The notes beneath the pieces are model-generated. The model worked only from the letters and a program-made list of their open reading frames with translations, was not told where the DNA came from and did no database searches. Position numbers and translations under genes: made by a program. DNA of 64,000 nt from Clostridiaceae bacterium DTU079 (GTDB taxonomy: Bacteria; Bacillota; Clostridia; Acetivibrionales; Acetivibrionaceae). The stretch is taken from NCBI GenBank assembly GCA_001512505.1, contig LFSC01000056.1, positions 8,160-72,159 of the forward strand. The letters run 5' to 3'. Below are positions 1 through 64,000 of this stretch, piece by piece (the stretch's first letter is position 1; the number at the start of each line of letters is the position of its first letter).

Positions 1-315
1 CTCGGGATTGAAGGTATTTCCTCTTTTGAAGGCGCCCCCGGATTGGAAGGCAATCCACCATATGATGGGAGCCTCGGACTTGAAGGCAGCTCCGGATTCG
101 AAGGAAGTCCCGTTAATGAAGGATCAGGCTCCAAGAAAAAGAAAGCTTCACCTAAAAAAAGTGCAGCTACAGCCGTACCAAAAGAAAAGTCAATTTTAGA
201 AAAAGCTGTGGATTTTTCCAACCTCAGTAATGAGGATATCCTTCGTGGATTAATTTTCTCTGAGATTTTAGAAAGGCCCAAATTCCTTAGAAGATATGAT
301 CGGCGTATTTTCTAA
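1..315 (+). CDS. C-terminal part of an EG-repeat protein (partial)
   Basis: The reading frame is open from base 1, so the start lies outside the window and the ATG/TTG starts in the ORF track are internal. The visible part opens with an imperfect Gly-Glu repeat of the form G-(L/I/F)-E-G-(S/A/N), then a Lys/Ser/Ala-rich linker (SGSKKKKASPKK), and ends in a compact segment containing GLIFSEILERPKFLRR. Many small clostridial proteins of unknown role carry a similar FSEILxxP motif (from memory). No function is assigned. A terminator follows 9 bases after the stop, so this is the last gene of its transcript. Confidence 0.6.
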   Translation, partial: LGIEGISSFEGAPGLEGNPPYDGSLGLEGSSGFEGSPVNEGSGSKKKKASPKKSAATAVPKEKSILEKAVDFSNLSNEDILRGLIFSEILERPKFLRRYDRRIF

Positions 316-324
316 TATTTTGAC

Positions 325-359
325 AAAAAGCAAGGGACATAATTTGTCTCTTGCTTTTT
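325..359 (+). terminator. Rho-independent terminator after the EG-repeat gene
   Basis: AAAAAGCAAGGGACA and TGTCTCTTGCTTTTT form a near-perfect stem around a 5-base loop, ending in a T run. Confidence 0.85.
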
Positions 360-571
360 CTTTTATAAAGACAGGCACTCCAAAACTAAATTCCTCTTCC
401 GCTTTTAATTTACTCGATTAAGACCTGTCTCGGCAAATTATTACAAATATTTTAAATTTGCTTTAAATAAAATTTTCTTATCCCTTTTAATATCAATATG
501 TGTTAAAATAGAATTGTTTGAAATATAGATTAATTATACAAAAGTTAAATTTTATTAAGGGGTTTTTTACA

Positions 572-1717
572 ATGAAGCAAAAAAAAACGACGCCTGATAA
601 GAAAAAGAAAAGCACAGGTAAAAAATTGAGTTTTAAAAAGTCCTTATTTATATGGATCGGTAGTTTTGTAGTTTTAGGGGTATTGATTTTTACTTTTGGC
701 AAGTTTGTTCTTGGAAGCAGCAACGGTGGTTCTGACTTAGATTTGGAAATTACATATCCTCCTATCAAAACCATTTCACCAACTCCTACAAGGGCTAGTA
801 GAGTTACACCAAGTCCGACATCAGGTGAAATCGATTATGATTCAATTCCCGGATTGACAAACGGAATGAAATACCCCGAAAAGCTCGTGGACGAAAACAG
901 TCGAAATATTATGTTTATCGGTCAGGATAGAGTATCGGGATTATATGACACCATTGGAATTCTTAGCATTGACAAAAAAAATGAGAAGCTAAAATTAATA
1001 ATGATTCCCAGGGACTTGTATGTTGACTATAACGAAAAAGTCAGACATTATCTGGAGCTCAATAACAGGGTTAATGATCCGGACTTTTACAAGATCAACA
1101 GTGCCTATTTAATAGGACCTTTCATGAAGCATGAGGGCCGATTCGGCGCCTACTCGATGAACTTTTTGGCAGCCCTGATAAAAGAGATTTTTGATATTGA
1201 GGTTCATGACTATGTAAGGGTTAATACGGAGGGTTTTGTTAATATAGTGGATCTGTTCGGTGGAGTGGACATGTATGTACCCTACAATATGCATTATGAC
1301 GACATATACCAAGACCTTCATATTCACTTGGATAAAGGATGGCATAGGCTTAACGGTAAGCAAGCCGAAGGCTTTGTAAGATACAGGCAGGGCAATGATG
1401 AAATGGGAAATATCACTCATTCCATTGGCGACGTGGAGAGAAAGAAAAATCAGCTTAATTTCATAAAAGCCTTTATTGAGCAGCACGGAACCATAAGTAA
1501 TATTGACAAACTGCCAAGTCTTATCGGCACATTAAACAAATACATGAAGCACAGTATAGGAGTCGGGGATGTTCTTACATCATATATAGGATATGCCAAG
1601 GATGCAGTTATCAATAAATATCCCATTGAAACCTATACCGTAACAGGAGAATACAAATATTTCAATCAACGGTCCTATGTTGTAATTGAAAACAAGAATA
1701 ATAAGAATGATAACTAA
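572..1717 (+). CDS. LytR-CpsA-Psr (LCP) family envelope protein
   Basis: Predicted membrane-anchored LCP protein, 381 residues. This family transfers undecaprenyl-linked glycopolymers onto peptidoglycan outside the membrane. A Lys-rich cytoplasmic N-terminus is followed by one membrane helix (about residues 24-46), a Pro/Thr/Ser linker, and the LCP domain with conserved blocks such as KLKLIMIPRDLYVD, GGVDMYVP and GFVRYRQG. The ORF track starts at 518, but the ATG at 572 is preferred because AAGGGG lies 9 bases upstream and the protein then starts with its basic n-region. It is flanked by terminators on both sides, so it is probably monocistronic. Confidence 0.88.
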   Translation: MKQKKTTPDKKKKSTGKKLSFKKSLFIWIGSFVVLGVLIFTFGKFVLGSSNGGSDLDLEITYPPIKTISPTPTRASRVTPSPTSGEIDYDSIPGLTNGMKYPEKLVDENSRNIMFIGQDRVSGLYDTIGILSIDKKNEKLKLIMIPRDLYVDYNEKVRHYLELNNRVNDPDFYKINSAYLIGPFMKHEGRFGAYSMNFLAALIKEIFDIEVHDYVRVNTEGFVNIVDLFGGVDMYVPYNMHYDDIYQDLHIHLDKGWHRLNGKQAEGFVRYRQGNDEMGNITHSIGDVERKKNQLNFIKAFIEQHGTISNIDKLPSLIGTLNKYMKHSIGVGDVLTSYIGYAKDAVINKYPIETYTVTGEYKYFNQRSYVVIENKNNKNDN

Positions 1718-1757
1718 TAACTAAAAGAATGATAACTAAAACCTTAAAACTTTAAAG

Positions 1758-1794
1758 AAAAACTGTTCCAGTTATATAAGGAACAGTTTTTTTA
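1758..1794 (+). terminator. Terminator of the LCP gene
   Basis: AAAAACTGTTCC pairs with GGAACAGTTTTTTT around a 10-base loop and ends in seven T. Confidence 0.88.
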
Positions 1795-1896
1795 ATTCTG
1801 TGTCATACAAAAATTGGACTAATATTTTATGCTCTTTTGAATAAATTAATACTATATAACCAAGTTAAATTTTTAATTAACCGGGAGGTTACATTT

Positions 1897-2217
1897 ATGC
1901 ACCCTCACAAGCATAAGTACAAATTTGAAACCAAAGTCGCCAACAGACATAAGCATACCATTATGGGCTATACGGATTACATGATAGGTGTAGGTGCATT
2001 CCATATACATGCCTATTACGGTATTTCATCCTACTGTGGGCATACCCATTACTTTTCAGGCTTCACCGGTTTTCCGCTGAAAACTGAAAACGGACATATT
2101 CATAAAATGGATAACCGGCTCGAATCCACATCTAATCATGAGCATATATTCAGAGATTATACTGACGAGGATATCGAATATATCTTCCCGAAAAGGTTAA
2201 GCCGTGCTTATGTCTGA
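1897..2217 (+). CDS. YmaF-like His-rich protein
   Basis: A small protein of 106 residues with many HxH, HxHxY and GHxH motifs (HPHKHKYKF, HIHAYYG, CGHTHYF, GHIHKM, NHEHIF). The overall form resembles the YmaF family of Firmicutes, whose function is unknown. The regularly spaced His pairs suggest metal binding, which is inference. The start at 1897 is chosen because CGGGAGG sits 8 bases upstream; the ORF-track start at 1837 has no ribosome binding site. It converges with the 2-oxoacid oxidoreductase operon on the other strand. Confidence 0.75.
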   Translation: MHPHKHKYKFETKVANRHKHTIMGYTDYMIGVGAFHIHAYYGISSYCGHTHYFSGFTGFPLKTENGHIHKMDNRLESTSNHEHIFRDYTDEDIEYIFPKRLSRAYV

Positions 2218-2244
2218 TTTACATTTATAAAAATTCCCGTGTAA

Positions 2245-2784
2245 TTAAGCACTATAATGCATACCGTATTCAAGAGCTTTCATTTCATCGGGAATCATGT
2301 GATGCTTTTTAGCGGGCAATGTCTTTTTCAAGGCTTCTTCAAAAGCTTCTTTCGATATTATCTTCGTTACTTCAATCAGCTTGCCCAATAATATTATATT
2401 TGCAAAAGTCGGGTTTCCCATTTCAAAGGCTACCTTTGTAGCAGGTATGCCATAAACCTGTACGTCTTTTCTATTGGGATCTCTCTCAACCAAACTGCTG
2501 TCTTTTATAATTATTCCGCCGCTTTCCACAATGCCCTCAAACTTGTCAAGGGACGGACCGTTCATAACTATCAAAGATGTTGCACTGTTTAAAATCGGAG
2601 AACCCACTGCCTCATCGGAAATTATTACATGACAATTGGCAGTTCCTCCCCTCATCTCGGGCCCATAGGAAGGTAACCAAGAAACATTCTTTTTCTCCAA
2701 CATACCGGCATAAGCGAGAATCCTTCCGGCCGAAAGTATTCCCTGACCGCCAAAACCTGATATAATAATCTGCTGATCCGCCAT
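2245..2784 (-). CDS. 2-oxoacid:ferredoxin oxidoreductase, gamma subunit
   Basis: Gamma subunit (179 residues) of a four-subunit, ferredoxin-dependent 2-oxoacid oxidoreductase that oxidatively decarboxylates 2-oxoacids to acyl-CoA, or runs in reverse. The start IIISGFGGQGILSAGRIL is the hallmark of this subunit. The downstream stretch around TANCHVIISDEAVGSP also fits. It is the last gene of the operon, 6 bases after the beta subunit, with GGAGGTG upstream of its ATG. Substrate class (branched-chain oxoacid versus 2-oxoglutarate) cannot be settled from sequence alone; the alpha subunit looks VorB-like. Confidence 0.85.
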   Translation of the reverse strand: MADQQIIISGFGGQGILSAGRILAYAGMLEKKNVSWLPSYGPEMRGGTANCHVIISDEAVGSPILNSATSLIVMNGPSLDKFEGIVESGGIIIKDSSLVERDPNRKDVQVYGIPATKVAFEMGNPTFANIILLGKLIEVTKIISKEAFEEALKKTLPAKKHHMIPDEMKALEYGMHYSA

Positions 2785-2790
2785 ATTGCT

Positions 2791-3537
2791 TTACACCTCC
2801 AAATCCTTACCCTTAAAGTTTCCAAGGGGATATACCGGAATCATCTTATCCTTTATCCACTCCAATGCTCCGACAGGGTTAATTCCCCAGTTTGTAGGAC
2901 AGGAGGATAAAACTTCAACAATTGAAAAACCCAGTCCTGCAGCTTGTACCTTAAAGGCTTTCTTTATAGCACTTTTCGCATTTTTAATATTTTTAACGTC
3001 ATGCAATGAAACCCTTTCTACATATACCGCACCTTCAAGAGTGGACAGAAGCTCACAAACCTTTACAGGATACCCGTGAAGCTCCGGTTTCCTTCCAAAA
3101 GGACTTGTGGTGGTAACCTGACCTATCAAAGTAGTAGGTGCCATTTGCCCCGATGTCATTCCGTATATAGCATTATTTATAAATATAACCGTTATTTTCT
3201 CGCCTCTGGTAGCGGCATGTACAATCTCCGCAGTACCTATTGCCGCCAAATCTCCGTCCCCTTGATACGTAAACACAAAATTGTCGGGATGAACCCTTTT
3301 AATACCGGTAGCAACTGCGGGTGCTCTACCATGGGCTGCCTGCACCATATCGCAATTGAAATATATATAGTTGTTGTAAGCACATCCAACCGGTGAGACC
3401 CCCACTGTCTTACCTTCAATACCAAGCTCATCTATTACCTCTGCTATTAACCTGTGAGCTATCCCATGGGTACATCCGGGACAGTAATGCATGGTGGTAT
3501 CGGTTAAAGCATGCGGTTTTTTAAAAACTGTATCCAT
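2791..3537 (-). CDS. 2-oxoacid:ferredoxin oxidoreductase, beta (TPP) subunit
   Basis: Thiamine-pyrophosphate-binding beta subunit, 248 residues. CPGCTHGIAHRL near the N-terminus is the family motif, and GDGDLAAIG followed by FINNAIYGMTSGQ is the TPP/Mg-binding region (GDG...N). The short length and lack of an own ferredoxin domain fit the split four-subunit enzymes. It lies between the alpha and gamma genes. GGAAGGGG upstream of the ATG acts as ribosome binding site. Confidence 0.9.
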   Translation of the reverse strand: MDTVFKKPHALTDTTMHYCPGCTHGIAHRLIAEVIDELGIEGKTVGVSPVGCAYNNYIYFNCDMVQAAHGRAPAVATGIKRVHPDNFVFTYQGDGDLAAIGTAEIVHAATRGEKITVIFINNAIYGMTSGQMAPTTLIGQVTTTSPFGRKPELHGYPVKVCELLSTLEGAVYVERVSLHDVKNIKNAKSAIKKAFKVQAAGLGFSIVEVLSSCPTNWGINPVGALEWIKDKMIPVYPLGNFKGKDLEV

Positions 3538-3570
3538 TTTTCTTCCCCTTCCAAAATAAAATGCTCTACC

Positions 3571-4629
3571 TTATTTATTCAAAATTTCTTTTATTTTATC
3601 CAAAATTTCCTTTTGAGTCGGTATCATTCCACCCATTCTGCCATAAAAATGCACAGGTCTCTTGCCGTTAACAGCAAGTTTAACATCTTCAACCATCTGA
3701 CCGGCATTGAGTTCTACCGATAAAAATGCTTTCGGTACATCGGCATATTTTTCAAACTCTTTAACCGGGAAAGGCCACAGAGTTATCGGTCTTATCAATC
3801 CGACCTTAATGCCTTCTTTCTGTGCCATCTTTATAACATTCTTTACAATTCTTGCAACCGTTCCGAAAGCGGTAACTATTATATCCGCATCTTCACAGTT
3901 ATAGCTTTCAACCCGGGTTTCCTTTTCCGCAATCAACGCAAATTTTGCTTGAAGCTTCTGGTTATGCTTTTCTAAAATCTCCGGCTCAATGTAGATAGAG
4001 GTTATGGTATTGTGTTCCCTCTTCATCTGTGTACCTGTGGTTGCCCAATTCTTCTCTACCTTTTCAATATTCTCCTTGTCTTTGAACTCAACGACTTCCA
4101 TCATCTGCCCCAATATACCGTCACCCATTATCATCGATACAATTCTGTAGCGATCGGCTATATTAAAGGCTTCCACAGTCAGTTCATACAACTCCTGAAC
4201 ACTGGAAGGTGCAAGAACAACCATTTTATAATCTCCGTGTCCTCCACCCTTGACTGCCTGGAAATAATCGCACTGAGCCGGCAAAATGCCTCCCAGTCCC
4301 GGTCCGCATCTTACAATATTTACAACAACAGCCGGAAGCTCAGCACCGGCTATATATGACAAACCTTCTTGCTTAAGGCTGATTCCCGGACTGGATGACG
4401 AAGTTAAAACCCTGGCTCCGGCACTGGCCGCACCATAAACCATGTTAATTGCGGCAACTTCGCTTTCTGCCTGAACAAAAGTACCCCCTAGCTCATTCAT
4501 TTTTTTAGCCATGTAATGAGCAATTTCCGTTTGCGGTGTTATGGGATAACCGAAGTAATGTCTGCAGCCTGCTCTTAAAGCAGCTTCTGCTATAACCTCG
4601 TTACCCTTCATCAATAATTTTTCTCCCAT
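3571..4629 (-). CDS. 2-oxoacid:ferredoxin oxidoreductase, alpha subunit (VorB-like)
   Basis: Alpha subunit, 352 residues from the chosen start. MKGNEVIAEAALRAGCRHYFGYPITPQTEI is the typical opening of VorB/KorA proteins (cited here only as a signature region), followed by QAESEVAAINMVYGA and SSSSPGISLKQEG. The C-terminal part (VGLIRPITLWPFP) matches domain II of the family. The ORF track begins at a TTG at 4659. The ATG at 4629 is better, since AGGGGG lies about 10 bases upstream and the protein then begins MGEKLLMKGN. It sits 33 bases after the ferredoxin gene. Confidence 0.88.
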   Translation of the reverse strand: MGEKLLMKGNEVIAEAALRAGCRHYFGYPITPQTEIAHYMAKKMNELGGTFVQAESEVAAINMVYGAASAGARVLTSSSSPGISLKQEGLSYIAGAELPAVVVNIVRCGPGLGGILPAQCDYFQAVKGGGHGDYKMVVLAPSSVQELYELTVEAFNIADRYRIVSMIMGDGILGQMMEVVEFKDKENIEKVEKNWATTGTQMKREHNTITSIYIEPEILEKHNQKLQAKFALIAEKETRVESYNCEDADIIVTAFGTVARIVKNVIKMAQKEGIKVGLIRPITLWPFPVKEFEKYADVPKAFLSVELNAGQMVEDVKLAVNGKRPVHFYGRMGGMIPTQKEILDKIKEILNK

Positions 4630-4662
4630 ATATACAAGTCCCCCTAATCCTTCGATCAAATT

Positions 4663-4869
4663 TTACTTATATACCTCAATTACACAATCCGGACATACAG
4701 TTGCACAAAAAGCACATCCGATACACTTGTCCATCTCACTGACACCGGCCGGATGGAAACCTTTTTGATTTAATCTATCTTCCTTAATTACAACAATCTT
4801 TTTCGGACAAACTGTTGTACACAATTTACAGCCCTTACATCTGTCCTCATCAAAAATAACCTTAGCCAT
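4663..4869 (-). CDS. 2-oxoacid:ferredoxin oxidoreductase, delta (2x4Fe-4S) subunit
   Basis: A 68-residue ferredoxin with two CxxCxxCxxxCP motifs (CKGCKLCTTVCP and CIGCAFCATVCP), enough for two 4Fe-4S clusters. It is the electron-transfer subunit of the adjacent oxidoreductase and is the first of its four genes. Its start lies 12 bases after the PilZ gene stop, so the PilZ and P-loop genes upstream are probably cotranscribed. Confidence 0.92.
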   Translation of the reverse strand: MAKVIFDEDRCKGCKLCTTVCPKKIVVIKEDRLNQKGFHPAGVSEMDKCIGCAFCATVCPDCVIEVYK

Positions 4870-4881
4870 TTACATCCCCCA

Positions 4882-5589
4882 TTATTTATTAAACTTGCTG
4901 TTCTTAGACCAATAACTACTTCGTTTATTATAGACCTCTTTATCTTTTTTTTCAAGTTCATCTAATAATTCATTTAGATTTTTTTGATTTTCCAAATCGA
5001 TATCCACAATCTCTACACCATATTCAAATCCCTTTGAACTGCTGCTTTTTCTTTTAATCTTTCCGTCGAAATTAAATTGACTCTTCTGAGAAATATATAC
5101 ATCAAAATTATAAATTTTTTCTTCTTCATTATCGTCAACATCCAGTTGGCCTTCAATTTCCTCCTTAACAATAAAGGCAGCCCCACCCTGGCTTATATTG
5201 ACCATTATAGCAAACACACCATTGCTGTCGCCTTTTTTCTTTCTAATAACGGAGCATAAATATACATCATATCTGTAATTATTGCGGAAGTTTTTAAACT
5301 GCTGCACATCATGTACTTTAACGGTAATACTCTGAGGTTCTTCGAGCCTTATCCTACTAACCCATCCAATAAGCATATACTCAAATTCATCGGTGGTATA
5401 CTTGCATCTTATTGTATCTCCCACCATGATTATGTTCTCAATATAATTTTTATCAAGCCCTATATCAATCTCAATACAATCTTCATTAATTCCATAAACA
5501 ACGTTTGTCACCCAACTTGATGAGTTGCAATGCTTTGTCTTTAATAAAGCACCCTCAGTAAGAAAACCCCTTAATTTGAAGCTATTCAT
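4882..5589 (-). CDS. PilZ-domain (YcgR-like) cyclic-di-GMP receptor
   Basis: A 235-residue protein with an N-terminal beta-rich YcgR-N-like half and a PilZ domain. The cyclic-di-GMP motif is visible as RNNYR at the domain start and NISQGG about 35 residues later. The C-terminus is charged and probably helical. Relatives bind cyclic-di-GMP and usually slow the flagellar motor or control exopolysaccharide. Here the gene lies tightly between a P-loop ATPase gene (13-base gap) and the ferredoxin gene (12-base gap) of an oxidoreductase operon, which is an unusual place. GGAGGGG precedes the ATG. Confidence 0.8.
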   Translation of the reverse strand: MNSFKLRGFLTEGALLKTKHCNSSSWVTNVVYGINEDCIEIDIGLDKNYIENIIMVGDTIRCKYTTDEFEYMLIGWVSRIRLEEPQSITVKVHDVQQFKNFRNNYRYDVYLCSVIRKKKGDSNGVFAIMVNISQGGAAFIVKEEIEGQLDVDDNEEEKIYNFDVYISQKSQFNFDGKIKRKSSSSKGFEYGVEIVDIDLENQKNLNELLDELEKKDKEVYNKRSSYWSKNSKFNK

Positions 5590-5602
5590 TACAACCCCTC
5601 CA

Positions 5603-6271
5603 TTAATCCCATGGTAATCTGATCATTTTATCCATACAAAGTATATCGGTCTGCTCCAATGATTGAACTCCATCTACAGCCTCACGGAAACCGCTTATAA
5701 ACCCAATCGGTATATTAAGCTTTCCGGACAATTCCTTAATCATTTTATGACCCTCAAGCACATCTTGCATTGTTGTATTGCCGAGAAGATTAGTATTGTT
5801 AACAAGTTTTGTTACTTTCAAACCTGCTGCTTCCTCAATTTCAAATATCATTCGTTCTATTTTACTTAGAGTATCGGTCATAGGCCTTTTTGTATTGATA
5901 ACAAAAAACATTTCATAGCTGTCTTTTTCTATTTCCTCTTTATACCTTGCTATTGCCCTTGCACCCAAATCATCTCCCCCGACATCAAAAACAACGGTAT
6001 ATTCCTTTTTTTCAAACAATGTATTTATTTCCGGAGGCAATGCGGGAACATCAACGTTAGTATTGGCATACATCGGAGTAACTACCCAAATATTCTTTGA
6101 TTCCAGTACGTCCTTTGCATCTGTTGTCCTAAAAAACGGATTAACAATGTCAAAATCCACAATTGCCGTTTTTTTGCCCTGCTCGGAAAGCTTCAAGGCA
6201 TAATTGACGGAGACTTCAGTCTTACCGCTTCCGAAATGCCCCGTAAATATATTAATACGTTTGGTAAACAT
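5603..6271 (-). CDS. MinD/CobB-like P-loop ATPase
   Basis: A 222-residue P-loop NTPase with Walker A GHFGSGKTE, a switch region IVDFDIVNPFFRT, and Walker B-like VVFDVGGDD. The deviant Walker layout and the acidic DFD motif place it with MinD/ParA/CobQ-type ATPases. Related ATPase genes are found beside ferredoxin oxidoreductase genes in clostridia (from memory), so a role in assembling or partnering that enzyme is possible but unproven. It is the first gene of the operon, with AGGAG upstream of its ATG. Confidence 0.7.
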   Translation of the reverse strand: MFTKRINIFTGHFGSGKTEVSVNYALKLSEQGKKTAIVDFDIVNPFFRTTDAKDVLESKNIWVVTPMYANTNVDVPALPPEINTLFEKKEYTVVFDVGGDDLGARAIARYKEEIEKDSYEMFFVINTKRPMTDTLSKIERMIFEIEEAAGLKVTKLVNNTNLLGNTTMQDVLEGHKMIKELSGKLNIPIGFISGFREAVDGVQSLEQTDILCMDKMIRLPWD

Positions 6272-6511
6272 TTAGCACTCCTTCATCTTATCTTTTATTC
6301 GACATGGTACTTATTAATATAAAAAAATTTCCATTCTTTTAGAATGTTATAATCACGATCTCTATTTTTTGTAATAATATAAGAATTTAATAGTTTTAGT
6401 AGTAGCATATTTTTATATAGTAAAAACGTTTTCACCGTAAAAGGATTAATGGAAAATAAAATATTATAATATTAATTATAGCACTAATAAAACAAAATAT
6501 TAAGATAATGT

Positions 6512-7270
6512 TTATTTGCTTTTATATCCTATTAAATCCTTAACTACCTCCCCGGCAATTATAAGTCCAACTACCGAAGGAACAAAGGAAATGCTGCCCG
6601 GAACAAACTTTTTTGTGTTAAGACTCTTTTCCGGCTCTTCATTGGAATTACGGTTTTCATTGCTATCCGGGTCGTCTTTTCTTTTTATCGGCTCTTCCTT
6701 TGAATATACCACCTTTAGCGACTTAATTCCCCTGTTTTTAAGCTCCCTTCGCATAACCTTTGCAAGGGGGCAAACCGATGTCTTATAAATATCAGCAACC
6801 TCAAATCCAGTCGGATCCATTTTATTGCCTGCTCCCATGCTGCTGATAATTGGGATACCCATACTCTTCGCTTGAACCACAAGGCCTATTTTCGCTGTAA
6901 CAGTATCGATTGCATCGACAATATAATCATAGTCCTTTGATACAAGCCATTCTTTAGTATCGGGAAGATAAAATTCCTGATGTACGGTTACTTCTGCCTC
7001 GGGGTTTATATCCAGTACTCTCTCCCTCATAACCTCAACCTTAGGTCTGCCTAAGGTTTTGCTTGTAGCGTGGAGCTGCCTGTTGATATTGGAAGGAACA
7101 ATTATGTCATTGTCAATCAGAACCAGACTTCCCAGTCCGCATCTGGCCAAACCTTCAACGACAAAAGATCCTACTCCGCCCACTCCAAATACCGCTACTT
7201 TTTTATTCTTAAGAATCTCCAAAGATTCCCTTCCTATTAATAATTCCGTTCTTGAAAATTCACGACTCAT
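6512..7270 (-). CDS. tcdA: tRNA threonylcarbamoyladenosine dehydratase (TcdA/CsdL-like)
   Basis: A 252-residue ThiF/E1-like enzyme. TcdA adenylates t6A37 in ANN-decoding tRNAs to make the cyclic ct6A form. The nucleotide-binding glycine loop is visible (AVFGVGGVGSFVVEGLARCG), then the Asp-rich LIDNDIIVPSNINRQ, and DAIDTVTAK. The C-terminal PGSISFVPSVVGLIIAGEVV fits this branch. A Lys/Asp/Asn-rich insertion around residues 200-220 is probably a loop. The catalytic Cys expected in MoeB/ThiF proteins and the zinc Cys pairs are not evident, consistent with TcdA. Confidence 0.8.
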   Translation of the reverse strand: MSREFSRTELLIGRESLEILKNKKVAVFGVGGVGSFVVEGLARCGLGSLVLIDNDIIVPSNINRQLHATSKTLGRPKVEVMRERVLDINPEAEVTVHQEFYLPDTKEWLVSKDYDYIVDAIDTVTAKIGLVVQAKSMGIPIISSMGAGNKMDPTGFEVADIYKTSVCPLAKVMRRELKNRGIKSLKVVYSKEEPIKRKDDPDSNENRNSNEEPEKSLNTKKFVPGSISFVPSVVGLIIAGEVVKDLIGYKSK

Positions 7271-7352
7271 AAATTCACCCAGTCCAGTTTTATCTAAAGT
7301 TCACTATTTCATATTATACTCAATATAAATTTCACAAATCAAAAGTCATGAC

Positions 7353-7378
7353 AAAAGTGAAGAAAAAAACTTCTTCAC
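7353..7378 (-). terminator. Terminator of the flavoprotein gene
   Basis: GTGAAGAA and TTCTTCAC form an 8-bp stem with a 6-base loop. On the minus strand it is followed by TTTTGT, just downstream of the gene ending at 7395. Confidence 0.6.
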
Positions 7379-7394
7379 TCCACAATTGCCTTTA

Positions 7395-7985
7395 TTATTC
7401 ATTTACTTTATTCTTGCAGGCATCTACCAATCGCTTTGCAAGTATTGAGGCACGTTTTAAAGCAAACTCATCCTCCTTAGCCGGTCTTTGAGCCGATACT
7501 CCGTGATGTCCGCAATCATCTCCTATATATCCGTCGCCGACAATGGTCATTCCATGAACCAGCATCATATCATGCAATGCCTTCATGGTTGTTTCCTGTC
7601 CGCCGTATTTTGATGCTCCCACAGTGACTCCGCAGGCTATTTTATTGTAGAAAGCCTTTTCTCCCCTTAACCTTCTGGTCTTATCAAAGAAGGCCTTCAA
7701 CTGTGCAGAAACACTTCCGAAGTACACAGGACTTCCCATAACTATGGCATCCGCCTTTTTTAAAATCTCATAAGCCTCCTCCAGCTTCGTTCCCTTATAA
7801 CAAACACCGGAGCACGGATTACTGCAAGCAACACAGAATGGATTTTTACAAGAGTTCAAAAGTTCCTGAACCTCCAATATCATTGTCTGTGCTCCCAAAC
7901 TCTTTGCGGCCTCCAGCACCGTATTCAATAAAAACTTAGTATCTCCATCCTTGTTTGGACTTCCGTTAAGACCTACAATTAGCAA
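7395..7985 (-). CDS. Flavodoxin-fold NADPH-dependent FMN reductase family protein
   Basis: A 196-residue flavodoxin-fold protein of the iron-sulfur flavoprotein/WrbA-like type. The N-terminal GLNGSPNKDGDTKFLL is the FMN phosphate-binding loop, and GSPVYFGSVSAQLKAFFDKT is the second flavin-contact block. A Cys-rich stretch between them (CKNPFCVACSNPC) resembles the compact cluster-binding motif of iron-sulfur flavoproteins and may hold a 4Fe-4S cluster. The start is a TTG with GAGGGTG 6 bases upstream. The natural electron partner cannot be told from the sequence. Confidence 0.78.
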   Translation of the reverse strand: MLIVGLNGSPNKDGDTKFLLNTVLEAAKSLGAQTMILEVQELLNSCKNPFCVACSNPCSGVCYKGTKLEEAYEILKKADAIVMGSPVYFGSVSAQLKAFFDKTRRLRGEKAFYNKIACGVTVGASKYGGQETTMKALHDMMLVHGMTIVGDGYIGDDCGHHGVSAQRPAKEDEFALKRASILAKRLVDACKNKVNE

Positions 7986-8113
7986 TTAGATCACCCTCTT
8001 ATTGATATATTATAAAGGGCTTGAGGGATACCACTCCCATCAAAACCTCTTTCTTTTAATCCCCTTAAGATATAATACTAACACATTCTCCAAAAGTTCT
8101 CAATTAAAAAAAA

Positions 8114-9022
8114 TTATCCTGAAACATTGTCCCAATCGGGATTAAACTTAAACAGCTTGGAAGGCCTATGTCCAGCATCCTTGGTATACTCATTGGTCTC
8201 TATTACCATATCGGCTATTTTCCTTCTGAAATTGGCTTTTAAAAGCTCCGTATCAAGGATTATCTCATAAACCTGCTGAAGCTCCGTCAGGGTAAAACGG
8301 CTGGGCATAAGGTTAAACGCAATATCCGTATACTCTATTTTATTTCTAAGCCTTTCAATTCCGTATTGTATGACCTTTGCGTGGTCAAAAGCAATTCCGT
8401 GGGATTCAACAACCTCTCTTTTAATCCTTGCTATTTTTCCATCCACAGTCTTTTCCGTTTTCACGATTGCATAAAGCTCATCGTCATCATTGGATAGGGT
8501 TAGTCTAAACCACCGCTGTAATACATATCCGTTCTCGGTAACCGTCTTTTGCTCCTGATACATTTTGCACGATACGGTGAACCATTTTGCATCATCGGCA
8601 TCATCACTGGCCTTTATATCCAAGGTTGAACTGTCCACCAGGGACATATAGGAGGCACTTATCACTCTTGTACGGGGATCCCGGTCTACATCCCCCCATG
8701 TATAAAGCTGCTCCATATAAATATTATCAATGTTTGTCTCCTCTTTTAACTCCCTTAAAGCCGCCTCATCCAAACTCTCATTCATGTTCACAAAACCGCC
8801 GGGAAGAGCCCATTGACCGATAAACGGATGATCACCCCTTTTTATCATCAAAAGGCGCAAAACCTTTTTAGGAAGCTTTCTGTAATTTTCCTTTTCCTCG
8901 TCGGTAACGGTAAAGACCAGCATATCCACTGTGACTGACGGCCTTTCATACTTGCTGGCGTCGTAAGCCGATAAAAACTCCTCTTCTGTAAGTCCCTGCT
9001 TGTTAAGTATATTCTCACTCAT
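8114..9022 (-). CDS. Nudix hydrolase/NrtR-like regulator
   Basis: A 302-residue protein with an N-terminal Nudix domain and a C-terminal region rich in helix and beta-wing patterns (SRFTLTELQQVYEIIL, LLKANFRRKIADM) that resembles the winged helix of NrtR-family regulators. The Nudix box is complete (GFVNMNESLDEAALRELKEE, then TNI), so catalysis is possible. NrtR proteins repress NAD or sugar genes and use the Nudix fold to sense a ligand. The ATG at 9022 is preferred over the GTG at 9031 because GGGGTG lies 6 bases upstream. A strong promoter with a palindrome lies immediately upstream, which suggests autoregulation. Confidence 0.75.
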   Translation of the reverse strand: MSENILNKQGLTEEEFLSAYDASKYERPSVTVDMLVFTVTDEEKENYRKLPKKVLRLLMIKRGDHPFIGQWALPGGFVNMNESLDEAALRELKEETNIDNIYMEQLYTWGDVDRDPRTRVISASYMSLVDSSTLDIKASDDADDAKWFTVSCKMYQEQKTVTENGYVLQRWFRLTLSNDDDELYAIVKTEKTVDGKIARIKREVVESHGIAFDHAKVIQYGIERLRNKIEYTDIAFNLMPSRFTLTELQQVYEIILDTELLKANFRRKIADMVIETNEYTKDAGHRPSKLFKFNPDWDNVSG

Positions 9023-9053
9023 AATTATCACCCCAATGTTGATATCTTGCGTT

Positions 9054-9106
9054 TGATATTATCATTTTATTAATATCATTGTAATGTTTATAGACATATT
9101 TGTCAA
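9054..9106 (-). promoter_or_regulatory. Promoter with overlapping palindromic operator for the Nudix/NrtR-like gene
   Basis: On the minus strand TTGACA (9106-9101), a 17-base spacer and TACAAT (9083-9078) form a near-consensus sigma-A promoter. A perfect inverted repeat, TGATATTA-N9-TAATATCA, covers 9054-9078. It touches the last base of the -10 box and spans the expected start site. A repressor bound there would block initiation, and the gene product itself is the first candidate. Confidence 0.7.
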
Positions 9107-9459
9107 GGGTTTTTCCCTCAGAAGAATCATGAGCTAATATAATGTCACAGTATAAGTTTAAGTTAGCTCTTTAATAGTCGTATACATAGTCTAAATCAAA
9201 ACAGAAAATTTTTAGTAAATATCTTGTCATATACAATAAGTTTTTGGTTTATTTATGTAAATCTTCGACAAATATTGACAAAATAAATAGTTGATATTAT
9301 GCATATAAAAATATATAATTTCTGTAATATTTAGTAAGTAAATAATTTCAATATTTTTGTAATACAATTGCTAATACCGCAGTTTTAATGATGAAATACA
9401 TCCAACAAAAATAAAATTATTATTTCAAGTTGATTATTTGATTGAGTGGATAGAAATGG
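9107..9459. other. AT-rich intergenic region
   Basis: About 350 bases between the promoter of the Nudix gene and the stop of the histidine kinase gene. It is very AT-rich. I see no open frame with a ribosome binding site, no clear terminator hairpin for the kinase operon, and no RNA motif I recognise. Confidence 0.5.
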
Positions 9460-10851
9460 TTATTCCGATTCGAAAAAGAAGTGTGCTTCAGATTTGCTTT
9501 CAGCTTCCGGTTTTTGGGGTATCGCCTCAATAAACACCACCAGTTCCATTTCACCCGAATCCTCAAGTCTCTTTATCAAAATGTCTCCTCCCAGTTTCAT
9601 GGCAATCGCTTTTGCTTCAAACAGACCGATTCCGCTGCCTTCCTTGTTCACGGAATTGGAACCTCTCCAGAAGTTGCCAAATACAAAGGGAAGCTCCTTT
9701 TCCGGTAGCAATTCCCCTTTATTTCTTACAGAGAAAAAGAAGCCTTCGTCATTTTTTTCCGCACTGACCGTAATCCCCTCACCATTTCCGTACTTAATCG
9801 CATTTTCCATAAGCTGTGAAAGAATCCTCAAAAGGCCCTTCTTGTCAGAATTTATGATGGCATTGGTTTCTGTAGATATGGTAAATGGAATATGAAGTGT
9901 TTTCAATCTGTTTTCATATTCGGCTCTAATGCAGTCCAACAATTCCGTTACATAAAATGACTCAGGGCTGGGTTCAAATGCAACCATGCCGCTTGTAGTA
10001 TTCTCTAATATCATTTTTACCAAGTCTATAATTTCATCTGCATTTTTTTCTATCTTTCGGGCAATGACCGCATCCTTTTCATCCGGTACACCGTCCTCCC
10101 GATACAGTCCCGTCTCAATGGCAGATGCATACAGCTTCACATTGGAAACGGGAGTTTTTATTCCATGGACCAGGGTGGTAAGCATCGTCTGCCTTTCATA
10201 TAACAGTTTATCAATATGCTTTCTGTCACTCTGAATCTTGTCACTGAGCATATTAATTCCCCATATAAATTTCCCGAAATACCTGTTCTTCGATTCGGGA
10301 AGCTTTTCCGCCATATATCCCTTGGATAATCTCTCCGGATATTCTGAGAATTTTAAAAACGGATATATAACCGCTTTTTGTATGAAAATCAAAAAAGAAA
10401 TAAGCAGCAAAAAGCCGGCAGCCAATACCGCATTCATATATACCTTCAAAGCTTTTGAATTGCTGTCTGCATATACAAAAAGAAGAAATCCGGCATTTTC
10501 GCCATTTTTATTCTTTATAGTCGCCAGCCGCTGGTTCCCGCTAAATGAAACGAGTTCGGCATCAGAGGTATTGCCGTCCAGAAACAGAATATTTTCGGGA
10601 AGCTCCTCTTTGCTGTATTCATTTTTATACTGCTGTTGATTATCAAGATAAATATTCCGGATTATTTCATTTACATCAGGATATTCTTCATTAAAGTACT
10701 GCCTCTGGACCTGTGTGAAAATACGATTGATAAATATATTTCTGATGTCTGTCTTTTGGGCTATCCCGCGGTCAAAAAATATATTTGCCAGAATTACAAT
10801 TGTCACATATACCAGACACGGCACTATAAACAGATATTTCAACCGTTTCAT
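9460..10851 (-). CDS. Sensor histidine kinase
   Basis: A 463-residue membrane sensor kinase. Two membrane helices (about residues 5-26 and 139-160) bracket an extracytoplasmic sensor region of about 110 residues. The phosphoacceptor block is MLTTLVHGIKTPVSNVKLYA (HGIKTP instead of HExRTP), and the ATPase domain has the N-box QLMENAIKYG, VFGNFWRG and GSGIGLFEAKAI. In the G1 position the usual DxG is NKG, which is common in VanS-like kinases. The start overlaps the response regulator stop by 4 bases (ATGA). The tail SESKSEAHFFFESE is of no known role. Confidence 0.87.
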   Translation of the reverse strand: MKRLKYLFIVPCLVYVTIVILANIFFDRGIAQKTDIRNIFINRIFTQVQRQYFNEEYPDVNEIIRNIYLDNQQQYKNEYSKEELPENILFLDGNTSDAELVSFSGNQRLATIKNKNGENAGFLLFVYADSNSKALKVYMNAVLAAGFLLLISFLIFIQKAVIYPFLKFSEYPERLSKGYMAEKLPESKNRYFGKFIWGINMLSDKIQSDRKHIDKLLYERQTMLTTLVHGIKTPVSNVKLYASAIETGLYREDGVPDEKDAVIARKIEKNADEIIDLVKMILENTTSGMVAFEPSPESFYVTELLDCIRAEYENRLKTLHIPFTISTETNAIINSDKKGLLRILSQLMENAIKYGNGEGITVSAEKNDEGFFFSVRNKGELLPEKELPFVFGNFWRGSNSVNKEGSGIGLFEAKAIAMKLGGDILIKRLEDSGEMELVVFIEAIPQKPEAESKSEAHFFFESE

Positions 10852-11537
10852 TTTTCAATACTTCCTCCGAATTTGTATCCGATCTTCCATATTGTCTGAA
10901 TGAGTACCGGATTTTTCGGATCCTCCTCCAGCTTCTCTCTCAGCCACCTTATGTAAACCGTCAAGGAGCCCATCTCACTGAAACAGTCAGCACCCCACAC
11001 CTCATTGAACAGTACTTCTTTTTTAATAACCTTCTCAGGATGCTTCAGAAAATATTCCAGTATATCAAATTCCTTGCCGGTAATGTTTATCTGCCTGTTA
11101 TTTTTGAAAACGGTCCTGTCGTTTACATTCATCGAAATATCGCCATAAGTTAGAATCTCCTTGTTCTCACGCATATCATAGCTTCTTCGTATAAGGGCCT
11201 TGATCTTTGAGGATAGAACCGGAAAGGAAAAGGGTTTATCGATATAGTCATCGGCGCCTACCTCCAGCCCCAGAATCTTGCTCTGATCATCAGTTTTCGC
11301 ACTCATCATCAGAACCGGTATCCCATGCTTTTTGCGGAGCTGCTGAAGTGCTCCATAGCCATCCATTCCCGGAAGCATGACGTCAAGAAGCAGAATCTTA
11401 AATGCTGCTTTCTCAAGCAACTTAAGTCCTTCTTCAGCACTGGTCTTCCATTCCACCGTATACCCGTCCCTTATGAGAAAATCCCTGATAAGAATACCAA
11501 GTTCTTCATTATCCTCAATAATCAGAATATCCTGCAT
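10848..11537 (-). CDS. OmpR-family response regulator
   Basis: A 229-residue receiver plus winged-helix DNA-binding protein. The receiver shows IIEDNEE (acidic pocket), LLLDVMLPGMDG (phosphoacceptor Asp), MMSAKTDD and IDKPFSFPVL. The C-terminal domain includes NITGKEFDILEYFLKHP and SLTVYIRWLREKLEEDP, typical of OmpR/PhoB proteins. The ORF track runs to 11591, but the ATG at 11537 begins at the natural start MQDILIIEDN and has GAGGAA 7 bases upstream. The lipoprotein stop is 2 bases away, so translation is probably coupled. Confidence 0.88.
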   Translation of the reverse strand: MQDILIIEDNEELGILIRDFLIRDGYTVEWKTSAEEGLKLLEKAAFKILLLDVMLPGMDGYGALQQLRKKHGIPVLMMSAKTDDQSKILGLEVGADDYIDKPFSFPVLSSKIKALIRRSYDMRENKEILTYGDISMNVNDRTVFKNNRQINITGKEFDILEYFLKHPEKVIKKEVLFNEVWGADCFSEMGSLTVYIRWLREKLEEDPKNPVLIQTIWKIGYKFGGSIEK

Positions 11538-11538
11538 G

Positions 11539-12960
11539 CTATTCCTCATTCCTATAGTACGTCCCCACATCAATAAAATCCGGTTTGTCAATTACTCCTT
11601 CAGTTCTGGTAAATGCAACCTGAATGTTTCCGGTTTCATAGTCCACAATAATAAGATCAACCGTTCCGGAACTATGTATATTCACAACATCATACTGATT
11701 TACTTTTTCACCTGTAATCAAGTTCTTGACATCAGTCACTGAGAATTTATCTTTCCCGCTTACCAATTGGTTGTATTTTGCCCATCGGACAATATTGTTT
11801 TCATTGCCAGCAAAGCCGTCCTGGTTTCCTTTTGCAGCATAAGAATTAACCACGCATAAGCTATCCCTGCTGTCCCATGAAATTCCGTTCATGATCGGAG
11901 TATTTTCATCTCTTAATATCGAGAAACCCTTACCCGCATCAGAAACTTCCTTCACACAGTTTTCTGCGCAGTATGAACTATTCTCATCTGTGATAATCAG
12001 ATTATGGCAAAAGGTGTAATCCCCGCTGTTTTCCACTATATAACTACCCACATCTTTTGCATTTTTGTACATCTCAAGAGCATGTCTGATATCAAAAGTA
12101 TAACACTTTTTGCCCTCGGAAACAAAGGGCATTTGTGAAACAGATCCGACATCCAATATTGCCGCAAAAACACCGTCATCATTTATCGCTGAGATGATAT
12201 CAAATAACCCAAGCATCCCTATACTTGTAAAGGATTTGTCTCCATTTTTAAAATGTGTTACTGCATTCACAAAGCCTAACTGATTCTCACTTCCAAGTGA
12301 CCATTCGAGAACCCGTAATGTAATCGGCTTCCCGCTTTCGGTTTTGTCTCCCCACAGAGACAGGGCGCTGCATGACGTAGGCCTTAACGCATCGGGAACC
12401 ATCTGGATTATTATGGCTTCCTCGTAACTTAGCACTCCATCCTCATTAAATCCATGTATCCCGCCTGAAATACGCCCGGCATATCCGCTTAATTCTTCTT
12501 TGTACCTTTTATCCAGACTTTCAAAGAGGGTATACATTCTCTCTTCCACTGCAGATGCTTCATATGTATTTCCACCAAATGCAACCCTGATATTTTCATA
12601 AATATAAGGCTCCATTATTTTAGGATAATCCGGGAAAGCCTTTAGAATCATTTCAGCATATGCAGTGCCAACTTCACCGGGAGTTCCGTTTTCATAATCG
12701 AGAGTCACATCATAATACTCTTTATACACAATTATGGAACAAAGTTCATTTTCCGATTTATACTCTGCTATATACGTAGGAGTAATCCCCTCATTGGTAT
12801 AAGTTTTCTGCTGAGATGTTTTATAAGAATCGACCGGGACAAGGCTCGATTCATCTCCTTTAGGAATCACAAAATCTGTATATGAGGGTGCGCCGTTTGA
12901 ACACCCGGTTAGCATCAAAATAAAACATAACAAAATCAACAATAAACTCTTTTTATTCAT
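11539..12960 (-). CDS. Lipoprotein with an Ntn-hydrolase (C45/acyltransferase-like) domain
   Basis: A 473-residue predicted lipoprotein. The signal peptide ends in the lipobox LTGC (Cys20). A region of about 175 residues follows, then PTSCSALSLWGDKTESGKPI, which resembles the Cys nucleophile region of C45/choloylglycine-type Ntn hydrolases (Cys197 as candidate nucleophile). Supporting blocks further on are AINDDGVFAAI and MNGISWDSRD. Such enzymes often mature by self-cleavage before the Cys and act on amide bonds. The gene overlaps the transporter remnant upstream by 8 bases and precedes the response regulator by 2, so it belongs to this sensory operon. Substrate unknown; the family call rests on motif recall only. 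Confidence 0.6.
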   Translation of the reverse strand: MNKKSLLLILLCFILMLTGCSNGAPSYTDFVIPKGDESSLVPVDSYKTSQQKTYTNEGITPTYIAEYKSENELCSIIVYKEYYDVTLDYENGTPGEVGTAYAEMILKAFPDYPKIMEPYIYENIRVAFGGNTYEASAVEERMYTLFESLDKRYKEELSGYAGRISGGIHGFNEDGVLSYEEAIIIQMVPDALRPTSCSALSLWGDKTESGKPITLRVLEWSLGSENQLGFVNAVTHFKNGDKSFTSIGMLGLFDIISAINDDGVFAAILDVGSVSQMPFVSEGKKCYTFDIRHALEMYKNAKDVGSYIVENSGDYTFCHNLIITDENSSYCAENCVKEVSDAGKGFSILRDENTPIMNGISWDSRDSLCVVNSYAAKGNQDGFAGNENNIVRWAKYNQLVSGKDKFSVTDVKNLITGEKVNQYDVVNIHSSGTVDLIIVDYETGNIQVAFTRTEGVIDKPDFIDVGTYYRNEE

Positions 12961-14076
12961 TTTTCACTCTCCAAATCTGAATCTGATTCATCGGTGCAAG
13001 CGCAGGTATGGTCACAACGGTTACAAGTGCCAGTACAGCAGCAGGAATAAGTATAAAATTACTTACCGGATTGACCACAACAGTAAACTCCGTAACTCTC
13101 ATAATACTTGAAGCTATTTCAGTCAATACATACCCGCCGACCACGCCGGTAAAAATATTAGCAAGCAAAATAGAAACTGCCACCAGAATAAGGATTCGAA
13201 GGTAATGCCAGAGTTTAGCCGTAAGACTACTGAAGCCCATGCTTTTTAAAAGCGCTATGTCTGAAGCTTCCTCCTCAATAAATATATTCTCGTACAGCAC
13301 CGTAAGAGAAATAAGTACAGCTGCAGTAACTATTGACAAAATCACAATAAGCAGGTCAAAAACCGAAACATATTCTCCAAGGTATTCTTCAACTACATCG
13401 TCTTTATGAATAAACTTGATTTCGTCTTCCGAATAAAGACTCTGCATCCTTTCAAAATAATAATCATACTCATGGGGATTGCAATCTATAACTCTGCTGA
13501 ACATTTCCATATTTTCTGCAACCTGTACTCCATTAAATTCATTTGATGTAAATATCTGCGGAGCAGTTGACCCCAATGCTTCCAGATAACAGGTTACAAT
13601 GAAATCTTCCGTCACCTCGGATGAAGTAATATGATTATCGTCGTATTTTTTAAACCTTATGGACACAGTGTCACCCAATTCAATGCCTTGGTTTTTTGCA
13701 AAGTATGCAGGAATGGCAATCTCATTGTAAAGCTTCGGTGCATGTCCTTTTGTAATAACCAGGTCATCAACCGTATAGTATCCACTGTATAATGCAACAA
13801 CATTACTTTTGCCGTCAACTATCATATTGGATATAGAATACATCTTGAATTCCACATGTGCCGGTATTTCGTTTGCTGCAAAATTATCATTAATAAGTTT
13901 ATACGCGCCTTCCAAGCTTCCTGCTTTTTGACATAGCTTAGTCAAATATTCGTCACTAGGTTCAATAGCAAATTCCACTCGGCCCATTATAAGATACTTC
14001 TGCAAATAATCAACCGAACATACAGAATCCTTTGTTCTGACAACAAGCAGTATTATACTGATTCCAAGTACAATTG
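12953..14076 (-). pseudogene. ABC transporter FtsX/MacB-like permease, 5'-truncated
   Basis: The frame encodes a membrane helix (IVLGISIILLVV), an extracytoplasmic region of about 240 residues, and three C-terminal helices of the FtsX type (VFDLLIVILSIVTAAVLISL, then LVAVSILLANIFTGVVGGYV and FILIPAAVLALVTVV), ending IQIWRVKNE. The N-terminus is missing. The frame upstream of about 14076 is only an alternative reading of the ATPase gene, so the ORF-track start at 14197 is not a real start. The last part of an otherwise normal permease is therefore joined directly to the first part of its ATPase. Any product would need an internal start and would lack the original N-terminus. Confidence 0.75.
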
Positions 14077-14606
14077 AGCGCGCCGGTAGGTTCATCTGCG
14101 AACAGAACCTTAGGATTGTTGATAAGCGCCCTGCAAAGGCAGGCCCTCTGAAGCTGTCCTCCCGATACCTCTGTGATTTCCCTGTCGGCTGTGTCAATTA
14201 TCCCGAGTCTGTTCATCAGTTCTTTTGCCCTTTTGTTCACTTCCTCGCGGCTTTGAACCTTCGCCTGGTATCCCGGAAGAATGATATTGTCCATAATACA
14301 TAGCTTCTTCATCATGTACATCTGCTGGAATATGAATCCCATTTTCAGCAGTCTGATATTAAGAAGCTGCTTCTCATTCATCTGTGTCAGGTCTTCTCCG
14401 TCAAACAGCACCTTTCCGGAAGTAACGGTATCCATGCCGCTTATGGAATACAGAAGCGTTGATTTGCCGGAACCGGAAGGCCCCATTACTGAAACCAGCT
14501 CGCCCTCTTCGATTTTCAGATTTACATTCTGCAAAACATTGTTGCTGTATCTGTCAACGATATAGGTTTTGCAGAGATCCTTTGTTTCCAAAACTGTTTT
14601 GCTCAT
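14010..14606 (-). pseudogene. ABC transporter ATPase, 3'-truncated by deletion
   Basis: The first 183 residues are a normal LolD/MacB-type ATPase: Walker A GPSGSGKST, Q-loop FIFQQMYMMKKL, signature VSGGQLQR, Walker B VLFADEPTGALN. After GALN the sequence changes abruptly to 15 residues that are the downstream permease DNA read in the wrong frame (CTWNQYNTACC...). The D-loop end, the switch His and the C-terminal 50-60 residues are missing. This marks an internal deletion with its junction near 14072-14078. The protein cannot be a working ATPase unless the window contains an assembly error. Confidence 0.82.
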
Positions 14607-14804
14607 CTTTTTCTCCCTAAAAAAAGCGTGTTTTATTTTATGAGTTCATTCTACTACCAATTTTCTTAAAAAGTCCTTAAAAAAAATTAATTTTTTTATT
14701 TTCCAAACATCTCATCTTAAGTAGCCTTAGGCTTACGTTCACGTTTGTGAGCTAAAACCCTGACATTTCTTATATAAACATAAAAATTTTTGAACCGGAA
14801 TGCA

Positions 14805-14850
14805 ATAAAAAATACATGAAAAATACACTGCTGCATTCTCCATGTATTTA
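14805..14850 (-). terminator. Terminator of the hsp20-dnaJ-clpB operon
   Basis: AAATACATG (14810-14818) pairs with CATGTATTT (14841-14849), immediately after the clpB stop, with T-rich sequence on the minus strand. Confidence 0.7.
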
Positions 14851-14859
14851 AAAAAAATT

Positions 14860-17454
14860 TTATTTCTTTGCATCAACCGTTAGTTTGTCCTCTTCCACTT
14901 CTATATCGATATCTGCGTCTTCTATTATCTCTCCGGCAATAATTTTTTTAGCTATTACCGTTTCAATGTGCTTTTGAACATACCTCTTTATAGGTCTTGC
15001 ACCAAACACGGGATCATATGCATTTTCCGCCATGTATTGCTTTGCCGCATCGGATACGTTGAGCCTGATCCTTCTGTCGCTGAGCCTTTTTTGAATATCC
15101 ATTAAAACAAGATCGATTATTTTAATGATTTCTTCCATTCTCAAAGGCTTGAACATGACAATCTCATCCACACGGTTTAAAAACTCCGGCTTAAAATGTC
15201 TATTCAGTTCTCCCATAACAACATTTCTTGTATTTTCATCAATCTCACTGTTGTTTTTAATACCACTTAGAAGATGTTGGCTGCCTATGTTCGATGTCAT
15301 TATAACAACTGTGTTTTTGAAATCCACAGTCCTTCCCTGGCTGTCGGTCAGCCGTCCGTCATCCAAAAGCTGCAATAAGACATTGAAAACCTCAGGATGT
15401 GCCTTTTCAATCTCATCAAAAAGTATTACACAATAGGGTTTTCTCCTCACCGCTTCGGTAAGCTGTCCGCCTTCTTCATAACCCACATAACCGGGAGGTG
15501 CTCCTATAAGCCTTGCAACCGCATGCTTTTCCATATACTCGGACATATCGATTCTAACCACATTTTCCTCGCTGTCAAAAAGAGCTTCGGATAATGCTTT
15601 TGCCAGCTCAGTCTTACCGACTCCCGTAGGTCCGAGGAATATAAACGAACCAATGGGCTTTCTCGGGTCCTTAAGTCCGGATCTTGCCCTCAAAACAGCA
15701 TTGCTTACCGCCGTTACCGCCTCATCCTGTCCGATAACCCTCCTATGCAATATACCCTCAAGGTTCAAAAGCTTATCCTTTTCATTTTCCACAAGCTTTG
15801 TTACCGGAATCCCTGTCCAACGGGATACAATTTCAGCAATCTCTTCTTCGGTAACCTCTTCTTTTAAAAGAGCATTTTCACTTGTCTTTTTCCGATGCTT
15901 TGCTTCCTCCAGGCTCTTTTGCAGCTCCGGAAGCTTTCCGTGCTTTAAAATAGCCAGTTTGTCAAGATCATACGTCCTCTCGGCCTCTTCAATTTCCCTT
16001 TTAACCTCTTCGATCTGGGACTTCAGCTCTTTTTCCCTCTTTATATTCTCCTTTTCCATCTCCCATTGAGCCTTCATTTGATCGGACCTTTCCTTCAAGG
16101 ATGAAAGTTCTTTTTCCAAGGTTAAAAGCCTTCCCCGGGAAATATCGTCATCCTCCTTTTTAAGAGCCTGTCTCTCTATTTCAAGCTGCATGATCTTTCT
16201 TTGAATTTCATCCAATTCTGTGGGCATGCTGTCAATTTCAGTTCTAATCATAGCAGCCGCTTCATCCATCAAGTCAATAGCCTTGTCCGGCAGAAAGCGG
16301 TCACTGATATATCTGTTGGACAGCACACTGCAGGCAATAATGGCACTGTCGGTTATTCTAACCCCATGATGTATTTCAAACCGCTCCTTTAATCCCCTTA
16401 AAATCGAGATGGTATCCTCTACGGTAGGCTGATCCACTACAATGGGCTGAAACCTCCTTTCAAGAGCGGCATCCTTTTCAATATATTTTCTGTACTCATC
16501 CAAGGTGGTGGCTCCTATGCAGTGCAATTCTCCCCTGGCCAGCATAGGCTTTAATAAATTGCCGGCATCCATGGCACCCTCTGCCTTACCTGCCCCTACA
16601 ATATTATGAAGCTCATCTATAAACAAGATAATTCTTCCTTCAGACTTGTTAACCTCATTTAAAACAGCCTTGAGCCTTTCTTCAAACTCACCCCGGTATT
16701 TTGCTCCGGCAATTAAAGAACCCATATCAAGGGCAAAAATAGTCTTGTCCTTTAAACCTTCGGGTACATCTCCCTTAAGAATTCTCTGGGCCAGTCCTTC
16801 CACCACTGCGGTTTTTCCCACACCAGGCTCTCCGATGAGTACCGGGTTGTTCTTGGTTCTTCTGGACAATATACGTATAGCACGCCTTATTTCCGCATCC
16901 CGGCCTATTACAGGATCAAGCTTTCCCAGCCGTGCAAGCTCCACCAAGTCCCGGCCGTACTTTTTTAATGCATCATAGGTCTCTTCAGGGTTTTTAGATG
17001 TGATTCTCTGATTGCTTCGAACCTTTCTTAGACCGGACATAAACTTCTCCAATGTAATACCGTAACGTTTGAATATTTTTTGGGAAGGTGTGTCTTTTTC
17101 TTTTAATAATGCCATAAAAATATGTTCAACACCGGTATACTCGTCTTTAAAGCGCTTTGCCTCGTCTTCGGCATGTATCAGAACCTCATTAAAACGCCTC
17201 GTGGCATAAATACCTGATGCTCCGCTTCCGGACACCTTCGGAAGTTTTTCCAGTTCCGCTTCAATATCCTTTGCATACATCCGGACATCCTGTCCCATAT
17301 ACCCGATCAATTTGGGAATAAGTCCGTCTTCTTGGCTTACGAGGGCAAAATGTATATGCTCTCCGTCAACATGTTGGTGTCCCATTCTCACTGCAATATC
17401 CTGTGTTGCTGAAATCGCTTCTTGCGCCTTTTCGGTAAATTTATCTATGTTCAT
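14860..17454 (-). CDS. clpB: ATP-dependent disaggregase ClpB
   Basis: A 864-residue Hsp100 chaperone that pulls proteins out of aggregates together with DnaK/DnaJ. It shows the N-domain repeats ([14 protein letters not shown]), Walker [10 protein letters not shown] and Walker [10 protein letters not shown] in the first AAA module, a long charged coiled-coil middle domain (about residues 400-530), and GPTGVGKTE with [12 protein letters not shown] in the second. The coiled-coil middle domain separates it from ClpC/ClpA. ATG at 17454 is chosen because GGGAG lies 8 bases upstream; the track start is a GTG three codons earlier. It follows dnaJ by 21 bases. Confidence 0.96.
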
Positions 17455-17475
17455 TATTATCACTCCCCTCTTTCA

Positions 17476-18408
17476 TTACCTCACCTCAGAAGCAGCCCTT
17501 AGCTTTTCATAAAGCTCTTTTTGCTCCTGAGTTAAAAAACCGGGATTCACAATTCTTACCCTTATATACAAATCGCCTCTTCTTCCCGTTCTATCAATAT
17601 ATCCTTTTCCCGCTACCCGTATCCTGTTGTCGGTTTGTATCCCTTTAGGTATTTTAACCACTATCCTCCCGTCTACGGTATCAACAGTTGACTCTCCTCC
17701 CAAAGCAGCATCCCAGGGCATTACATTCATAACCGTTACCAAGTCGTTTCCTTCAAGCTGAAAACGTTCTGTAGATTTTACTTTAACGGTAAGAATCAAG
17801 TCACCTTTTTCGCCTCCGTAAGATCCAGGCTCTCCCTGACCTCTGAGTCTTACCTTTTCTCCGTCCTTAACGCCCTTGGGAATTTTAAAGGACAAACTCT
17901 TAACACCTTCTCTTCCCCTTATGGATATCTTCTTTTCCACCCCGTGAAAACCTTCCTCGGGAGTTACTTCCAGTTCCGCTTCAATGTCTTCTCCTTTTTT
18001 AGGTGTTCTTACACGTCTGCCTTTTGTGCCGGTAAAATTAAAAATGCTGCCTAAATCAAAGCCGTCCTCACCGAAAAACATATTAAAAAAATCACTGTAA
18101 TCATTTGAACTGCTGGTTTTAAACTCATATCTTACACCTTTTCCAAACCCATACTTCGAGGGATCAAAATCATATCCATTCTGGAAATTGTATGCACTTC
18201 CAAAACTGTCATATTTCTTCCTCTTCTCCGGGTCTCCCAAAACTTCGTAAGCCTCATTTATTTCCTTGAATTTCTCTTCCGCCCGTTTATCGCCGGGATT
18301 TGCATCGGGATGATACTTTTTAGCCAACTTTCTGTATTGCTTCTTAATATCCTCTGAAGAAGCATTTTTATCGAGTTCAAGAATTTTGTAATAATCCTTA
18401 TACTGCAT
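17476..18408 (-). CDS. CbpA-type DnaJ co-chaperone
   Basis: A 310-residue J-protein. The J-domain occupies residues 1-70 with [10 protein letters not shown] (HPD motif), then a Gly/Phe-rich linker, then the two-barrel DnaJ C-terminal substrate-binding region ([34 protein letters not shown]). There is no CxxCxGxG zinc finger, so it is CbpA-like and not a classical DnaJ. It stimulates DnaK and hands substrates to ClpB. The ATG at 18408 has GGGAGGTG upstream. It lies between hsp20 and clpB, so it is likely heat-inducible. Confidence 0.88.
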
Positions 18409-18596
18409 AAAGCACCTCCCTTGCATAATTTTTATGCAACGAATATCTATGTTTTTCCATATCCACGATATACCATATCATACATATAAATAGGAAAGCA
18501 ACTGTCATTTTAGAAAAGCTAAGCCGAGGATTAGATTATATTTTCCCCTTTTGTTTTAATTATTTTTCTATTTTAATTTTTGCCTAAATAATATCT

Positions 18597-18632
18597 GCTT
18601 CCCTTGCAGAATCTGCATTTTGCAAGGGAAGC
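18597..18632 (-). other. 12-bp perfect hairpin between hsp20 and dnaJ
   Basis: GCTTCCCTTGCA and TGCAAGGGAAGC pair perfectly around a 12-base loop. No T run follows on the minus strand (AGATATTATTTAGG), so it is not a standard terminator. A processing or mRNA-stabilising element that sets a higher hsp20 level is plausible. Confidence 0.5.
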
Positions 18633-18681
18633 TTATGAGTTAATTATGATATTACAACTTTACGTCATGTCATTTATCAGA

Positions 18682-19131
18682 TTACATTATATCTATTTTT
18701 CTTCCTCTGGGTTTGCTCTGTTCCTTCTTTGGAAGTATCAAAGTCAGAACACCGTTCTCATGTTTCGCAGTAATTTTATCGGCTTCAACGTTGTCAATGG
18801 AAAATGACCTTGCCATACTTGAGGTTCTGCGTTCTTTTCTGATGTAATTGTCTCTTTTTTCTTCAACCCTCTCGTCCCTGTTTGCACTAATAGTCAGTCG
18901 GTTATCGTTTATTTCAATATTGATATCCTCTTTTCTTACTCCCGGCATCTCCGCCTCAAGTACGTACTCCTTCTCATTTTCCTTTATATCCACTCTCATG
19001 TTGCCAGCGTTTCCGAAGAACACAGGAAATGTCGGTTCATTAAAGAAATCGTCAAAAAAGTTGTCAATGTCGAACAGATCTCCGTTTCTTCTTTCCATTC
19101 CTCTTCTTCCAAAAGGTACTAATCCGAACAT
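18682..19131 (-). CDS. Small heat-shock protein, Hsp20/alpha-crystallin
   Basis: A 149-residue small heat-shock protein that holds unfolded proteins in a refoldable state without ATP. The alpha-crystallin domain spans about residues 45-140, with MPGVRKEDINIEI and the terminal beta strand motif HENGVLTLILPKK; the C-terminal tail is short. The ATG at 19131 is selected because GGAGGTG lies 8 bases upstream. It is the first gene of the hsp20-dnaJ-clpB cluster and has a CtsR-type operator in its promoter region. Confidence 0.93.
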   Translation of the reverse strand: MFGLVPFGRRGMERRNGDLFDIDNFFDDFFNEPTFPVFFGNAGNMRVDIKENEKEYVLEAEMPGVRKEDINIEINDNRLTISANRDERVEEKRDNYIRKERRTSSMARSFSIDNVEADKITAKHENGVLTLILPKKEQSKPRGRKIDIM

Positions 19132-19203
19132 AAACGACACCTCCATAAATTTAATTTATGCATTGTTTTTTAAATTTGACCTTTATCGGTCCTTTCAATA
19201 TTA

Positions 19204-19232
19204 TTTATACTATTTTTTTAATTATTCATCAA
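19204..19232 (-). promoter_or_regulatory. Candidate sigma-A promoter of hsp20
   Basis: On the minus strand TTGATG, a 17-base spacer and TATAAA lie about 75 bases upstream of the hsp20 start, next to the CtsR-type box. Confidence 0.5.
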
Positions 19233-19240
19233 TATTAGAC

Positions 19241-19257
19241 TTTGACTTTCTTTGACC
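19241..19257 (-). promoter_or_regulatory. CtsR-type operator upstream of hsp20
   Basis: On the minus strand GGTCAAA-GAA-AGTCAAA matches the CtsR heptad direct repeat (A/G)GTCAAA-NAN-(A/G)GTCAAA. A further single half-site GGTCAAA lies at 19181-19175. CtsR represses clp genes in Gram-positive bacteria and is inactivated by heat. The site lies 8 bases upstream of the predicted -35 box. Confidence 0.75.
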
Positions 19258-19500
19258 TTCAGGTTAAAAAACCTTACAACTAAAACGAATTATCTCAAGA
19301 TATCTTAAAATATCTCCATATTTTAAAATATTTCTTGTCTCAAGGTTAAAGTCAAATATAATAATATTTCCCATCCTCCTAAAACTGATTTTAATTCATG
19401 TTAATCTACACTTGTCCCTTTCTGAATTCAATAAAAAAGCTGTCAGAATAGTTTTTTATACACTTACTCCGACAGTCTCTTGAAAATAATTGTCTTTAAG

Positions 19501-20026
19501 TCAAATGTCTGTAGAATTCTCCCATTCTTTGAACCATATCCTGCCTGAATTTACTTCATGAGCCCTGAATATGATTCTGCTGCCATAATCATCGCTATCC
19601 GCCTTAAATTTCAGCAAGTAGGCTCTTGAGTTATCCTCACTTGCCGGTATTTCCTCTTTATCAGGAATTATAACTTTTGTATTTCCGTCCTTATCTATAT
19701 AATATAATATTTCAAAAGCAAAATGTTTTTCGTCAGCATTCTTAAAATTTACTGTTATATTACACATCCCGTCTTCAAAGAACATATCCAAAACAACATC
19801 TTCATATCCAATATCTAAATTGCTTTCTCCATTGGCTTTCTCAAGACTTTCAACTTTTTGGTTCAAGCTTTCTATCTCCTTTTTTAAGCTACTTATCTCT
19901 TCAAGCATTTTTTCAATATCTGATTGATCCGAGCTGGCTTGCCGATAACTGCAACTTGTCGATAAAACAGAAACAGTCGTTATTAATCCGAAAATTATTT
20001 TTCTTTTTTGCTTCGAAAGAATACAT
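19501..20026 (-). CDS. Probable lipoprotein, unknown function, 5' end frameshifted
   Basis: The ORF track gives 135 residues from an internal ATG at 19908: a short coiled coil (ISSLKKEIESLNQKVESLE) then a beta-rich domain ending in RIWFKEWENSTDI. The same frame continues upstream through a signal-peptide-like KRKIIFGLITTVSVLSTSC, but its only good start (ATG at 20026 with GGAAGG upstream) lies in the next frame. The two join if one A is removed from the A6 run at 20004-20009. The mature protein would be a surface lipoprotein. No family recognised. Either a sequencing error, slippage/phase variation, or a recent mutation could explain the shift. Confidence 0.5.
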
Positions 20027-20204
20027 CATCATTCCTTCCCAAAAATATCTTCTTTTAGGTAACACTATCTATATGTCACCGACAGGCTCTGCTACTAACC
20101 CCATAATGCTTTCCCATTCTTTTATTTACTTTTAACCCGTCAGCTATGAATACATAAATATTAATTAATTTTCTCATACGGATATAATATAAGGCCATGC
20201 TTCT

Positions 20205-20840
20205 TTAGCATTGCCTTACATTTCTAATAAATTCTTTTATTTTGGCCTCATCCTTAAACCCATCGGTTTCAACACCGCTGCTTACATCCACAGCAAAGGG
20301 CTTTACCCTCTCCACCGCTTCCCTCACATTTTGGGGATTCAGCCCTCCGGCAAGGACAATTTTGCCATATTCATGGGCAAGAGAGGCAAGCTGCCAGTCA
20401 AAAACACTGCCGGAACCGCCATAGCTACCTTCAACATAGGTATCAAGAATAAAAGCATCCACACTGTATTCGGACATCATCCTAAGAGAATCTTTATTTT
20501 TAACTCTTATTCCCTTCCAAATTTCAATCTTTTTACCCTCATTTTCTTTTATAGATTCCATTAGCCGCCCAATATATTCCGGGGATTCGTCGCCGTGAAG
20601 CTGAACACAGTCCAATCCGGTATATTTTACTATGTCCGCAACTTTCTCCATGTCCTCGCTCACAAACACTCCCACTGCCTTAATACCCGGCATTAGCCCC
20701 TCCCTTAATTCTTTTGCCCATTCCTTTGTAACCCTGCGCTTGCTTTCGGCAAATACAAAGCCTGCAAATTGAGGCATGTACCGGTTTACATACTCTATAT
20801 CCTCTTTTCTTCTCAAACCGCAAATCTTAACCCCTGTCAT
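20205..20840 (-). CDS. trpF: Phosphoribosylanthranilate isomerase
   Basis: A 211-residue TIM barrel converting N-(5'-phosphoribosyl)anthranilate to CdRP in tryptophan synthesis. The catalytic Cys is in VKICGLRRKED, the catalytic Asp in AFILDTYVEGSYGGSG, and LAGGLNPQNV forms the phosphate-binding region. The ATG at 20840 gives the typical MTxVKICG opening; an upstream GTG overlaps the trpC stop. It is the last trp gene here; trpB and trpA are not in the window. Confidence 0.93.
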   Translation of the reverse strand: MTGVKICGLRRKEDIEYVNRYMPQFAGFVFAESKRRVTKEWAKELREGLMPGIKAVGVFVSEDMEKVADIVKYTGLDCVQLHGDESPEYIGRLMESIKENEGKKIEIWKGIRVKNKDSLRMMSEYSVDAFILDTYVEGSYGGSGSVFDWQLASLAHEYGKIVLAGGLNPQNVREAVERVKPFAVDVSSGVETDGFKDEAKIKEFIRNVRQC

Positions 20841-20842
20841 AA

Positions 20843-21625
20843 TCACACCGCTCTTAACTCTTGAACTTTTTCCTTTATGGATTGAGCCCTCATAAAGGTT
20901 TCCCCTATCAGTACAGCATCCACACCGAGACCATACAGGTATTTTATGTCCTCATTGCTTCTTATTCCGCTTTCGCTGACCACTATCCGGTCATTTGGTA
21001 TACGGGAGAGGAGCTTTTCAGTGTTTTTAATATCCACCTCAAAGGTTCTGAGGTCTCTGTTGTTAATTCCGATAATTTTAGCACCGGATTCCAAGGCCCT
21101 TTCAAGCTCGGTTTCGTCATGAACCTCCACAAGACACTGCATTCCGAGTATACCCGCAACTATCTGGAACTTCTTCAACTCTTCATCATTAAGAAGGGAA
21201 ACAATCAGTAATATGGCATCAGCTCCTATGCACCGTGATTGGTAAACCTGCCAAAGATCAATTATAAAATCCTTTCTCAAAATCGGCAGCGGGCAAAACC
21301 GTCTTATTTTTACAAGATACTCTTCATCACCTTGAAAAAAATTCTTTTCAGTGAGGACGGAAATGGCCTGAACCCTAGAATCTATATACTCCTTTGCAAT
21401 TTCTTCAGGATCAAAATCCACTTTTATAAGTCCCTTTGACGGTGATGCTCTTTTTACCTCTGCGATAATAGATATAGAATCCTTGTTTTTTAGTGCCGAA
21501 TAAAAGTCCAAGGGCTTGTGCAGTCCCGGTCTTTTTATTCTTTGCTTCCAACCCTCTATAGAAATTTTACTCATCTCTTCTTTAAGCTGTATCCTTTTCT
21601 TTTCAACAATTTTATCCAGTATCAT
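20843..21625 (-). CDS. trpC: Indole-3-glycerol phosphate synthase
   Basis: A 260-residue TIM barrel that closes the indole ring (CdRP to indole-3-glycerol phosphate). The family blocks are visible: IIAEVKRASPSKG, LTEKNFFQGDEEYL, LPILRKDFIIDLWQV, IGINNRDLRTFEVD and VVSESGIRS. Catalytic Lys and Glu residues lie in these blocks. It is separated from trpD by 91 bases and abuts trpF. Confidence 0.95.
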   Translation of the reverse strand: MILDKIVEKKRIQLKEEMSKISIEGWKQRIKRPGLHKPLDFYSALKNKDSISIIAEVKRASPSKGLIKVDFDPEEIAKEYIDSRVQAISVLTEKNFFQGDEEYLVKIRRFCPLPILRKDFIIDLWQVYQSRCIGADAILLIVSLLNDEELKKFQIVAGILGMQCLVEVHDETELERALESGAKIIGINNRDLRTFEVDIKNTEKLLSRIPNDRIVVSESGIRSNEDIKYLYGLGVDAVLIGETFMRAQSIKEKVQELRAV

Positions 21626-21716
21626 TTTAACCCTCCAATCAGTTCAACAACTTTCACTGTATCAATTATGCAAATAATCAGCCTAATGTTTTATCTTAAT
21701 CCCACCAATACTATAA

Positions 21717-22754
21717 TTAGCTCGAAAGCTTTTCACGCTCTAAAAAGGAATTGGTCATATCTACAAATTCATTGAGTTTCTTTAATGCTTTTTTGCTGTC
21801 GATTATCTCCTGTGCAATATCAATTCCCTCTTCAATACAGGAAGCAACCTTTCCTACATACAAAGCAGCCGCAGAATTCAAAACAACAATGTCTCTTTTC
21901 GGGCCCTTTTCACCGTTAAAGATTCCAAGAATTATTTTGGCATTCTCCTCGGCGTCTTTTCCTGTCAAATCCTCTTTTGAGGCGAGCTTAAACCCATATT
22001 TCTCAGGATTTATTTCATAATTTACTACCTCATTGTTTCGAACCTCCGAAACTTTTGTGGAGGTTGTAGTAGTTATTTCGTCCATACCGTCTCTTCCATG
22101 TATCACCATGGCTCTTTCAATACCCAAATTCAACAGCACATTTGCCACAGGCTCCGTAAGTTTTTCACTAAAAACTCCCAAAAGCTGGCCTTTGGCGTTT
22201 GCCGGATTGGTCAATGGTCCCAATATATTGAATACCGTTCTAATGCCCAGTTCCTTTCTCGGTCCGGCAGCATATTTCATTGATTTGTGGAAAGCCGGAG
22301 CAAACATAAAGCCAATACCCACCTGCTCAATACACTCCTTTACCTGCATAGGATTTAGGTCAATATTGGCACCTAAGACCTCCAATACATCGGCACTACC
22401 GCTTCTGCTGGAAACCGATCTGTTTCCGTGTTTTGCAACAGCTACCCCCCCCGCAGCTGCCACAAAGGCCACTGCAGTGGAAATATTAAAGGTATTTGTG
22501 CCATCCCCTCCTGTACCGCAGGTATCAATATAGTATTCCACATTCGGGCTGATCCTCTCCGCCTTTTCCCTCATTACCTTGGCACAGCCGGTTATTTCTT
22601 CCGTGGTCTCACCCTTGATTCTTAATGCTGTTATAAAACTTCCTATCTGCGCCTGGGTAGCCTTTCCTTCCATAATACAGCTTAGAGCCTCAACGATCTC
22701 CGCCTCACTTAAGTTTTTGCCTTCAATAAGTTTTGAAATTGCTTTTCTCAACAT
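21717..22754 (-). CDS. trpD: Anthranilate phosphoribosyltransferase
   Basis: A 345-residue enzyme that transfers phosphoribose from PRPP to anthranilate. The PRPP site is [17 protein letters not shown], followed by [18 protein letters not shown] and [17 protein letters not shown]. The C-terminus carries the usual helical segment. Its ribosome binding region, AGAGGAGAGG, is part of a row of five (U/G)AG triplets spaced by two bases, listed separately. The gap to trpG is 130 bases, larger than between the other trp genes. Confidence 0.95.
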
Positions 22755-22762
22755 TTTAACCT

Positions 22763-22785
22763 CTCCTCTCTTCTCAACTCGACTA
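22763..22785 (-). promoter_or_regulatory. (U/G)AG repeat array over the trpD ribosome binding site
   Basis: On the minus strand UAG-tc-GAG-tt-GAG-aa-GAG-ag-GAG runs with an exact 5-base period directly into the Shine-Dalgarno of trpD. In Bacillus, TRAP binds such arrays over the trpG and trpP ribosome binding sites to block translation. Five repeats are fewer than the usual nine to eleven. Confidence 0.45.
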
Positions 22786-22884
22786 TTGATAATAAACCCA
22801 ATTGTTATTGATTTTTTACTTACCTGAATTAGTTTTTAATCCCTTTATAACACGTTGGTTCAAATAAAATTTATTAATTATTTA

Positions 22885-23466
22885 TCACCTTGTTAAATTT
22901 ATAAAGTTTCTTAATATCGTTTTTCCTTCGGGTGTCAAAATTGACTCCGGATGAAATTGAATCCCAAAGACCGGATACTCTTTATGCTTCAATCCCATTA
23001 TTTCACCCTCGGAGGTCTCTGCGGTAATTTTAAGGCATAAAGGAACTTCTTCATTGTGCACAATCAAAGAATGATATCTTCCCACCTGGATCCTTTGGGG
23101 AAGGCCGCTAAATATCTCACATTCCCTGTCCACACTCACCTCTGAAGCCTTTCCATGCATAAGCCTTTTGGCATGAACTATCTTCGCCCCAAAGGCTTCT
23201 CCTATTGCCTGATGACCCAGACATACCCCCAGCACCGGAATATATTTCCCCACGCTTTTCACGAGTTCTATGCATATACCTGCATCTTTCGGAAAACCAG
23301 GACCAGGGGAAATAATTATATGGCTGGGATTCATCTCTTTTATTTCCTCCACGGTTATTCTGTCGTTTCTGTAAACCTCAATATGCGGATTAATTTCCCC
23401 TATATACTGGTATAAATTATAAGTAAAGGAATCGTAATTATCTATAATCAAAATTTTATCGCTCAT
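22885..23466 (-). CDS. trpG: Anthranilate synthase, glutamine amidotransferase subunit
   Basis: A 193-residue class I glutamine amidotransferase that feeds ammonia to TrpE. The catalytic triad is visible as the Cys in GVCLGHQAIGEAFG and the His and Glu in FGIQFHPESIL. The oxyanion strand is ISPGPGFPKDAG. It overlaps trpE by 4 bases (ATGA), so the two subunits are translated together. It could also serve as PabA. Confidence 0.93.
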   Translation of the reverse strand: MSDKILIIDNYDSFTYNLYQYIGEINPHIEVYRNDRITVEEIKEMNPSHIIISPGPGFPKDAGICIELVKSVGKYIPVLGVCLGHQAIGEAFGAKIVHAKRLMHGKASEVSVDRECEIFSGLPQRIQVGRYHSLIVHNEEVPLCLKITAETSEGEIMGLKHKEYPVFGIQFHPESILTPEGKTILRNFINLTR

Positions 23467-24944
23467 CTTATCTTCCCCGCCTCCTCTAAAGCTTTAAGAA
23501 GTGCCTTTGCCTTGTTGAGGCATTCCTCATACTCTTTTTCCGGATCGGAATCTGCAACAATGCCGGCACCGGCCTGAACATACGCTTTTCCATCCTTGAA
23601 TATCATTGTCCTTATGGTTATACAGCTGTCAAGATTACCGTTAAAGCTTAGATATCCTATAGCCCCTCCATAAGGCCCCCTTTTTACCGTTTCCAGCTCA
23701 TCAATTATCTCCATTGCTCTAACCTTCGGTGCCCCGGATAGAGTCCCGGCAGGCAAAATGGACATCACGGCATCAAAGGCTGTCTTATCCTCCCTCATTT
23801 CTCCTTGAACATTTGTTACCATATGCATTACGTGGGAGTATCTTTCAATGTGCATAAGGTTTTTGACCGCAACAGTACCATACTTTGATACCCTTCCTAT
23901 ATCGTTTCTGCCAAGGTCTACAAGCATTGTGTGTTCGGCAATCTCCTTCTCATCCTTCAAAAGTTCTTCCTCCAAAGCCTCGTCTTCTTCCTTTGTCCTG
24001 CCCCGTTTCCTGGTTCCTGCAATGGGGCAGGTCTCTACAATATTATTCTCTACTCTGACCAGCATTTCCGGTGAGGAACCCACAATTCTAAGATCATCAA
24101 ACTTCAAATAATACATGTAAGGCGAAGGATTAACTATTCTAAGTGCCCTGTAAACATTAAAGGGATGCTCGCCGGTCTCAACACATAAACGCTGCGACAA
24201 AACCACCTGAAATATATCCCCGTTTCTTATATATTCTTTTGCCTTGAGCACGTTAGTGCAAAACAATTCTTTTGAAATGTTTCCGGTAAATTTGATTTCT
24301 TCATTGTTATTAGACTTCAAATTGTAATCTTCGGTGGTTTTCCACCTTGTCTCCATAAACTCCCGGTGTATTGCTTTAATTCTGTCAACCGCACTGTTAT
24401 ATGCCCTCTGAAGGTTTCCCTCAACATGCAAATTAACAATTACATGAATCTTTTGCTTGAGATGGTCATATACAAGAACTTCATCACAGAACATGAAATA
24501 GCTTTCCGGGAGCTCCAAATCATCCTCCGGCATGTTCGGCAAATTCTCGTAATAGCGTATTAAATCATAACCGAAGTATCCCACCGCTCCTCCGTTAAAC
24601 CTCGGAAGATATGGAAGATTTGCTCCTTTAAACCCTTTCATGATGTTTCGTATAATCTCCACCGGATTTCCTTCAACTTCTTTTTGTCCTTCTTTTCTGC
24701 TGCTGATTAGGGTTTTATTCTTATAACTCTTTACTATAAGAAAAGGATTTCTGCCAATGATCGAGTATCTGGCCCATTTTTCGCCGCCTTCAACGCTTTC
24801 CAGGAGGAAACAGAACCTGCTTTCCTCAAACCTTTTAAAAAGGCTTATGGGCGTCTCCATATCAGCGTATACTTCCATTGAAACAGGTATGATATTATAG
24901 TGTTCAGCCAGCTCTTTAACCCTGTCAAATTCCGGATAAAACAT
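23463..24944 (-). CDS. trpE: Anthranilate synthase component I
   Basis: A 493-residue chorismate-utilising enzyme. The N-terminal region includes RFCFLLESVEGGEKWARYS, which carries the conserved LLES tryptophan-feedback motif. The C-terminal catalytic domain shows GDIFQVVLSQR, PSPYMYYLKF, ETCPIAGTRKRG, LVDLGRNDIGRV, LPAGTLSGAPKVRAMEII and YVQAGAGIVADSDPEKEY. It is the first gene of trpEGDCF and is preceded by an attenuator-type leader, described separately. AAGGAGGAG lies 7 bases upstream of the ATG. Confidence 0.96.
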   Translation of the reverse strand: MFYPEFDRVKELAEHYNIIPVSMEVYADMETPISLFKRFEESRFCFLLESVEGGEKWARYSIIGRNPFLIVKSYKNKTLISSRKEGQKEVEGNPVEIIRNIMKGFKGANLPYLPRFNGGAVGYFGYDLIRYYENLPNMPEDDLELPESYFMFCDEVLVYDHLKQKIHVIVNLHVEGNLQRAYNSAVDRIKAIHREFMETRWKTTEDYNLKSNNNEEIKFTGNISKELFCTNVLKAKEYIRNGDIFQVVLSQRLCVETGEHPFNVYRALRIVNPSPYMYYLKFDDLRIVGSSPEMLVRVENNIVETCPIAGTRKRGRTKEEDEALEEELLKDEKEIAEHTMLVDLGRNDIGRVSKYGTVAVKNLMHIERYSHVMHMVTNVQGEMREDKTAFDAVMSILPAGTLSGAPKVRAMEIIDELETVKRGPYGGAIGYLSFNGNLDSCITIRTMIFKDGKAYVQAGAGIVADSDPEKEYEECLNKAKALLKALEEAGKIR

Positions 24945-24988
24945 TTTGACTCCTCCTTAGCTATAAGGAAGACATGAGAGAAGACTAT

Positions 24989-25017
24989 AAAAAACGCCGG
25001 ATTGGATGAATCCGGCG
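24989..25017 (-). terminator. Leader terminator (attenuator) upstream of trpE
   Basis: On the minus strand CGCCGGATT-CATCC-AATCCGGCG-TTTTTT forms a strong GC-rich hairpin with a T run, 45 bases before the trpE start. A terminator inside the leader of an operon indicates control by attenuation. Confidence 0.9.
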
Positions 25018-25042
25018 ACTGAATACGCAAATATGAATATTC

Positions 25043-25087
25043 CTCGCCTCATCTCATCTCTTCTCATCAAACTACTCATCTCATCTT
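25043..25087 (-). promoter_or_regulatory. TRAP-like (G/U)AG repeat array in the trpE leader
   Basis: Reading the minus strand from 25087: AAG-at-GAG-at-GAG-UAG, six bases, then GAG-aa-GAG-at-GAG-at-GAG-gc-GAG. The last five GAGs have an exact 5-base period. The array begins within a few bases of the expected transcript start and ends 25 bases before the terminator stem. GGCGA at its end can pair with UCGCC in the 5' arm of the terminator, giving an antiterminator that a bound protein would prevent. This is the layout of TRAP-controlled trp leaders. Confidence 0.7.
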
Positions 25088-25097
25088 TATTGATTTA

Positions 25098-25126
25098 ATT
25101 GTAACATGAAGCTATTTATATTGCAA
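25098..25126 (-). promoter_or_regulatory. Promoter of the trp operon
   Basis: On the minus strand TTGCAA (25126-25121), a 17-base spacer and TACAAT (25103-25098). The start would be near 25091, giving a leader of about 145 bases. Confidence 0.7.
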
Positions 25127-25256
25127 TATAATTACAAAAATAAGTATGTATTTTTATTTACTCGGCTGCGGCACCAATGTAAATCCGCTATTTTAATGCA
25201 TTCTTTGTCCTCCATCTTAAAAAACCGATATGCTTCACCTAACTATTCATAAATAA

Positions 25257-25391
25257 TTAACCGATAATATTTTTCTGCTTATTCTTTGAGATTTCTTCAC
25301 ACCATTTTCTACGCTCTTCATGTTCTACATCCATAATGTCATCATGAGACCAATGAAAACAGTATGCTATAAAGGCTGCTTCCTGGTAATG
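25257..25391 (-). pseudogene. DUF6760-like tail-gene relic without a start codon
   Basis: Directly after the TAG of the neighbouring tail-assembly-like gene, and in the same frame, 44 codons encode HYQEAAFIAYCFHWSHDDI... up to a TAA. The pattern (Y/H)xEEVAFIAYxFHW followed by LDxEHxERRxW is what I recall of the small DUF6760 proteins that follow this gene in extracellular contractile injection loci. No ATG, GTG or TTG is available at the right place, so the 5' end appears lost. Confidence 0.5.
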
Positions 25392-25766
25392 CTAGTCCTT
25401 AATATATCCTGGGCAGCCTATCTCTACTTCAAAGATATTCCCACATTTAGGACATTTTGCTTTTAATTTTGTCATACCCGAACTGTTAATTGTATTGTAA
25501 AACTCCTGCAGATAAGCGAAATCTGATGAAAACAGACCTTCAATAATATTGGTATTAATAGCTTGCAAGTCCCCCAATTTTGTAATAACCCTTGCTAAAA
25601 TAATAACCGAAAGGTATACCGGGTTTTGCTGCACTCTAGGGTCTTTCATGGGCAAAATTTCATCAGCTGCTGTGGCTAGTCTCATAGCCCCATTGCGATG
25701 CAAATTTCCGTTTTCATCAATATAACCTTTTGGTAATGTAAATTCATATTCTGTTTTAAATGACAT
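25392..25766 (-). CDS. Phage-tail-assembly/eCIS-type zinc protein, isolated
   Basis: A 124-residue protein with FTLPKGYIDENG, then GAMRLATAADEILPMKDPRV and LARVITKLGDLQAINTNIIE, ending in a CPKCG half of a zinc ribbon-like motif. This pattern matches, from memory, the small phage tail assembly proteins in contractile injection (eCIS/T4-like tail) loci. No sheath, baseplate or ATPase genes are nearby, so it is an orphan. The frame itself is intact. GGGGG lies upstream of the ATG. It may be an inactive remnant. Confidence 0.6.
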   Translation of the reverse strand: MSFKTEYEFTLPKGYIDENGNLHRNGAMRLATAADEILPMKDPRVQQNPVYLSVIILARVITKLGDLQAINTNIIEGLFSSDFAYLQEFYNTINSSGMTKLKAKCPKCGNIFEVEIGCPGYIKD

Positions 25767-25821
25767 TTTTTACCCCCAACATTTTATATGAATTAGTATT
25801 CAAAATGAAAAACATTCTTTC

Positions 25822-25902
25822 CTACCAACGGGCAGTATCATTATCTGCCTCGTCCACAGCAATGATGGAAAGGTTCTTAACCTTGTAAGAAAAATATGAA
25901 TA
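25822..25902 (-). pseudogene. Possible tail-tube protein fragment
   Basis: Between an in-frame TGA and a TAG, 26 codons read ...KVKNLSIIAVDEADNDTARW. The form xLDExxxxxARW is like a strand near the C-terminus of T4 gp19-type tail tube proteins, which would normally precede the tail-assembly gene. The fragment is very short and the call is weak by itself; its support is its position. Confidence 0.25.
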
Positions 25903-25991
25903 TCAAATGCTTCTAAAATAATAATATATAAATATTACGTAAATTTCCACCATTATTTAATATAATTTTTAATATAATTTTACTTATATAA

Positions 25992-26525
25992 TCACAGTTC
26001 CAAAAAATATTCCTTGCAGTCAAATTCCTTGCTTCCACTGAATTTAGCATATTTGTTTTCCTTTTGATATACAAAACCCTGTTTTTGCAAAACCCGGCCC
26101 GATGCAGGATTATCCTTTGCATGTTTTGCATATAACATCTTCAACCCTAACTCCTCTTTTGCAAAAGCTATAATTCTTTTTACCGCTTCCGATGTAATAC
26201 CCTGTCCCCAGTATTGGCGCATAATGATATATCCTATTTCAAACATATTGTACAGCGTATTGTAGCAAATACCTCCCGAGCCAATCAAGCTTCGTGTATT
26301 CTTTAATTCAAATCCCCATGTATAATTCTCATCACTTTCAATTGCTTCTTCTTCAGCGCTCAACCACCGCTCTGTATCATTTATACTGGTATGTACATCC
26401 CATTGCATATATTTTACCGTCTCCGGGTCACTGCTCCAGCTTTTGAAAATATGCTCCGCATCCTCAAGCTTTAAAGGTCTCAACAATAATCTTTCCGTTT
26501 GAAGTATAGGTGTTTTCATATTCAT
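25992..26525 (-). CDS. GNAT acetyltransferase, RimJ/RimL type
   Basis: A 177-residue acetyltransferase. TERLLLRPLKLEDAEHIFK is the usual start of the RimJ/RimL group. The acetyl-CoA loop is RQYWGQGITSEAVKRII (RxxGxG/A form), followed by AKHAKDNPASGRVLQKQGF. The group acetylates N-termini of ribosomal proteins, or antibiotics and small amines; the substrate is not predictable here. The ATG at 26525 is chosen for the AAAGGA upstream; the track start at 26609 has no such support. Confidence 0.8.
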   Translation of the reverse strand: MNMKTPILQTERLLLRPLKLEDAEHIFKSWSSDPETVKYMQWDVHTSINDTERWLSAEEEAIESDENYTWGFELKNTRSLIGSGGICYNTLYNMFEIGYIIMRQYWGQGITSEAVKRIIAFAKEELGLKMLYAKHAKDNPASGRVLQKQGFVYQKENKYAKFSGSKEFDCKEYFLEL

Positions 26526-26727
26526 ACCAGTCCTTTCGATAATAAATTCATAATAGTCCAAAAATTTTTCTATATATTTATAAGCAGGAAGTGAACCGAT
26601 TATTAACAAAAATAAGATTCAAAACTTCAATCATCTTCTATCCCTTGTCTGTCACAAAGTCAATTCCGAATTAAACATATCTTTTGGCTGCATCTTTTAA
26701 ATACCTGTCGGTAAATATGTACTTTTA

Positions 26728-26850
26728 TCAATCCAATTCACTAAAGAATTCTATCAATTTGATAAACATGAAAATACCTATCGCAAATGCTATTATTATA
26801 AAAATAATCAGCATAATGCCCAATACAATAAAAGCTATTCCAAAACCCAT
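26728..26850 (-). CDS. 40-residue single-span membrane protein
   Basis: A frame below the ORF-track cut-off: ATG at 26850, TGA at 26728-26730. It encodes one long hydrophobic helix (GIAFIVLGIMLIIFIIIAFA) followed by a short charged tail with FIKLIEFFSELD. It overlaps the end of the next small membrane protein gene by 16 bases, so the two are probably translated as a pair. The ribosome binding site is weak. Function unknown. Confidence 0.45.
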   Translation of the reverse strand: MGFGIAFIVLGIMLIIFIIIAFAIGIFMFIKLIEFFSELD

Positions 26851-27074
26851 GATAATCTCTGTTTTTTTTCCTTTTTATTGTTAATATTATTGGGAGAATT
26901 AATACTTGTAATATCCGTATTAGAAATAATCGTTTGATTATTTATTTCCCGGTTATTCTTTTTGCTTATTACCCCATATATGCAAAAAGCAATTCCTATT
27001 AGCGTTAATATTACGGCAATTTCAAAACCATGATCGAGAATTATATTTACTATAATGTGATATAATTCTGTCAC
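26835..27074 (-). CDS. Small membrane protein, unknown
   Basis: A 79-residue protein with one membrane helix (IAVILTLIGIAFCIYGVI) and a polar, Asn/Ser/Lys-rich cytoplasmic tail. The GTG at 27074 is preferred over the track start because AGGGGG lies 9 bases upstream; a TTG one codon earlier is equally possible. It precedes and overlaps the 40-residue membrane protein. No family recognised. Confidence 0.5.
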   Translation of the reverse strand: MTELYHIIVNIILDHGFEIAVILTLIGIAFCIYGVISKKNNREINNQTIISNTDITSINSPNNINNKKEKKQRLSWVLE

Positions 27075-27367
27075 CAATACATTCCCCCTTATTCTCAACC
27101 TTGAATACTGTAAAAAGCAAACAATAAAAAGCAGCTCAAAATGTCTTAATCCAAACCATTACATAGATAGGCACAAAGAAATATTATGCATTATTAAATA
27201 AGGATGAAGAATTATCAATTTTATTGGATAATTTGCTCTTTATTTTATCAGATTTTGCCTATTTACGTCTACCGTTTTTCGAAAATAAAGTAAAAAAATT
27301 CTCTCAACATGATTTAGAAAACTGAAAAACTTTATATAAAGAATAATTTTGAAATACTCAATAAACC

Positions 27368-27397
27368 TTGACATATGACTGTTTACAAAAGTAAAAT
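27368..27397 (+). promoter_or_regulatory. Promoter of the glycosyltransferase gene
   Basis: TTGACA, an 18-base spacer and TAAAAT, 59 bases upstream of the glycosyltransferase ATG. The rest of the AT-rich gap 27075-27455 shows no other feature. Confidence 0.6.
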
Positions 27398-27455
27398 GTA
27401 CAATGTAAGTATGCATAAAATATAAAATACACAAATGATGATTAAAGGAGAAGCT

Positions 27456-28757
27456 ATGATATCCAAATTTATCGAATACATTAAAAAAAATAAATACTTG
27501 ATTTTAATAGCTATAGGCGTTATATTGAGGCTTATCTGGATTTTTGCCATGCCCACTTACCCCGAAACCGATTTTATGTGGTATCATGTAAAAGGTGTAG
27601 AGCTTTCGCAGGGCAAAGGCTTTTTATACGGTTATTATCCCTATTATACGGGAATTCCCGGTATGCCTACCGCTTTCAGACCGATAGGCTACCCCGGAAC
27701 TCTGGCAGTACTTTATTTTATATTCGGCTCAAGCTTTTTCGGTATTGAGTTTATGGTGGCAAAGCTTTTTAACATTGTTTTATCGACACTTATTATGTTT
27801 TTGACATTCAAGCTGGCCAAACAATTTTTCGGAAAGAAAATTGCATATTTTACTCTGTTTATTTATGCTCTATCTCCGCTGGCAATCACCTATAACAGCA
27901 TTATTTGCTCCGAATTATTGTTTTCGGCAGTCTTAATGCTTTCAATCTATTTGTACTTTAACAAAAACAATCCTATTGTTATCGGTCTTTTAATCGGTTA
28001 TTTAACCCTGATAAGACCTATTGGCGTTTTCATTCCGGTAATTTTCGTGCTTTATGAATTCATAAAAAAAGATGTGAATTTAAAGCAAAAAATAAAATAT
28101 ATAGTATCTTTCGGCGTGTCAGTGGCCTTGGTCATAACACCGTGGATTATTCGAAATTATTTTGCCTTCGGAGAGTTTGTCTTTTCCACCAACGGAGGCT
28201 ATGTATTTTACGTAAACAACAACGACTATGCCATCGGTTCATGGAGTGACCCTTTTAAATATCCCGACAGCCCAATGCTTAAGTATAAAGTGGGCGACGG
28301 CTTTGATGAAATGGCCGTCAACAAGCACGGAAAGGAACTTGCCAAGCAATGGATAAAAGAAAATCCCAAAAGGTTTATAGAATTGGCCTTTTTACGTATT
28401 GCCAATTCCTATTGGTATAAAACCGACGATATAATGTGGTCTCTAACCATAGGCATAAACCAGTGGCATCCTATAACCTCAAAGGCCGTTAAGCTCGAAA
28501 AGTTACTGTATAGACCTTTCTATATTGTTCTTTTTATCTTCATACTATATGCAATTATAAGGTTTATACGCCAAAGGAAAATAGATTTTACCACCTTTAT
28601 TCTTCTTATTTTCCTATATTTTAACGCCATGATGTTTGTGCTTGAAGGGAATTCCCGGTACGTATTCCCTCTTCACCCTATTTACTCCATGGGTGTTGCA
28701 TTTATTATGTTTAGCGTTTTGAAGCTTTTATTTCCCGATAAATTGTCGGAAAACTAA
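27456..28757 (+). CDS. Membrane glycosyltransferase, GT39/ArnT-like
   Basis: A 433-residue multi-span protein with about ten hydrophobic helices. The first extracytoplasmic loop carries PETDFMWYHVKGVELSQGKG, with the acidic residue pair expected at the active site of GT-C enzymes of the PMT/ArnT type, and ends in FRPIGYPGTLAVLYFIFGSS. Such enzymes use polyprenyl-phosphate sugars to modify proteins or lipids outside the membrane. The ATG at 27456 has AAAGGAG 5 bases upstream. Acceptor unknown. Confidence 0.75.
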   Translation: MISKFIEYIKKNKYLILIAIGVILRLIWIFAMPTYPETDFMWYHVKGVELSQGKGFLYGYYPYYTGIPGMPTAFRPIGYPGTLAVLYFIFGSSFFGIEFMVAKLFNIVLSTLIMFLTFKLAKQFFGKKIAYFTLFIYALSPLAITYNSIICSELLFSAVLMLSIYLYFNKNNPIVIGLLIGYLTLIRPIGVFIPVIFVLYEFIKKDVNLKQKIKYIVSFGVSVALVITPWIIRNYFAFGEFVFSTNGGYVFYVNNNDYAIGSWSDPFKYPDSPMLKYKVGDGFDEMAVNKHGKELAKQWIKENPKRFIELAFLRIANSYWYKTDDIMWSLTIGINQWHPITSKAVKLEKLLYRPFYIVLFIFILYAIIRFIRQRKIDFTTFILLIFLYFNAMMFVLEGNSRYVFPLHPIYSMGVAFIMFSVLKLLFPDKLSEN

Positions 28758-28823
28758 AAGATTAAAATGAAGAATCAGGCTTTTCAGCCTTTTATAAATA
28801 ATACGAAAGGAACGATGTTTTAA

Positions 28824-29921
28824 ATGAAACTTGGAATAGTTGGACTGCCTAATGTTGGTAAGAGCACTCTTTTTAATGCAATAACAAAAGCCGGTGCAGA
28901 GTCGGCAAACTACCCCTTCTGCACCATTGAACCCAATGTAGGAATCGTAGCGGTACCGGATGAAAGATTGAATAAACTTGCCGAGATGTACAACCCGGAA
29001 AAGATAACGCCTACAACAATTGAATTTGTCGATATAGCCGGTCTTGTGAAGGGAGCAAGTAAAGGAGAAGGACTGGGAAATAAATTTCTGTCCCATATAA
29101 GAGAGGTTGACGCCATTGTACATGTGGTCCGTTGCTTTGAAGACAGCAATATTGTTCATGTGGAAGGTTCTGTGGGCCCTGTTCGAGACATTGAAACTAT
29201 AGAAATGGAATTGATCCTTGCAGATATGGAAGTAATGGAGAAAAGAATGGACAAGACCCGTAAGATGCTCAAGTCCGGAGATAAAAAATTTCAGGCGGAA
29301 TTGGAGTTTTATGAAAGAATCATGAAAACCCTTGAAGAAGGAAAGCCGGTACGTACTTTGAATATCTCCGATGAGGAAGAGAAAAAACTATTTGACCAGC
29401 TCTTTTTATTGACTTCAAAGCCTGTTTTATATGCTGCCAATGTTGCTGAGGAAGACTTAAGCTCCAAAGAACCCAATCCTTACTTAAAGGAGCTTATGGA
29501 TTATGCAAAAAAGGAAGGCTCCGAAGTAATGGTTATTTGTGCAAAGATTGAAGAGGAAATAGCCCAATTGGACGACGATGAAAAAGCCGAGTTCTTATCG
29601 GAATTGGGATTAACCGAATCCGGACTTGACAGGTTAATTAAAGCAAGCTATAAGCTTCTCGGACTTATAAGCTTCCTTACTGCCGGACCCCAGGAGGTAA
29701 GAGCGTGGACCATAGTCAACGGAACAAAGGCACCCCAGGCTGCCGGTAAAATCCACTCCGACTTTGAAAGAGGCTTTATCCGGGCAGAGGTTGTTGCCTA
29801 TGACGACCTAATCAAACTGGGTTCATATAATCTTGCAAAAGAGAAAGGCCTCGTTCGCTCTGAAGGCAAGGACTATGTTATGAAGGACGGAGATGTTACC
29901 CTGTTCCGTTTTAATGTATGA
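28824..29921 (+). CDS. ychF: Ribosome-binding ATPase YchF
   Basis: A 365-residue Obg-family P-loop ATPase. G1 is [14 protein letters not shown], the G3 region [20 protein letters not shown], and the G4 motif is NVAE instead of NKxD, the change that gives ATP over GTP preference. A coiled-coil arm (about residues 130-200) and the C-terminal TGS domain ([21 protein letters not shown]) complete the family pattern. It binds ribosomes and is tied to oxidative stress in other bacteria. GAAAGGA lies upstream of the ATG. Confidence 0.95.
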
Positions 29922-29938
29922 TTTTAAAGTAAATTAAG

Positions 29939-29972
29939 TAAAGCTCCATGACTTTAGGTCGTGGAGCTTTAA
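29939..29972 (+). terminator. Terminator of ychF
   Basis: AAAGCTCCATGAC and GTCGTGGAGCTTT form a 13-bp stem (one G-T pair) and are followed by a T-rich stretch. It may also serve the converging cheW gene. Confidence 0.75.
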
Positions 29973-30014
29973 ATATTTCGCTATACTCTTTTAAATATCT
30001 CTATGCTTTTTCGC

Positions 30015-30524
30015 CTAATCTTCTTTTTTTTCGTCCGACGTGCTGTCATCCTCACTACCTTCACCACAGATTCCTTCACTGTCTTCCAACTCTTCCAGCT
30101 CACTATCGGTGAGTACAATGCTAAGATCCAGTATTGAAATCAGCTTATCGCCCTTTTTCCCCACACATTTAAGATAATCGTTATATACCTTCCTGATAAG
30201 GTCCGGAGTTTCTTCTATATCTTCTGAAGACAAGCTTATTATTTCATAAACATCATTCACCAAGAAGCCTATAAATTTACCATCAATATGAGTAATTATT
30301 ACCTTGGTTTTCTTTGTTATTTCGGTATCTCCCAGCCTGAACCTTTTATTAAGGTTAACAATGGGAACCACATTGCCTCTAAGGTTAATTACCCCTTCAA
30401 TAAACTTAGGCATCTTCGGCATTTTTGTAACTTCCTCGTATTTAACAATCTCTTTAACCTGGGAGGTATCTACCCCGCAAATTCCGTCATTAAGACTGAA
30501 TACTACTATTTGCATGCCTTCCAT
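30015..30524 (-). CDS. cheW: Chemotaxis coupling protein CheW
   Basis: A 169-residue CheW-domain protein that links chemoreceptors to the CheA kinase. The family blocks VVFSLNDGICGVDTSQVKEI, FIEGVINLRGNVVPIVNLN and the later VGFLVNDVYEIISL are visible. The C-terminus is an acidic tail of about 30 residues (EELEDSEGICGEGSEDD), longer than in a minimal CheW. The ATG at 30524 has AAGGAGGTTG upstream; the track start at 30575 does not. The gene stands alone, away from other che genes. Confidence 0.9.
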   Translation of the reverse strand: MEGMQIVVFSLNDGICGVDTSQVKEIVKYEEVTKMPKMPKFIEGVINLRGNVVPIVNLNKRFRLGDTEITKKTKVIITHIDGKFIGFLVNDVYEIISLSSEDIEETPDLIRKVYNDYLKCVGKKGDKLISILDLSIVLTDSELEELEDSEGICGEGSEDDSTSDEKKED

Positions 30525-30794
30525 TAATACAACCTCCTTATAGTGAGTTTTCTGCATATATGTGGTTATTCTCAACGGATCACCGATGACAATGCTCTTT
30601 ATCGGGTTTTACTGAACTCTTTGTGCTTCTTCCAGTTGTCGGAAAGTTGCTTTTAGAAGAGAAGTTTACTATAACTTATATATTAAACTAAAAATTCAAA
30701 ATTTACAACCTAATTTAAGAATATTTTTTGAGATATCTGCTTTTCTTTACATTTAAGCTTTTTTTGTTTAATCCACCTTATTTTAAAAAAATTA

Positions 30795-30824
30795 TTGACT
30801 TCACATATTTTTGCATGTTAAAAT
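30795..30824 (+). promoter_or_regulatory. Promoter of the T-box/aroF transcript
   Basis: TTGACT, an 18-base spacer and TAAAAT, about 55 bases upstream of the T-box leader. Confidence 0.6.
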
Positions 30825-30880
30825 AGTTAAAAATATAATATTCTTGTGAAATTTGAAAAAAGGTTTTATTACTTCAAAAG

Positions 30881-31156
30881 CAATGATGAGGTAAAGTAGG
30901 TTATTCAAGCTTTTTCAGCGAGCCGGGGAGGGTGTAAGCCCGGTAAAGGGAGTATAATTGAAGTTCACCTCTGAGCTGTTGGCTGAAAAGTAGTGTTTAC
31001 TAAAGTAGGCTTAACCGGAGCTTTCACCGTTAAAAGAAAGGTTGTATCGGATGCTTTTAAGTATTCCCGTACAATAATGAGTGGGCATTATGCCAATTTG
31101 GGTGGTAACGCGTGGATTCAACTCCTCGTCCCTTAGTCAGGGATGAGGGGTTTTTA
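30881..31156 (+). promoter_or_regulatory. T-box leader, probably tRNA-Phe specific
   Basis: The conserved T-box sequence TTTGGGTGGTAACGCG lies at 31097-31112. It is followed by a terminator stem (CTCCTCGTCCCT/AGGGATGAGGGG) and a T run. Upstream, Stem I closes with TTTTCAGC/GCTGAAAA, and the specifier position before ACCTCTGAGCTG reads TTC (30964-30966), a Phe codon. Uncharged tRNA-Phe would pair with UUC and switch the terminator off, turning on aroF. The specifier call follows the usual spacing but I cannot fold the RNA. Confidence 0.88.
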
Positions 31157-31238
31157 TTTTACATGATTTTACTAAAGGAATTTTGCAAAGCTTAAATTTT
31201 AACTATTACTAAATTTTAATTAAAAGGGGGATATTATT

Positions 31239-32252
31239 ATGATTATTGTTATGAGTCAAAATGCAACCAAGGAACAAATTGAAAACGTTGAGAAAGCTTT
31301 AACTGACTTGGGTTTCAAGACACATCCCATCGTTGGTGATGTAAAAACTGTAATCGGTGCAATCGGTGATAAGAGACACCTGAACACCAATTATATTTCC
31401 ACCATGCCGGGAGTTGAAAACATTGTCCCAATAATGAAACCTTATAAGCTCGCGGGCAAGGAACTTCAAAAAAATCCTACAATCGTACAAGTGGGGGATG
31501 TTAAAATAGGCGGCACAGAAGTGGTGGTTATGGCCGGCCCCTGTGCAATTGAAAACTTGGAAACCTATTTAGAAACCGCAGAAAAGGTAAAACAGGCCGG
31601 AGCAAAAATATTGCGCGGCGGAGCTTTCAAGCCCCGTACATCTCCTTATGCATTCCAAGGCTTGGAGGAAGACGGCCTGAAAATAATGGCTGCCGCAAGA
31701 GAAACCACCGGACTCAAGCTTGTCACCGAAGTTGTTGACACAAGGGATGTTGAGCTTGTGGCATCCTATACCGACATTATTCAAATCGGAGCAAGAAATA
31801 TGCAAAACTTCAGGCTTCTTAAAGAAGTGGGAATGTACCAAAAACCGGTACTCTTAAAAAGAGGTGTTGCAGCTACCATCGAAGAGTGGCTAATGGCGGC
31901 AGAATACATCATTTCAGAGGGAAATCCGAATGTTATTCTGTGCGAACGGGGTATTCGAACCTATGAAACCGCCACCAGAAACACAATTGATATGAGTGCC
32001 ATACCCGTCATAAAAGAACTGTCCCACCTCCCTATTATTCTTGATCCCAGCCATGCAGCGGGAACTTGGAAGTATGTTAATGCCTTATCCAAAGGCGCAA
32101 TAGCAACAGGGGCGGACGGACTTATTATTGAAGTACACTCGTCACCGGATGCTGCCCTGTGTGACGGTCCGCAATCATTGCTGCCTTCCAAGTTTGAACA
32201 GCTGATGAAGGAGCTTGCCCCGGTGGCAGAAGCAGTGGGAAGAACCCTGTAG
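31239..32252 (+). CDS. aroF: 3-deoxy-7-phosphoheptulonate (DAHP) synthase, type I-beta
   Basis: A 337-residue enzyme that condenses phosphoenolpyruvate and erythrose 4-phosphate, the first step of the shikimate pathway. Residues 1-70 form the ferredoxin-like N-terminal domain of Thermotoga-type enzymes, which gives feedback control by Tyr/Phe. The catalytic TIM barrel includes [49 protein letters not shown] and DPSHAAGTW. No chorismate mutase domain is fused. It is controlled by the T-box upstream. Confidence 0.95.
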
Positions 32253-32303
32253 GCAAAAATGTATCTAAGGAATGGTTTCTTCATCTTATGTGCCTATAAA
32301 ATT

Positions 32304-32356
32304 AAGCGGAGAAAAATATACCATAAACTTTGGGTATACTTTGCTCCGCTTTTTTA
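32304..32356. terminator. Bidirectional terminator between aroF and the GGDEF gene
   Basis: AAGCGGAG and CTCCGCTT enclose a second inner stem (TATACC/GGTATA), with a T run on the plus strand and A run on the other side. Confidence 0.75.
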
Positions 32357-32365
32357 TCACTATAT

Positions 32366-33493
32366 TCAATTTCTCAAATATGAATCAATATCAATCTGTA
32401 CCGCTTCTCTGAGCTTTCCAATTTCATCATAGCTTACAACAATATTCTTTCCGATCTCCTTTGCATAGTAAAGGGCTTGATCTGCATAATCAACAACCTT
32501 TTTAATATCGTCGGAATGCCTCGGGAACTGTGCAACACCACAGCTGACAGTGATCTTCACCTTTTCCTTGCCTTCACCGGTTAGAATCTTTTGGTTTTCC
32601 AGCTGACGACGGATCCTATCCCCTATGCTTTTAGCCTTTTCAAGGTCCAGGTCCCGAATTAGAATCATAAATTCCTCTCCCCCATAACGAATAGGAATAT
32701 CGGTTTTTCTAATGCTCTGCATTATTATTTCCCCAAAAATCGAAAGAAGCTTGTCCCCCCATACATGTCCGTACGTATCATTAAATTTCTTAAAATTATC
32801 TAAATCAAACATCAAAACATTCAAAGGCATCTTAGAATATTCCGAGTAAAGTGCTTCTTCTTCCAGCTTTTGATCAAGACAATGCCTGTTGGCAAGTCCT
32901 GTGAGCTTATCCGTCCTTGCCAGCTTAAACTCTCTTTTGTGCATCTCGTCATATTTCTTAACCTGCATTACCACGACCGCTACTCCGTAAGATGCCAAAA
33001 GTATGTACAAATCCCTTAAGGTAAGCTTTAAAAAGTTTATCTGTTCCAGAGCGTAAGCTTGCGAAACTATTATTGTAAAAGAGTAAAGTGCTATAGTAAA
33101 AATGCTTATGTTAACTATGGCGGTAACATCTTTATTTATGCCAAAATAAGCAATGGTAAAAATCAAAATGATGTAAATATCCGAATCAATGCCTCCAAGA
33201 AATAATGAAAAAGCACATATAAAAAATATATCCAAATAAAACATCAAATTTATTATCTTTTTAATACATCGAGGCCTTTTCATTGAAACCATCACAGTTA
33301 AAAAAATATTATATGTCAATGCCGCAATAAAGGTAAGCCAGAAGCCTGTCGAAAATAGAGGGCAATCGGAAACCACTAAAAACAGAGGAATGACAAACAA
33401 AAGATTAATCCACTTAAAATAAAGATAATCTTTATTAATGCGGATTCCTTTCATTCTTTTAACTTTAATGGATTCATTGATTATATCATTCAT
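32366..33493 (-). CDS. Membrane diguanylate cyclase (GGDEF)
   Basis: A 375-residue protein with about six membrane helices in residues 20-170 and a C-terminal GGDEF domain. It makes cyclic-di-GMP from two GTP. The domain opens DKLTGLANRHCLDQ, has the metal site DLDNFKKFNDTYGH, the active-site loop RYGGEEF, and an intact inhibitory I-site RxxD (RKTD) five residues before it. No EAL domain. The PilZ proteins in this window are natural receptors for its product. GAGGTAA precedes the ATG. Confidence 0.9.
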   Translation of the reverse strand: MNDIINESIKVKRMKGIRINKDYLYFKWINLLFVIPLFLVVSDCPLFSTGFWLTFIAALTYNIFLTVMVSMKRPRCIKKIINLMFYLDIFFICAFSLFLGGIDSDIYIILIFTIAYFGINKDVTAIVNISIFTIALYSFTIIVSQAYALEQINFLKLTLRDLYILLASYGVAVVVMQVKKYDEMHKREFKLARTDKLTGLANRHCLDQKLEEEALYSEYSKMPLNVLMFDLDNFKKFNDTYGHVWGDKLLSIFGEIIMQSIRKTDIPIRYGGEEFMILIRDLDLEKAKSIGDRIRRQLENQKILTGEGKEKVKITVSCGVAQFPRHSDDIKKVVDYADQALYYAKEIGKNIVVSYDEIGKLREAVQIDIDSYLRN

Positions 33494-33745
33494 GGCAATT
33501 ACCTCGAAATGATAAATTTTCCATAAACTAATTCAAATCTTACCTTTACTCATAAATATTTGTCGGATTAATTGGGTTAATATTTTAGGTAATTGCAATT
33601 AATATTTTTGCTAAAGGTATTAGGACTTTTGTACTATATTAAAATGCGAATTTTAAGGCCTTCTAATCATTAACATTAAAGCAATATAGGTATATAATGG
33701 TATTATAGGGTAGTATCCTAACTTTTTAAAAATAGGGTGAGGGTT

Positions 33746-34135
33746 ATGCAAGAACTTCGGAACTGTGAAAGGTGCGGAAAACTATATAGGTCCAATGGTT
33801 TTTACAAATTATGTCCATCATGCTGGGAATTTGACGAATTTGATTTTCGCAGGATCAAGGAATATCTGTCAAATCATCCTGGGGCTAAGATTTTCGAAGT
33901 TTCCACTGCCCTAGATATTTCTGTGGGAAAAATTAAACGCTACCTTAGGGAAAGCAGACTTGAAATAATAGAAAAAGAAAATCGCTTTCTTTTCTGCGAT
34001 AAATGCGGAAAATCCATACGCACAGGTAAATACTGCGATGAATGCTATAGGAGCATGCAAAAAACATTAACAGTCATATATCCCGGAAGTAGACGCACCA
34101 GACGTTCTACCGTTGTTAGCTTTAAATCCGTATAG
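33746..34135 (+). CDS. Flagellar-region zinc-ribbon/HTH protein (YvyF/TIGR03826-like)
   Basis: A 129-residue protein. Two CxxC pairs at each end (CERCG/CPSC and CDKCG/CDEC) look like zinc ribbons and flank a helix-turn-helix (EVSTALDISVGKIKRYLRES). The layout matches the YvyF family found in flagellar gene clusters of Firmicutes (from memory). The ATG at 33746 is used because GGGTGAGGG lies upstream; the track start is a GTG inside that ribosome binding site. It is not beside flagellar genes in this window. Confidence 0.7.
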   Translation: MQELRNCERCGKLYRSNGFYKLCPSCWEFDEFDFRRIKEYLSNHPGAKIFEVSTALDISVGKIKRYLRESRLEIIEKENRFLFCDKCGKSIRTGKYCDECYRSMQKTLTVIYPGSRRTRRSTVVSFKSV

Positions 34136-34167
34136 CTTGTGCTCCTGATAAAATGGCCCTTTAGCCC

Positions 34168-34734
34168 TTACTCATCTTTATCATAAAGCATTTTGTATAT
34201 GGTATAATAGTTTTTAACTTTCTTTACATAAATATCTGTTTCTTTGTAAGGAATCTTGTTAAGGGTTTCTCCCGTTTTGCTGTATCTGCTGTCCTTGAGC
34301 CAGGAATTTACTTTTCCACCCCCGGCATTGTATGAAGCAATAACAAGGTCGTCATCATTAAACTGCCCTTTCAAGTTGTTCAAAAGCCAACACCCGAACT
34401 TTATGTTTGTCTCCGGGTCATACAAAGACTCTATTTCGAAATCCTTTATCCCCATCATTTCAGCAATCCATAATGCCGTATCATCGGTAACCTGCATCAA
34501 GCCCCGCGCATTTTTATGCGAGGTTGCATTAGGGTTAAAGCTGCTTTCAGCCTTAATAATCGAAAAAACCAGATACGGATCCAAGCCGTACTCGTAAGAA
34601 TATTTATAAACATATTCCTCATACTTTAGAGGAAACATTCTATTTACTGCACCTTCAACAACAATAATTATTGTCACCAGCAATACTGTAAGAAACAGTA
34701 TCAGTTTAATATTAATTTTATGCCTTTTTGCCAC
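34168..34734 (-). CDS. Membrane-anchored lytic transglycosylase
   Basis: A 188-residue SLT-domain enzyme that cleaves peptidoglycan. A membrane anchor (LILFLTVLLVTIIIVVEGAV) is followed by the catalytic domain with FSIIKAESSFNPNATSHKNA (catalytic Glu in KAESSF), ARGLMQVTDDTA and ASYNAGGGKVNSWL. Related short proteins flank coaE in clostridia (from memory). The start is taken as the GTG at 34734 with AAGGTGG 7 bases upstream; the track start at 34791 lies inside coaE. Confidence 0.85.
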   Translation of the reverse strand: MAKRHKINIKLILFLTVLLVTIIIVVEGAVNRMFPLKYEEYVYKYSYEYGLDPYLVFSIIKAESSFNPNATSHKNARGLMQVTDDTALWIAEMMGIKDFEIESLYDPETNIKFGCWLLNNLKGQFNDDDLVIASYNAGGGKVNSWLKDSRYSKTGETLNKIPYKETDIYVKKVKNYYTIYKMLYDKDE

Positions 34735-34756
34735 TAATATACCACCTTGAATATTT

Positions 34757-35350
34757 TCATTCCAACTCGAATCTTCTGAAATTCTCTTCAACTTCTGCTT
34801 TTAAATCTTCGAAACTTCCGTCATTTTGTATTATTACATCGGCGATGCCGCAATAATAATCATCCCCGGGCTGTGAATTCATTCTTTCAAGAACCTGTTC
34901 ATAGGTTAAACCGCTTCTTTTCATAACTCTGTTAATCCTGGTTTCCTTGTCCGCCAACACAACCCATACCTGGTCTGCCACATCAAGAAAACCGTGCTCT
35001 ACCGGAATTGCGGCATCTATAACAACAACCTTCTCCTTATTTTTATATTCATTAAGCTTATCAATAATTACCCGAACTATATGCTTATGGGTAATATCGT
35101 TTAACTTCTTAAGCTCTTCTTCATCCTGAAAAGCTATAGCTGCAAGCTTTTTTCTGTCAATTTCGCCGTTATCATCGAGAATTTCGTCACCAAAGGAGTC
35201 CACAAGTTCATCATATACCTCATGCCCTTTTTTAGTAATACTTCGATATATGGCATCAGCATCAATTACTGCCGCTCCCATATCGGCTAAAATCTTTGAC
35301 ACCGTACTTTTACCGCTCCCGATTTTTCCGGTAACACCAATTGTTTTCAC
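34757..35350 (-). CDS. coaE: Dephospho-CoA kinase
   Basis: A 197-residue P-loop kinase that phosphorylates dephospho-CoA in the last step of CoA synthesis. GVTGKIGSGKSTVSKIL is the Walker A region, VIDADAI the conserved substrate-binding DAD, and VVIDAAIPVEHGF, VWVVLADKETRINRVMKRSG the lid and base-binding blocks. The GTG at 35350 has GGAAGG 6 bases upstream; the track start is a TTG two codons earlier with no spacing. It follows polA by 42 bases, as in many Firmicutes. Confidence 0.93.
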   Translation of the reverse strand: MKTIGVTGKIGSGKSTVSKILADMGAAVIDADAIYRSITKKGHEVYDELVDSFGDEILDDNGEIDRKKLAAIAFQDEEELKKLNDITHKHIVRVIIDKLNEYKNKEKVVVIDAAIPVEHGFLDVADQVWVVLADKETRINRVMKRSGLTYEQVLERMNSQPGDDYYCGIADVIIQNDGSFEDLKAEVEENFRRFELE

Positions 35351-35392
35351 ATGCAACCTTCCTTTATAGATTATATTTTATCAATAATTTGA

Positions 35393-38077
35393 TTATTTGG
35401 TTTCGTACCAATTATTGCCCGCTTTAACTTCTACAACTAACGGTACCCTCAAATCAACAGCCTTCTCCATACCCTCTCTTAGAATTTTTACCACTTCATC
35501 CTTCTCTTCCTTATACACCTCAATTATCAGTTCATCGTGTACCTGCAATATCAATCTGGATTTCAATTGTCTTTTTTTAAGTTCTTCATGAACCTTCACC
35601 ATTGCAATCTTAATTATATCGGCAGCACTCCCCTGAATTGGTGTGTTCAAAGCAATTCGCTCACCAAAGGATCTGATATTGAAGTTTCGAGACTTTAACT
35701 CGGGAAGATACCTTCTTCTGTTGAACAGAGTGGTTACGAAACCGTAAGTCTTTCCCTGCTCAATAATGTCATGCATATACTGCTTAACCTTCGGATACCT
35801 GTCAAGATAACCGTCTATATACTTTCTCGCTTCCTTTCTTGTTATACCCAAATCCTTTGCAAGACTAAAATCGCCTATTCCATAAATAATACCGAAATTA
35901 ACGGCCTTAGCCCGCGACCTCATGGTTGACGTAACCTCTTCCACCGGTATTCCGAAAACCTTCGATGCCGTGGATGCATGTATATCCTCATTTCTTAAAA
36001 AAGCATCAATCATATTTTCATCCCCGGTTATGTGGGCTAAAACCCGAAGCTCAATTTGCGAGTAATCGGCATCAAGGAGCTGGAAATCCTCACTTGAAGG
36101 TATAAATACCTTCCTGATTTTCCTTCCCATTTCAATCTTAATAGGGATATTCTGAAGGTTGGGTTCGGTACTGCTAATCCTTCCGGTTACAGTCACCGTT
36201 TGATTGAAGCTGGAGTGTATCTTGCCCGTCTCAGGATTTATTACCGACAACAGCCCTTCGGCATAAGTGGTCTTCAACTTCACCAGCTGCCGGTATTGAA
36301 GTATCTCTCCAATCACTTCATGACGGTCGGAAAGCTCTTCTAAAACTTCCGCATCGGTGGAATACCCGGTTTTTGTTTTCTTAATAACCGGAAGTCCCAG
36401 CTTTTCAAAAAGAATAACTCCCAGCTGCTTTGGAGAATTAATATTAAACTCCTCTCCTGCCAGAGAATATATTCTTTTCTTTATTTCCTCAATTTTTCCG
36501 TCCAGCTCCCGTGAAAACTCCACCAGTTCCTGAACATTAACCTTAAATCCATAGTATTCCATATCCGCCAATGTCTTTACCAAGGGAAGCTCGATATTGT
36601 AGTAAAGCTCCTTCTGTCCGTTTTCATGAAGCATTTCGTCAATTTTCCGGACAAGCTTATCTATAACATAAGGATATTTTCCCACAACATTTGAAAGGAT
36701 GGAAACGGACATATCCCTGTATAAAGTGGAATTTTTACCCTTCCCCGAAAGCATTTCCACCGGCTCCACATTTAGACCAATATACTCTGAAGCTATTTCC
36801 GATAAAGTATAAGTGTCTTTTGAAGGGTCTATTATATATGCACCTATCATGGTATCAAAGGCCAACCCCTGTAGCTCCATCCCTTTATTATTCAAATATA
36901 CTATAAAGTTTTTAAAATCATGACCGTATTTTTTTATACTGGGATTCTCAAAAACCTCTTTAAAACCGTTTAAAAATTCTTCTTCGTTAATATGATTAGC
37001 AAAATCAATATACCACGCGCGGTTTTCACCGACTGAAACAGCCAGGGCAGTAAGCTTTTGAGTAAACTTTCCCACCTTGTCAATTAAATAATATATATAG
37101 GCTTTTTGGGACTTTGAAATTTCATTCCTTAATTCCTTGAGCTCATCGCTGCTTTTTACAATTTGAACATCAGCTTCAACATTGCTCCTTTTTGGAGCAT
37201 CATTTAATCCATACTTGTCTATAAAGCTCTTAAACTCAAGCCTTTTAAATATTTCACAGGTCTTCTCCCTGTCGATTTCCTTTCGTACAAGATCTTCAAA
37301 ATCGCAAAGGGAGGGAATGTTTCTTTCAATAGCGGCAAGATCCCTGCTCATGTATGCCTGATCCTTAAAGGTCTCAAGCTTTTCCCTCACACTTTTTTTA
37401 GCTACCATATCCAAAGAGTTGTATAAATTATCAAGACTTTCAAACTGTTTAATAAGATCTAAGGCCGTTTTTTCACCAATACCCGGAACTCCCGGAATAT
37501 TATCCGATGCATCCCCCATTAATGCCTTAACATCAATAAACTGTCGGGGCTCTATTCCGTATTCCTCAACTATCCGTTTATAATCATATTCCTCTGTCGT
37601 GGTCTTTCCGCCCTTTGTCTTGGGAAGCTTCAACCTCGTGGACGGTCCCACCAGTTGAAATGCATCCCTGTCCCCGGTAACCAGGACAACTTCTATCCCT
37701 TTGTTTTCAGCACACAAAGAAAGAGACCCCAATATGTCGTCAGCTTCAAAGCCCTCTTTCTCTATTCTTTTTATATTCATTGCATCCAAAACTTCTTTTA
37801 AAAGCGGAACCTGTACCTTAAGTTCTTCCGGCATACCTTTCCTGTTTGCCTTATATCCTTCATACATATTATGTCTGAAGGTCGGAGCTTTCAAATCAAA
37901 GGCAACACCTATGTACTGGGGATTTTCTTCATCAATATAATGCTGCATAATATTTATAAAACCGTAAATTCCGTTGGTATATGTTCCGTCCGATGTTGAT
38001 AAAAGCTGTGTTAGTCCGTAAAATGCCCTGTTAAGTATACTGTTCCCGTCTATAAGCATTAATTTTTTATCACTCAT
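35393..38077 (-). CDS. polA: DNA polymerase I
   Basis: A 894-residue polymerase for repair and Okazaki-fragment processing. The N-terminal 5' nuclease is complete (LVTGDRDAFQLVG, VKALMGDASDNIPGVPGIGEKTA). The middle proofreading-type domain (about residues 315-480) lacks the usual DxE active-site motif, so 3'-5' exonuclease activity is probably absent, as in Bacillus-type enzymes. Polymerase motifs are A (DYSQIELRVLAHITGD), B (RSRAKAVNFGIIYGIG) and C (LILQVHDELIIEV). GAGAGG precedes the ATG. Confidence 0.96.
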   Translation of the reverse strand: MSDKKLMLIDGNSILNRAFYGLTQLLSTSDGTYTNGIYGFINIMQHYIDEENPQYIGVAFDLKAPTFRHNMYEGYKANRKGMPEELKVQVPLLKEVLDAMNIKRIEKEGFEADDILGSLSLCAENKGIEVVLVTGDRDAFQLVGPSTRLKLPKTKGGKTTTEEYDYKRIVEEYGIEPRQFIDVKALMGDASDNIPGVPGIGEKTALDLIKQFESLDNLYNSLDMVAKKSVREKLETFKDQAYMSRDLAAIERNIPSLCDFEDLVRKEIDREKTCEIFKRLEFKSFIDKYGLNDAPKRSNVEADVQIVKSSDELKELRNEISKSQKAYIYYLIDKVGKFTQKLTALAVSVGENRAWYIDFANHINEEEFLNGFKEVFENPSIKKYGHDFKNFIVYLNNKGMELQGLAFDTMIGAYIIDPSKDTYTLSEIASEYIGLNVEPVEMLSGKGKNSTLYRDMSVSILSNVVGKYPYVIDKLVRKIDEMLHENGQKELYYNIELPLVKTLADMEYYGFKVNVQELVEFSRELDGKIEEIKKRIYSLAGEEFNINSPKQLGVILFEKLGLPVIKKTKTGYSTDAEVLEELSDRHEVIGEILQYRQLVKLKTTYAEGLLSVINPETGKIHSSFNQTVTVTGRISSTEPNLQNIPIKIEMGRKIRKVFIPSSEDFQLLDADYSQIELRVLAHITGDENMIDAFLRNEDIHASTASKVFGIPVEEVTSTMRSRAKAVNFGIIYGIGDFSLAKDLGITRKEARKYIDGYLDRYPKVKQYMHDIIEQGKTYGFVTTLFNRRRYLPELKSRNFNIRSFGERIALNTPIQGSAADIIKIAMVKVHEELKKRQLKSRLILQVHDELIIEVYKEEKDEVVKILREGMEKAVDLRVPLVVEVKAGNNWYETK

Positions 38078-38135
38078 TATAAACCTCTCGATTACTTTTC
38101 AATAATATTAATATGATTTCTCCCCTGCAATTAAT

Positions 38136-38309
38136 TTATCCGACATTTCTTAAAACACCGTCTTTGCCGATCACCAGTGAAATTTTTTCTCCCTTAACAT
38201 ATTCCTTTTCTCCCTCATTGACAGGAATACTAATCTCAAGACCGCAATCGTTACATATTAAAACAGCATATCCCTTCTCAACTCTGTCAACTACTGCATC
38301 TATTACCAT
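38136..38309 (-). CDS. DUF3006-like small protein
   Basis: A 57-residue protein, IDAVVDRVEKGYAVLICNDCGLEISIPVNE..., with a beta-barrel-like pattern resembling DUF3006 (a short domain often beside metallo-hydrolases). Function unknown. Three ATGs are possible. The one at 38309 has AGGGTG about 9 bases upstream, while 38318 and 38321 lie too close to it. It is transcribed toward polA with a gap of 58 bases. Confidence 0.55.
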   Translation of the reverse strand: MVIDAVVDRVEKGYAVLICNDCGLEISIPVNEGEKEYVKGEKISLVIGKDGVLRNVG

Positions 38310-38435
38310 AACTTCCATCACCCTTACCTAGTTTTTCAAGACCTAACCCCTAACCGGGCAAAGCCCAAATAACAATACTATTAATACTATCTTGTAAAAC
38401 AAGTTCCTTATCCAGTCTCCTTAAATATTGTACAC

Positions 38436-38466
38436 AAAAAAAAAACAGCCGTAAACAGCTGTTTTT
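38436..38466 (-). terminator. Terminator of the second PilZ gene
   Basis: On the minus strand AAACAGC-TGTTTACG-GCTGTTT runs into ten T's. Confidence 0.85.
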
Positions 38467-38481
38467 GAATTTATATAATTA

Positions 38482-39183
38482 TTATTTTAAACACTTGGAA
38501 ACAAACTCCGATTCATCACATTCCAGGCGATAAATCAGTCTGTCAAGCATATCTTTATTAATATCATCTATATCAACAATCTCCAGACCATATTCGTTAT
38601 AAAACTCTCTCTCGATCACCCTGTTTACTTTTGCCTTAAACTCGAGAGCCATTGACTTTTCAATTGAAACACTGACAAAAACATTAACCAAGCTCTCAAC
38701 TTCAACCTCTTCCCTAAAAACTGCACATATACCGGAAAGACTGACATTTTTTATTATTGCATATATTTTCTTATCCACTCCATAAGGAGTAAAGAACGAC
38801 TGAAAGTTGACAAGATATCTTTTATTCTTTCTATTGTTCTTAACTCTTCTGGTTTTTTCAATCAGTAAATGTACAAGCCTGGGATATGTAATATCAAACC
38901 TGGTAATTTTCCCGTCAACAATGTATTCATATTCGCCCTGCATAACATGACACGATACAGTGTCACCTTTAAATACATTACTTCTAAGAAAATCATCAGG
39001 AATCCTAAAAATCAATTCCTCGCCTTCTATCTTTTGTATAACAGTCAAAACGGGTTCAAAAATTTTCGGATGCTTTACACTCACAACAGCACCCCGTTTA
39101 AAAATCTCATCCTTGTCTTTGGTAGTTAAAACATAATCCTCACTTTCTACTACGGGCATCCAGTTTGCTAGCTTGATATCCAC
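38482..39183 (-). CDS. PilZ-domain cyclic-di-GMP receptor (YcgR-like)
   Basis: A 233-residue protein with a YcgR-N-like half and a C-terminal PilZ domain. The ligand motif is RKNKRY near residue 117 followed by NVSLSG. The C-terminus holds the YGLEIVDID pattern also seen in the first PilZ protein at 4882-5589, so the two are paralogues. It stands alone between polA/DUF3006 and the sigma factor operon. Likely role: cyclic-di-GMP-dependent control of motility or envelope functions; target unknown. Confidence 0.82.
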   Translation of the reverse strand: MDIKLANWMPVVESEDYVLTTKDKDEIFKRGAVVSVKHPKIFEPVLTVIQKIEGEELIFRIPDDFLRSNVFKGDTVSCHVMQGEYEYIVDGKITRFDITYPRLVHLLIEKTRRVKNNRKNKRYLVNFQSFFTPYGVDKKIYAIIKNVSLSGICAVFREEVEVESLVNVFVSVSIEKSMALEFKAKVNRVIEREFYNEYGLEIVDIDDINKDMLDRLIYRLECDESEFVSKCLK

Positions 39184-39311
39184 GATATTCCCTCCTTCGG
39201 CTTTATTCGGTATGACATCAGAGATGAATTATAAAGAAGACCTAATAGAGGATATATTCGACAAAAAAACCAAATACCCTTCTCTTATTAAGAAAAAATT
39301 CACATAATTTA

Positions 39312-40505
39312 TTATTCTATATTTATAATTATTTTTCTATATTTGCCTTTTTCATTTATTTTGTCAAGATCAGCCTGAATTTTAATCTTATCACTTTCCA
39401 ATTGCTCTATTACCTTAGACTCCTTTACATTTTCCAAATTCTTTTCAATATTTTTCAGTTTTTTCTCCAATTCTTCTTTTTCCCGGACCATTTCAGGAAA
39501 ATTATCAACTATGGAAATTTTCCCTTCGTATTCCTCTTCAAGTCTGTCGATAAACTCATCATATTTCGGTATATCCACGTTAAAGCTGATTACATTGTCA
39601 ACGGTATTAAAAACGCTTGCTATATTCTCACCAGATTTCATATGAATGCTACTTACCTCAGGATAATCACCGTCAGAACCTTCAACTGCACCTTTTGCTG
39701 ATCCTCCGGCACCTTCTCCGTTCGCTCCTCCGGTTGAACCGCCACCAGAGACTGTTTGTTCATCCATATTTGTGTCAATACCGCACAAACTTGCTATTCT
39801 TTTAATGTCTTGCATAGCTTTCTCATAATCGGAGGACTTTAATGTAATATAAACTTCATTGCTGACTCTATCCTCATAGGTGCTTGTAACAACATAACCG
39901 GCGTCACCGGCACTTTCAGAAGTACCTCCGGAAACATCTTCAGAAAACGTTATATCAAATTTTTCAACCTTTTCTCCGGTATTATCATATCCATCATCCG
40001 TTGATGTTTCCATATGGCCGGCTATGACTAACATATCCGACTCACCGGTATTTTCGCTACCGTCTTCCTTCCCGGAAAACATCCGCGTATCCATTGTAGA
40101 CCCCACTTTTGCGTTTGGTGCACCGGTTTGAGCCGCTTTTTTATCATTCAAATAATCGGTTTTAGTAAAAAAGCGGTTACCTGTTATGAAAGCCAATATA
40201 AGCATTGCAGCAACCGATGATGCCAAACCCAAATACCTCTTCTTTCCGGCCCACAAGCTTCTTGAATTCTTCTGCTTTCTTTCTTCTTCAGCAAGCTTCT
40301 TATGAAGACTTTTTTGGAAATCCGAGGGAAGCTCAACCTCTTCAAAGGAATTCAAAATTCCCACAACCTCTTTGAGCTTTTCAAGCTCAGCACAACAGTC
40401 CTCACAGCTTTTTATGTGCTCTTCAAATTTTTCCTTGGTTTTGTCGTCAAGTAAATTATCTATATATAATGACATTAATTTCTTTACATCATAACAGCTT
40501 TTCAT
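39312..40505 (-). CDS. Anti-sigma factor (zf-HC2) with DUF4349-like outer domain
   Basis: A 397-residue single-pass membrane protein. The cytoplasmic ZAS domain has HIKSCEDCC (HxxxCxxC), which holds the cognate sigma factor. A membrane helix follows (about residues 90-108, LGLASSVAAMLILAF), and an outer region of about 280 residues resembles DUF4349: a beta-rich segment, a Gly/Ser-rich linker, then a long coiled coil (EELEKKLKNIEKNLENV). The gene lies 20 bases after the sigma factor. The outer coiled coil could sense envelope stress. Confidence 0.85.
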   Translation of the reverse strand: MKSCYDVKKLMSLYIDNLLDDKTKEKFEEHIKSCEDCCAELEKLKEVVGILNSFEEVELPSDFQKSLHKKLAEEERKQKNSRSLWAGKKRYLGLASSVAAMLILAFITGNRFFTKTDYLNDKKAAQTGAPNAKVGSTMDTRMFSGKEDGSENTGESDMLVIAGHMETSTDDGYDNTGEKVEKFDITFSEDVSGGTSESAGDAGYVVTSTYEDRVSNEVYITLKSSDYEKAMQDIKRIASLCGIDTNMDEQTVSGGGSTGGANGEGAGGSAKGAVEGSDGDYPEVSSIHMKSGENIASVFNTVDNVISFNVDIPKYDEFIDRLEEEYEGKISIVDNFPEMVREKEELEKKLKNIEKNLENVKESKVIEQLESDKIKIQADLDKINEKGKYRKIIINIE

Positions 40506-40525
40506 CTCAAACCCTCCTTTCTAGA

Positions 40526-41122
40526 TTATTTGACGAAATCTTCGATAATAAGTTCCCCACTTTTCTCTAGTATTTTTTTTAAAGCCTGCCGTGCCCTGTT
40601 GATTCTCGACTTAACCGTCCCGGCAGGACATTTAATTATATTTGAAATTTCTTCATAACTAAAGCCTTGAATATCTCTTAACACTATCACAACTTTATAA
40701 TCCTCCGGCAAAAGATTTATTGCCTCCGTAACAATCCTTTTGAGTTCATTTCTTTCCGCCAAAGACTCCGGCCCCGGCGACTCATCCTTGACCTGTCGCT
40801 TAAATTCATTTCCGTCATGCTCAACGTCTTCATCCAAGGAAATTATATTTTTATTCTTTCTTCTACGGAGCTCATCAAGACAAACATTGGTAGTGACCTT
40901 ATATATCCAAGTACTAAAGAGGGAATCCCCTTTAAAATTCTTTATCGATTTATATGCTCTCAAGAATGCCTCTTGGGCCAGTTCACTTGCTTCATCATAA
41001 TCACCGATCATTCTCAATGCAATATTGAACACCTTTTTCTGGCAGCCTTCAATCAGCTTTTCAAAAGCTTTTATATCTCCCGCTTTCGCTTTTTCAACAA
41101 GTTTCTTTTCAATGTCACTCAT
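40526..41122 (-). CDS. ECF sigma factor (SigW-like)
   Basis: A 198-residue extracytoplasmic-function sigma factor. Region 2 includes DYDEASELAQEAFLRAYKS and FSTWIYKVTTNVCLDELRRRK; region 4 is LPEDYKVVIVLRDIQGFSYEEIS followed by CPAGTVKSRINRARQALKK. The linker is Asp/Glu-rich. It is paired with the zf-HC2 anti-sigma gene downstream. GGAGGTGA lies 10 bases upstream of the ATG. I could not identify a convincing autoregulated ECF promoter in the upstream bases. Confidence 0.92.
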   Translation of the reverse strand: MSDIEKKLVEKAKAGDIKAFEKLIEGCQKKVFNIALRMIGDYDEASELAQEAFLRAYKSIKNFKGDSLFSTWIYKVTTNVCLDELRRRKNKNIISLDEDVEHDGNEFKRQVKDESPGPESLAERNELKRIVTEAINLLPEDYKVVIVLRDIQGFSYEEISNIIKCPAGTVKSRINRARQALKKILEKSGELIIEDFVK

Positions 41123-41371
41123 AATAACAGCATCACCTCCACATTATGACGTTCAAAATTGCTGTTAAACACTAAAATCGAAAAATATTTGTCTTTCAGT
41201 CTCTTATTATACCTTTTTTCTTTGAGTATTTGAATCAATAAAGAAATATTTCAAATAAATTTAATATTAACTATTTACAATTAATTACAAAGGTTTTTTT
41301 ATTAACTTATAGAATATTTTTAATAAACACAATATGAAAGCTCTGGGCATTGAAGCTCTTTGCTTTTTATG

Positions 41372-41390
41372 CATTTCACCTTGTGAAATG
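41372..41390. other. Perfect 8-bp palindrome upstream of the receiver gene
   Basis: CATTTCAC-CTT-GTGAAATG, 29 bases before the receiver-protein ATG. It may be a protein-binding site or a leader hairpin. No T run follows. Confidence 0.4.
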
Positions 41391-41419
41391 TACCAATAAA
41401 TAAATAAAGGGGTAGTAAT

Positions 41420-41863
41420 ATGAACAATACAATTCTAGTCACTGATGACAATATGCTTGATAATGCCATCATAAGGAATTACCTTTACTCCGAAAGGTAC
41501 AGTATTGTTTCTGCAGTAAACGGCCGTGAAGCCCTCGACCTTATTGAAAGCCGTAACGTTGACCTGATAGTTTTAGACTTGGTCATGCCCGTTATGGATG
41601 GATATGAGTTTTTAAAAGAATTTTCAAAAACCCTTTATTATAAGGAAATACCTGTGATTGTGGCTACTAATGCCGACGATCCCGAAAATATCCGAAAGAC
41701 TTTGGAATACGAAATATTTGATTACATCATAAAACCTTTAGACAATATAAACAAGTTGATAATCGCCAACAAAATCAAATCCGGACTCAAATACAGAAAT
41801 ACATTGCTGGAGCTTAAAAAGGCTACAAAACTAATTGATCAGCTTTCCTCCAACCAGCACTAA
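41420..41863 (+). CDS. Receiver-only response regulator (CheY-like)
   Basis: A 147-residue single-domain receiver. Asp pair ILVTDDN, phosphoacceptor in LIVLDLVMPVMDG, the switch position in VIVATNAD and the Lys of YIIKPLD are all present. A helical tail of about 25 residues (TLLELKKATKLIDQLSS) follows. No output domain, so it probably acts by protein contact. AAAGGGG lies upstream of the ATG. Its partner kinase is not in the neighbourhood. Confidence 0.87.
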   Translation: MNNTILVTDDNMLDNAIIRNYLYSERYSIVSAVNGREALDLIESRNVDLIVLDLVMPVMDGYEFLKEFSKTLYYKEIPVIVATNADDPENIRKTLEYEIFDYIIKPLDNINKLIIANKIKSGLKYRNTLLELKKATKLIDQLSSNQH

Positions 41864-41945
41864 AGCGATATATCATTAATAAAAACCTTCATAAGAATTA
41901 AATACGTTTAGAAACCAATGCAGTTTCTTAGATAAGTAAAGATTC

Positions 41946-41972
41946 GGGGGCGTCGAGCCCCCATCGCTTTTT
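41946..41972 (+). terminator. Terminator of the receiver gene
   Basis: GGGGGC-GTCGA-GCCCCC stem followed by ATCGCTTTTT. A weaker, similar sequence (ATCGAGTCCCTTCGCTTTT) occurs again about 55 bases downstream. Confidence 0.65.
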
Positions 41973-42071
41973 GGTCATTTCAAATTGTGTTATCCTACTA
42001 ATAAATAAAGCTCGCGACATCGAGTCCCTTCGCTTTTGCCTCTTTCATTTCATTCCAAGAGGCCAAATAAC

Positions 42072-42102
42072 TAAACTCAGGGCTATTAATTCCCTGAGTT
42101 TA
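42072..42102. terminator. Bidirectional terminator of the LRR gene
   Basis: TAAACTCAGGG-CTATTAATT-CCCTGAGTTTA, an 11-bp perfect stem beside the stop of the minus-strand LRR gene. Confidence 0.75.
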
Positions 42103-42117
42103 ATAACATCTTTATTC

Positions 42118-43851
42118 CTAAAAAATCTCGAATTCTTCCGGATGGTTTCTAACGTAAGTGGAGTTATAAAGTATTACTTCCTTTTCTGCATCATTCCATC
42201 CTACCTCCATGTTGAGACTTTCACCTACAAATCTCAGGGGTAATACCGTTCTTCCCTCATGTATAAAGGGCGCTTCATCAATCGAAATTTCTTCTCCGTT
42301 TACTCTTGCAATATTTATACCGATCCACATCTCAACCGTCTTATCTTTTAGAGTGACAGTGACTTTCTTTTCAATATCGTCCCACTCAACTAGACCGCCA
42401 AGTGGCTGAGAAACATATCTTATCGGAAGAAAGGTCCTTCCGTTCTTAATCATCGGTGCTATATCCATTTCTTTTTCACTGTCGTTTACATAATATGTGT
42501 TCTTTCCTATATAGAAACGCTGAACAATTTCAATATCCGATTCAAAATCTTTAAGCTCAATAGTTGGATAGAATTCATCTACAGGACTGAAATCACTTAT
42601 ATAATTACCCGAAAGATATAATTCTTTTAATCCGTTAAGATGTCTCAAAGAATCAATACTCAATATTCTGTTATTTGATAAATTAAGCTTCTTTAAGCTA
42701 ACTAATTTTGACAAAACGCTTATGTCACTTACTTCATTGCCTTTCAGGCTGAGCTCTTCAAGGGCATTTAAATCGGCCAAGTAGTCCAAATTTTTGATTG
42801 AGTTGTTATCCAATATCAGCCTTTCAAGTCTGTCCATGTTTTTAATATGCTGTAAATCACTAATATTATTATTTGATAAATCCAAATTCACAAGATTCAC
42901 CAAGTACTGCAAACCTTGTAAATCCGTCAAATTCCTTCCGCTTAAATCCAACTCCTCAATTTTCAATACATCATCCACGGTAAAATTGGAATCCTTTTTA
43001 TTAAGCTTAGCCTGAACTGCACTTTTGATACTCTGATCGTAAAAACCGATCCTAATATCAAAATCCCTTTGCTTAAGAGTGTTAAACACCCTTACAAGCG
43101 GAGAATAATCAGTTATAGGATTTCCACTTACCAATAAAGTAGATAAATTCATTAAATTCATTATCGGTGATAAATCCGTTATTTTATTTTTTGATATATC
43201 AAGGTAAGTCAAGTTTGCAAAATACTGCAATCCCTCAATACTGGAAATCTCTTTTTCCGGTATGATAAGAGTCTGTACGGAAGCCACATCACTTTTGTAA
43301 AACTCACCCTCAGGAATTCTTATTATTTCCCGAACAGCTGCCTCGAGATTTTTATCATTAAATATAATGGGTTTGTAGCTTTCAGCAATTATTCTTCCGC
43401 CTTTTTCGTCCCACAAAACTACTCCGCCCAGTTCCTCCACAACAAATTTGATGGGAACGACTGCAACCTTTTCATTTGTTTCCGACCATACCATATTCAA
43501 AACCGGCGGTACATCTATTTTTACAATTTTATCATTAACCTTTACATTATTATTACCGCGAGTCAGCTCCAGTTTTTTATTTGTCTTTTCTCTGTTAATA
43601 ACATATGTGGTATTAGAACCGTTTTCAAGAGTTTGGAGTTCCGCCTCAAGAACATTGCATAACTCCTCCAACGGTACGTAAGCAGTACCGTTAAGTATCG
43701 TTGCAGGCGGATCAGTTTCAAATCCGATTCCGTCAATATAAACCTTTATGGGTCTGTCTTCTGCCAGCGCCATTCCTTGAAAAAGCGTAATTAAAGCAGC
43801 GATCACAATAAATATACCGATAATCCTTTTCACTTTACTAATCCCTCTCAC
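42118..43851 (-). CDS. Secreted LRR protein flanked by copper-amine-oxidase-N-like domains
   Basis: A 577-residue exported protein. A signal peptide (IIGIFIVIAALITLFQGMALAE) precedes a CuAO_N1-like domain (about residues 35-160, with TAYVPLEELCNVLEAEL and VPIKFVVEELGG). Leucine-rich repeats of the SDS22/internalin type follow at about 180-430 (NLVNLDLSNNNISDL and similar). A C-terminal CuAO_N1-like pair ends the protein (RTFLPIRYVSQPLGGLVEWD, RTVLPLRFVGESLNMEVGWN). The start is a GTG with GGGGGAG 5 bases upstream. Probably a surface protein; partner unknown. It follows the Pro/Thr-rich protein gene by 66 bases. Confidence 0.83.
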   Translation of the reverse strand: MRGISKVKRIIGIFIVIAALITLFQGMALAEDRPIKVYIDGIGFETDPPATILNGTAYVPLEELCNVLEAELQTLENGSNTTYVINREKTNKKLELTRGNNNVKVNDKIVKIDVPPVLNMVWSETNEKVAVVPIKFVVEELGGVVLWDEKGGRIIAESYKPIIFNDKNLEAAVREIIRIPEGEFYKSDVASVQTLIIPEKEISSIEGLQYFANLTYLDISKNKITDLSPIMNLMNLSTLLVSGNPITDYSPLVRVFNTLKQRDFDIRIGFYDQSIKSAVQAKLNKKDSNFTVDDVLKIEELDLSGRNLTDLQGLQYLVNLVNLDLSNNNISDLQHIKNMDRLERLILDNNSIKNLDYLADLNALEELSLKGNEVSDISVLSKLVSLKKLNLSNNRILSIDSLRHLNGLKELYLSGNYISDFSPVDEFYPTIELKDFESDIEIVQRFYIGKNTYYVNDSEKEMDIAPMIKNGRTFLPIRYVSQPLGGLVEWDDIEKKVTVTLKDKTVEMWIGINIARVNGEEISIDEAPFIHEGRTVLPLRFVGESLNMEVGWNDAEKEVILYNSTYVRNHPEEFEIF

Positions 43852-43917
43852 TTTATCTCCCCCATAATCTGTTATCGTAAAATATAAACTCTTATTTTAT
43901 TACTTTCAACTAAAAGG

Positions 43918-44355
43918 TTAAGTTTCAATAATCCATCCCGGTGTTGGCGTCGGTGTTGGTGTAGGTTTCGGTGTTGGTGTTGGTGTCGGTGTCGGCGATT
44001 TTTTTATTTTTGTTGGAGTTGAAACCTTTTTAGAGGTCACAACTGTAGGTATCTTTGTTGGTGTTGGTGTTGGCGTTGGTGTCAATGTCGGTGTTGGCGT
44101 CGGTGTATATGTCGGTGTTGGTGTGGGTGTTGGTGAAGCAGTCTCTGTCGGTATAGGTGTAAAAGTTGGCGTCGGCTTCAAAGTAGGCTCCGGTGTATTC
44201 GCAGCGATAGGTGATGAAGAAGGGGACGGTTTTATAATGGTCATCCCAACGGCTGAATCAAACAATATAAAACCTAAAATAACAGCAAAACTCGCAATAC
44301 AAGCTATTCTCAAAACAAAAAGAATTTTCATTAATATTGCTTTTATATTATCCAT
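43918..44355 (-). CDS. Membrane protein with a Pro/Thr-rich extracytoplasmic tail
   Basis: A 145-residue protein: one membrane helix ([20 protein letters not shown]) and a tail made largely of (PT)n and TPTPTP repeats broken by short Lys-rich stretches. The DNA shows GGTGTTGGTGTC-type repeats on the plus strand. Such tails act as stiff spacers, may be O-glycosylated, and resemble the linkers of clostridial surface proteins. No folded domain remains after it (ends GWIIET). It lies between the kinase and LRR genes, so the three may act together. Length may vary by repeat slippage. Confidence 0.65.
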
Positions 44356-44418
44356 TTTATCGATAACCCCTAATATAATTTAATTTGTCTAATTTTACGA
44401 TAAATTCTACCACAACAC

Positions 44419-45351
44419 TTATTCATTGTCAATGTTTGGAGAATTCCTCTTTCGGTCATTTAACCGCAAATGGATATACTCAACATACATAATTAAAATA
44501 AATAGCCTCAAGGATGAAAATCTCTTTTTATAATCAACAGAAAGATTCTTCATTATTGCTTTTGAAAAAAACCTTGAAATATAATTATTGTATTTTCTTA
44601 CATCCTCTATCTTATCCTCAATAACTCTGTCTGTTACTTTTTCCGGAGGTTTTCCGCATAAATAGAAATATAACGTGGCAGCAACACTATATAGGTCAGA
44701 ATACTTCCCTTGATTTGATTTATCGGAGTAAAACTCCAAGGGAGAGTATCCCGGCGTATAAGCTATTCTTTTTTTCACATTTTTTCTATTGATACATGCA
44801 GAGCCAAAGTCAATTATTACAGGTCCCAAGCTCCCATTAACAATTATATTTTTAGGTTTAATATCCCTGTGGATTATCCCCTTTTTGTGAATATAGTTAA
44901 CGGCTTTAACAAAAGGTATACATATTTTTTTAAATTGCTCCGAAATAAGAAAATTATTTTCATCTTTTATATACCGGTCCAGGGTTTTTCCTTCATAAAA
45001 CTCCAATATGATATAACCCGTATCATTTTCAACAAAGTAATCAATGCATTTTGCAATATTCTTATGATTTAGCTTTTTTAGCACCGCACCTTCGTTCAAA
45101 AAGTTGCTTAACCTCTCATCATACTTGTGTCTGAAGGTAGGCATTTTGAAAACAACCGTCTTGCCGTCCATGGCTCTTAACACTTTGCCTTTGGGATAGT
45201 ACTCTTTTATAATGCATTTAATACCATTAACATTATCATAACCTCTATAGACAATGGATAAATCACTTACCGACAATACACTTTCTATTTCAAATCTGTT
45301 TCTTAACATGATCCCTTTTGGAAGACATATATCATTAATATCAACTTCCAT
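44419..45351 (-). CDS. Serine/threonine protein kinase with degenerate glycine loop
   Basis: A 310-residue kinase domain without PASTA or membrane segments. Present: the Lys in CIIKEYYPKG, catalytic loop IHRDIKPKNIIVNG, DFGSACINRK, and TPGYSPLEFYSD in the activation segment. The phosphate-binding loop, normally GxGxxGxVY, reads LSVSDLSIVYRG with no Gly. The KEYYPKG pattern groups it with cytoplasmic bacterial kinases usually showing GGFGITY. It may bind ATP poorly or differently. The track start is a TTG; the ATG at 45351 has AAGG about 11 bases upstream. Confidence 0.83.
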   Translation of the reverse strand: MEVDINDICLPKGIMLRNRFEIESVLSVSDLSIVYRGYDNVNGIKCIIKEYYPKGKVLRAMDGKTVVFKMPTFRHKYDERLSNFLNEGAVLKKLNHKNIAKCIDYFVENDTGYIILEFYEGKTLDRYIKDENNFLISEQFKKICIPFVKAVNYIHKKGIIHRDIKPKNIIVNGSLGPVIIDFGSACINRKNVKKRIAYTPGYSPLEFYSDKSNQGKYSDLYSVAATLYFYLCGKPPEKVTDRVIEDKIEDVRKYNNYISRFFSKAIMKNLSVDYKKRFSSLRLFILIMYVEYIHLRLNDRKRNSPNIDNE

Positions 45352-45450
45352 CAATAATTCATCCTTCCCCTTCAATTAACACATATCTTATGCATATGTC
45401 CCCATTATTCAGGACGCTTTATTTCTAATTCATGTAAACAGGTAAATGAA

Positions 45451-47832
45451 TTATTCCAACTCAACTATAGTAACCCCGGACTCACCCTCTCCATACTTTC
45501 CAAGCCTAAACGACTTTACACGGGAACTTGATTTTAAATACTTATGGATACCGCTTCTTAGGGTTCCCGTTCCTTTTCCGTGAATTATGGATACCGTACC
45601 AAGTCCGGCAATGGAAGCATCATCAAGATATTTGTCGACACTCTCCAGTGCCTCCTCCAGGTTATAGCCCCTAATATCTATCTCGGTACTGATGCTTCGG
45701 GCCTTCCCTGCTCCGATATCGGAAAAGCCCGACTTTTTCAACTCGATCTTTTGCTCGTCTATGAGCTTTAGGTTGGAAATATGGATATTAACTTTCATTA
45801 TTCCTGCCTGTATCAAAACCTCCCCATCCTTATCGGGAGGTGCCAAAACCGTTCCTTTCTGGTTTAGAGTGACAATCAAAACACTATCCCCAGGTTTTAG
45901 GCTTTGAGGATGCTTTGCCAGTGTATCCCTTCGAACAATCGGCTGTGTCAAAGCTTCTTCTACGGAATCGACCTTTCTTTTAAGCTCCAGTCTCAACTCT
46001 TCGGCTTTCTTGCTGCTTTCTTGGATATGCACTTCCTTTTGAAGCTTTCTCATTTGGGCAACAATCTCTTCAGCCTCTCTTTTTGCCTCATAAAGAATTT
46101 TCCTTGCATCCTCTTTAGCTTGTTTAATATATTTTTCTTTACTTTCAGCAAGCTTTATCTTTTGCTCCTCTATTTCTCTTTTAAGCTTCTCTGCTTCGAG
46201 TCTATAGCTTTCAGCCCGCTTTTTTTCCTCCTCGGTTTTGCTGAGATTCTTTTCTATTGATAACAGCATATCCTCAAACTTTATATCCTCTTGTGTCAAA
46301 AATTCCTTTGCACGTTCAATTACATCATCTAAAAGCCCCAGCCTTTTTGATATGGCAAAAGCATTACTCTTTCCCGGTACCCCAATTAGAAGCTTGTAGG
46401 TCGGCTTCAGCGTCTCAACATCAAATTCGCAGCAAGCATTTTCCACAAACCTTGTTGTGACGGCATACACCTTCAATTGGCTGTAATGGGTAGTAGCCAC
46501 AGTTGTACAGCCCCTATCTTTCAAAAATTCCAGTATTGCCATCGCCAAAGCAGCTCCCTCTGTAGGATCCGTACCGGAACCCAATTCATCAAACAAAACA
46601 AGGGTCTCGCTGTCAATATTATTCAGTATGTTAACGATATTTTTCATATGAGAGGAAAAAGTACTGAGACTCTGCTCAATACTCTGCTCATCTCCTATAT
46701 CGGCAAAAATCTTTTTAAAAACCCCTATCTGAGTACCTTCATTGGCCGGAATATGAAGTCCTGCCTGCGTCATAAGAGTAAACAGTCCCACAGTTTTCAA
46801 CGTAACTGTTTTTCCTCCCGTATTGGGTCCCGTCACAACCAGAGTACTAAAATCCTCCCCAATCCAAAAATCTATGGGTACTACAGTTTTGGGATCAAGA
46901 AGAGGATGTCTTCCCTTTTTAATTACAATTTTACGGTCATCATTTAATGCAGGACAAACACACCTAAAGTCAAGGCTCAGCTTTGACTTGGCAAATATAA
47001 AGTCAATTCTCGCAAGTAGCGTGACATTTGACTTCAAAGTGTCTATGATGCTCCTCACATCTTCGGACAGTTCATATAAAATTCTCTCAATCTCAAGCTG
47101 TTCTTTAATTTTAAGCTCTCTAATATTATTGTTTGCCTCAACCACAGCCATAGGCTCAACAAAAATAGTGGCACCGCTTGCGGAAGAGTCATGAATAAGC
47201 CCCGGTATCTCGGCCCTGTACTCTTGCTTGACAGGAATCACATACCTGTCACCCCTCATGGTAACTATGGGTTCCTGCATATATTTCTTATATGCAGGAG
47301 ACCTCAAAATCTCATTTAGTCTGTCCTTTATCGATTCCTGGGCTTTTCGTATCTGTCTTCTGATATTGGCAAGCGTCGGACTTGCCATATCGGATATTTC
47401 CTCTTCACTAACAATGGAACTGTTTATTTTTTCTTCAACTCTCTTATTGGGTTCAAGGCATCTTATAAGTTCACCGACAATATTTTCATCCTCGGACTTA
47501 ATACTTTCATCATTAGCATAATTTTTAAGATTCCTTACCGCCTTTAGCACTCCCGCTATCTTTAAAAGCTCGCCGGGGTTTAATACAGCACCTATCTCCA
47601 GCCTTTTAAGGCTTTCTCTTATGTCATTGACTCCTCCCATGGGAGGACTTCCCCTTTTGACTATAAATGTAACACCGTCGCTGGTTTCCTTCAAGCTCTT
47701 TAGAACCTTGTCATAGTCAGTCTCCGGTAACAGCCTGGAGGCTATTTCGGCTCCCAAAGGCGATGAAGTAAGGTTTACAAGCAAATTGATTATTTTATCA
47801 AACTCTAATATTTTGAAGGTTTTTTCATTCAT
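45451..47832 (-). CDS. mutS2: MutS2 endonuclease/ribosome-rescue ATPase
   Basis: A 793-residue MutS-family protein without the mismatch-recognition domain. The ATPase core has GPNTGGKTVTLKT (Walker A) and LVLFDELGSGTDPTEGAALA (Walker B). A long coiled coil (about residues 520-640) and the C-terminal Smr nuclease domain (SIIHGKGTGTLRSGIHKYL) follow. Relatives suppress recombination or split collided ribosomes. The ATG at 47832 gives the usual MNEKTxxxLEFDK opening; the track start is a TTG. Confidence 0.94.
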   Translation of the reverse strand: MNEKTFKILEFDKIINLLVNLTSSPLGAEIASRLLPETDYDKVLKSLKETSDGVTFIVKRGSPPMGGVNDIRESLKRLEIGAVLNPGELLKIAGVLKAVRNLKNYANDESIKSEDENIVGELIRCLEPNKRVEEKINSSIVSEEEISDMASPTLANIRRQIRKAQESIKDRLNEILRSPAYKKYMQEPIVTMRGDRYVIPVKQEYRAEIPGLIHDSSASGATIFVEPMAVVEANNNIRELKIKEQLEIERILYELSEDVRSIIDTLKSNVTLLARIDFIFAKSKLSLDFRCVCPALNDDRKIVIKKGRHPLLDPKTVVPIDFWIGEDFSTLVVTGPNTGGKTVTLKTVGLFTLMTQAGLHIPANEGTQIGVFKKIFADIGDEQSIEQSLSTFSSHMKNIVNILNNIDSETLVLFDELGSGTDPTEGAALAMAILEFLKDRGCTTVATTHYSQLKVYAVTTRFVENACCEFDVETLKPTYKLLIGVPGKSNAFAISKRLGLLDDVIERAKEFLTQEDIKFEDMLLSIEKNLSKTEEEKKRAESYRLEAEKLKREIEEQKIKLAESKEKYIKQAKEDARKILYEAKREAEEIVAQMRKLQKEVHIQESSKKAEELRLELKRKVDSVEEALTQPIVRRDTLAKHPQSLKPGDSVLIVTLNQKGTVLAPPDKDGEVLIQAGIMKVNIHISNLKLIDEQKIELKKSGFSDIGAGKARSISTEIDIRGYNLEEALESVDKYLDDASIAGLGTVSIIHGKGTGTLRSGIHKYLKSSSRVKSFRLGKYGEGESGVTIVELE

Positions 47833-48091
47833 AGATGCATCCAATCCCGTTTATTAGATTTATTCACAATTATAGCATAAAAAAATAAGTTTTCAAATCA
47901 GCAGTACATAAAATGCGTTTGAAGTAAAATATGGAAGGTTCTTTGTTTATTCTGTGCTTTGCTCTTTTGAATAAGCAATTCTTATCCTTATATTAGTTCC
48001 AAATGTAACAATTTCCTTACATTAAATTATAAATAAACGCAAATTCTATTAAAGAAGGTTAGTATCCTTTATATCTATGGGAGGTTTTACG

Positions 48092-48304
48092 GTGACAAAT
48101 GAGCAAAAACTTGAAATTATCAAATCCTATATTGATGACATAAAAGCGTTTGAACTTAATTCGGACTGGCCTCTCAGTAAAAAAAAGCACATAAGAAGGG
48201 CTTTAAAAGTGTATAACAACCTGTTCGAAGATGCGCAAAACGGTAAAATGGATCCGGATTACCTTCACGAAAACATCACAAGCTTTATGTATATGCTCCA
48301 GTAA
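48092..48304 (+). CDS. Small helical protein, unknown
   Basis: A 70-residue protein, all predicted helical, with DIKAFELNSDWPLSKKKHIRRAL and KMDPDYLHENITSFM. The ORF track starts at 48077, but that ATG is part of the ribosome binding site (GGGAGG); the GTG at 48092 lies about 8 bases after it and is preferred. A bidirectional terminator follows. No family recognised. Confidence 0.6.
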   Translation: MTNEQKLEIIKSYIDDIKAFELNSDWPLSKKKHIRRALKVYNNLFEDAQNGKMDPDYLHENITSFMYMLQ

Positions 48305-48344
48305 TACTATCAATGTTAAAATTATGAAAGTCTCTTAATAAAAT

Positions 48345-48375
48345 AAAACTCAGGAATGTATAACCCTGAGTTTTT
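48345..48375. terminator. Bidirectional terminator
   Basis: AAAACTCAGG-AATGTATAAC-CCTGAGTTTTT between the small helical protein gene and the amidase gene. The stem sequence is nearly the same as in the terminator at 42072. Confidence 0.8.
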
Positions 48376-48395
48376 GACCTTTCATTGAAAACATA

Positions 48396-49451
48396 TTATT
48401 GGTACATTTTATTAAGACTCTGAAGAGCAGCGTTTCTTAATGCCTCGGCAGCTCTCTGCCTGAATGATTCTGTTTTTAAATTGGCTAATTCGGCAGAATT
48501 GCTCATATATCCTACCTCCGCAATTACTGCAGGCATATTGGAAGTGCGCAGCACTGCAAGGTTGGGCCTTTGAATAACTCCCATGTCTTTTGTTCCCAGA
48601 TGTTTAACCAGGTTAGACTGAACAATTTTTGCAAATTCATAGGAAGAGAGATTTCCCTTTGTCTTTCCACTGCCGGGATAATATAGCGTCATACTGCCTG
48701 ATACTTTACTTTGACCGGCATTGTTATGGATGCTAATTAAAAGGTCAGCACCAACACTATTGGCAAGTCCCGATCTTGCATACAAACTTACCGTTGAATC
48801 ATTGGTTCTTGTCATGTATGTCTGGATACCTTCCTTTTTGAGTAAAGCATCCAATCTTTTTGCTATATCGAGATTCAAGTTTTTCTCCATTACTCCGCCA
48901 TACACGGCACCGGATTGGCTACCGCCATGCCCAGCATCTATAACTACCTTGTAAGTTCTGTTAGAACTCAATCCTCCGCCTCTTGACGGCAACTCTGCTG
49001 CAATTCCTATAAACGCCATTCTATTTATATCATTCCATCCCACATTGTAACCGAAATTTTCTGCTACAAATCTGATAGGAACCATTACCGTTCCATTAAC
49101 CAGTACCGCCGGTGCCTCCATATCCTTCTTGTTCTCATTTACATAAGCGGCTTTTTTTCCAATATTCATTGTAATGGAATTGCTACCCTTTGTCATCATT
49201 ACAACTTCACGCTCAGGATACCAATTGGTCCTGACACCTATTAACTCAAAGGTTGACCTCGCCGGAACCAGTATTCTACCGTCAATGGTAATCGGCTGCC
49301 TTTCCGGATGTATAACCGAACCTTCTACGGCTATTGCTGCGTCTGAAGGTATGCACCAATATCCTGAGTAATTATAACCTGATGCAAAACCTGTAACACT
49401 CAAAATTAAAACAGTTACAAGTACTGCCAGTATCATTGCCAGCTTTTTCAT
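48396..49451 (-). CDS. N-acetylmuramoyl-L-alanine amidase with CuAO_N1-like wall domain
   Basis: A 351-residue secreted enzyme. Signal peptide (LAMILAVLVTVLILSVTGFAS), then a CuAO_N1-like region (about residues 35-145, RILVPARSTFELIGVRTNWYP and TVMVPIRFVAENFGYNVGWN), then an Amidase_3 zinc hydrolase: VVIDAGHGGSQSG, the conserved Glu in GVMEKNLNLDIAKRL, LISIHNNAG, and VIAEVGYMSNSAE. It cleaves the amide between MurNAc and L-Ala in the wall. The same N-domain type occurs in the LRR protein upstream. Confidence 0.92.
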   Translation of the reverse strand: MKKLAMILAVLVTVLILSVTGFASGYNYSGYWCIPSDAAIAVEGSVIHPERQPITIDGRILVPARSTFELIGVRTNWYPEREVVMMTKGSNSITMNIGKKAAYVNENKKDMEAPAVLVNGTVMVPIRFVAENFGYNVGWNDINRMAFIGIAAELPSRGGGLSSNRTYKVVIDAGHGGSQSGAVYGGVMEKNLNLDIAKRLDALLKKEGIQTYMTRTNDSTVSLYARSGLANSVGADLLISIHNNAGQSKVSGSMTLYYPGSGKTKGNLSSYEFAKIVQSNLVKHLGTKDMGVIQRPNLAVLRTSNMPAVIAEVGYMSNSAELANLKTESFRQRAAEALRNAALQSLNKMYQ

Positions 49452-49613
49452 TACTTCCCCCCTCTCATTATAATATGGTTTACATAAAATCCTTCGACAA
49501 AAATTAAATATATCCTCTATGTAATTTTTGTTAGTAGGTAACTACCCAAGCGACATTTCTAAAATATCCGGGCTTAGTACTCTATTTAATTTTTGATAAT
49601 ACCCAACCAAGTT

Positions 49614-49904
49614 TTAGTTTCTAAACTTTCTTCTTATAAATGGAAATATCCAGAATCCAAGAGACATTGAAACAAGACATGCACTAATGCCTGATAAGAT
49701 TGGAAGAAGCATGAAATATAGCTGAGACAGCGAAACAACTTCGCCGCTTTTAATCATAGAAGTGGTTTTAATAATAGCCGTTAAAAACAAAAAGGCTATT
49801 CCGGTAATCTGAAAAATATAGTGCTGCTTTAATAGGTTCAATACAGATGCCGCTAATAATACTACAGTAAATACTGCAATTGAATATGATATACTAAAAT
49901 CCAC
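49614..49904 (-). CDS. Small three-helix membrane protein
   Basis: A 96-residue protein with three hydrophobic helices (residues 6-22, 30-48, 64-88) and a basic end (FIRRKFRN). The start is a GTG with GGGTG upstream. The intergenic space 49905-50044 has nothing clear. No family recognised. Confidence 0.5.
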   Translation of the reverse strand: MDFSISYSIAVFTVVLLAASVLNLLKQHYIFQITGIAFLFLTAIIKTTSMIKSGEVVSLSQLYFMLLPILSGISACLVSMSLGFWIFPFIRRKFRN

Positions 49905-50044
49905 ATTCCAACACCCGGTCTTTCGATTTTTTATAGTAGTTCTAATTCATTCCTATCATCAATTACATAATTATATTTTAATAGCACATTAAGAATAATT
50001 CAAATTATTTCCCTTTGTTGGAATATATTAAGATAAAAGAATAG

Positions 50045-50091
50045 AAAAAACATAGGCCCGGATAGGAAATACACCTCCTATCAGAGCCTAT
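50045..50091 (-). terminator. Terminator of the sugar ABC operon
   Basis: ATAGGC..GATAGGA and TCCTATC..GCCTAT pair as a 13-bp stem with a small internal loop; on the minus strand GTTTTTTC follows. Confidence 0.75.
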
Positions 50092-50200
50092 ATGCTATTT
50101 ATAAGCTTATTATTATACAATCATATTCATATGAGTAAACAGTTTAATTCAACAAATCAGTTTACTCTAAAATATTTTTTTCAGTATGCATATTTCAAAA

Positions 50201-51109
50201 TTATCCCTTAACGGCTCCGGCTGTCATACCGCTGATAAACTTCTTCTGCATTGAGAAGAACATTATAAGTACCGGTATGGTAACAACAGTTCCTGCTGCC
50301 ATCAAAAGATCGTATCTTGCTAACGTATGAGCAATAAACGCTCTTATACCGACCGGAATTGTGAAGACATCTCCTTTTTGTAACAGAACCTGTGCAAAAA
50401 GCAATTCGTCCCACGCCATTAAGAATATATATATTGCAGTTGCAACGATTCCCGGTACTGCCAGAGGCAACATTACACGCAAGAAAGCAGTAAACTTGTT
50501 ACATCCGTCTATTCTTGCAGCCTCTTCAAGCTCTCCAGGTATTGACGCAAAGAATCCTCTTATTATCCAAATACTGAACGGAACATAGAATGCGGCATAA
50601 ATGATGATAATACCATGAAGCGTATTAGTCATCTGAATTCCGATTCTCTCTTGTATCCTGATAAACTGCAGATAAAGAGGAAGCAGGAACATCATTCCCG
50701 GCAACATCTGTGTTGACAAAACCAATATTCCGAAAACACCTGATCCGGGAAATTTATACCTTGCAAGAGCATAACCCGCCAGTGTGGCAATTACAAGTGC
50801 AATCACCATTACGGAAAAACATATAATAAGGCTGTTTCTAAAGTATGTTCCAAAAGGTAATTTTTGAAACACCTCAACATAGTTTGAAAATCTGACAGGC
50901 CATGTAAGCTTCGCTTGCGCAACTGCATCATGACTTACCAATGAACCATAAACCATAAATAAAATCGGACCTAATGCAAAGATTACCAAAAAAACGAGAA
51001 CTATATTGGCAATAGTATCCTTAATCTTTTTTCTTCTTTTAATTGAAGCAAAATAACCAACACTTTTACCTTTGCTTTTTTGTGAATTATAACCATCTCT
51101 TCCCATCAT
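50201..51109 (-). CDS. Sugar ABC transporter permease, MalG-type
   Basis: A 302-residue inner-membrane permease with six helices and the EAA loop ELEEAARIDGCNKFTAFLRVMLPLAVPG, which contacts the ATPase. It belongs to the carbohydrate uptake (CUT1) group. Its start overlaps the first permease stop by 4 bases. No ATPase gene is in the operon, so it relies on an MsmX-like shared ATPase encoded elsewhere (usual for this transporter class). Sugar specificity is not visible; oligosaccharides such as cellodextrins are likely in this group. Confidence 0.9.
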   Translation of the reverse strand: MMGRDGYNSQKSKGKSVGYFASIKRRKKIKDTIANIVLVFLVIFALGPILFMVYGSLVSHDAVAQAKLTWPVRFSNYVEVFQKLPFGTYFRNSLIICFSVMVIALVIATLAGYALARYKFPGSGVFGILVLSTQMLPGMMFLLPLYLQFIRIQERIGIQMTNTLHGIIIIYAAFYVPFSIWIIRGFFASIPGELEEAARIDGCNKFTAFLRVMLPLAVPGIVATAIYIFLMAWDELLFAQVLLQKGDVFTIPVGIRAFIAHTLARYDLLMAAGTVVTIPVLIMFFSMQKKFISGMTAGAVKG

Positions 51110-52086
51110 TTTATCACCAAATCCTCTTTAAAGAATAAATACCATAATGCGACAATTATCAACACAAAGAACATTACAATTACCATAGCAGCTGCACCAG
51201 GGCCAAACTGCCATAATTGGAATGAATTCCTGTGTATATTTGTCATCAGCAAGTCTCCCCAGTCACCAGGTATACCGGCACCATTACCGAACATCATGGA
51301 GACGATGTTGTATGAGTATATATTATTTATCAGGGAGAACATAATGTTAATAGAAAGAATCGGTTTAAGCAAAGGTAAAGTTATATTCCTGAACTGTTGC
51401 CAACCATTCGCACCATCTATTTCAGCAGCTTCATAATAATCCGGAGATATACTTTGAAGTCCTGCCAACATCAAAATCATAGACATCGGCAAACCTCTCC
51501 AGATAGTCGGAATAATTATGGCCCATATTTGATTTCTTCCTACCAACCAGAAAGGTTTGGTCGGAAATATGTGTAATATATCGTGGAATATAACATTAAT
51601 CAATCCACTATCCTGGAACCACAAAAATCCCCAAACTATACCAACAACATAAGAAGGAACAACCCATGGCATAAGAAGTGCTGTTCTTACAAGACCTTTT
51701 CCTTTAAATTCCCGGTTAACCAGCATGGCCATAATAAGACCAAATCCTAGTGTACACAGGGTTACAACAACAGTATAAATACCGGTATTCCTAAGAGCAT
51801 TCCAGAATCCGGTCCTTATCAAACTTTCTTTATTAAAAAGCACTTCGTAGTAGTTTTGAAGCCCAACAAACGGTGCATTCAAAAACTGTTTCATGGTCTT
51901 CATATTTAAATTAAGAAACGATATCCTAATACCGTTAATCATAGGAATGAAGTGAATAAACAACATCCCTAGAAAAGCAGGTAACAATAAAGCATAAGCA
52001 AACAAATTCTGCTTAATTGAATATAATAAATCACCTGTACTTTTTTTCTTAACCCCTATACTAGACTTTTTCAATTGAATATCCAT
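51106..52086 (-). CDS. Sugar ABC transporter permease, MalF-type
   Basis: A 326-residue permease with six helices and the EAA loop YYEAAEIDGANGWQQFRNITLPLLKP. Together with the MalG-type permease it forms the membrane channel for sugar uptake. It begins 142 bases after the binding-protein gene; that gap holds a 16-bp perfect hairpin, listed separately. The N-terminal 25 residues are basic and cytoplasmic. Confidence 0.9.
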   Translation of the reverse strand: MDIQLKKSSIGVKKKSTGDLLYSIKQNLFAYALLLPAFLGMLFIHFIPMINGIRISFLNLNMKTMKQFLNAPFVGLQNYYEVLFNKESLIRTGFWNALRNTGIYTVVVTLCTLGFGLIMAMLVNREFKGKGLVRTALLMPWVVPSYVVGIVWGFLWFQDSGLINVIFHDILHIFPTKPFWLVGRNQIWAIIIPTIWRGLPMSMILMLAGLQSISPDYYEAAEIDGANGWQQFRNITLPLLKPILSINIMFSLINNIYSYNIVSMMFGNGAGIPGDWGDLLMTNIHRNSFQLWQFGPGAAAMVIVMFFVLIIVALWYLFFKEDLVIK

Positions 52087-52140
52087 ATAATCAAGCTCCC
52101 AAATAATTTATATAACATCTTTATTTTGAGTATGAGTATT

Positions 52141-52177
52141 AATTTAGTGCAAGGCACATAATGCCTTGCACTAAATT
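52141..52177 (-). other. 16-bp perfect hairpin between binding protein and permease genes
   Basis: AATTTAGTGCAAGGCA and TGCCTTGCACTAAATT pair perfectly around CATAA. No T run follows on the minus strand. A structure like this protects the 3' end of the binding-protein message in other transport operons and would give more binding protein than permease. Confidence 0.7.
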
Positions 52178-52228
52178 AAATTTACTTTTACTTATAATCA
52201 AGTATCTATTCCAGAAAGTTAGGATTAA

Positions 52229-53629
52229 TTATTCCGCACTTTCTTCGACCTGTAATTCAACTTCATTTTCTTTCAATACAGCATTGATCTGATTTTCAAT
52301 ATCCTTAACAACTTGCTTTGTCTTATCAAAGCTGTATGTACCTTCGATCTGCATAGCATTGTCCCAAACTTTGGACAAACCTTGTGTGAAGTATGTTTCT
52401 GAAGGTGACCAACCAGGAACTCCTTTATAGTGCTTAGCATACTGCATTTGTTCTTTGAATACCTTCTTGAAACTGTCTTCAGTAATTGACGGATCATCAT
52501 ATGCTTCTTTTGTAGTAGGAAGGTTACCAGTTACAGTGGAGTAACCAATCTGTGCATCTTTTGATGCAAGATAGTTGAGAAGCTGAACAGCTTCATCCTG
52601 ATGCTCAGTTGTATCGAATATACAAAGTGCACTACCACCTGCAAATGCGAATCTTCCTTTAGGTCCTTTCGGAACCAAAGTAACTCCAACCTTATCTACA
52701 AAGTCACTTTCTCCGGAATCCTTCTTATCATTCATTCTCTTTGCAACCCATGGACCCATGAAGGATGTTGCATATCCGCCAGCCTCAAATGTAGACTCAA
52801 CATGGTTAGTATCTTTTTCAAGTGAAGTTTTATCCATTAAACCTGCAACAGCAAGCTCTGAATAGAATCTGATACCTTCGAGAGCTGCATCTGATGAGAA
52901 TGCTGCAGTCTTACCGTCTTCACTGAGGAAGTCTCCACCTGCTCCGTATACCCAGATTGAGAAGTTGTGAATAACGTTCCAGTCATTCTTACCGGGCATA
53001 CCCAATGCAGGGAGTTTCTGACCGTCGATTTCAACATTGTTTAACTTTTCAAGAGCTGCTTTAAAGGAATCCCAAGTTTCAAAATCCTTTGTAGGATCTA
53101 CGCCAACTTTTTCACAAGCATCTTTTCTGTAGTAAAGACCTCTTGTTTCTGTAAACCATGGCATACCATAGATTTCATTTCTGCCCATGATTCCCATGTA
53201 CTGCTGAGTTGCTTCTACGAAAGCATCCTTATTGATCTTACCGCTGAGGTCAACCAATCTACCCATTGAACCTATACCAGCAACCCAAGATGAACCCAAC
53301 TGTGAAATATCCGGAGCTTCTCCAGTCATGGAAGCTGCTGTAAGTCTTGTCCAAGCAGCACCCCAGTCAACAACTGTAGGTTGAAGTGTAATGTTCGGAT
53401 TTGCGTCTGAGAACGGTTTACAAACTGAAAGAAAATCTTCTGCCGGATTAGTACTGTTAGGCATAATCCAAATTTCAAGAGTTACCTGTTGTTTTTCTCC
53501 TCCTCCTTGGTTACCTGTTGAACCTTGTGTTGGTGCAGGAGAATTGGATGGCTTATCTCCACCGCCACATGCTGCGAGACTGAATGCCAATGCAGCACCA
53601 ACTAATAATGCAGTTACCTTTTTTAGCAT
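52229..53629 (-). CDS. Sugar ABC transporter substrate-binding lipoprotein
   Basis: A 466-residue family 1 solute-binding protein. The signal peptide ends in the lipobox SLAAC (Cys21), followed by a Gly/Ser/Pro linker. Binding-protein features include NITLQPTVVDWGAAW, GMPWFTETRGLYYRKDACEK and YATSFMGPWVAKRMND, with Trp residues that could stack on sugars. The ATG at 53629 has GGGGG upstream; the track start is 17 codons earlier without a signal peptide start. It is the first gene of the operon. It could be a cellodextrin-binding protein, by analogy to cellulolytic clostridia. Confidence 0.9.
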   Translation of the reverse strand: MLKKVTALLVGAALAFSLAACGGGDKPSNSPAPTQGSTGNQGGGEKQQVTLEIWIMPNSTNPAEDFLSVCKPFSDANPNITLQPTVVDWGAAWTRLTAASMTGEAPDISQLGSSWVAGIGSMGRLVDLSGKINKDAFVEATQQYMGIMGRNEIYGMPWFTETRGLYYRKDACEKVGVDPTKDFETWDSFKAALEKLNNVEIDGQKLPALGMPGKNDWNVIHNFSIWVYGAGGDFLSEDGKTAAFSSDAALEGIRFYSELAVAGLMDKTSLEKDTNHVESTFEAGGYATSFMGPWVAKRMNDKKDSGESDFVDKVGVTLVPKGPKGRFAFAGGSALCIFDTTEHQDEAVQLLNYLASKDAQIGYSTVTGNLPTTKEAYDDPSITEDSFKKVFKEQMQYAKHYKGVPGWSPSETYFTQGLSKVWDNAMQIEGTYSFDKTKQVVKDIENQINAVLKENEVELQVEESAE

Positions 53630-54121
53630 AGTTTTGTTTCCCCCTTTAATGATATGATAATTTAGATATTGCTTATACAATAAATTATACTATAAATAAA
53701 TCTAAGAAAATACAACATGAAATAATTACTATTTTTAGTGAAAATATTACGTTATACTTCAAATTATGCGTTTTTCCTTGCTCTTAGTCATTTTTTTAGG
53801 CTACTGTATTAATTTTACTCTTAAGTCTTAATTACCCTAAAAAATGTCTGAAAACAAGTTCAAAAAGCCTACACTTAAAATAGCATCATTTACATATTGT
53901 CTATTGCATAAACAATATCCTTCACAATATATGGTTTCTACCATATATTATTCTTTTTACACCAAATATATGATATCATAAGAATTAAATTTAGGCAAAT
54001 AAATTTTATAGTATTAAGTTAATGTTTAGAAGCTTATATCGGATTATATAATAATACCGTATATTTCAATATCATGTATTTCTTAGTCAAATAATATTAA
54101 TATATTTAATATAACACGTGT
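53630..54121. other. Intergenic region upstream of the sugar ABC operon
   Basis: Nearly 500 bases, very AT-rich. A TATAAT box (minus strand, near 53690) about 60 bases upstream of the binding-protein start is probably its -10 element, with a poor -35. I see no further gene, repeat or RNA motif. Confidence 0.4.
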
Positions 54122-54165
54122 AAAAGCACTATCATATGTTAATCATAAACCAAATGATAGTGCTT
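54122..54165 (-). terminator. Terminator of spoIVA
   Basis: AAGCACTATCAT and ATGATAGTGCTT form a 12-bp perfect stem with an 18-base loop; on the minus strand TTTTA follows. Confidence 0.75.
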
Positions 54166-54187
54166 AATGAATCCGAAGTATATCAAA

Positions 54188-55666
54188 TCACAGAATGATG
54201 CAGATAAGTCCTCCGCTTCCCTCATTTATTATTTTCTGTAGAGTCTCCTGCAATCTCAATTGGGCGCCGTCGGGCATCCTGAAAAGTTTGTTTTGCAGCC
54301 CTTCGTTCACAAGCTCATGCAGGGATTTGCCGAAAATATTGGATTGCCAGAGCTTCTCCGGTTCACTCTCAAATTCTTTAAGAAGATAATTCACCAATTC
54401 CTCCGATTGCTTTTCCGTTCCCACCAGAGGAGCAATTTCCGTTTCTATATCTGCCCGGATCATATGGATGGAAGGTGCACTTGCCCTGAGCTTAACGCCA
54501 AACCTGTTGCCCTGTTTAATTATCTCAGGCTCTTCCAGAGAAAGCTCTTCCAATTGAGGTGTAACAATACCATAGCCTTTTTGCTTGACATCATACAATG
54601 CTTCCCTAACCTTGTCATATTCTTTCTTAATTTTGGCAAGGTCAGTCATAAGAGATACAAGCTCATATTCCCCATTAATCTCAAGTCCGGTCCTTTCACT
54701 TAAGATGCGGTAAAACAAACCATCCTGTTCGTTTATTTCCATATATGCCGTTCCGGTTCCAAGATTGATTTTATCAATATAAGCCCGTTTTATAAACTCC
54801 CAATTATCAAAGCCGGACATTGCAGCTTTTATTTCACGAATCTTTGTAATTCCTCTAAATGCCTCCTTTATGGCATTTATCATATCAATTCTCAGCCAAT
54901 GGTCTTCTTCCAAAGATTCGATCCATTTCGGTATATTTATACCGATTTCCTTAATCGGGAACTCAAACAATACCTTTTCCATTATAGTATTGAGATCCTC
55001 GATCCTAAGCTGGGCACAATTGGTTCCGATGACCGGTACATTATATTTGGCTTCAAGCTCCTGCCTAAGCTTTTCTGTATCAGGATCCATAGGATTAACC
55101 GCATTCAAGATTATTACAAACGGCTTGTTGATTTCCTTTAATTCCTTAACTACACGTTCCTCCGCTTCCACATAGTCTTCCCTGTCAATATCGGTTATAC
55201 TTCCGTCGGTTGTAATTACCAAACCGATTGTGGAGTGGTCGTTAATAACCTTTTTTGTACCGATTTCAGCGGCCTGTACAAACGGTATCTGTTCATCGAA
55301 CCATGGTGTGGATACCATTCTGGGTGCATCATTTTCCATATGCCCTATAGCACCTTTTACCATATAACCTACACAGTCAACCAGTCTTACCTTGAACTGC
55401 ACATTTTCGTCCAGCTCAATCTTAACCGCTTCATTGGGTACAAATTTAGGTTCCGTGGTCATGATTGTACGTCCGGAAGCACTTTGAGGAAGCTCATCCT
55501 TTGCCCGTTCTCTTGAAAACTCATTTTCTATATTAGGTATAACCATTAAGTCCATAAATCTTTTAATAAAAGTGGACTTTCCTGTCCTCACAGGACCTAC
55601 AACACCAATATATATATCTCCCTGCGTTCTTTCAGATATCTGCTGGTATATATCGTATTTATCCAC
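54188..55666 (-). CDS. spoIVA: Stage IV sporulation protein A (spore coat ATPase)
   Basis: A 492-residue protein, the same length as the Bacillus one. It polymerises with ATP on the forespore surface as the base layer of the spore coat. GVVGPVRTGKSTFIKRFMDL is the Walker A region, VDCVGYMVKGAIGHMEN the switch II-like region and VITTDGSITDIDRE the next block. The end GGLICIIL is the hydrophobic C-terminus that binds SpoVM. The GTG at 55666 has GGGGGG 7 bases upstream and gives the usual (M)DKYDIYxxIxERT start; the track start is a TTG two codons earlier. Expression would be under sigma-E. Confidence 0.96.
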   Translation of the reverse strand: MDKYDIYQQISERTQGDIYIGVVGPVRTGKSTFIKRFMDLMVIPNIENEFSRERAKDELPQSASGRTIMTTEPKFVPNEAVKIELDENVQFKVRLVDCVGYMVKGAIGHMENDAPRMVSTPWFDEQIPFVQAAEIGTKKVINDHSTIGLVITTDGSITDIDREDYVEAEERVVKELKEINKPFVIILNAVNPMDPDTEKLRQELEAKYNVPVIGTNCAQLRIEDLNTIMEKVLFEFPIKEIGINIPKWIESLEEDHWLRIDMINAIKEAFRGITKIREIKAAMSGFDNWEFIKRAYIDKINLGTGTAYMEINEQDGLFYRILSERTGLEINGEYELVSLMTDLAKIKKEYDKVREALYDVKQKGYGIVTPQLEELSLEEPEIIKQGNRFGVKLRASAPSIHMIRADIETEIAPLVGTEKQSEELVNYLLKEFESEPEKLWQSNIFGKSLHELVNEGLQNKLFRMPDGAQLRLQETLQKIINEGSGGLICIIL

Positions 55667-56083
55667 CCGCAAACCCCCCTTGCTTTATTTGAAGCTTATT
55701 GTCTTCAATTGATTTTTCACCCAAAACTTAAGCCAGCATATGATAATACCGTTTTGGATGCATTTATTTCAAACTGTATTGAATATTATCATCCAGTGCT
55801 TTTAACATAAAGGATTTTAATCCTGCGAAATGTTAAAACGCACTTCCTTTGTTTCGTTCCCGAATGCAAAAAATTATTTTCGCTTACGGGACATTGATTT
55901 TTTTAAGATCAAAGCTTAAGTTTTAAGTACTAGTACCCTTATCAATATAAATATATTGTCTATATTCTTTTAATATTACAAAAAGTAGAACAAAGCTAAG
56001 AAAAATGTTCCAAAAACTTTAGTTTGGCAGCCAAGAAACTTTAAATACCGGTTTCAATTTATTTCCGGTAAATAAAAAAAGTG
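55667..56083. other. Intergenic region upstream of spoIVA
   Basis: About 420 AT-rich bases between spoIVA and the gpsA terminator. It should hold the sporulation promoter, but I could not pick a convincing sigma-E pair. No ORF with a ribosome binding site. A short palindrome GTACTAGTAC is present near 55928. Confidence 0.4.
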
Positions 56084-56116
56084 GGCAGATATTTTAAATC
56101 CGCTCACTTTTTTATT
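56084..56116 (-). terminator. Terminator of der-plsY-gpsA
   Basis: AAAAAAGTGGGC and GCTCACTTTTTT pair (one G-T) just after the gpsA stop. Confidence 0.75.
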
Positions 56117-56135
56117 ATCTTTGATATCAATAGCT

Positions 56136-57152
56136 TTAAACTTGCTTATCCCACAGCTCCATGGCCTCATTTTTCTTATTTCTCATCATAAGGTCGGACA
56201 CGGCCACTTTGGCATTCTTCCCGTTGAATAATACCTCATATGCCTCAAAAGTTATGGGCATTGTCACACCTTTTTTATTTGCAAGCTCATATGCAGCTTT
56301 AGTGGTTGTAACTCCCTCAACAACCATTTTTACCTCATCCACGGCTTCTTTCAACGACTTACCCTGTCCTATCAATATTCCTGCCCTGCGGTTTCTGCTA
56401 TGCATACTGGTGCAGGTAACAATAAGGTCTCCAAAACCGCTAAGGCCGGCAAAAGTCTGCGGATTTGCCCCCATAGTAACTCCCAGTCTTGAAATTTCAG
56501 CAATTCCCCTTGTCATCAACGCCGCTTTGGTATTGTCGCCAAACCCGAGTCCATCGGAAATTCCGGCACATAAGGCAATAACATTTTTGAGTGCTCCTCC
56601 CAGCTCAACTCCAATAACATCGGAATTGGTATATACCCTAAACTTCGGAGTCATGAAAACATCCTGAACAAATTCCGCTGCTTTAATATCTTCGGAAGCC
56701 GCCACTACCGTAGTAGGAATATCCTTTGCCACCTCTTCAGCGTGACTGGGCCCGGACAATACCACAGTTTTTGCCTTCGGCAATTCCTGTTTTAAAACCT
56801 CCGACATTCTTAATCCCGTTCCCTCTTCCAGTCCTTTTGAACAGCTTACAATTATCGTATCATCTTTTATATACTTAGATATATCCTTGGAAACCTTTCT
56901 GGTTATCTGCGACGGCACTACCATAACCGCTACTTGTGCGCCGTTTAAACACTCTTCCATGTCGCCGGTACATAACACACCTTCAGGAACAAGGGTTCCC
57001 GGCAGTTTATGTAAATGTTCTCTTTTTTCATTAATCATTTTGATTTCATCTTCAAAGGCAGACCACATATAAACTCTGTGCCCGGCCTTTGCCAGCAAAA
57101 CGGCCAAAGCCGTCCCCCAGCTTCCTGCACCGATTACAGATATTTTGTTCAT
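56136..57152 (-). CDS. gpsA: Glycerol-3-phosphate dehydrogenase [NAD(P)+]
   Basis: A 338-residue cytoplasmic enzyme that reduces dihydroxyacetone phosphate to sn-glycerol 3-phosphate for phospholipids. The nucleotide-binding loop is ISVIGAGSWGTALAV; the catalytic domain has ELGGALKNVIALCAGISDGLG with the active-site Lys, and AGLSGFGDLIVTCTS. The ATG at 57152 has AGGAGG 9 bases upstream. It follows plsY by 13 bases, which uses its product. Confidence 0.95.
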   Translation of the reverse strand: MNKISVIGAGSWGTALAVLLAKAGHRVYMWSAFEDEIKMINEKREHLHKLPGTLVPEGVLCTGDMEECLNGAQVAVMVVPSQITRKVSKDISKYIKDDTIIVSCSKGLEEGTGLRMSEVLKQELPKAKTVVLSGPSHAEEVAKDIPTTVVAASEDIKAAEFVQDVFMTPKFRVYTNSDVIGVELGGALKNVIALCAGISDGLGFGDNTKAALMTRGIAEISRLGVTMGANPQTFAGLSGFGDLIVTCTSMHSRNRRAGILIGQGKSLKEAVDEVKMVVEGVTTTKAAYELANKKGVTMPITFEAYEVLFNGKNAKVAVSDLMMRNKKNEAMELWDKQV

Positions 57153-57165
57153 CCTATACAACCTC

Positions 57166-57825
57166 CTAAGCTTCTCTCTTTTTGTCCCCTAATTTATTCT
57201 CGGTACCATTTAACAGCCTTTTAATATTCGAGCTATGTCTCAATATGACAAGAACAGCTACGAAAACTGCAAACACAATGTATTCCAAGCCTTTTCCCAT
57301 AAACGCAATAAGAAAGGGAAAAACCGCGGCGGCAATTATCGATCCCAATGATACATATCTGGTCAATGCGACAACCACCAGGAATATACCCAAAAGAATC
57401 AGACCTTGAATGGGAGCTGCTATCAATATAACGGCAAAAGTAGTTAATACTCCTTTACCGCCCTTAAAACCGAAATAAAGCGGCCAGTTATGCCCCAATA
57501 CCGACCCCGTACCTCCGGTCAAAACTCCAATTGCCATATGTTCCTTCAGCCAATCGGGTTCCGCTGCATTAAGACCTGCTTTAAAGATATAGTAACCGGC
57601 GACACATGCCAAAATTCCCTTTAGCAAATCCCCGATTATTACAAGCAAAGCCGGAAGCTTTCCCAATGTCCTCAAGGTATTTGTCATTCCGGCATTGCCG
57701 CTTCCATGTTTCCTCACATCAACACCATAGAACTTGCCCACTATAAGGGATGTATTGGCACTTCCAAGAAGATATCCCGCCAACAGGGCAAGCACAAGTT
57801 TTATTATGACCCAAACCAAATACAT
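57166..57825 (-). CDS. plsY: Glycerol-3-phosphate acyltransferase PlsY
   Basis: A 219-residue membrane enzyme with about five helices that acylates glycerol 3-phosphate using acyl-phosphate. The three family motifs are visible: GSANTSLIVGK, GSGNAGMTNTLRTLG (phosphate binding) and GHNWPLYFGFKGGKGVLT. The ATG overlaps the der stop (TGATG). Its partners PlsX and GpsA supply substrates, and gpsA is adjacent. Confidence 0.95.
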   Translation of the reverse strand: MYLVWVIIKLVLALLAGYLLGSANTSLIVGKFYGVDVRKHGSGNAGMTNTLRTLGKLPALLVIIGDLLKGILACVAGYYIFKAGLNAAEPDWLKEHMAIGVLTGGTGSVLGHNWPLYFGFKGGKGVLTTFAVILIAAPIQGLILLGIFLVVVALTRYVSLGSIIAAAVFPFLIAFMGKGLEYIVFAVFVAVLVILRHSSNIKRLLNGTENKLGDKKREA

Positions 57826-59147
57826 CACTCCTTTTCTTTTTCTCTGAGTATAAACCTTATCGGAGTTCCCTCAAATCCAAAACTCTTTCTTATTTGATTT
57901 TCAAGATACCTTTCATAAGAATAATGCATTAATTCCATATCGTTTATAAATAAAATAAATGAAGGCGGTTTCACGGATGCTTGTGTCATATAGTATATCT
58001 TGAGCCTCTTTCCTTTGTCCGAAGGCGGCTGTACTATTGCCACAGCCTGGTTTAGAATATCGTTTAGTACCCCGGTGGAAATCCTTAATGCTGCCTGCTC
58101 TGCTACTTTCTTTATCAATTCGTAAATTTTATCAACCCTTTGCCCGGTTTGGGCGGAAATGAAAATAACAGGTGCATACAGCATAAAGCCCAATTTTTCA
58201 TAAACCGTTTTTCGGTATTCTTCCAATGTACCGGTCTCTTTTTCGACTAAATCCCACTTATTTACAACTATTATCGATGCTTTCCCCTGTTCATGAGCAT
58301 ATCCGGCAATCTTAGTATCCTGCTCGGTAACCCCTTCCTGGGCATCAATCAATATAAGGCAAACATCCGCCCTTTCAATGGCTGTCCATGACCTAATGGT
58401 GCTGTACTTTTCTATGCTTTCGTTAATCTTGCTCTTCCTTCTTATTCCGGCAGTATCGATAAAAACAAATTTACCGTACTCGTTTTCAAAAAAGGTGTCA
58501 ATGGCATCCCTTGTGGTTCCCGGAATATCACTGACAATAACCCTATCCTCTCCCATTATCCTGTTGATAAGGGATGATTTTCCCACATTAGGTTTTCCCA
58601 CCACCGCAACACGGATGGCATCCTCGTCATAGTCGTCCTGATCATCTTCAGGAAAATATTTATAAACTTCATCCAGCAGATCCCCGATTCCCAGACCGTG
58701 AAGCGAAGAAATGGTCATCATTTCACCCAGACCAAGGTTATAAAACTCATAAACATCCGATGGAGGCTCTCCCACCTTATCAACTTTGTTGACTGTAAGA
58801 ATAACCGGCTTTTTCGTTTTTCTAAGCATATTGCTGACTTCCCTGTCGGAAGCGGTTATTCCGTCCTTCATATCAACCATAAAAATAATAACGTCAGCAG
58901 TTTCAATCGCTATTTCAGCCTGTCTCTTCATCTGCTGCATTATCTTGTCCTCGGCATAAGGCTCAATACCACCGGTGTCTATAAGAGTAAATTTTCGGTT
59001 TCGCCATTCCACCTCAGTGTATATCCTGTCCCTGGTTACTCCCGGTGTATCTTCAACAATGGAAATTCTCTTTCCGGCCAGATAATTAAAAAAAGTCGAC
59101 TTACCGACATTAGGTCTTCCTACCACTGCAACTACAGGTTTCGGCAA
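57825..59147 (-). CDS. der: Ribosome-assembly GTPase Der (EngA)
   Basis: A 440-residue GTPase with two tandem G domains ([16 protein letters not shown] and [16 protein letters not shown], each with DTxG and NKxD: NKVDKVG, NKWDLVE) and a C-terminal KH-like domain. It acts in 50S subunit maturation. The chosen start is the TTG at 59147, eight codons into the ORF-track frame, because GGAGGGAG lies 5 bases upstream and the product then begins [11 protein letters not shown] as in other Der proteins. Confidence 0.95.
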
Positions 59148-59331
59148 TTTATCTCCCTCCAAATCCAATAATGCAAAAATCCGTTTCCATATCTCTTTAT
59201 ATTTATAATTTTATTTATTTTCCTCTATGATAATCAATCTTAATCCGCTATTTAGGAAACTTTGCTCCATAAAATTTTGTCATTTTCTCTTTAACTCATA
59301 AACTGTAGCAATAACAAATCGAGCAATTACA

Positions 59332-60654
59332 TTATAAAGTAATTCCCAGTATTTTTTCAATAAAATCCTTTCCACAATTATCTACAACTGTAACCTTAAT
59401 ACCCAATTCCTTCTCAATCATCTTTACGGTATAATCATCAAGAAAAACCTCTTCGCCGGATCTTAACATGCTTCTCGATATCAAAAGCTCTTCGCCCAAG
59501 TCTTTGTTTAATAGCTGTTTTACCAGATCCTGCCCTGTAATAAGTCCCGTTACAGTTACATTTTCTCCAAAAAACTCATTCCTTATTTTATAAACATTAA
59601 CATTCAAATTTTTATATTTATTTTGAAGGATATCCGCCAATTCTTTAATATATTTATAGGATGAAACTCCGGTCGGTATTGAAATTTCTCTTTTCTTTTC
59701 CAGCGTAAAATCCAGTTGTCCGAAATATTCATAAAATTCCTGCCTTAACATCGCAATAAGTCCCACACCGTTTTCTATTTGAGGAAATTCCTCATATGCA
59801 GAATATTCCGGTATCGGAATCTCTGACATAATATAAAACTCATCCGCCGGATATACAACTCTGGATCCCTTATCTTGAAGAAGCTTTTTCTGCCAGGCTT
59901 CCACCTGTTCTATAACCTTTCGGGAAGACTCTTTGTCATAGGGCTTCAAATATGTTAAACCCTCACGATACTTTGTCAATCCGACGGGAACGACGGAAAT
60001 GCTGTTCATGACCGGATAAAGAGATGAAAGATCCTCAATTGACTTATCCAACTCAGACCCATCATTTATATCCCTGCATAATACTATTTGAGTATTAACC
60101 GTTATTCCTCCGTCTACCAATCTTTTTATTCTATTCATGATGTCCCCGGCAAATTTGTTGTTTAGCATAAATATTCTCAATTCAGGATTGGTTGTATGCA
60201 CGGAAATATTAATCGGAGACATTTTGTATTTTATAATCCTGTCTATATCGGCTGAGCCCATATTTGTCAAAGTCACATAATTGCCCATAAAAAAAGACAG
60301 CCTGGAATCATCGTCTTTAAAATAAAGAGTTTCTCTCATTCCTTTGGGCAATTGATCTATAAAGCAAAAAATACACTTATTTCGGCAGCTTTTTGCATCA
60401 TCAAGCATTAAATTCTCAAATTCAATGCCCAAGTCTTCATACTCATCTTTCTCAATTTCTACTTCCCAGATTTCTCCGCCCTTTTTCTGAACCTCCAACA
60501 AGATGGACTCATTGGCAATTAGAAATCTATAGTCAAATATATCAATTATTTTTTCTCCGTTTATAGATAGTATCAGGTCTCCTTTCTCAAGACCTGCCTC
60601 TTCTGCAATGCTGCCCGAAACAACATTGGTTATCGGTATCGGTTTATACTTCAA
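59332..60654 (-). CDS. DUF512 radical SAM protein with PDZ domain
   Basis: A 440-residue protein: N-terminal PDZ domain (VSGSIAEEAGLEKGDLILSI), a radical-SAM type cluster motif CRNKCIFCFIDQL (CxxxCxFC), and the C-terminal DUF512. Family members, TIGR03279-like, are widespread in Firmicutes and of unknown function. The TTG at 60654 has GGAGG 9 bases upstream. It lies between der and rpmF with its own spacing, so it may be transcribed from its own promoter. Confidence 0.85.
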   Translation of the reverse strand: MKYKPIPITNVVSGSIAEEAGLEKGDLILSINGEKIIDIFDYRFLIANESILLEVQKKGGEIWEVEIEKDEYEDLGIEFENLMLDDAKSCRNKCIFCFIDQLPKGMRETLYFKDDDSRLSFFMGNYVTLTNMGSADIDRIIKYKMSPINISVHTTNPELRIFMLNNKFAGDIMNRIKRLVDGGITVNTQIVLCRDINDGSELDKSIEDLSSLYPVMNSISVVPVGLTKYREGLTYLKPYDKESSRKVIEQVEAWQKKLLQDKGSRVVYPADEFYIMSEIPIPEYSAYEEFPQIENGVGLIAMLRQEFYEYFGQLDFTLEKKREISIPTGVSSYKYIKELADILQNKYKNLNVNVYKIRNEFFGENVTVTGLITGQDLVKQLLNKDLGEELLISRSMLRSGEEVFLDDYTVKMIEKELGIKVTVVDNCGKDFIEKILGITL

Positions 60655-60718
60655 AACCCAAGTCCTCCCTATTTCTAATAAAAAGCAGGAAACTTCAAAT
60701 TTATTAATCCCTTCTAAG

Positions 60719-60748
60719 CAAAAAGCAGCAGGTTTAACTGCTGCTTTT
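60719..60748 (-). terminator. Terminator of the DUF177-rpmF operon
   Basis: AAAAGCAGCAG and CTGCTGCTTTT around GTTTAA, 4 bases after the rpmF stop, with T5 on the minus strand. Confidence 0.85.
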
Positions 60749-60751
60749 ACT

Positions 60752-60952
60752 CTATTCTACGCTTAGAACCTCAATTGCTTTACGTTCTCCTTTACGTACT
60801 ACTGTATAATGCCCACACTCTTTACAAACTCTATGAAGCAGCTTTAAGGAGTGACAACGAGGACACTCAACCAAATTTGGTGCTGACAGCTTCCATTGAG
60901 ATCTTCTTTTTCCCGTTCTCGCTTTAGACCATTTACGTTTTGGATTTGCCAT
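60752..60952 (-). CDS. rpmF: Ribosomal protein L32
   Basis: A 66-residue 50S protein. MANPKRKWSKARTGKRRSQW is the conserved start and a zinc ribbon is present (CPRCHSLKLLHRVC and CKEC pattern). It is paired with the DUF177 gene upstream, the usual arrangement. GGAGGTG precedes its ATG. Confidence 0.97.
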   Translation of the reverse strand: MANPKRKWSKARTGKRRSQWKLSAPNLVECPRCHSLKLLHRVCKECGHYTVVRKGERKAIEVLSVE

Positions 60953-61059
60953 GACTTACACCTCCTCATCCCATACAACAATCCATTGTATACTAAGTAA
61001 AATCCAGTACTCATCGCGGGTACTCAATTTTATAATCATAATACATTTTAAATAAACAT

Positions 61060-61569
61060 TTAAGCATCCAAACTGCCCTTAAAAAAGTCCTTCAGTATAC
61101 TCATACGCGGGTCTGTTTCGTCATCGGAGCATTCACACTTGCCCTTGTTAAGATTTACCCCGCACTTCGGGCAAAAACCCTTGCACTCGTCATCACATAT
61201 CTGCCTGACGGGAAGGTTGAGTATTATATTGTCCTTTATTACTTTATCCAGCTCAACATACTTGCCCTGATATGTATATTGCTCATCGGTTTTATTGCTG
61301 TCTTCCTCAATAAAGTCCTCTTGTATATCTATGCGAACTATCGACTCAATATCTTTCAAGCATCGGGAACAATTTGTCCGATATTCGGCCACCAAATGAC
61401 CGTCAAGCTTAATAACACCTCCGGCATTTACCAACCTGCCCTTAAAGCTTACCGGCCGGTCGACGATAAAATCTCCCAGCGCAATAGTACTTTCCTCCAA
61501 CGGTTCATTAAGCTCAATATCCAGTGATGCTCCATCGCTCTTTAAAATATTTGATATGTCTATTTTCAC
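61060..61569 (-). CDS. yceD: DUF177 (YceD) protein
   Basis: A 169-residue protein of the YceD/DUF177 family, linked to ribosomal RNA accumulation in other bacteria and almost always encoded before rpmF. Two Cys pairs are visible: CSRCLKDIE, and a later CDDECKGFCPKCGVNLNKGKCEC, suggesting zinc binding. The GTG at 61569 is chosen since GAGGTG lies 6 bases upstream; the ATG at 61575 has no spacing to it. A perfect sigma-A promoter lies 31 bases upstream. Confidence 0.88.
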   Translation of the reverse strand: MKIDISNILKSDGASLDIELNEPLEESTIALGDFIVDRPVSFKGRLVNAGGVIKLDGHLVAEYRTNCSRCLKDIESIVRIDIQEDFIEEDSNKTDEQYTYQGKYVELDKVIKDNIILNLPVRQICDDECKGFCPKCGVNLNKGKCECSDDETDPRMSILKDFFKGSLDA

Positions 61570-61599
61570 ATTCATCACCTCTTAAAACCGACAGTGAAT

Positions 61600-61628
61600 A
61601 TTATACTAACTAATAATTCACATGTCAA
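61600..61628 (-). promoter_or_regulatory. Consensus promoter of DUF177-rpmF
   Basis: On the minus strand TTGACA (61628-61623), a 17-base spacer and TATAAT (61605-61600), a full consensus match, as expected for a ribosomal protein operon. Confidence 0.88.
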
Positions 61629-61745
61629 GAATTATGTGAGAACCTTTTTTCTTTATTATCACACAATTGTATAAAATAATACACTTAGAATAAGTATCCG
61701 GCAATTAAGAATATTGCTGTACCTATCATCCCGGTATCCCCATAT

Positions 61746-62951
61746 TTAATGACAGCTTTTAACCCTATACCTTTCAACTGCCACAGACGCTATCAGGAAT
61801 ATACCCGTCATAATTGCAAGAACCGCAATATGCGGCAATATGGAGCCAATACCCATATTGGCACCCACGATATTGGTTAAAGCCTTAACCGCCCAGTATT
61901 GAGGAAAAATCATTGCAGCCTTCTGCATAAATTCGGGAACTATTTCCAAAGGCCAATAACATCCCGCCAGCATGGATGTAGATATAATAAATACCGAAGA
62001 ATAAGCCGCCAGCTGTGCATTTGATTTTACAACCGAAGAAAGCAGTATTCCCATTGTTGTAATACACATAAGATATACACTTATCAGAAGTATGCTTGCT
62101 AAAAAAGAATTTCCCCAATTAACTCCCAGGACAAAGCGTCCGAAAAGTATTAATATGCCTACTTGAATCCAGCCTTTAAAAAATATTCCAAGAACCTTGC
62201 CCAGTATTATTACCGTTTTGGTAACCGGAGTGGCTGAAAGTCTTTCCCACGTCCTGTTTTTCTTATCCTCAAGTATTACTCCCACACCTATCATGACCGA
62301 AAACATTACAAACATAACGGCTATACCGATAGAGCTTTGGGCCATTCCGTCAAAATCCAAGCTTTCTTCTCCCCCCGACACCCTTATATCCTCCACTATT
62401 ACCGTCGAAGGTCCTTCAAGCTTTTTTTCAAATCTCTCTTCTATCCTGGAAATAATAAAATCCCGGTTTTCCAATTTTGATGTTTCAAGTAAATTATCAA
62501 AATATATCTTTGAATCCTCTTTAATTTTCAATTCTGTTAAAGCAGTACGGATAACCCCTTCCGCTACCGCATATCCCGCCGAAGCAGGCTGTTTTAAAAC
62601 ATATATTCCTGCTTTTCCTTCCCTGATACTATCTGTAAAGTCTCCGGGAATAATAAAGCCTGCCTCCAGCTCCGATTCCTTTATTCCTTCAATCATCTCC
62701 TGCCTGTTCATTTCAAGTGTCTTTATGCTGTTGTTTTGTTTTATTTTTTCAATAAGCTCCCTTACAAAAGCACTATTGTCGTCGGTAGCAATTCCCACAG
62801 GTATTTCGTAAGTTCCGTCCGATTTCCCGCTTCCGTAAGCAAATCCCATTACTACCGTCAAAATTATGGGAATAACGATTATTATCAAAAGGGTTGTTTT
62901 ATCCCTTAAAAGCCGTATCAGATCATACCATGCGATACATAAGATTTTCAC
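61746..62951 (-). CDS. ABC-2 type transporter permease
   Basis: A 401-residue permease of the ABC-2 export family. An N-terminal membrane helix (LLIIIVIPIILTVVMGFAYG) is followed by a large extracytoplasmic region (about residues 45-215) and five more helices near the C-terminus with ATPVTKTVIILGKVLGIFFKG. This layout fits NatB/YhaP-like exporters. The ATPase gene is not in the window and is probably upstream, beyond the right edge. The substrate is unknown. Confidence 0.82.
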   Translation of the reverse strand: MKILCIAWYDLIRLLRDKTTLLIIIVIPIILTVVMGFAYGSGKSDGTYEIPVGIATDDNSAFVRELIEKIKQNNSIKTLEMNRQEMIEGIKESELEAGFIIPGDFTDSIREGKAGIYVLKQPASAGYAVAEGVIRTALTELKIKEDSKIYFDNLLETSKLENRDFIISRIEERFEKKLEGPSTVIVEDIRVSGGEESLDFDGMAQSSIGIAVMFVMFSVMIGVGVILEDKKNRTWERLSATPVTKTVIILGKVLGIFFKGWIQVGILILFGRFVLGVNWGNSFLASILLISVYLMCITTMGILLSSVVKSNAQLAAYSSVFIISTSMLAGCYWPLEIVPEFMQKAAMIFPQYWAVKALTNIVGANMGIGSILPHIAVLAIMTGIFLIASVAVERYRVKSCH

Positions 62952-63080
62952 CTGTTTCGCCTCCTAAGCAATGCTCTACGGTTCCTCGTCGTATTGACAG
63001 GCTATACGACATGCCATGCAATGTTTTTATCATATTCGTTTAGTTTAGTAATTATATATCCAACTTAATATACTTGCCGT

Positions 63081-64000
63081 TCAGGATGCCTGTGTCCTAA
63101 ACCGCGCCACACCTACTCCAAGATATAACACCCCCATCAGAATAAGCACTCCGCAGCAGGGAAGTATAGCGGTATAATTACTTCCCAGCATAAGATCATA
63201 GTATCCGTTTGCAGCCCACCAGTTCAATGTTCCCCTTGAAAGAACCCTTAAAAACCCGGGCATCATATATAACGGCATCATCCCACCGCCAATAACCGTA
63301 AATGTCTGTATAAAAAGCTGGGACAACCCCTCTGCTGCCGATGAGGTTTTTGCCATGGAGCCTATCATCATTCCCAGTCCGGATCCCGAAAAGGCAATAC
63401 ATAGGGTAATAGTTACCACTCCCAAAACTGACCTTCCCCAGTCAACTCCATATACAAACCGGGTAAATACAATGAGAATCATTGCCTGGGTAAAGGTTAT
63501 AAAAAGAAGCCCTAAAAACTTTCCTGTGATAATCTTCACCTTTCCCACCCCAGTGGTCAAAAGCCTTCCGAGAGTATTGGACTGCCGTTCTTCCACCATA
63601 AGCTTTGTTCCTGTTGATGCACCGAACAAAACAAACATCACGAGCATTGCAACAGAATAATATTGCATTCCCGAAACGGTTTCACGCTTTTTATTTCCAT
63701 CTTCAGACTCAACATCTTTTTCCCCGTAAAACTCAATATCAGCGGCTCCGGTTTTCTGCTGCATATCAAACATAACAGTCGTTATATCCGGTATAAGAGC
63801 TTTTGTATTTTCATCGGAATGACTCTCTTCATTAATTATCTCAGTTATCACTTCCACACCGGAAGATGCTGCAGCCCAATAGAGGTAAAACTGCCGGCAA
63901 AATGCTTCAGTTATGCTTTTTATAACACTTGCATTGTACTGCCGGTCAGCTTGGGTTTTTATCCTGATATTTGTGTCATAACCTTCAAAAAATTTGCGGG
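63081..64000 (-). CDS. ABC-2 type transporter permease (partial, runs off the right edge)
   Basis: The frame is open from 63857 to the window end with no stop, so the GTG start in the ORF track is not the real start and the gene is cut by the edge. The visible 306 codons cover part of the extracytoplasmic region and five C-terminal helices (MQYYSVAMLVMFVLFGASTG, TTGVGKVKIITGKFLGLLF and others), the same topology as the permease downstream. It lies 129 bases before that gene, so they are probably the two permeases of one exporter. Confidence 0.8.
   Translation of the reverse strand, partial: RKFFEGYDTNIRIKTQADRQYNASVIKSITEAFCRQFYLYWAAASSGVEVITEIINEESHSDENTKALIPDITTVMFDMQQKTGAADIEFYGEKDVESEDGNKKRETVSGMQYYSVAMLVMFVLFGASTGTKLMVEERQSNTLGRLLTTGVGKVKIITGKFLGLLFITFTQAMILIVFTRFVYGVDWGRSVLGVVTITLCIAFSGSGLGMMIGSMAKTSSAAEGLSQLFIQTFTVIGGGMMPLYMMPGFLRVLSRGTLNWWAANGYYDLMLGSNYTAILPCCGVLILMGVLYLGVGVARFRTQAS

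Follow-up and report, generated by a model that had tools for sequence, protein, structure and literature searches.

A probable NrtR-family repressor of NAD salvage genes with a tandem-unit operator in an Acetivibrionaceae genome

Introduction

NrtR regulators, described from Shewanella oneidensis (3gz5, 3gz6, 3gz8), Mycobacterium smegmatis (MsNrtR, PMC6800001) and Streptococcus (PMC12735969), combine a Nudix effector domain with a winged helix of the same type as in the protein described here, and, as appears to be the case here, they control NAD genes. ADP-ribose releases the NrtR proteins of Shewanella and Synechocystis (cited in PMC4666351), M. smegmatis (PMC6800001) and S. sobrinus (PMC12735969). 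The fold and winged helix are shared by AraR of Bacteroides (5bs6, 5dd4, 5deq; PMC4666351). NadQ of Agrobacterium (7q91-7q94), by its deposited name a regulator of NAD metabolism, has a matching winged helix, to which the sequence match is limited, and gives a lower TM-score. We describe a member of the NrtR family from a member of the Acetivibrionaceae, the operator that it probably reads, and the genes that this operator precedes.

Results

Domain structure of the Nudix protein

The gene lies in a 64,000-nucleotide stretch of DNA (the window), to which all unprefixed coordinates refer. The features of the protein are:

8114..9022, minus strand: nrtR-like gene, 302 amino acids, with ATG at 9022 and an alternative GTG start at 9031
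8729..8797, minus strand: Nudix box, residues 76-98, GFVNMNESLDEAALRELKEETNI, with E82, R90, E91, E94 and E95 present and Gly97 replaced by Asn
8399..8569, minus strand: codons 152-208, part of an extra four-strand beta-meander (AlphaFold model; profile and Foldseek comparison with 3gz6 and 5bs6)
8144..8320, minus strand: NrtR-type winged helix, residues 235-293 (Pfam PF21906; model helices 245-256 and 262-272)

The N-terminal Nudix domain expected of NrtR matches PF00293 at 63.8 bits (cut-off 21.1), the C-terminal winged helix matches NrtR_WHD (PF21906) at 78.7 bits (cut-off 27), and this is the sole NrtR_WHD protein in its genome. The score against the equivalog NF050029 (ADPR responsive repressor) is 180.2 bits, far below the cut-off of 400, which makes the protein an NrtR family member outside that orthologue group; the assignment to NrtR stands. 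An earlier note on this DNA had proposed an NrtR-like C-terminal winged helix, and both the PF21906 score and a fold match to 3gz6 bear it out. It had also proposed a full Nudix box, which holds for every Glu and Arg position: the consensus GX5EX7REUXEEXGU corresponds to G76-E82-R90E91-E94E95, and the consensus Gly position is occupied by Asn97, so the box is complete in its catalytic and metal-binding residues without being letter-perfect.

The AlphaFold model (pLDDT 89.2, pTM 0.89) matches the fold of NrtR and AraR, with TM-scores of up to 0.80 by target length in Foldseek. Four extra strands in the model (142-162, 165-177, 182-194 and 197-208) form a sheet between the Nudix and winged-helix domains, and the solved NrtR and AraR chains show an alignment gap across it. 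One might guess that this modeled sheet acts as a spacer or as a dimer contact.

An operator built from 11-bp units

The region ahead of nrtR contains:

9101..9106, minus strand: -35 box TTGACA, at the same position across the aligned promoters of relatives
9078..9083, minus strand: -10 box TACAAT, with a 17-bp spacer to the -35 box; TATAAT in most relatives
9068..9078, minus strand: operator unit 1, TGATATTAATA, a 10/11 match to TGWTAnTAWCA
9054..9064, minus strand: operator unit 2, TGATAATATCA, an 11/11 match, 14 bp after unit 1
9040..9050, minus strand: possible degenerate third unit, GCAAGATATCA, in the 14-bp phase, a weak 7/11 match (8/11 in the nearest relative)

The TTGACA-N17-TACAAT promoter reported earlier, with a perfect palindrome whose first base is also the final base of the -10 box, is present on the minus strand at 9106-9054; the palindrome itself, 8-N9-8 in form (TGATATTA-N9-TAATATCA), occupies 9078-9054. 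A scan of the 3.1-Mb genome found its exact form once and no further copy at one mismatch. With up to three mismatches it proved uninformative as a search probe (89 places versus 61 in the control). Directly upstream of nrtR are histidine kinase and response regulator genes (9460-11591, minus strand), where this operator shows no trace.

In orthologues 70-94% identical, drawn from three genera of the family, the promoter is mostly unchanged, and the sequence that follows the -10 box is TGATAnTAACA-N3-TGATAATAWCA. The left and right units vary independently of each other and of the N9 palindrome, and what relatives have in common is an 11-bp pseudo-palindrome, TGWTAnTAWCA, repeated every 14 bp. 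The unit comes close to being its own reverse complement, so that a pair forms a 25-bp two-fold operator, and the palindrome is, judged from these promoter sequences, one sequence solution of a two-unit pair. The palindrome of the earlier note is therefore real as sequence but is not the conserved element, and we have replaced the single-palindrome reading with an array of units. Whether copies of the operator occur upstream of orthologues had been set beforehand as a refuting test, and copies were found.

Across 66 promoters, unit pairs at 14 bp number 57, versus 0.3 in dinucleotide-preserving shuffles, and pairs at 28 bp number 15, versus 0.35. After removal of orthologues more than 80% identical, the 14-bp pair is found in 21 of 40 promoters, and each other distance from 8 to 27 bp in at most four. 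The window promoter has two units, most relatives have two or three, and some have four or five if weak ones are included; a longer run of units seen by eye at locus L120 is not claimed, as the scoring threshold recovered two at most. In 27 aligned promoters from the window's group the full 25 bp are conserved and information drops sharply beyond them. The operator is lineage-specific, because orthologues in Caldicoprobacter, Solobacterium and some other lineages have no array despite an adjacent pncB. Three Solobacterium orthologues (L165-L167) have a different palindrome immediately ahead of nrtR, beside the start codon (CTATATAGTCAAATTGACTATATAG in L165), with pncB nearby in two.

A probable second target: the unlinked pncA-pncB genes

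The pattern TGWTAnTAWCA-N3-TGWTAnTAWCA, at one mismatch, occurs in the window's own genome in exactly two places, the nrtR and pncA promoters. No place was found at two mismatches, and the remaining places at three are noise (seven forward versus seven control in all). The genome scan that the earlier note had recommended accordingly returns the known site alone in its exact N9 form, and the pncA promoter as well in its two-unit form. The probable second target, unlinked to nrtR, consists of a gene for an isochorismatase-superfamily amidase (pncA) followed by one for nicotinate phosphoribosyltransferase (pncB). PncB scores 749 bits against a curated cut-off of 469. PncA has an Isochorismatase domain (76 bits) and passed none of the nicotinamidase equivalogs (24.7 bits against a cut-off of 174); by eye it shows the D-x-H...P-x-H-C arrangement and catalytic Cys of nicotinamidases, and from superfamily, motif residues and gene order we regard it as a putative nicotinamidase-like enzyme. 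The same genome contains nadA, and a genome search found no NiaR-type 3H repressor. It had been remarked that no NAD or sugar gene is adjacent to nrtR, which for NAD genes is true locally, but the link to NAD runs through the operator on the distant pncA-pncB.

The regulon in related genomes

Where relatives have a separate pncA promoter, it carries the same element in the same place. In three genomes of a sister genus, and at loci L108-L111 and L113-L115, nrtR, pncA and pncB form one operon, and nrtR-pncB occurs at about 10 more loci in further lineages. A 30-bp pattern spanning promoter and operator (TATAATGATANTAACANNNTGATAATAWCA, at most two mismatches, with the reversed pattern as control) matched 34 places in 58 genomes of the order, versus none in the control. 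All 30 loci examined lead nrtR, pncA-pncB, PARG-pnuC, macro-pnuC or SPFH/NAD-kinase-like genes, and no pentose gene was found among them. At L194, L207 and L209 a macro-domain or PARG gene and pnuC, for a riboside transporter, share the promoter-operator. The conserved operator ahead of NAD-metabolism genes that typifies NrtR is found here through pncA-pncB, pnuC and PARG. Outside the group, orthologues adjoin PARG, NADAR, ADP-ribosylglycohydrolase, KptA, another phosphoribosyltransferase, or nadE. As read from this gene content, the order-wide regulon is one of NAD salvage and ADP-ribose handling.

Several loci deserve separate mention. At L100:7516-9574 the full NrtR promoter-operator stands ahead of a SPFH (Band 7) gene, and the next gene is distantly NAD-kinase-like (22.8 bits, below cut-off); this may be a third target, in one relative. 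At L117:6821-9593 nrtR leads a run of genes for ADP-ribose handling: NADAR, PARG, ADP-ribosylglycohydrolase and KptA. Genome G001 has a second full-length nrtR (L019), 70% identical to the first and about 34 kb from it, with its own variant operator, and in G004 a Nudix region 43% identical lies inside a 662-aa open frame (L021), the match spanning residues 12-227 only.

In one genus (g3), two-unit-like elements (AATGATAATATYANNATGATAATAAGA) are found near genes that by eye are xylanase- or esterase-like (L032, L033, L042, L043, L049). Among elements of this kind, those of one genus are located 200-300 bp ahead of xylanase-like genes, and another falls within or close to such a gene in a genome that gave no NrtR match. 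The element alone is thus not perfectly specific, and those linked to xylanase-like genes are perhaps the site of another regulator.

Catalytic residues among orthologues

E82, R90, E91, E94 and E95 are all kept in 33 of 61 orthologues. In a clade of Clostridium, Paenibacillus and relatives, E94 is lost, and E91 partly, with the same operator retained. The glutamate losses are clustered and need two changes on the tree, which points to one main loss and not to a repeated pattern. The residues are intact in 18/18 orthologues adjoining pncB versus 15/43 of the others, a difference confounded by descent, and we do not take it as a functional link.

Discussion

How might a Nudix protein control salvage genes that are nowhere near it? 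We propose that it is in all likelihood an NrtR-family, autoregulated repressor, released by ADP-ribose, of nrtR and of the unlinked pncA-pncB salvage genes, a scheme in which binding, direction of control, ligand and hydrolysis are what we infer. The sequences themselves show how promoter and operator are built, that they are conserved, which genes belong to the regulon, how the domains are arranged and that the catalytic residues are intact. NrtR dimers would bind an operator of 11-bp half-operator units, spaced every 14 bp and running from the -10 box across the transcription start, and would shut both promoters. The pncA-pncB route would convert nicotinamide into nicotinate and then nicotinate mononucleotide. 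NAD turnover would raise ADP-ribose, or a close relative, which on entering the Nudix pocket would displace the winged helices and open both promoters, after which autoregulation of nrtR would restore repression. By analogy with the described NrtR proteins, ADP-ribose is the most likely releasing ligand. With its catalytic glutamates intact, the protein may in addition cleave its ligand and so reset itself. The self-repression suggested in the earlier note is very probably correct.

Could something other than NrtR read the operator? If a different regulator acted at nrtR and pncA-pncB, the Nudix protein would be merely an ADP-ribose hydrolase within the regulon, with which its intact catalytic residues would agree, as would the elements near xylanase-like genes, one of them in a genome where NrtR is missing. 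We consider this unlikely, since the protein has the full NrtR winged helix, its genome has no NiaR-type repressor, and G006 and G008, which have no full NrtR match, gave no promoter-operator match in a stricter search. In Paenibacillus, Lederbergia and Clostridium, moreover, the array precedes an nrtR that has no such pncA/pncB pair beside it, and it persists where Nudix residues are lost, which favors NrtR itself as the reader.

That the element is no protein operator at all, but forms the first part of a structured transcript or is simply an A+T-rich feature of the promoter, has in its favor that it overlaps the -10 box, is A+T rich, and has two units able to pair as a hairpin. Conservation that extends over all 25 bp and includes defined G and C positions, unit spacing fixed at 14 bp, arrays of three to five units that keep no single hairpin, and absence of the pattern from the reversed control make this extremely unlikely. 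The Acetivibrio group degrades plant polymers, and a single-sequence comparison of the protein with the PDB puts AraR first, so that a response to sugar, like that of the Bacteroides AraR/XylR branch, with a secondary NAD link, has also to be weighed. It is very unlikely, as the regulon is one of NAD salvage and ADP-ribose metabolism throughout, with no pentose gene in the 30 loci, and as the window protein keeps the Nudix glutamates, of which AraR has lost two or three (PMC4666351).

The tandem operator suggests a possible route to cooperative dimer binding. We can extend this, though we would sooner doubt than expect it, to a phased stack of dimers on units 14 bp apart, in which each unit would be common to two overlapping dimer sites and unit number would set the repression threshold; the catalytically intact clade would destroy the ligand that it senses, giving a self-resetting timer, and its sister clade, which shares the operator, would have become a pure sensor. 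The two sister clades, sharing one operator, with the metal-binding glutamate kept in one and lost in the other, constitute a natural experiment in which the role of hydrolysis in Nudix-based sensing is directly testable. A concrete regulon is now available for an apparently uncharacterized NrtR branch in Bacillota; our search, which did not take in the original NrtR paper, found no papers on NrtR in Acetivibrio, C. thermocellum or Paenibacillus.

Comparison with known systems

The closest match by profile (173 bits) and by fold is the MutT/nudix family protein of Enterococcus faecalis (2fml), which likewise has an intact Nudix box but is shorter (273 aa), with a weak winged-helix match. AraR senses L-arabinose, controls arabinose genes and has lost its Nudix box (PMC4666351), unlike the window protein, which has an NAD regulon and retains E82, E91, E94 and E95. 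The AraR dimer covers 25 bp (PMC4666351), the length of the two-unit operator, but the tandem AraR operators are two 21-bp sites 3 bp apart, each a whole dimer site, unlike 11-bp units at 14 bp. NrtR of M. smegmatis is autoregulated (PMC6800001), as nrtR here appears to be, and the mycobacterial operator, at 23 bp (PMC6800001), is similar in length to the 25 bp found here. The Nudix glutamates, degenerate in the NrtR proteins of M. smegmatis (PMC6800001) and S. sobrinus (PMC12735969), are intact in the window protein, which compared with known NrtR proteins adds a four-strand sheet between its domains and has as its probable operator a chainable 11-bp unit with a 14-bp period.
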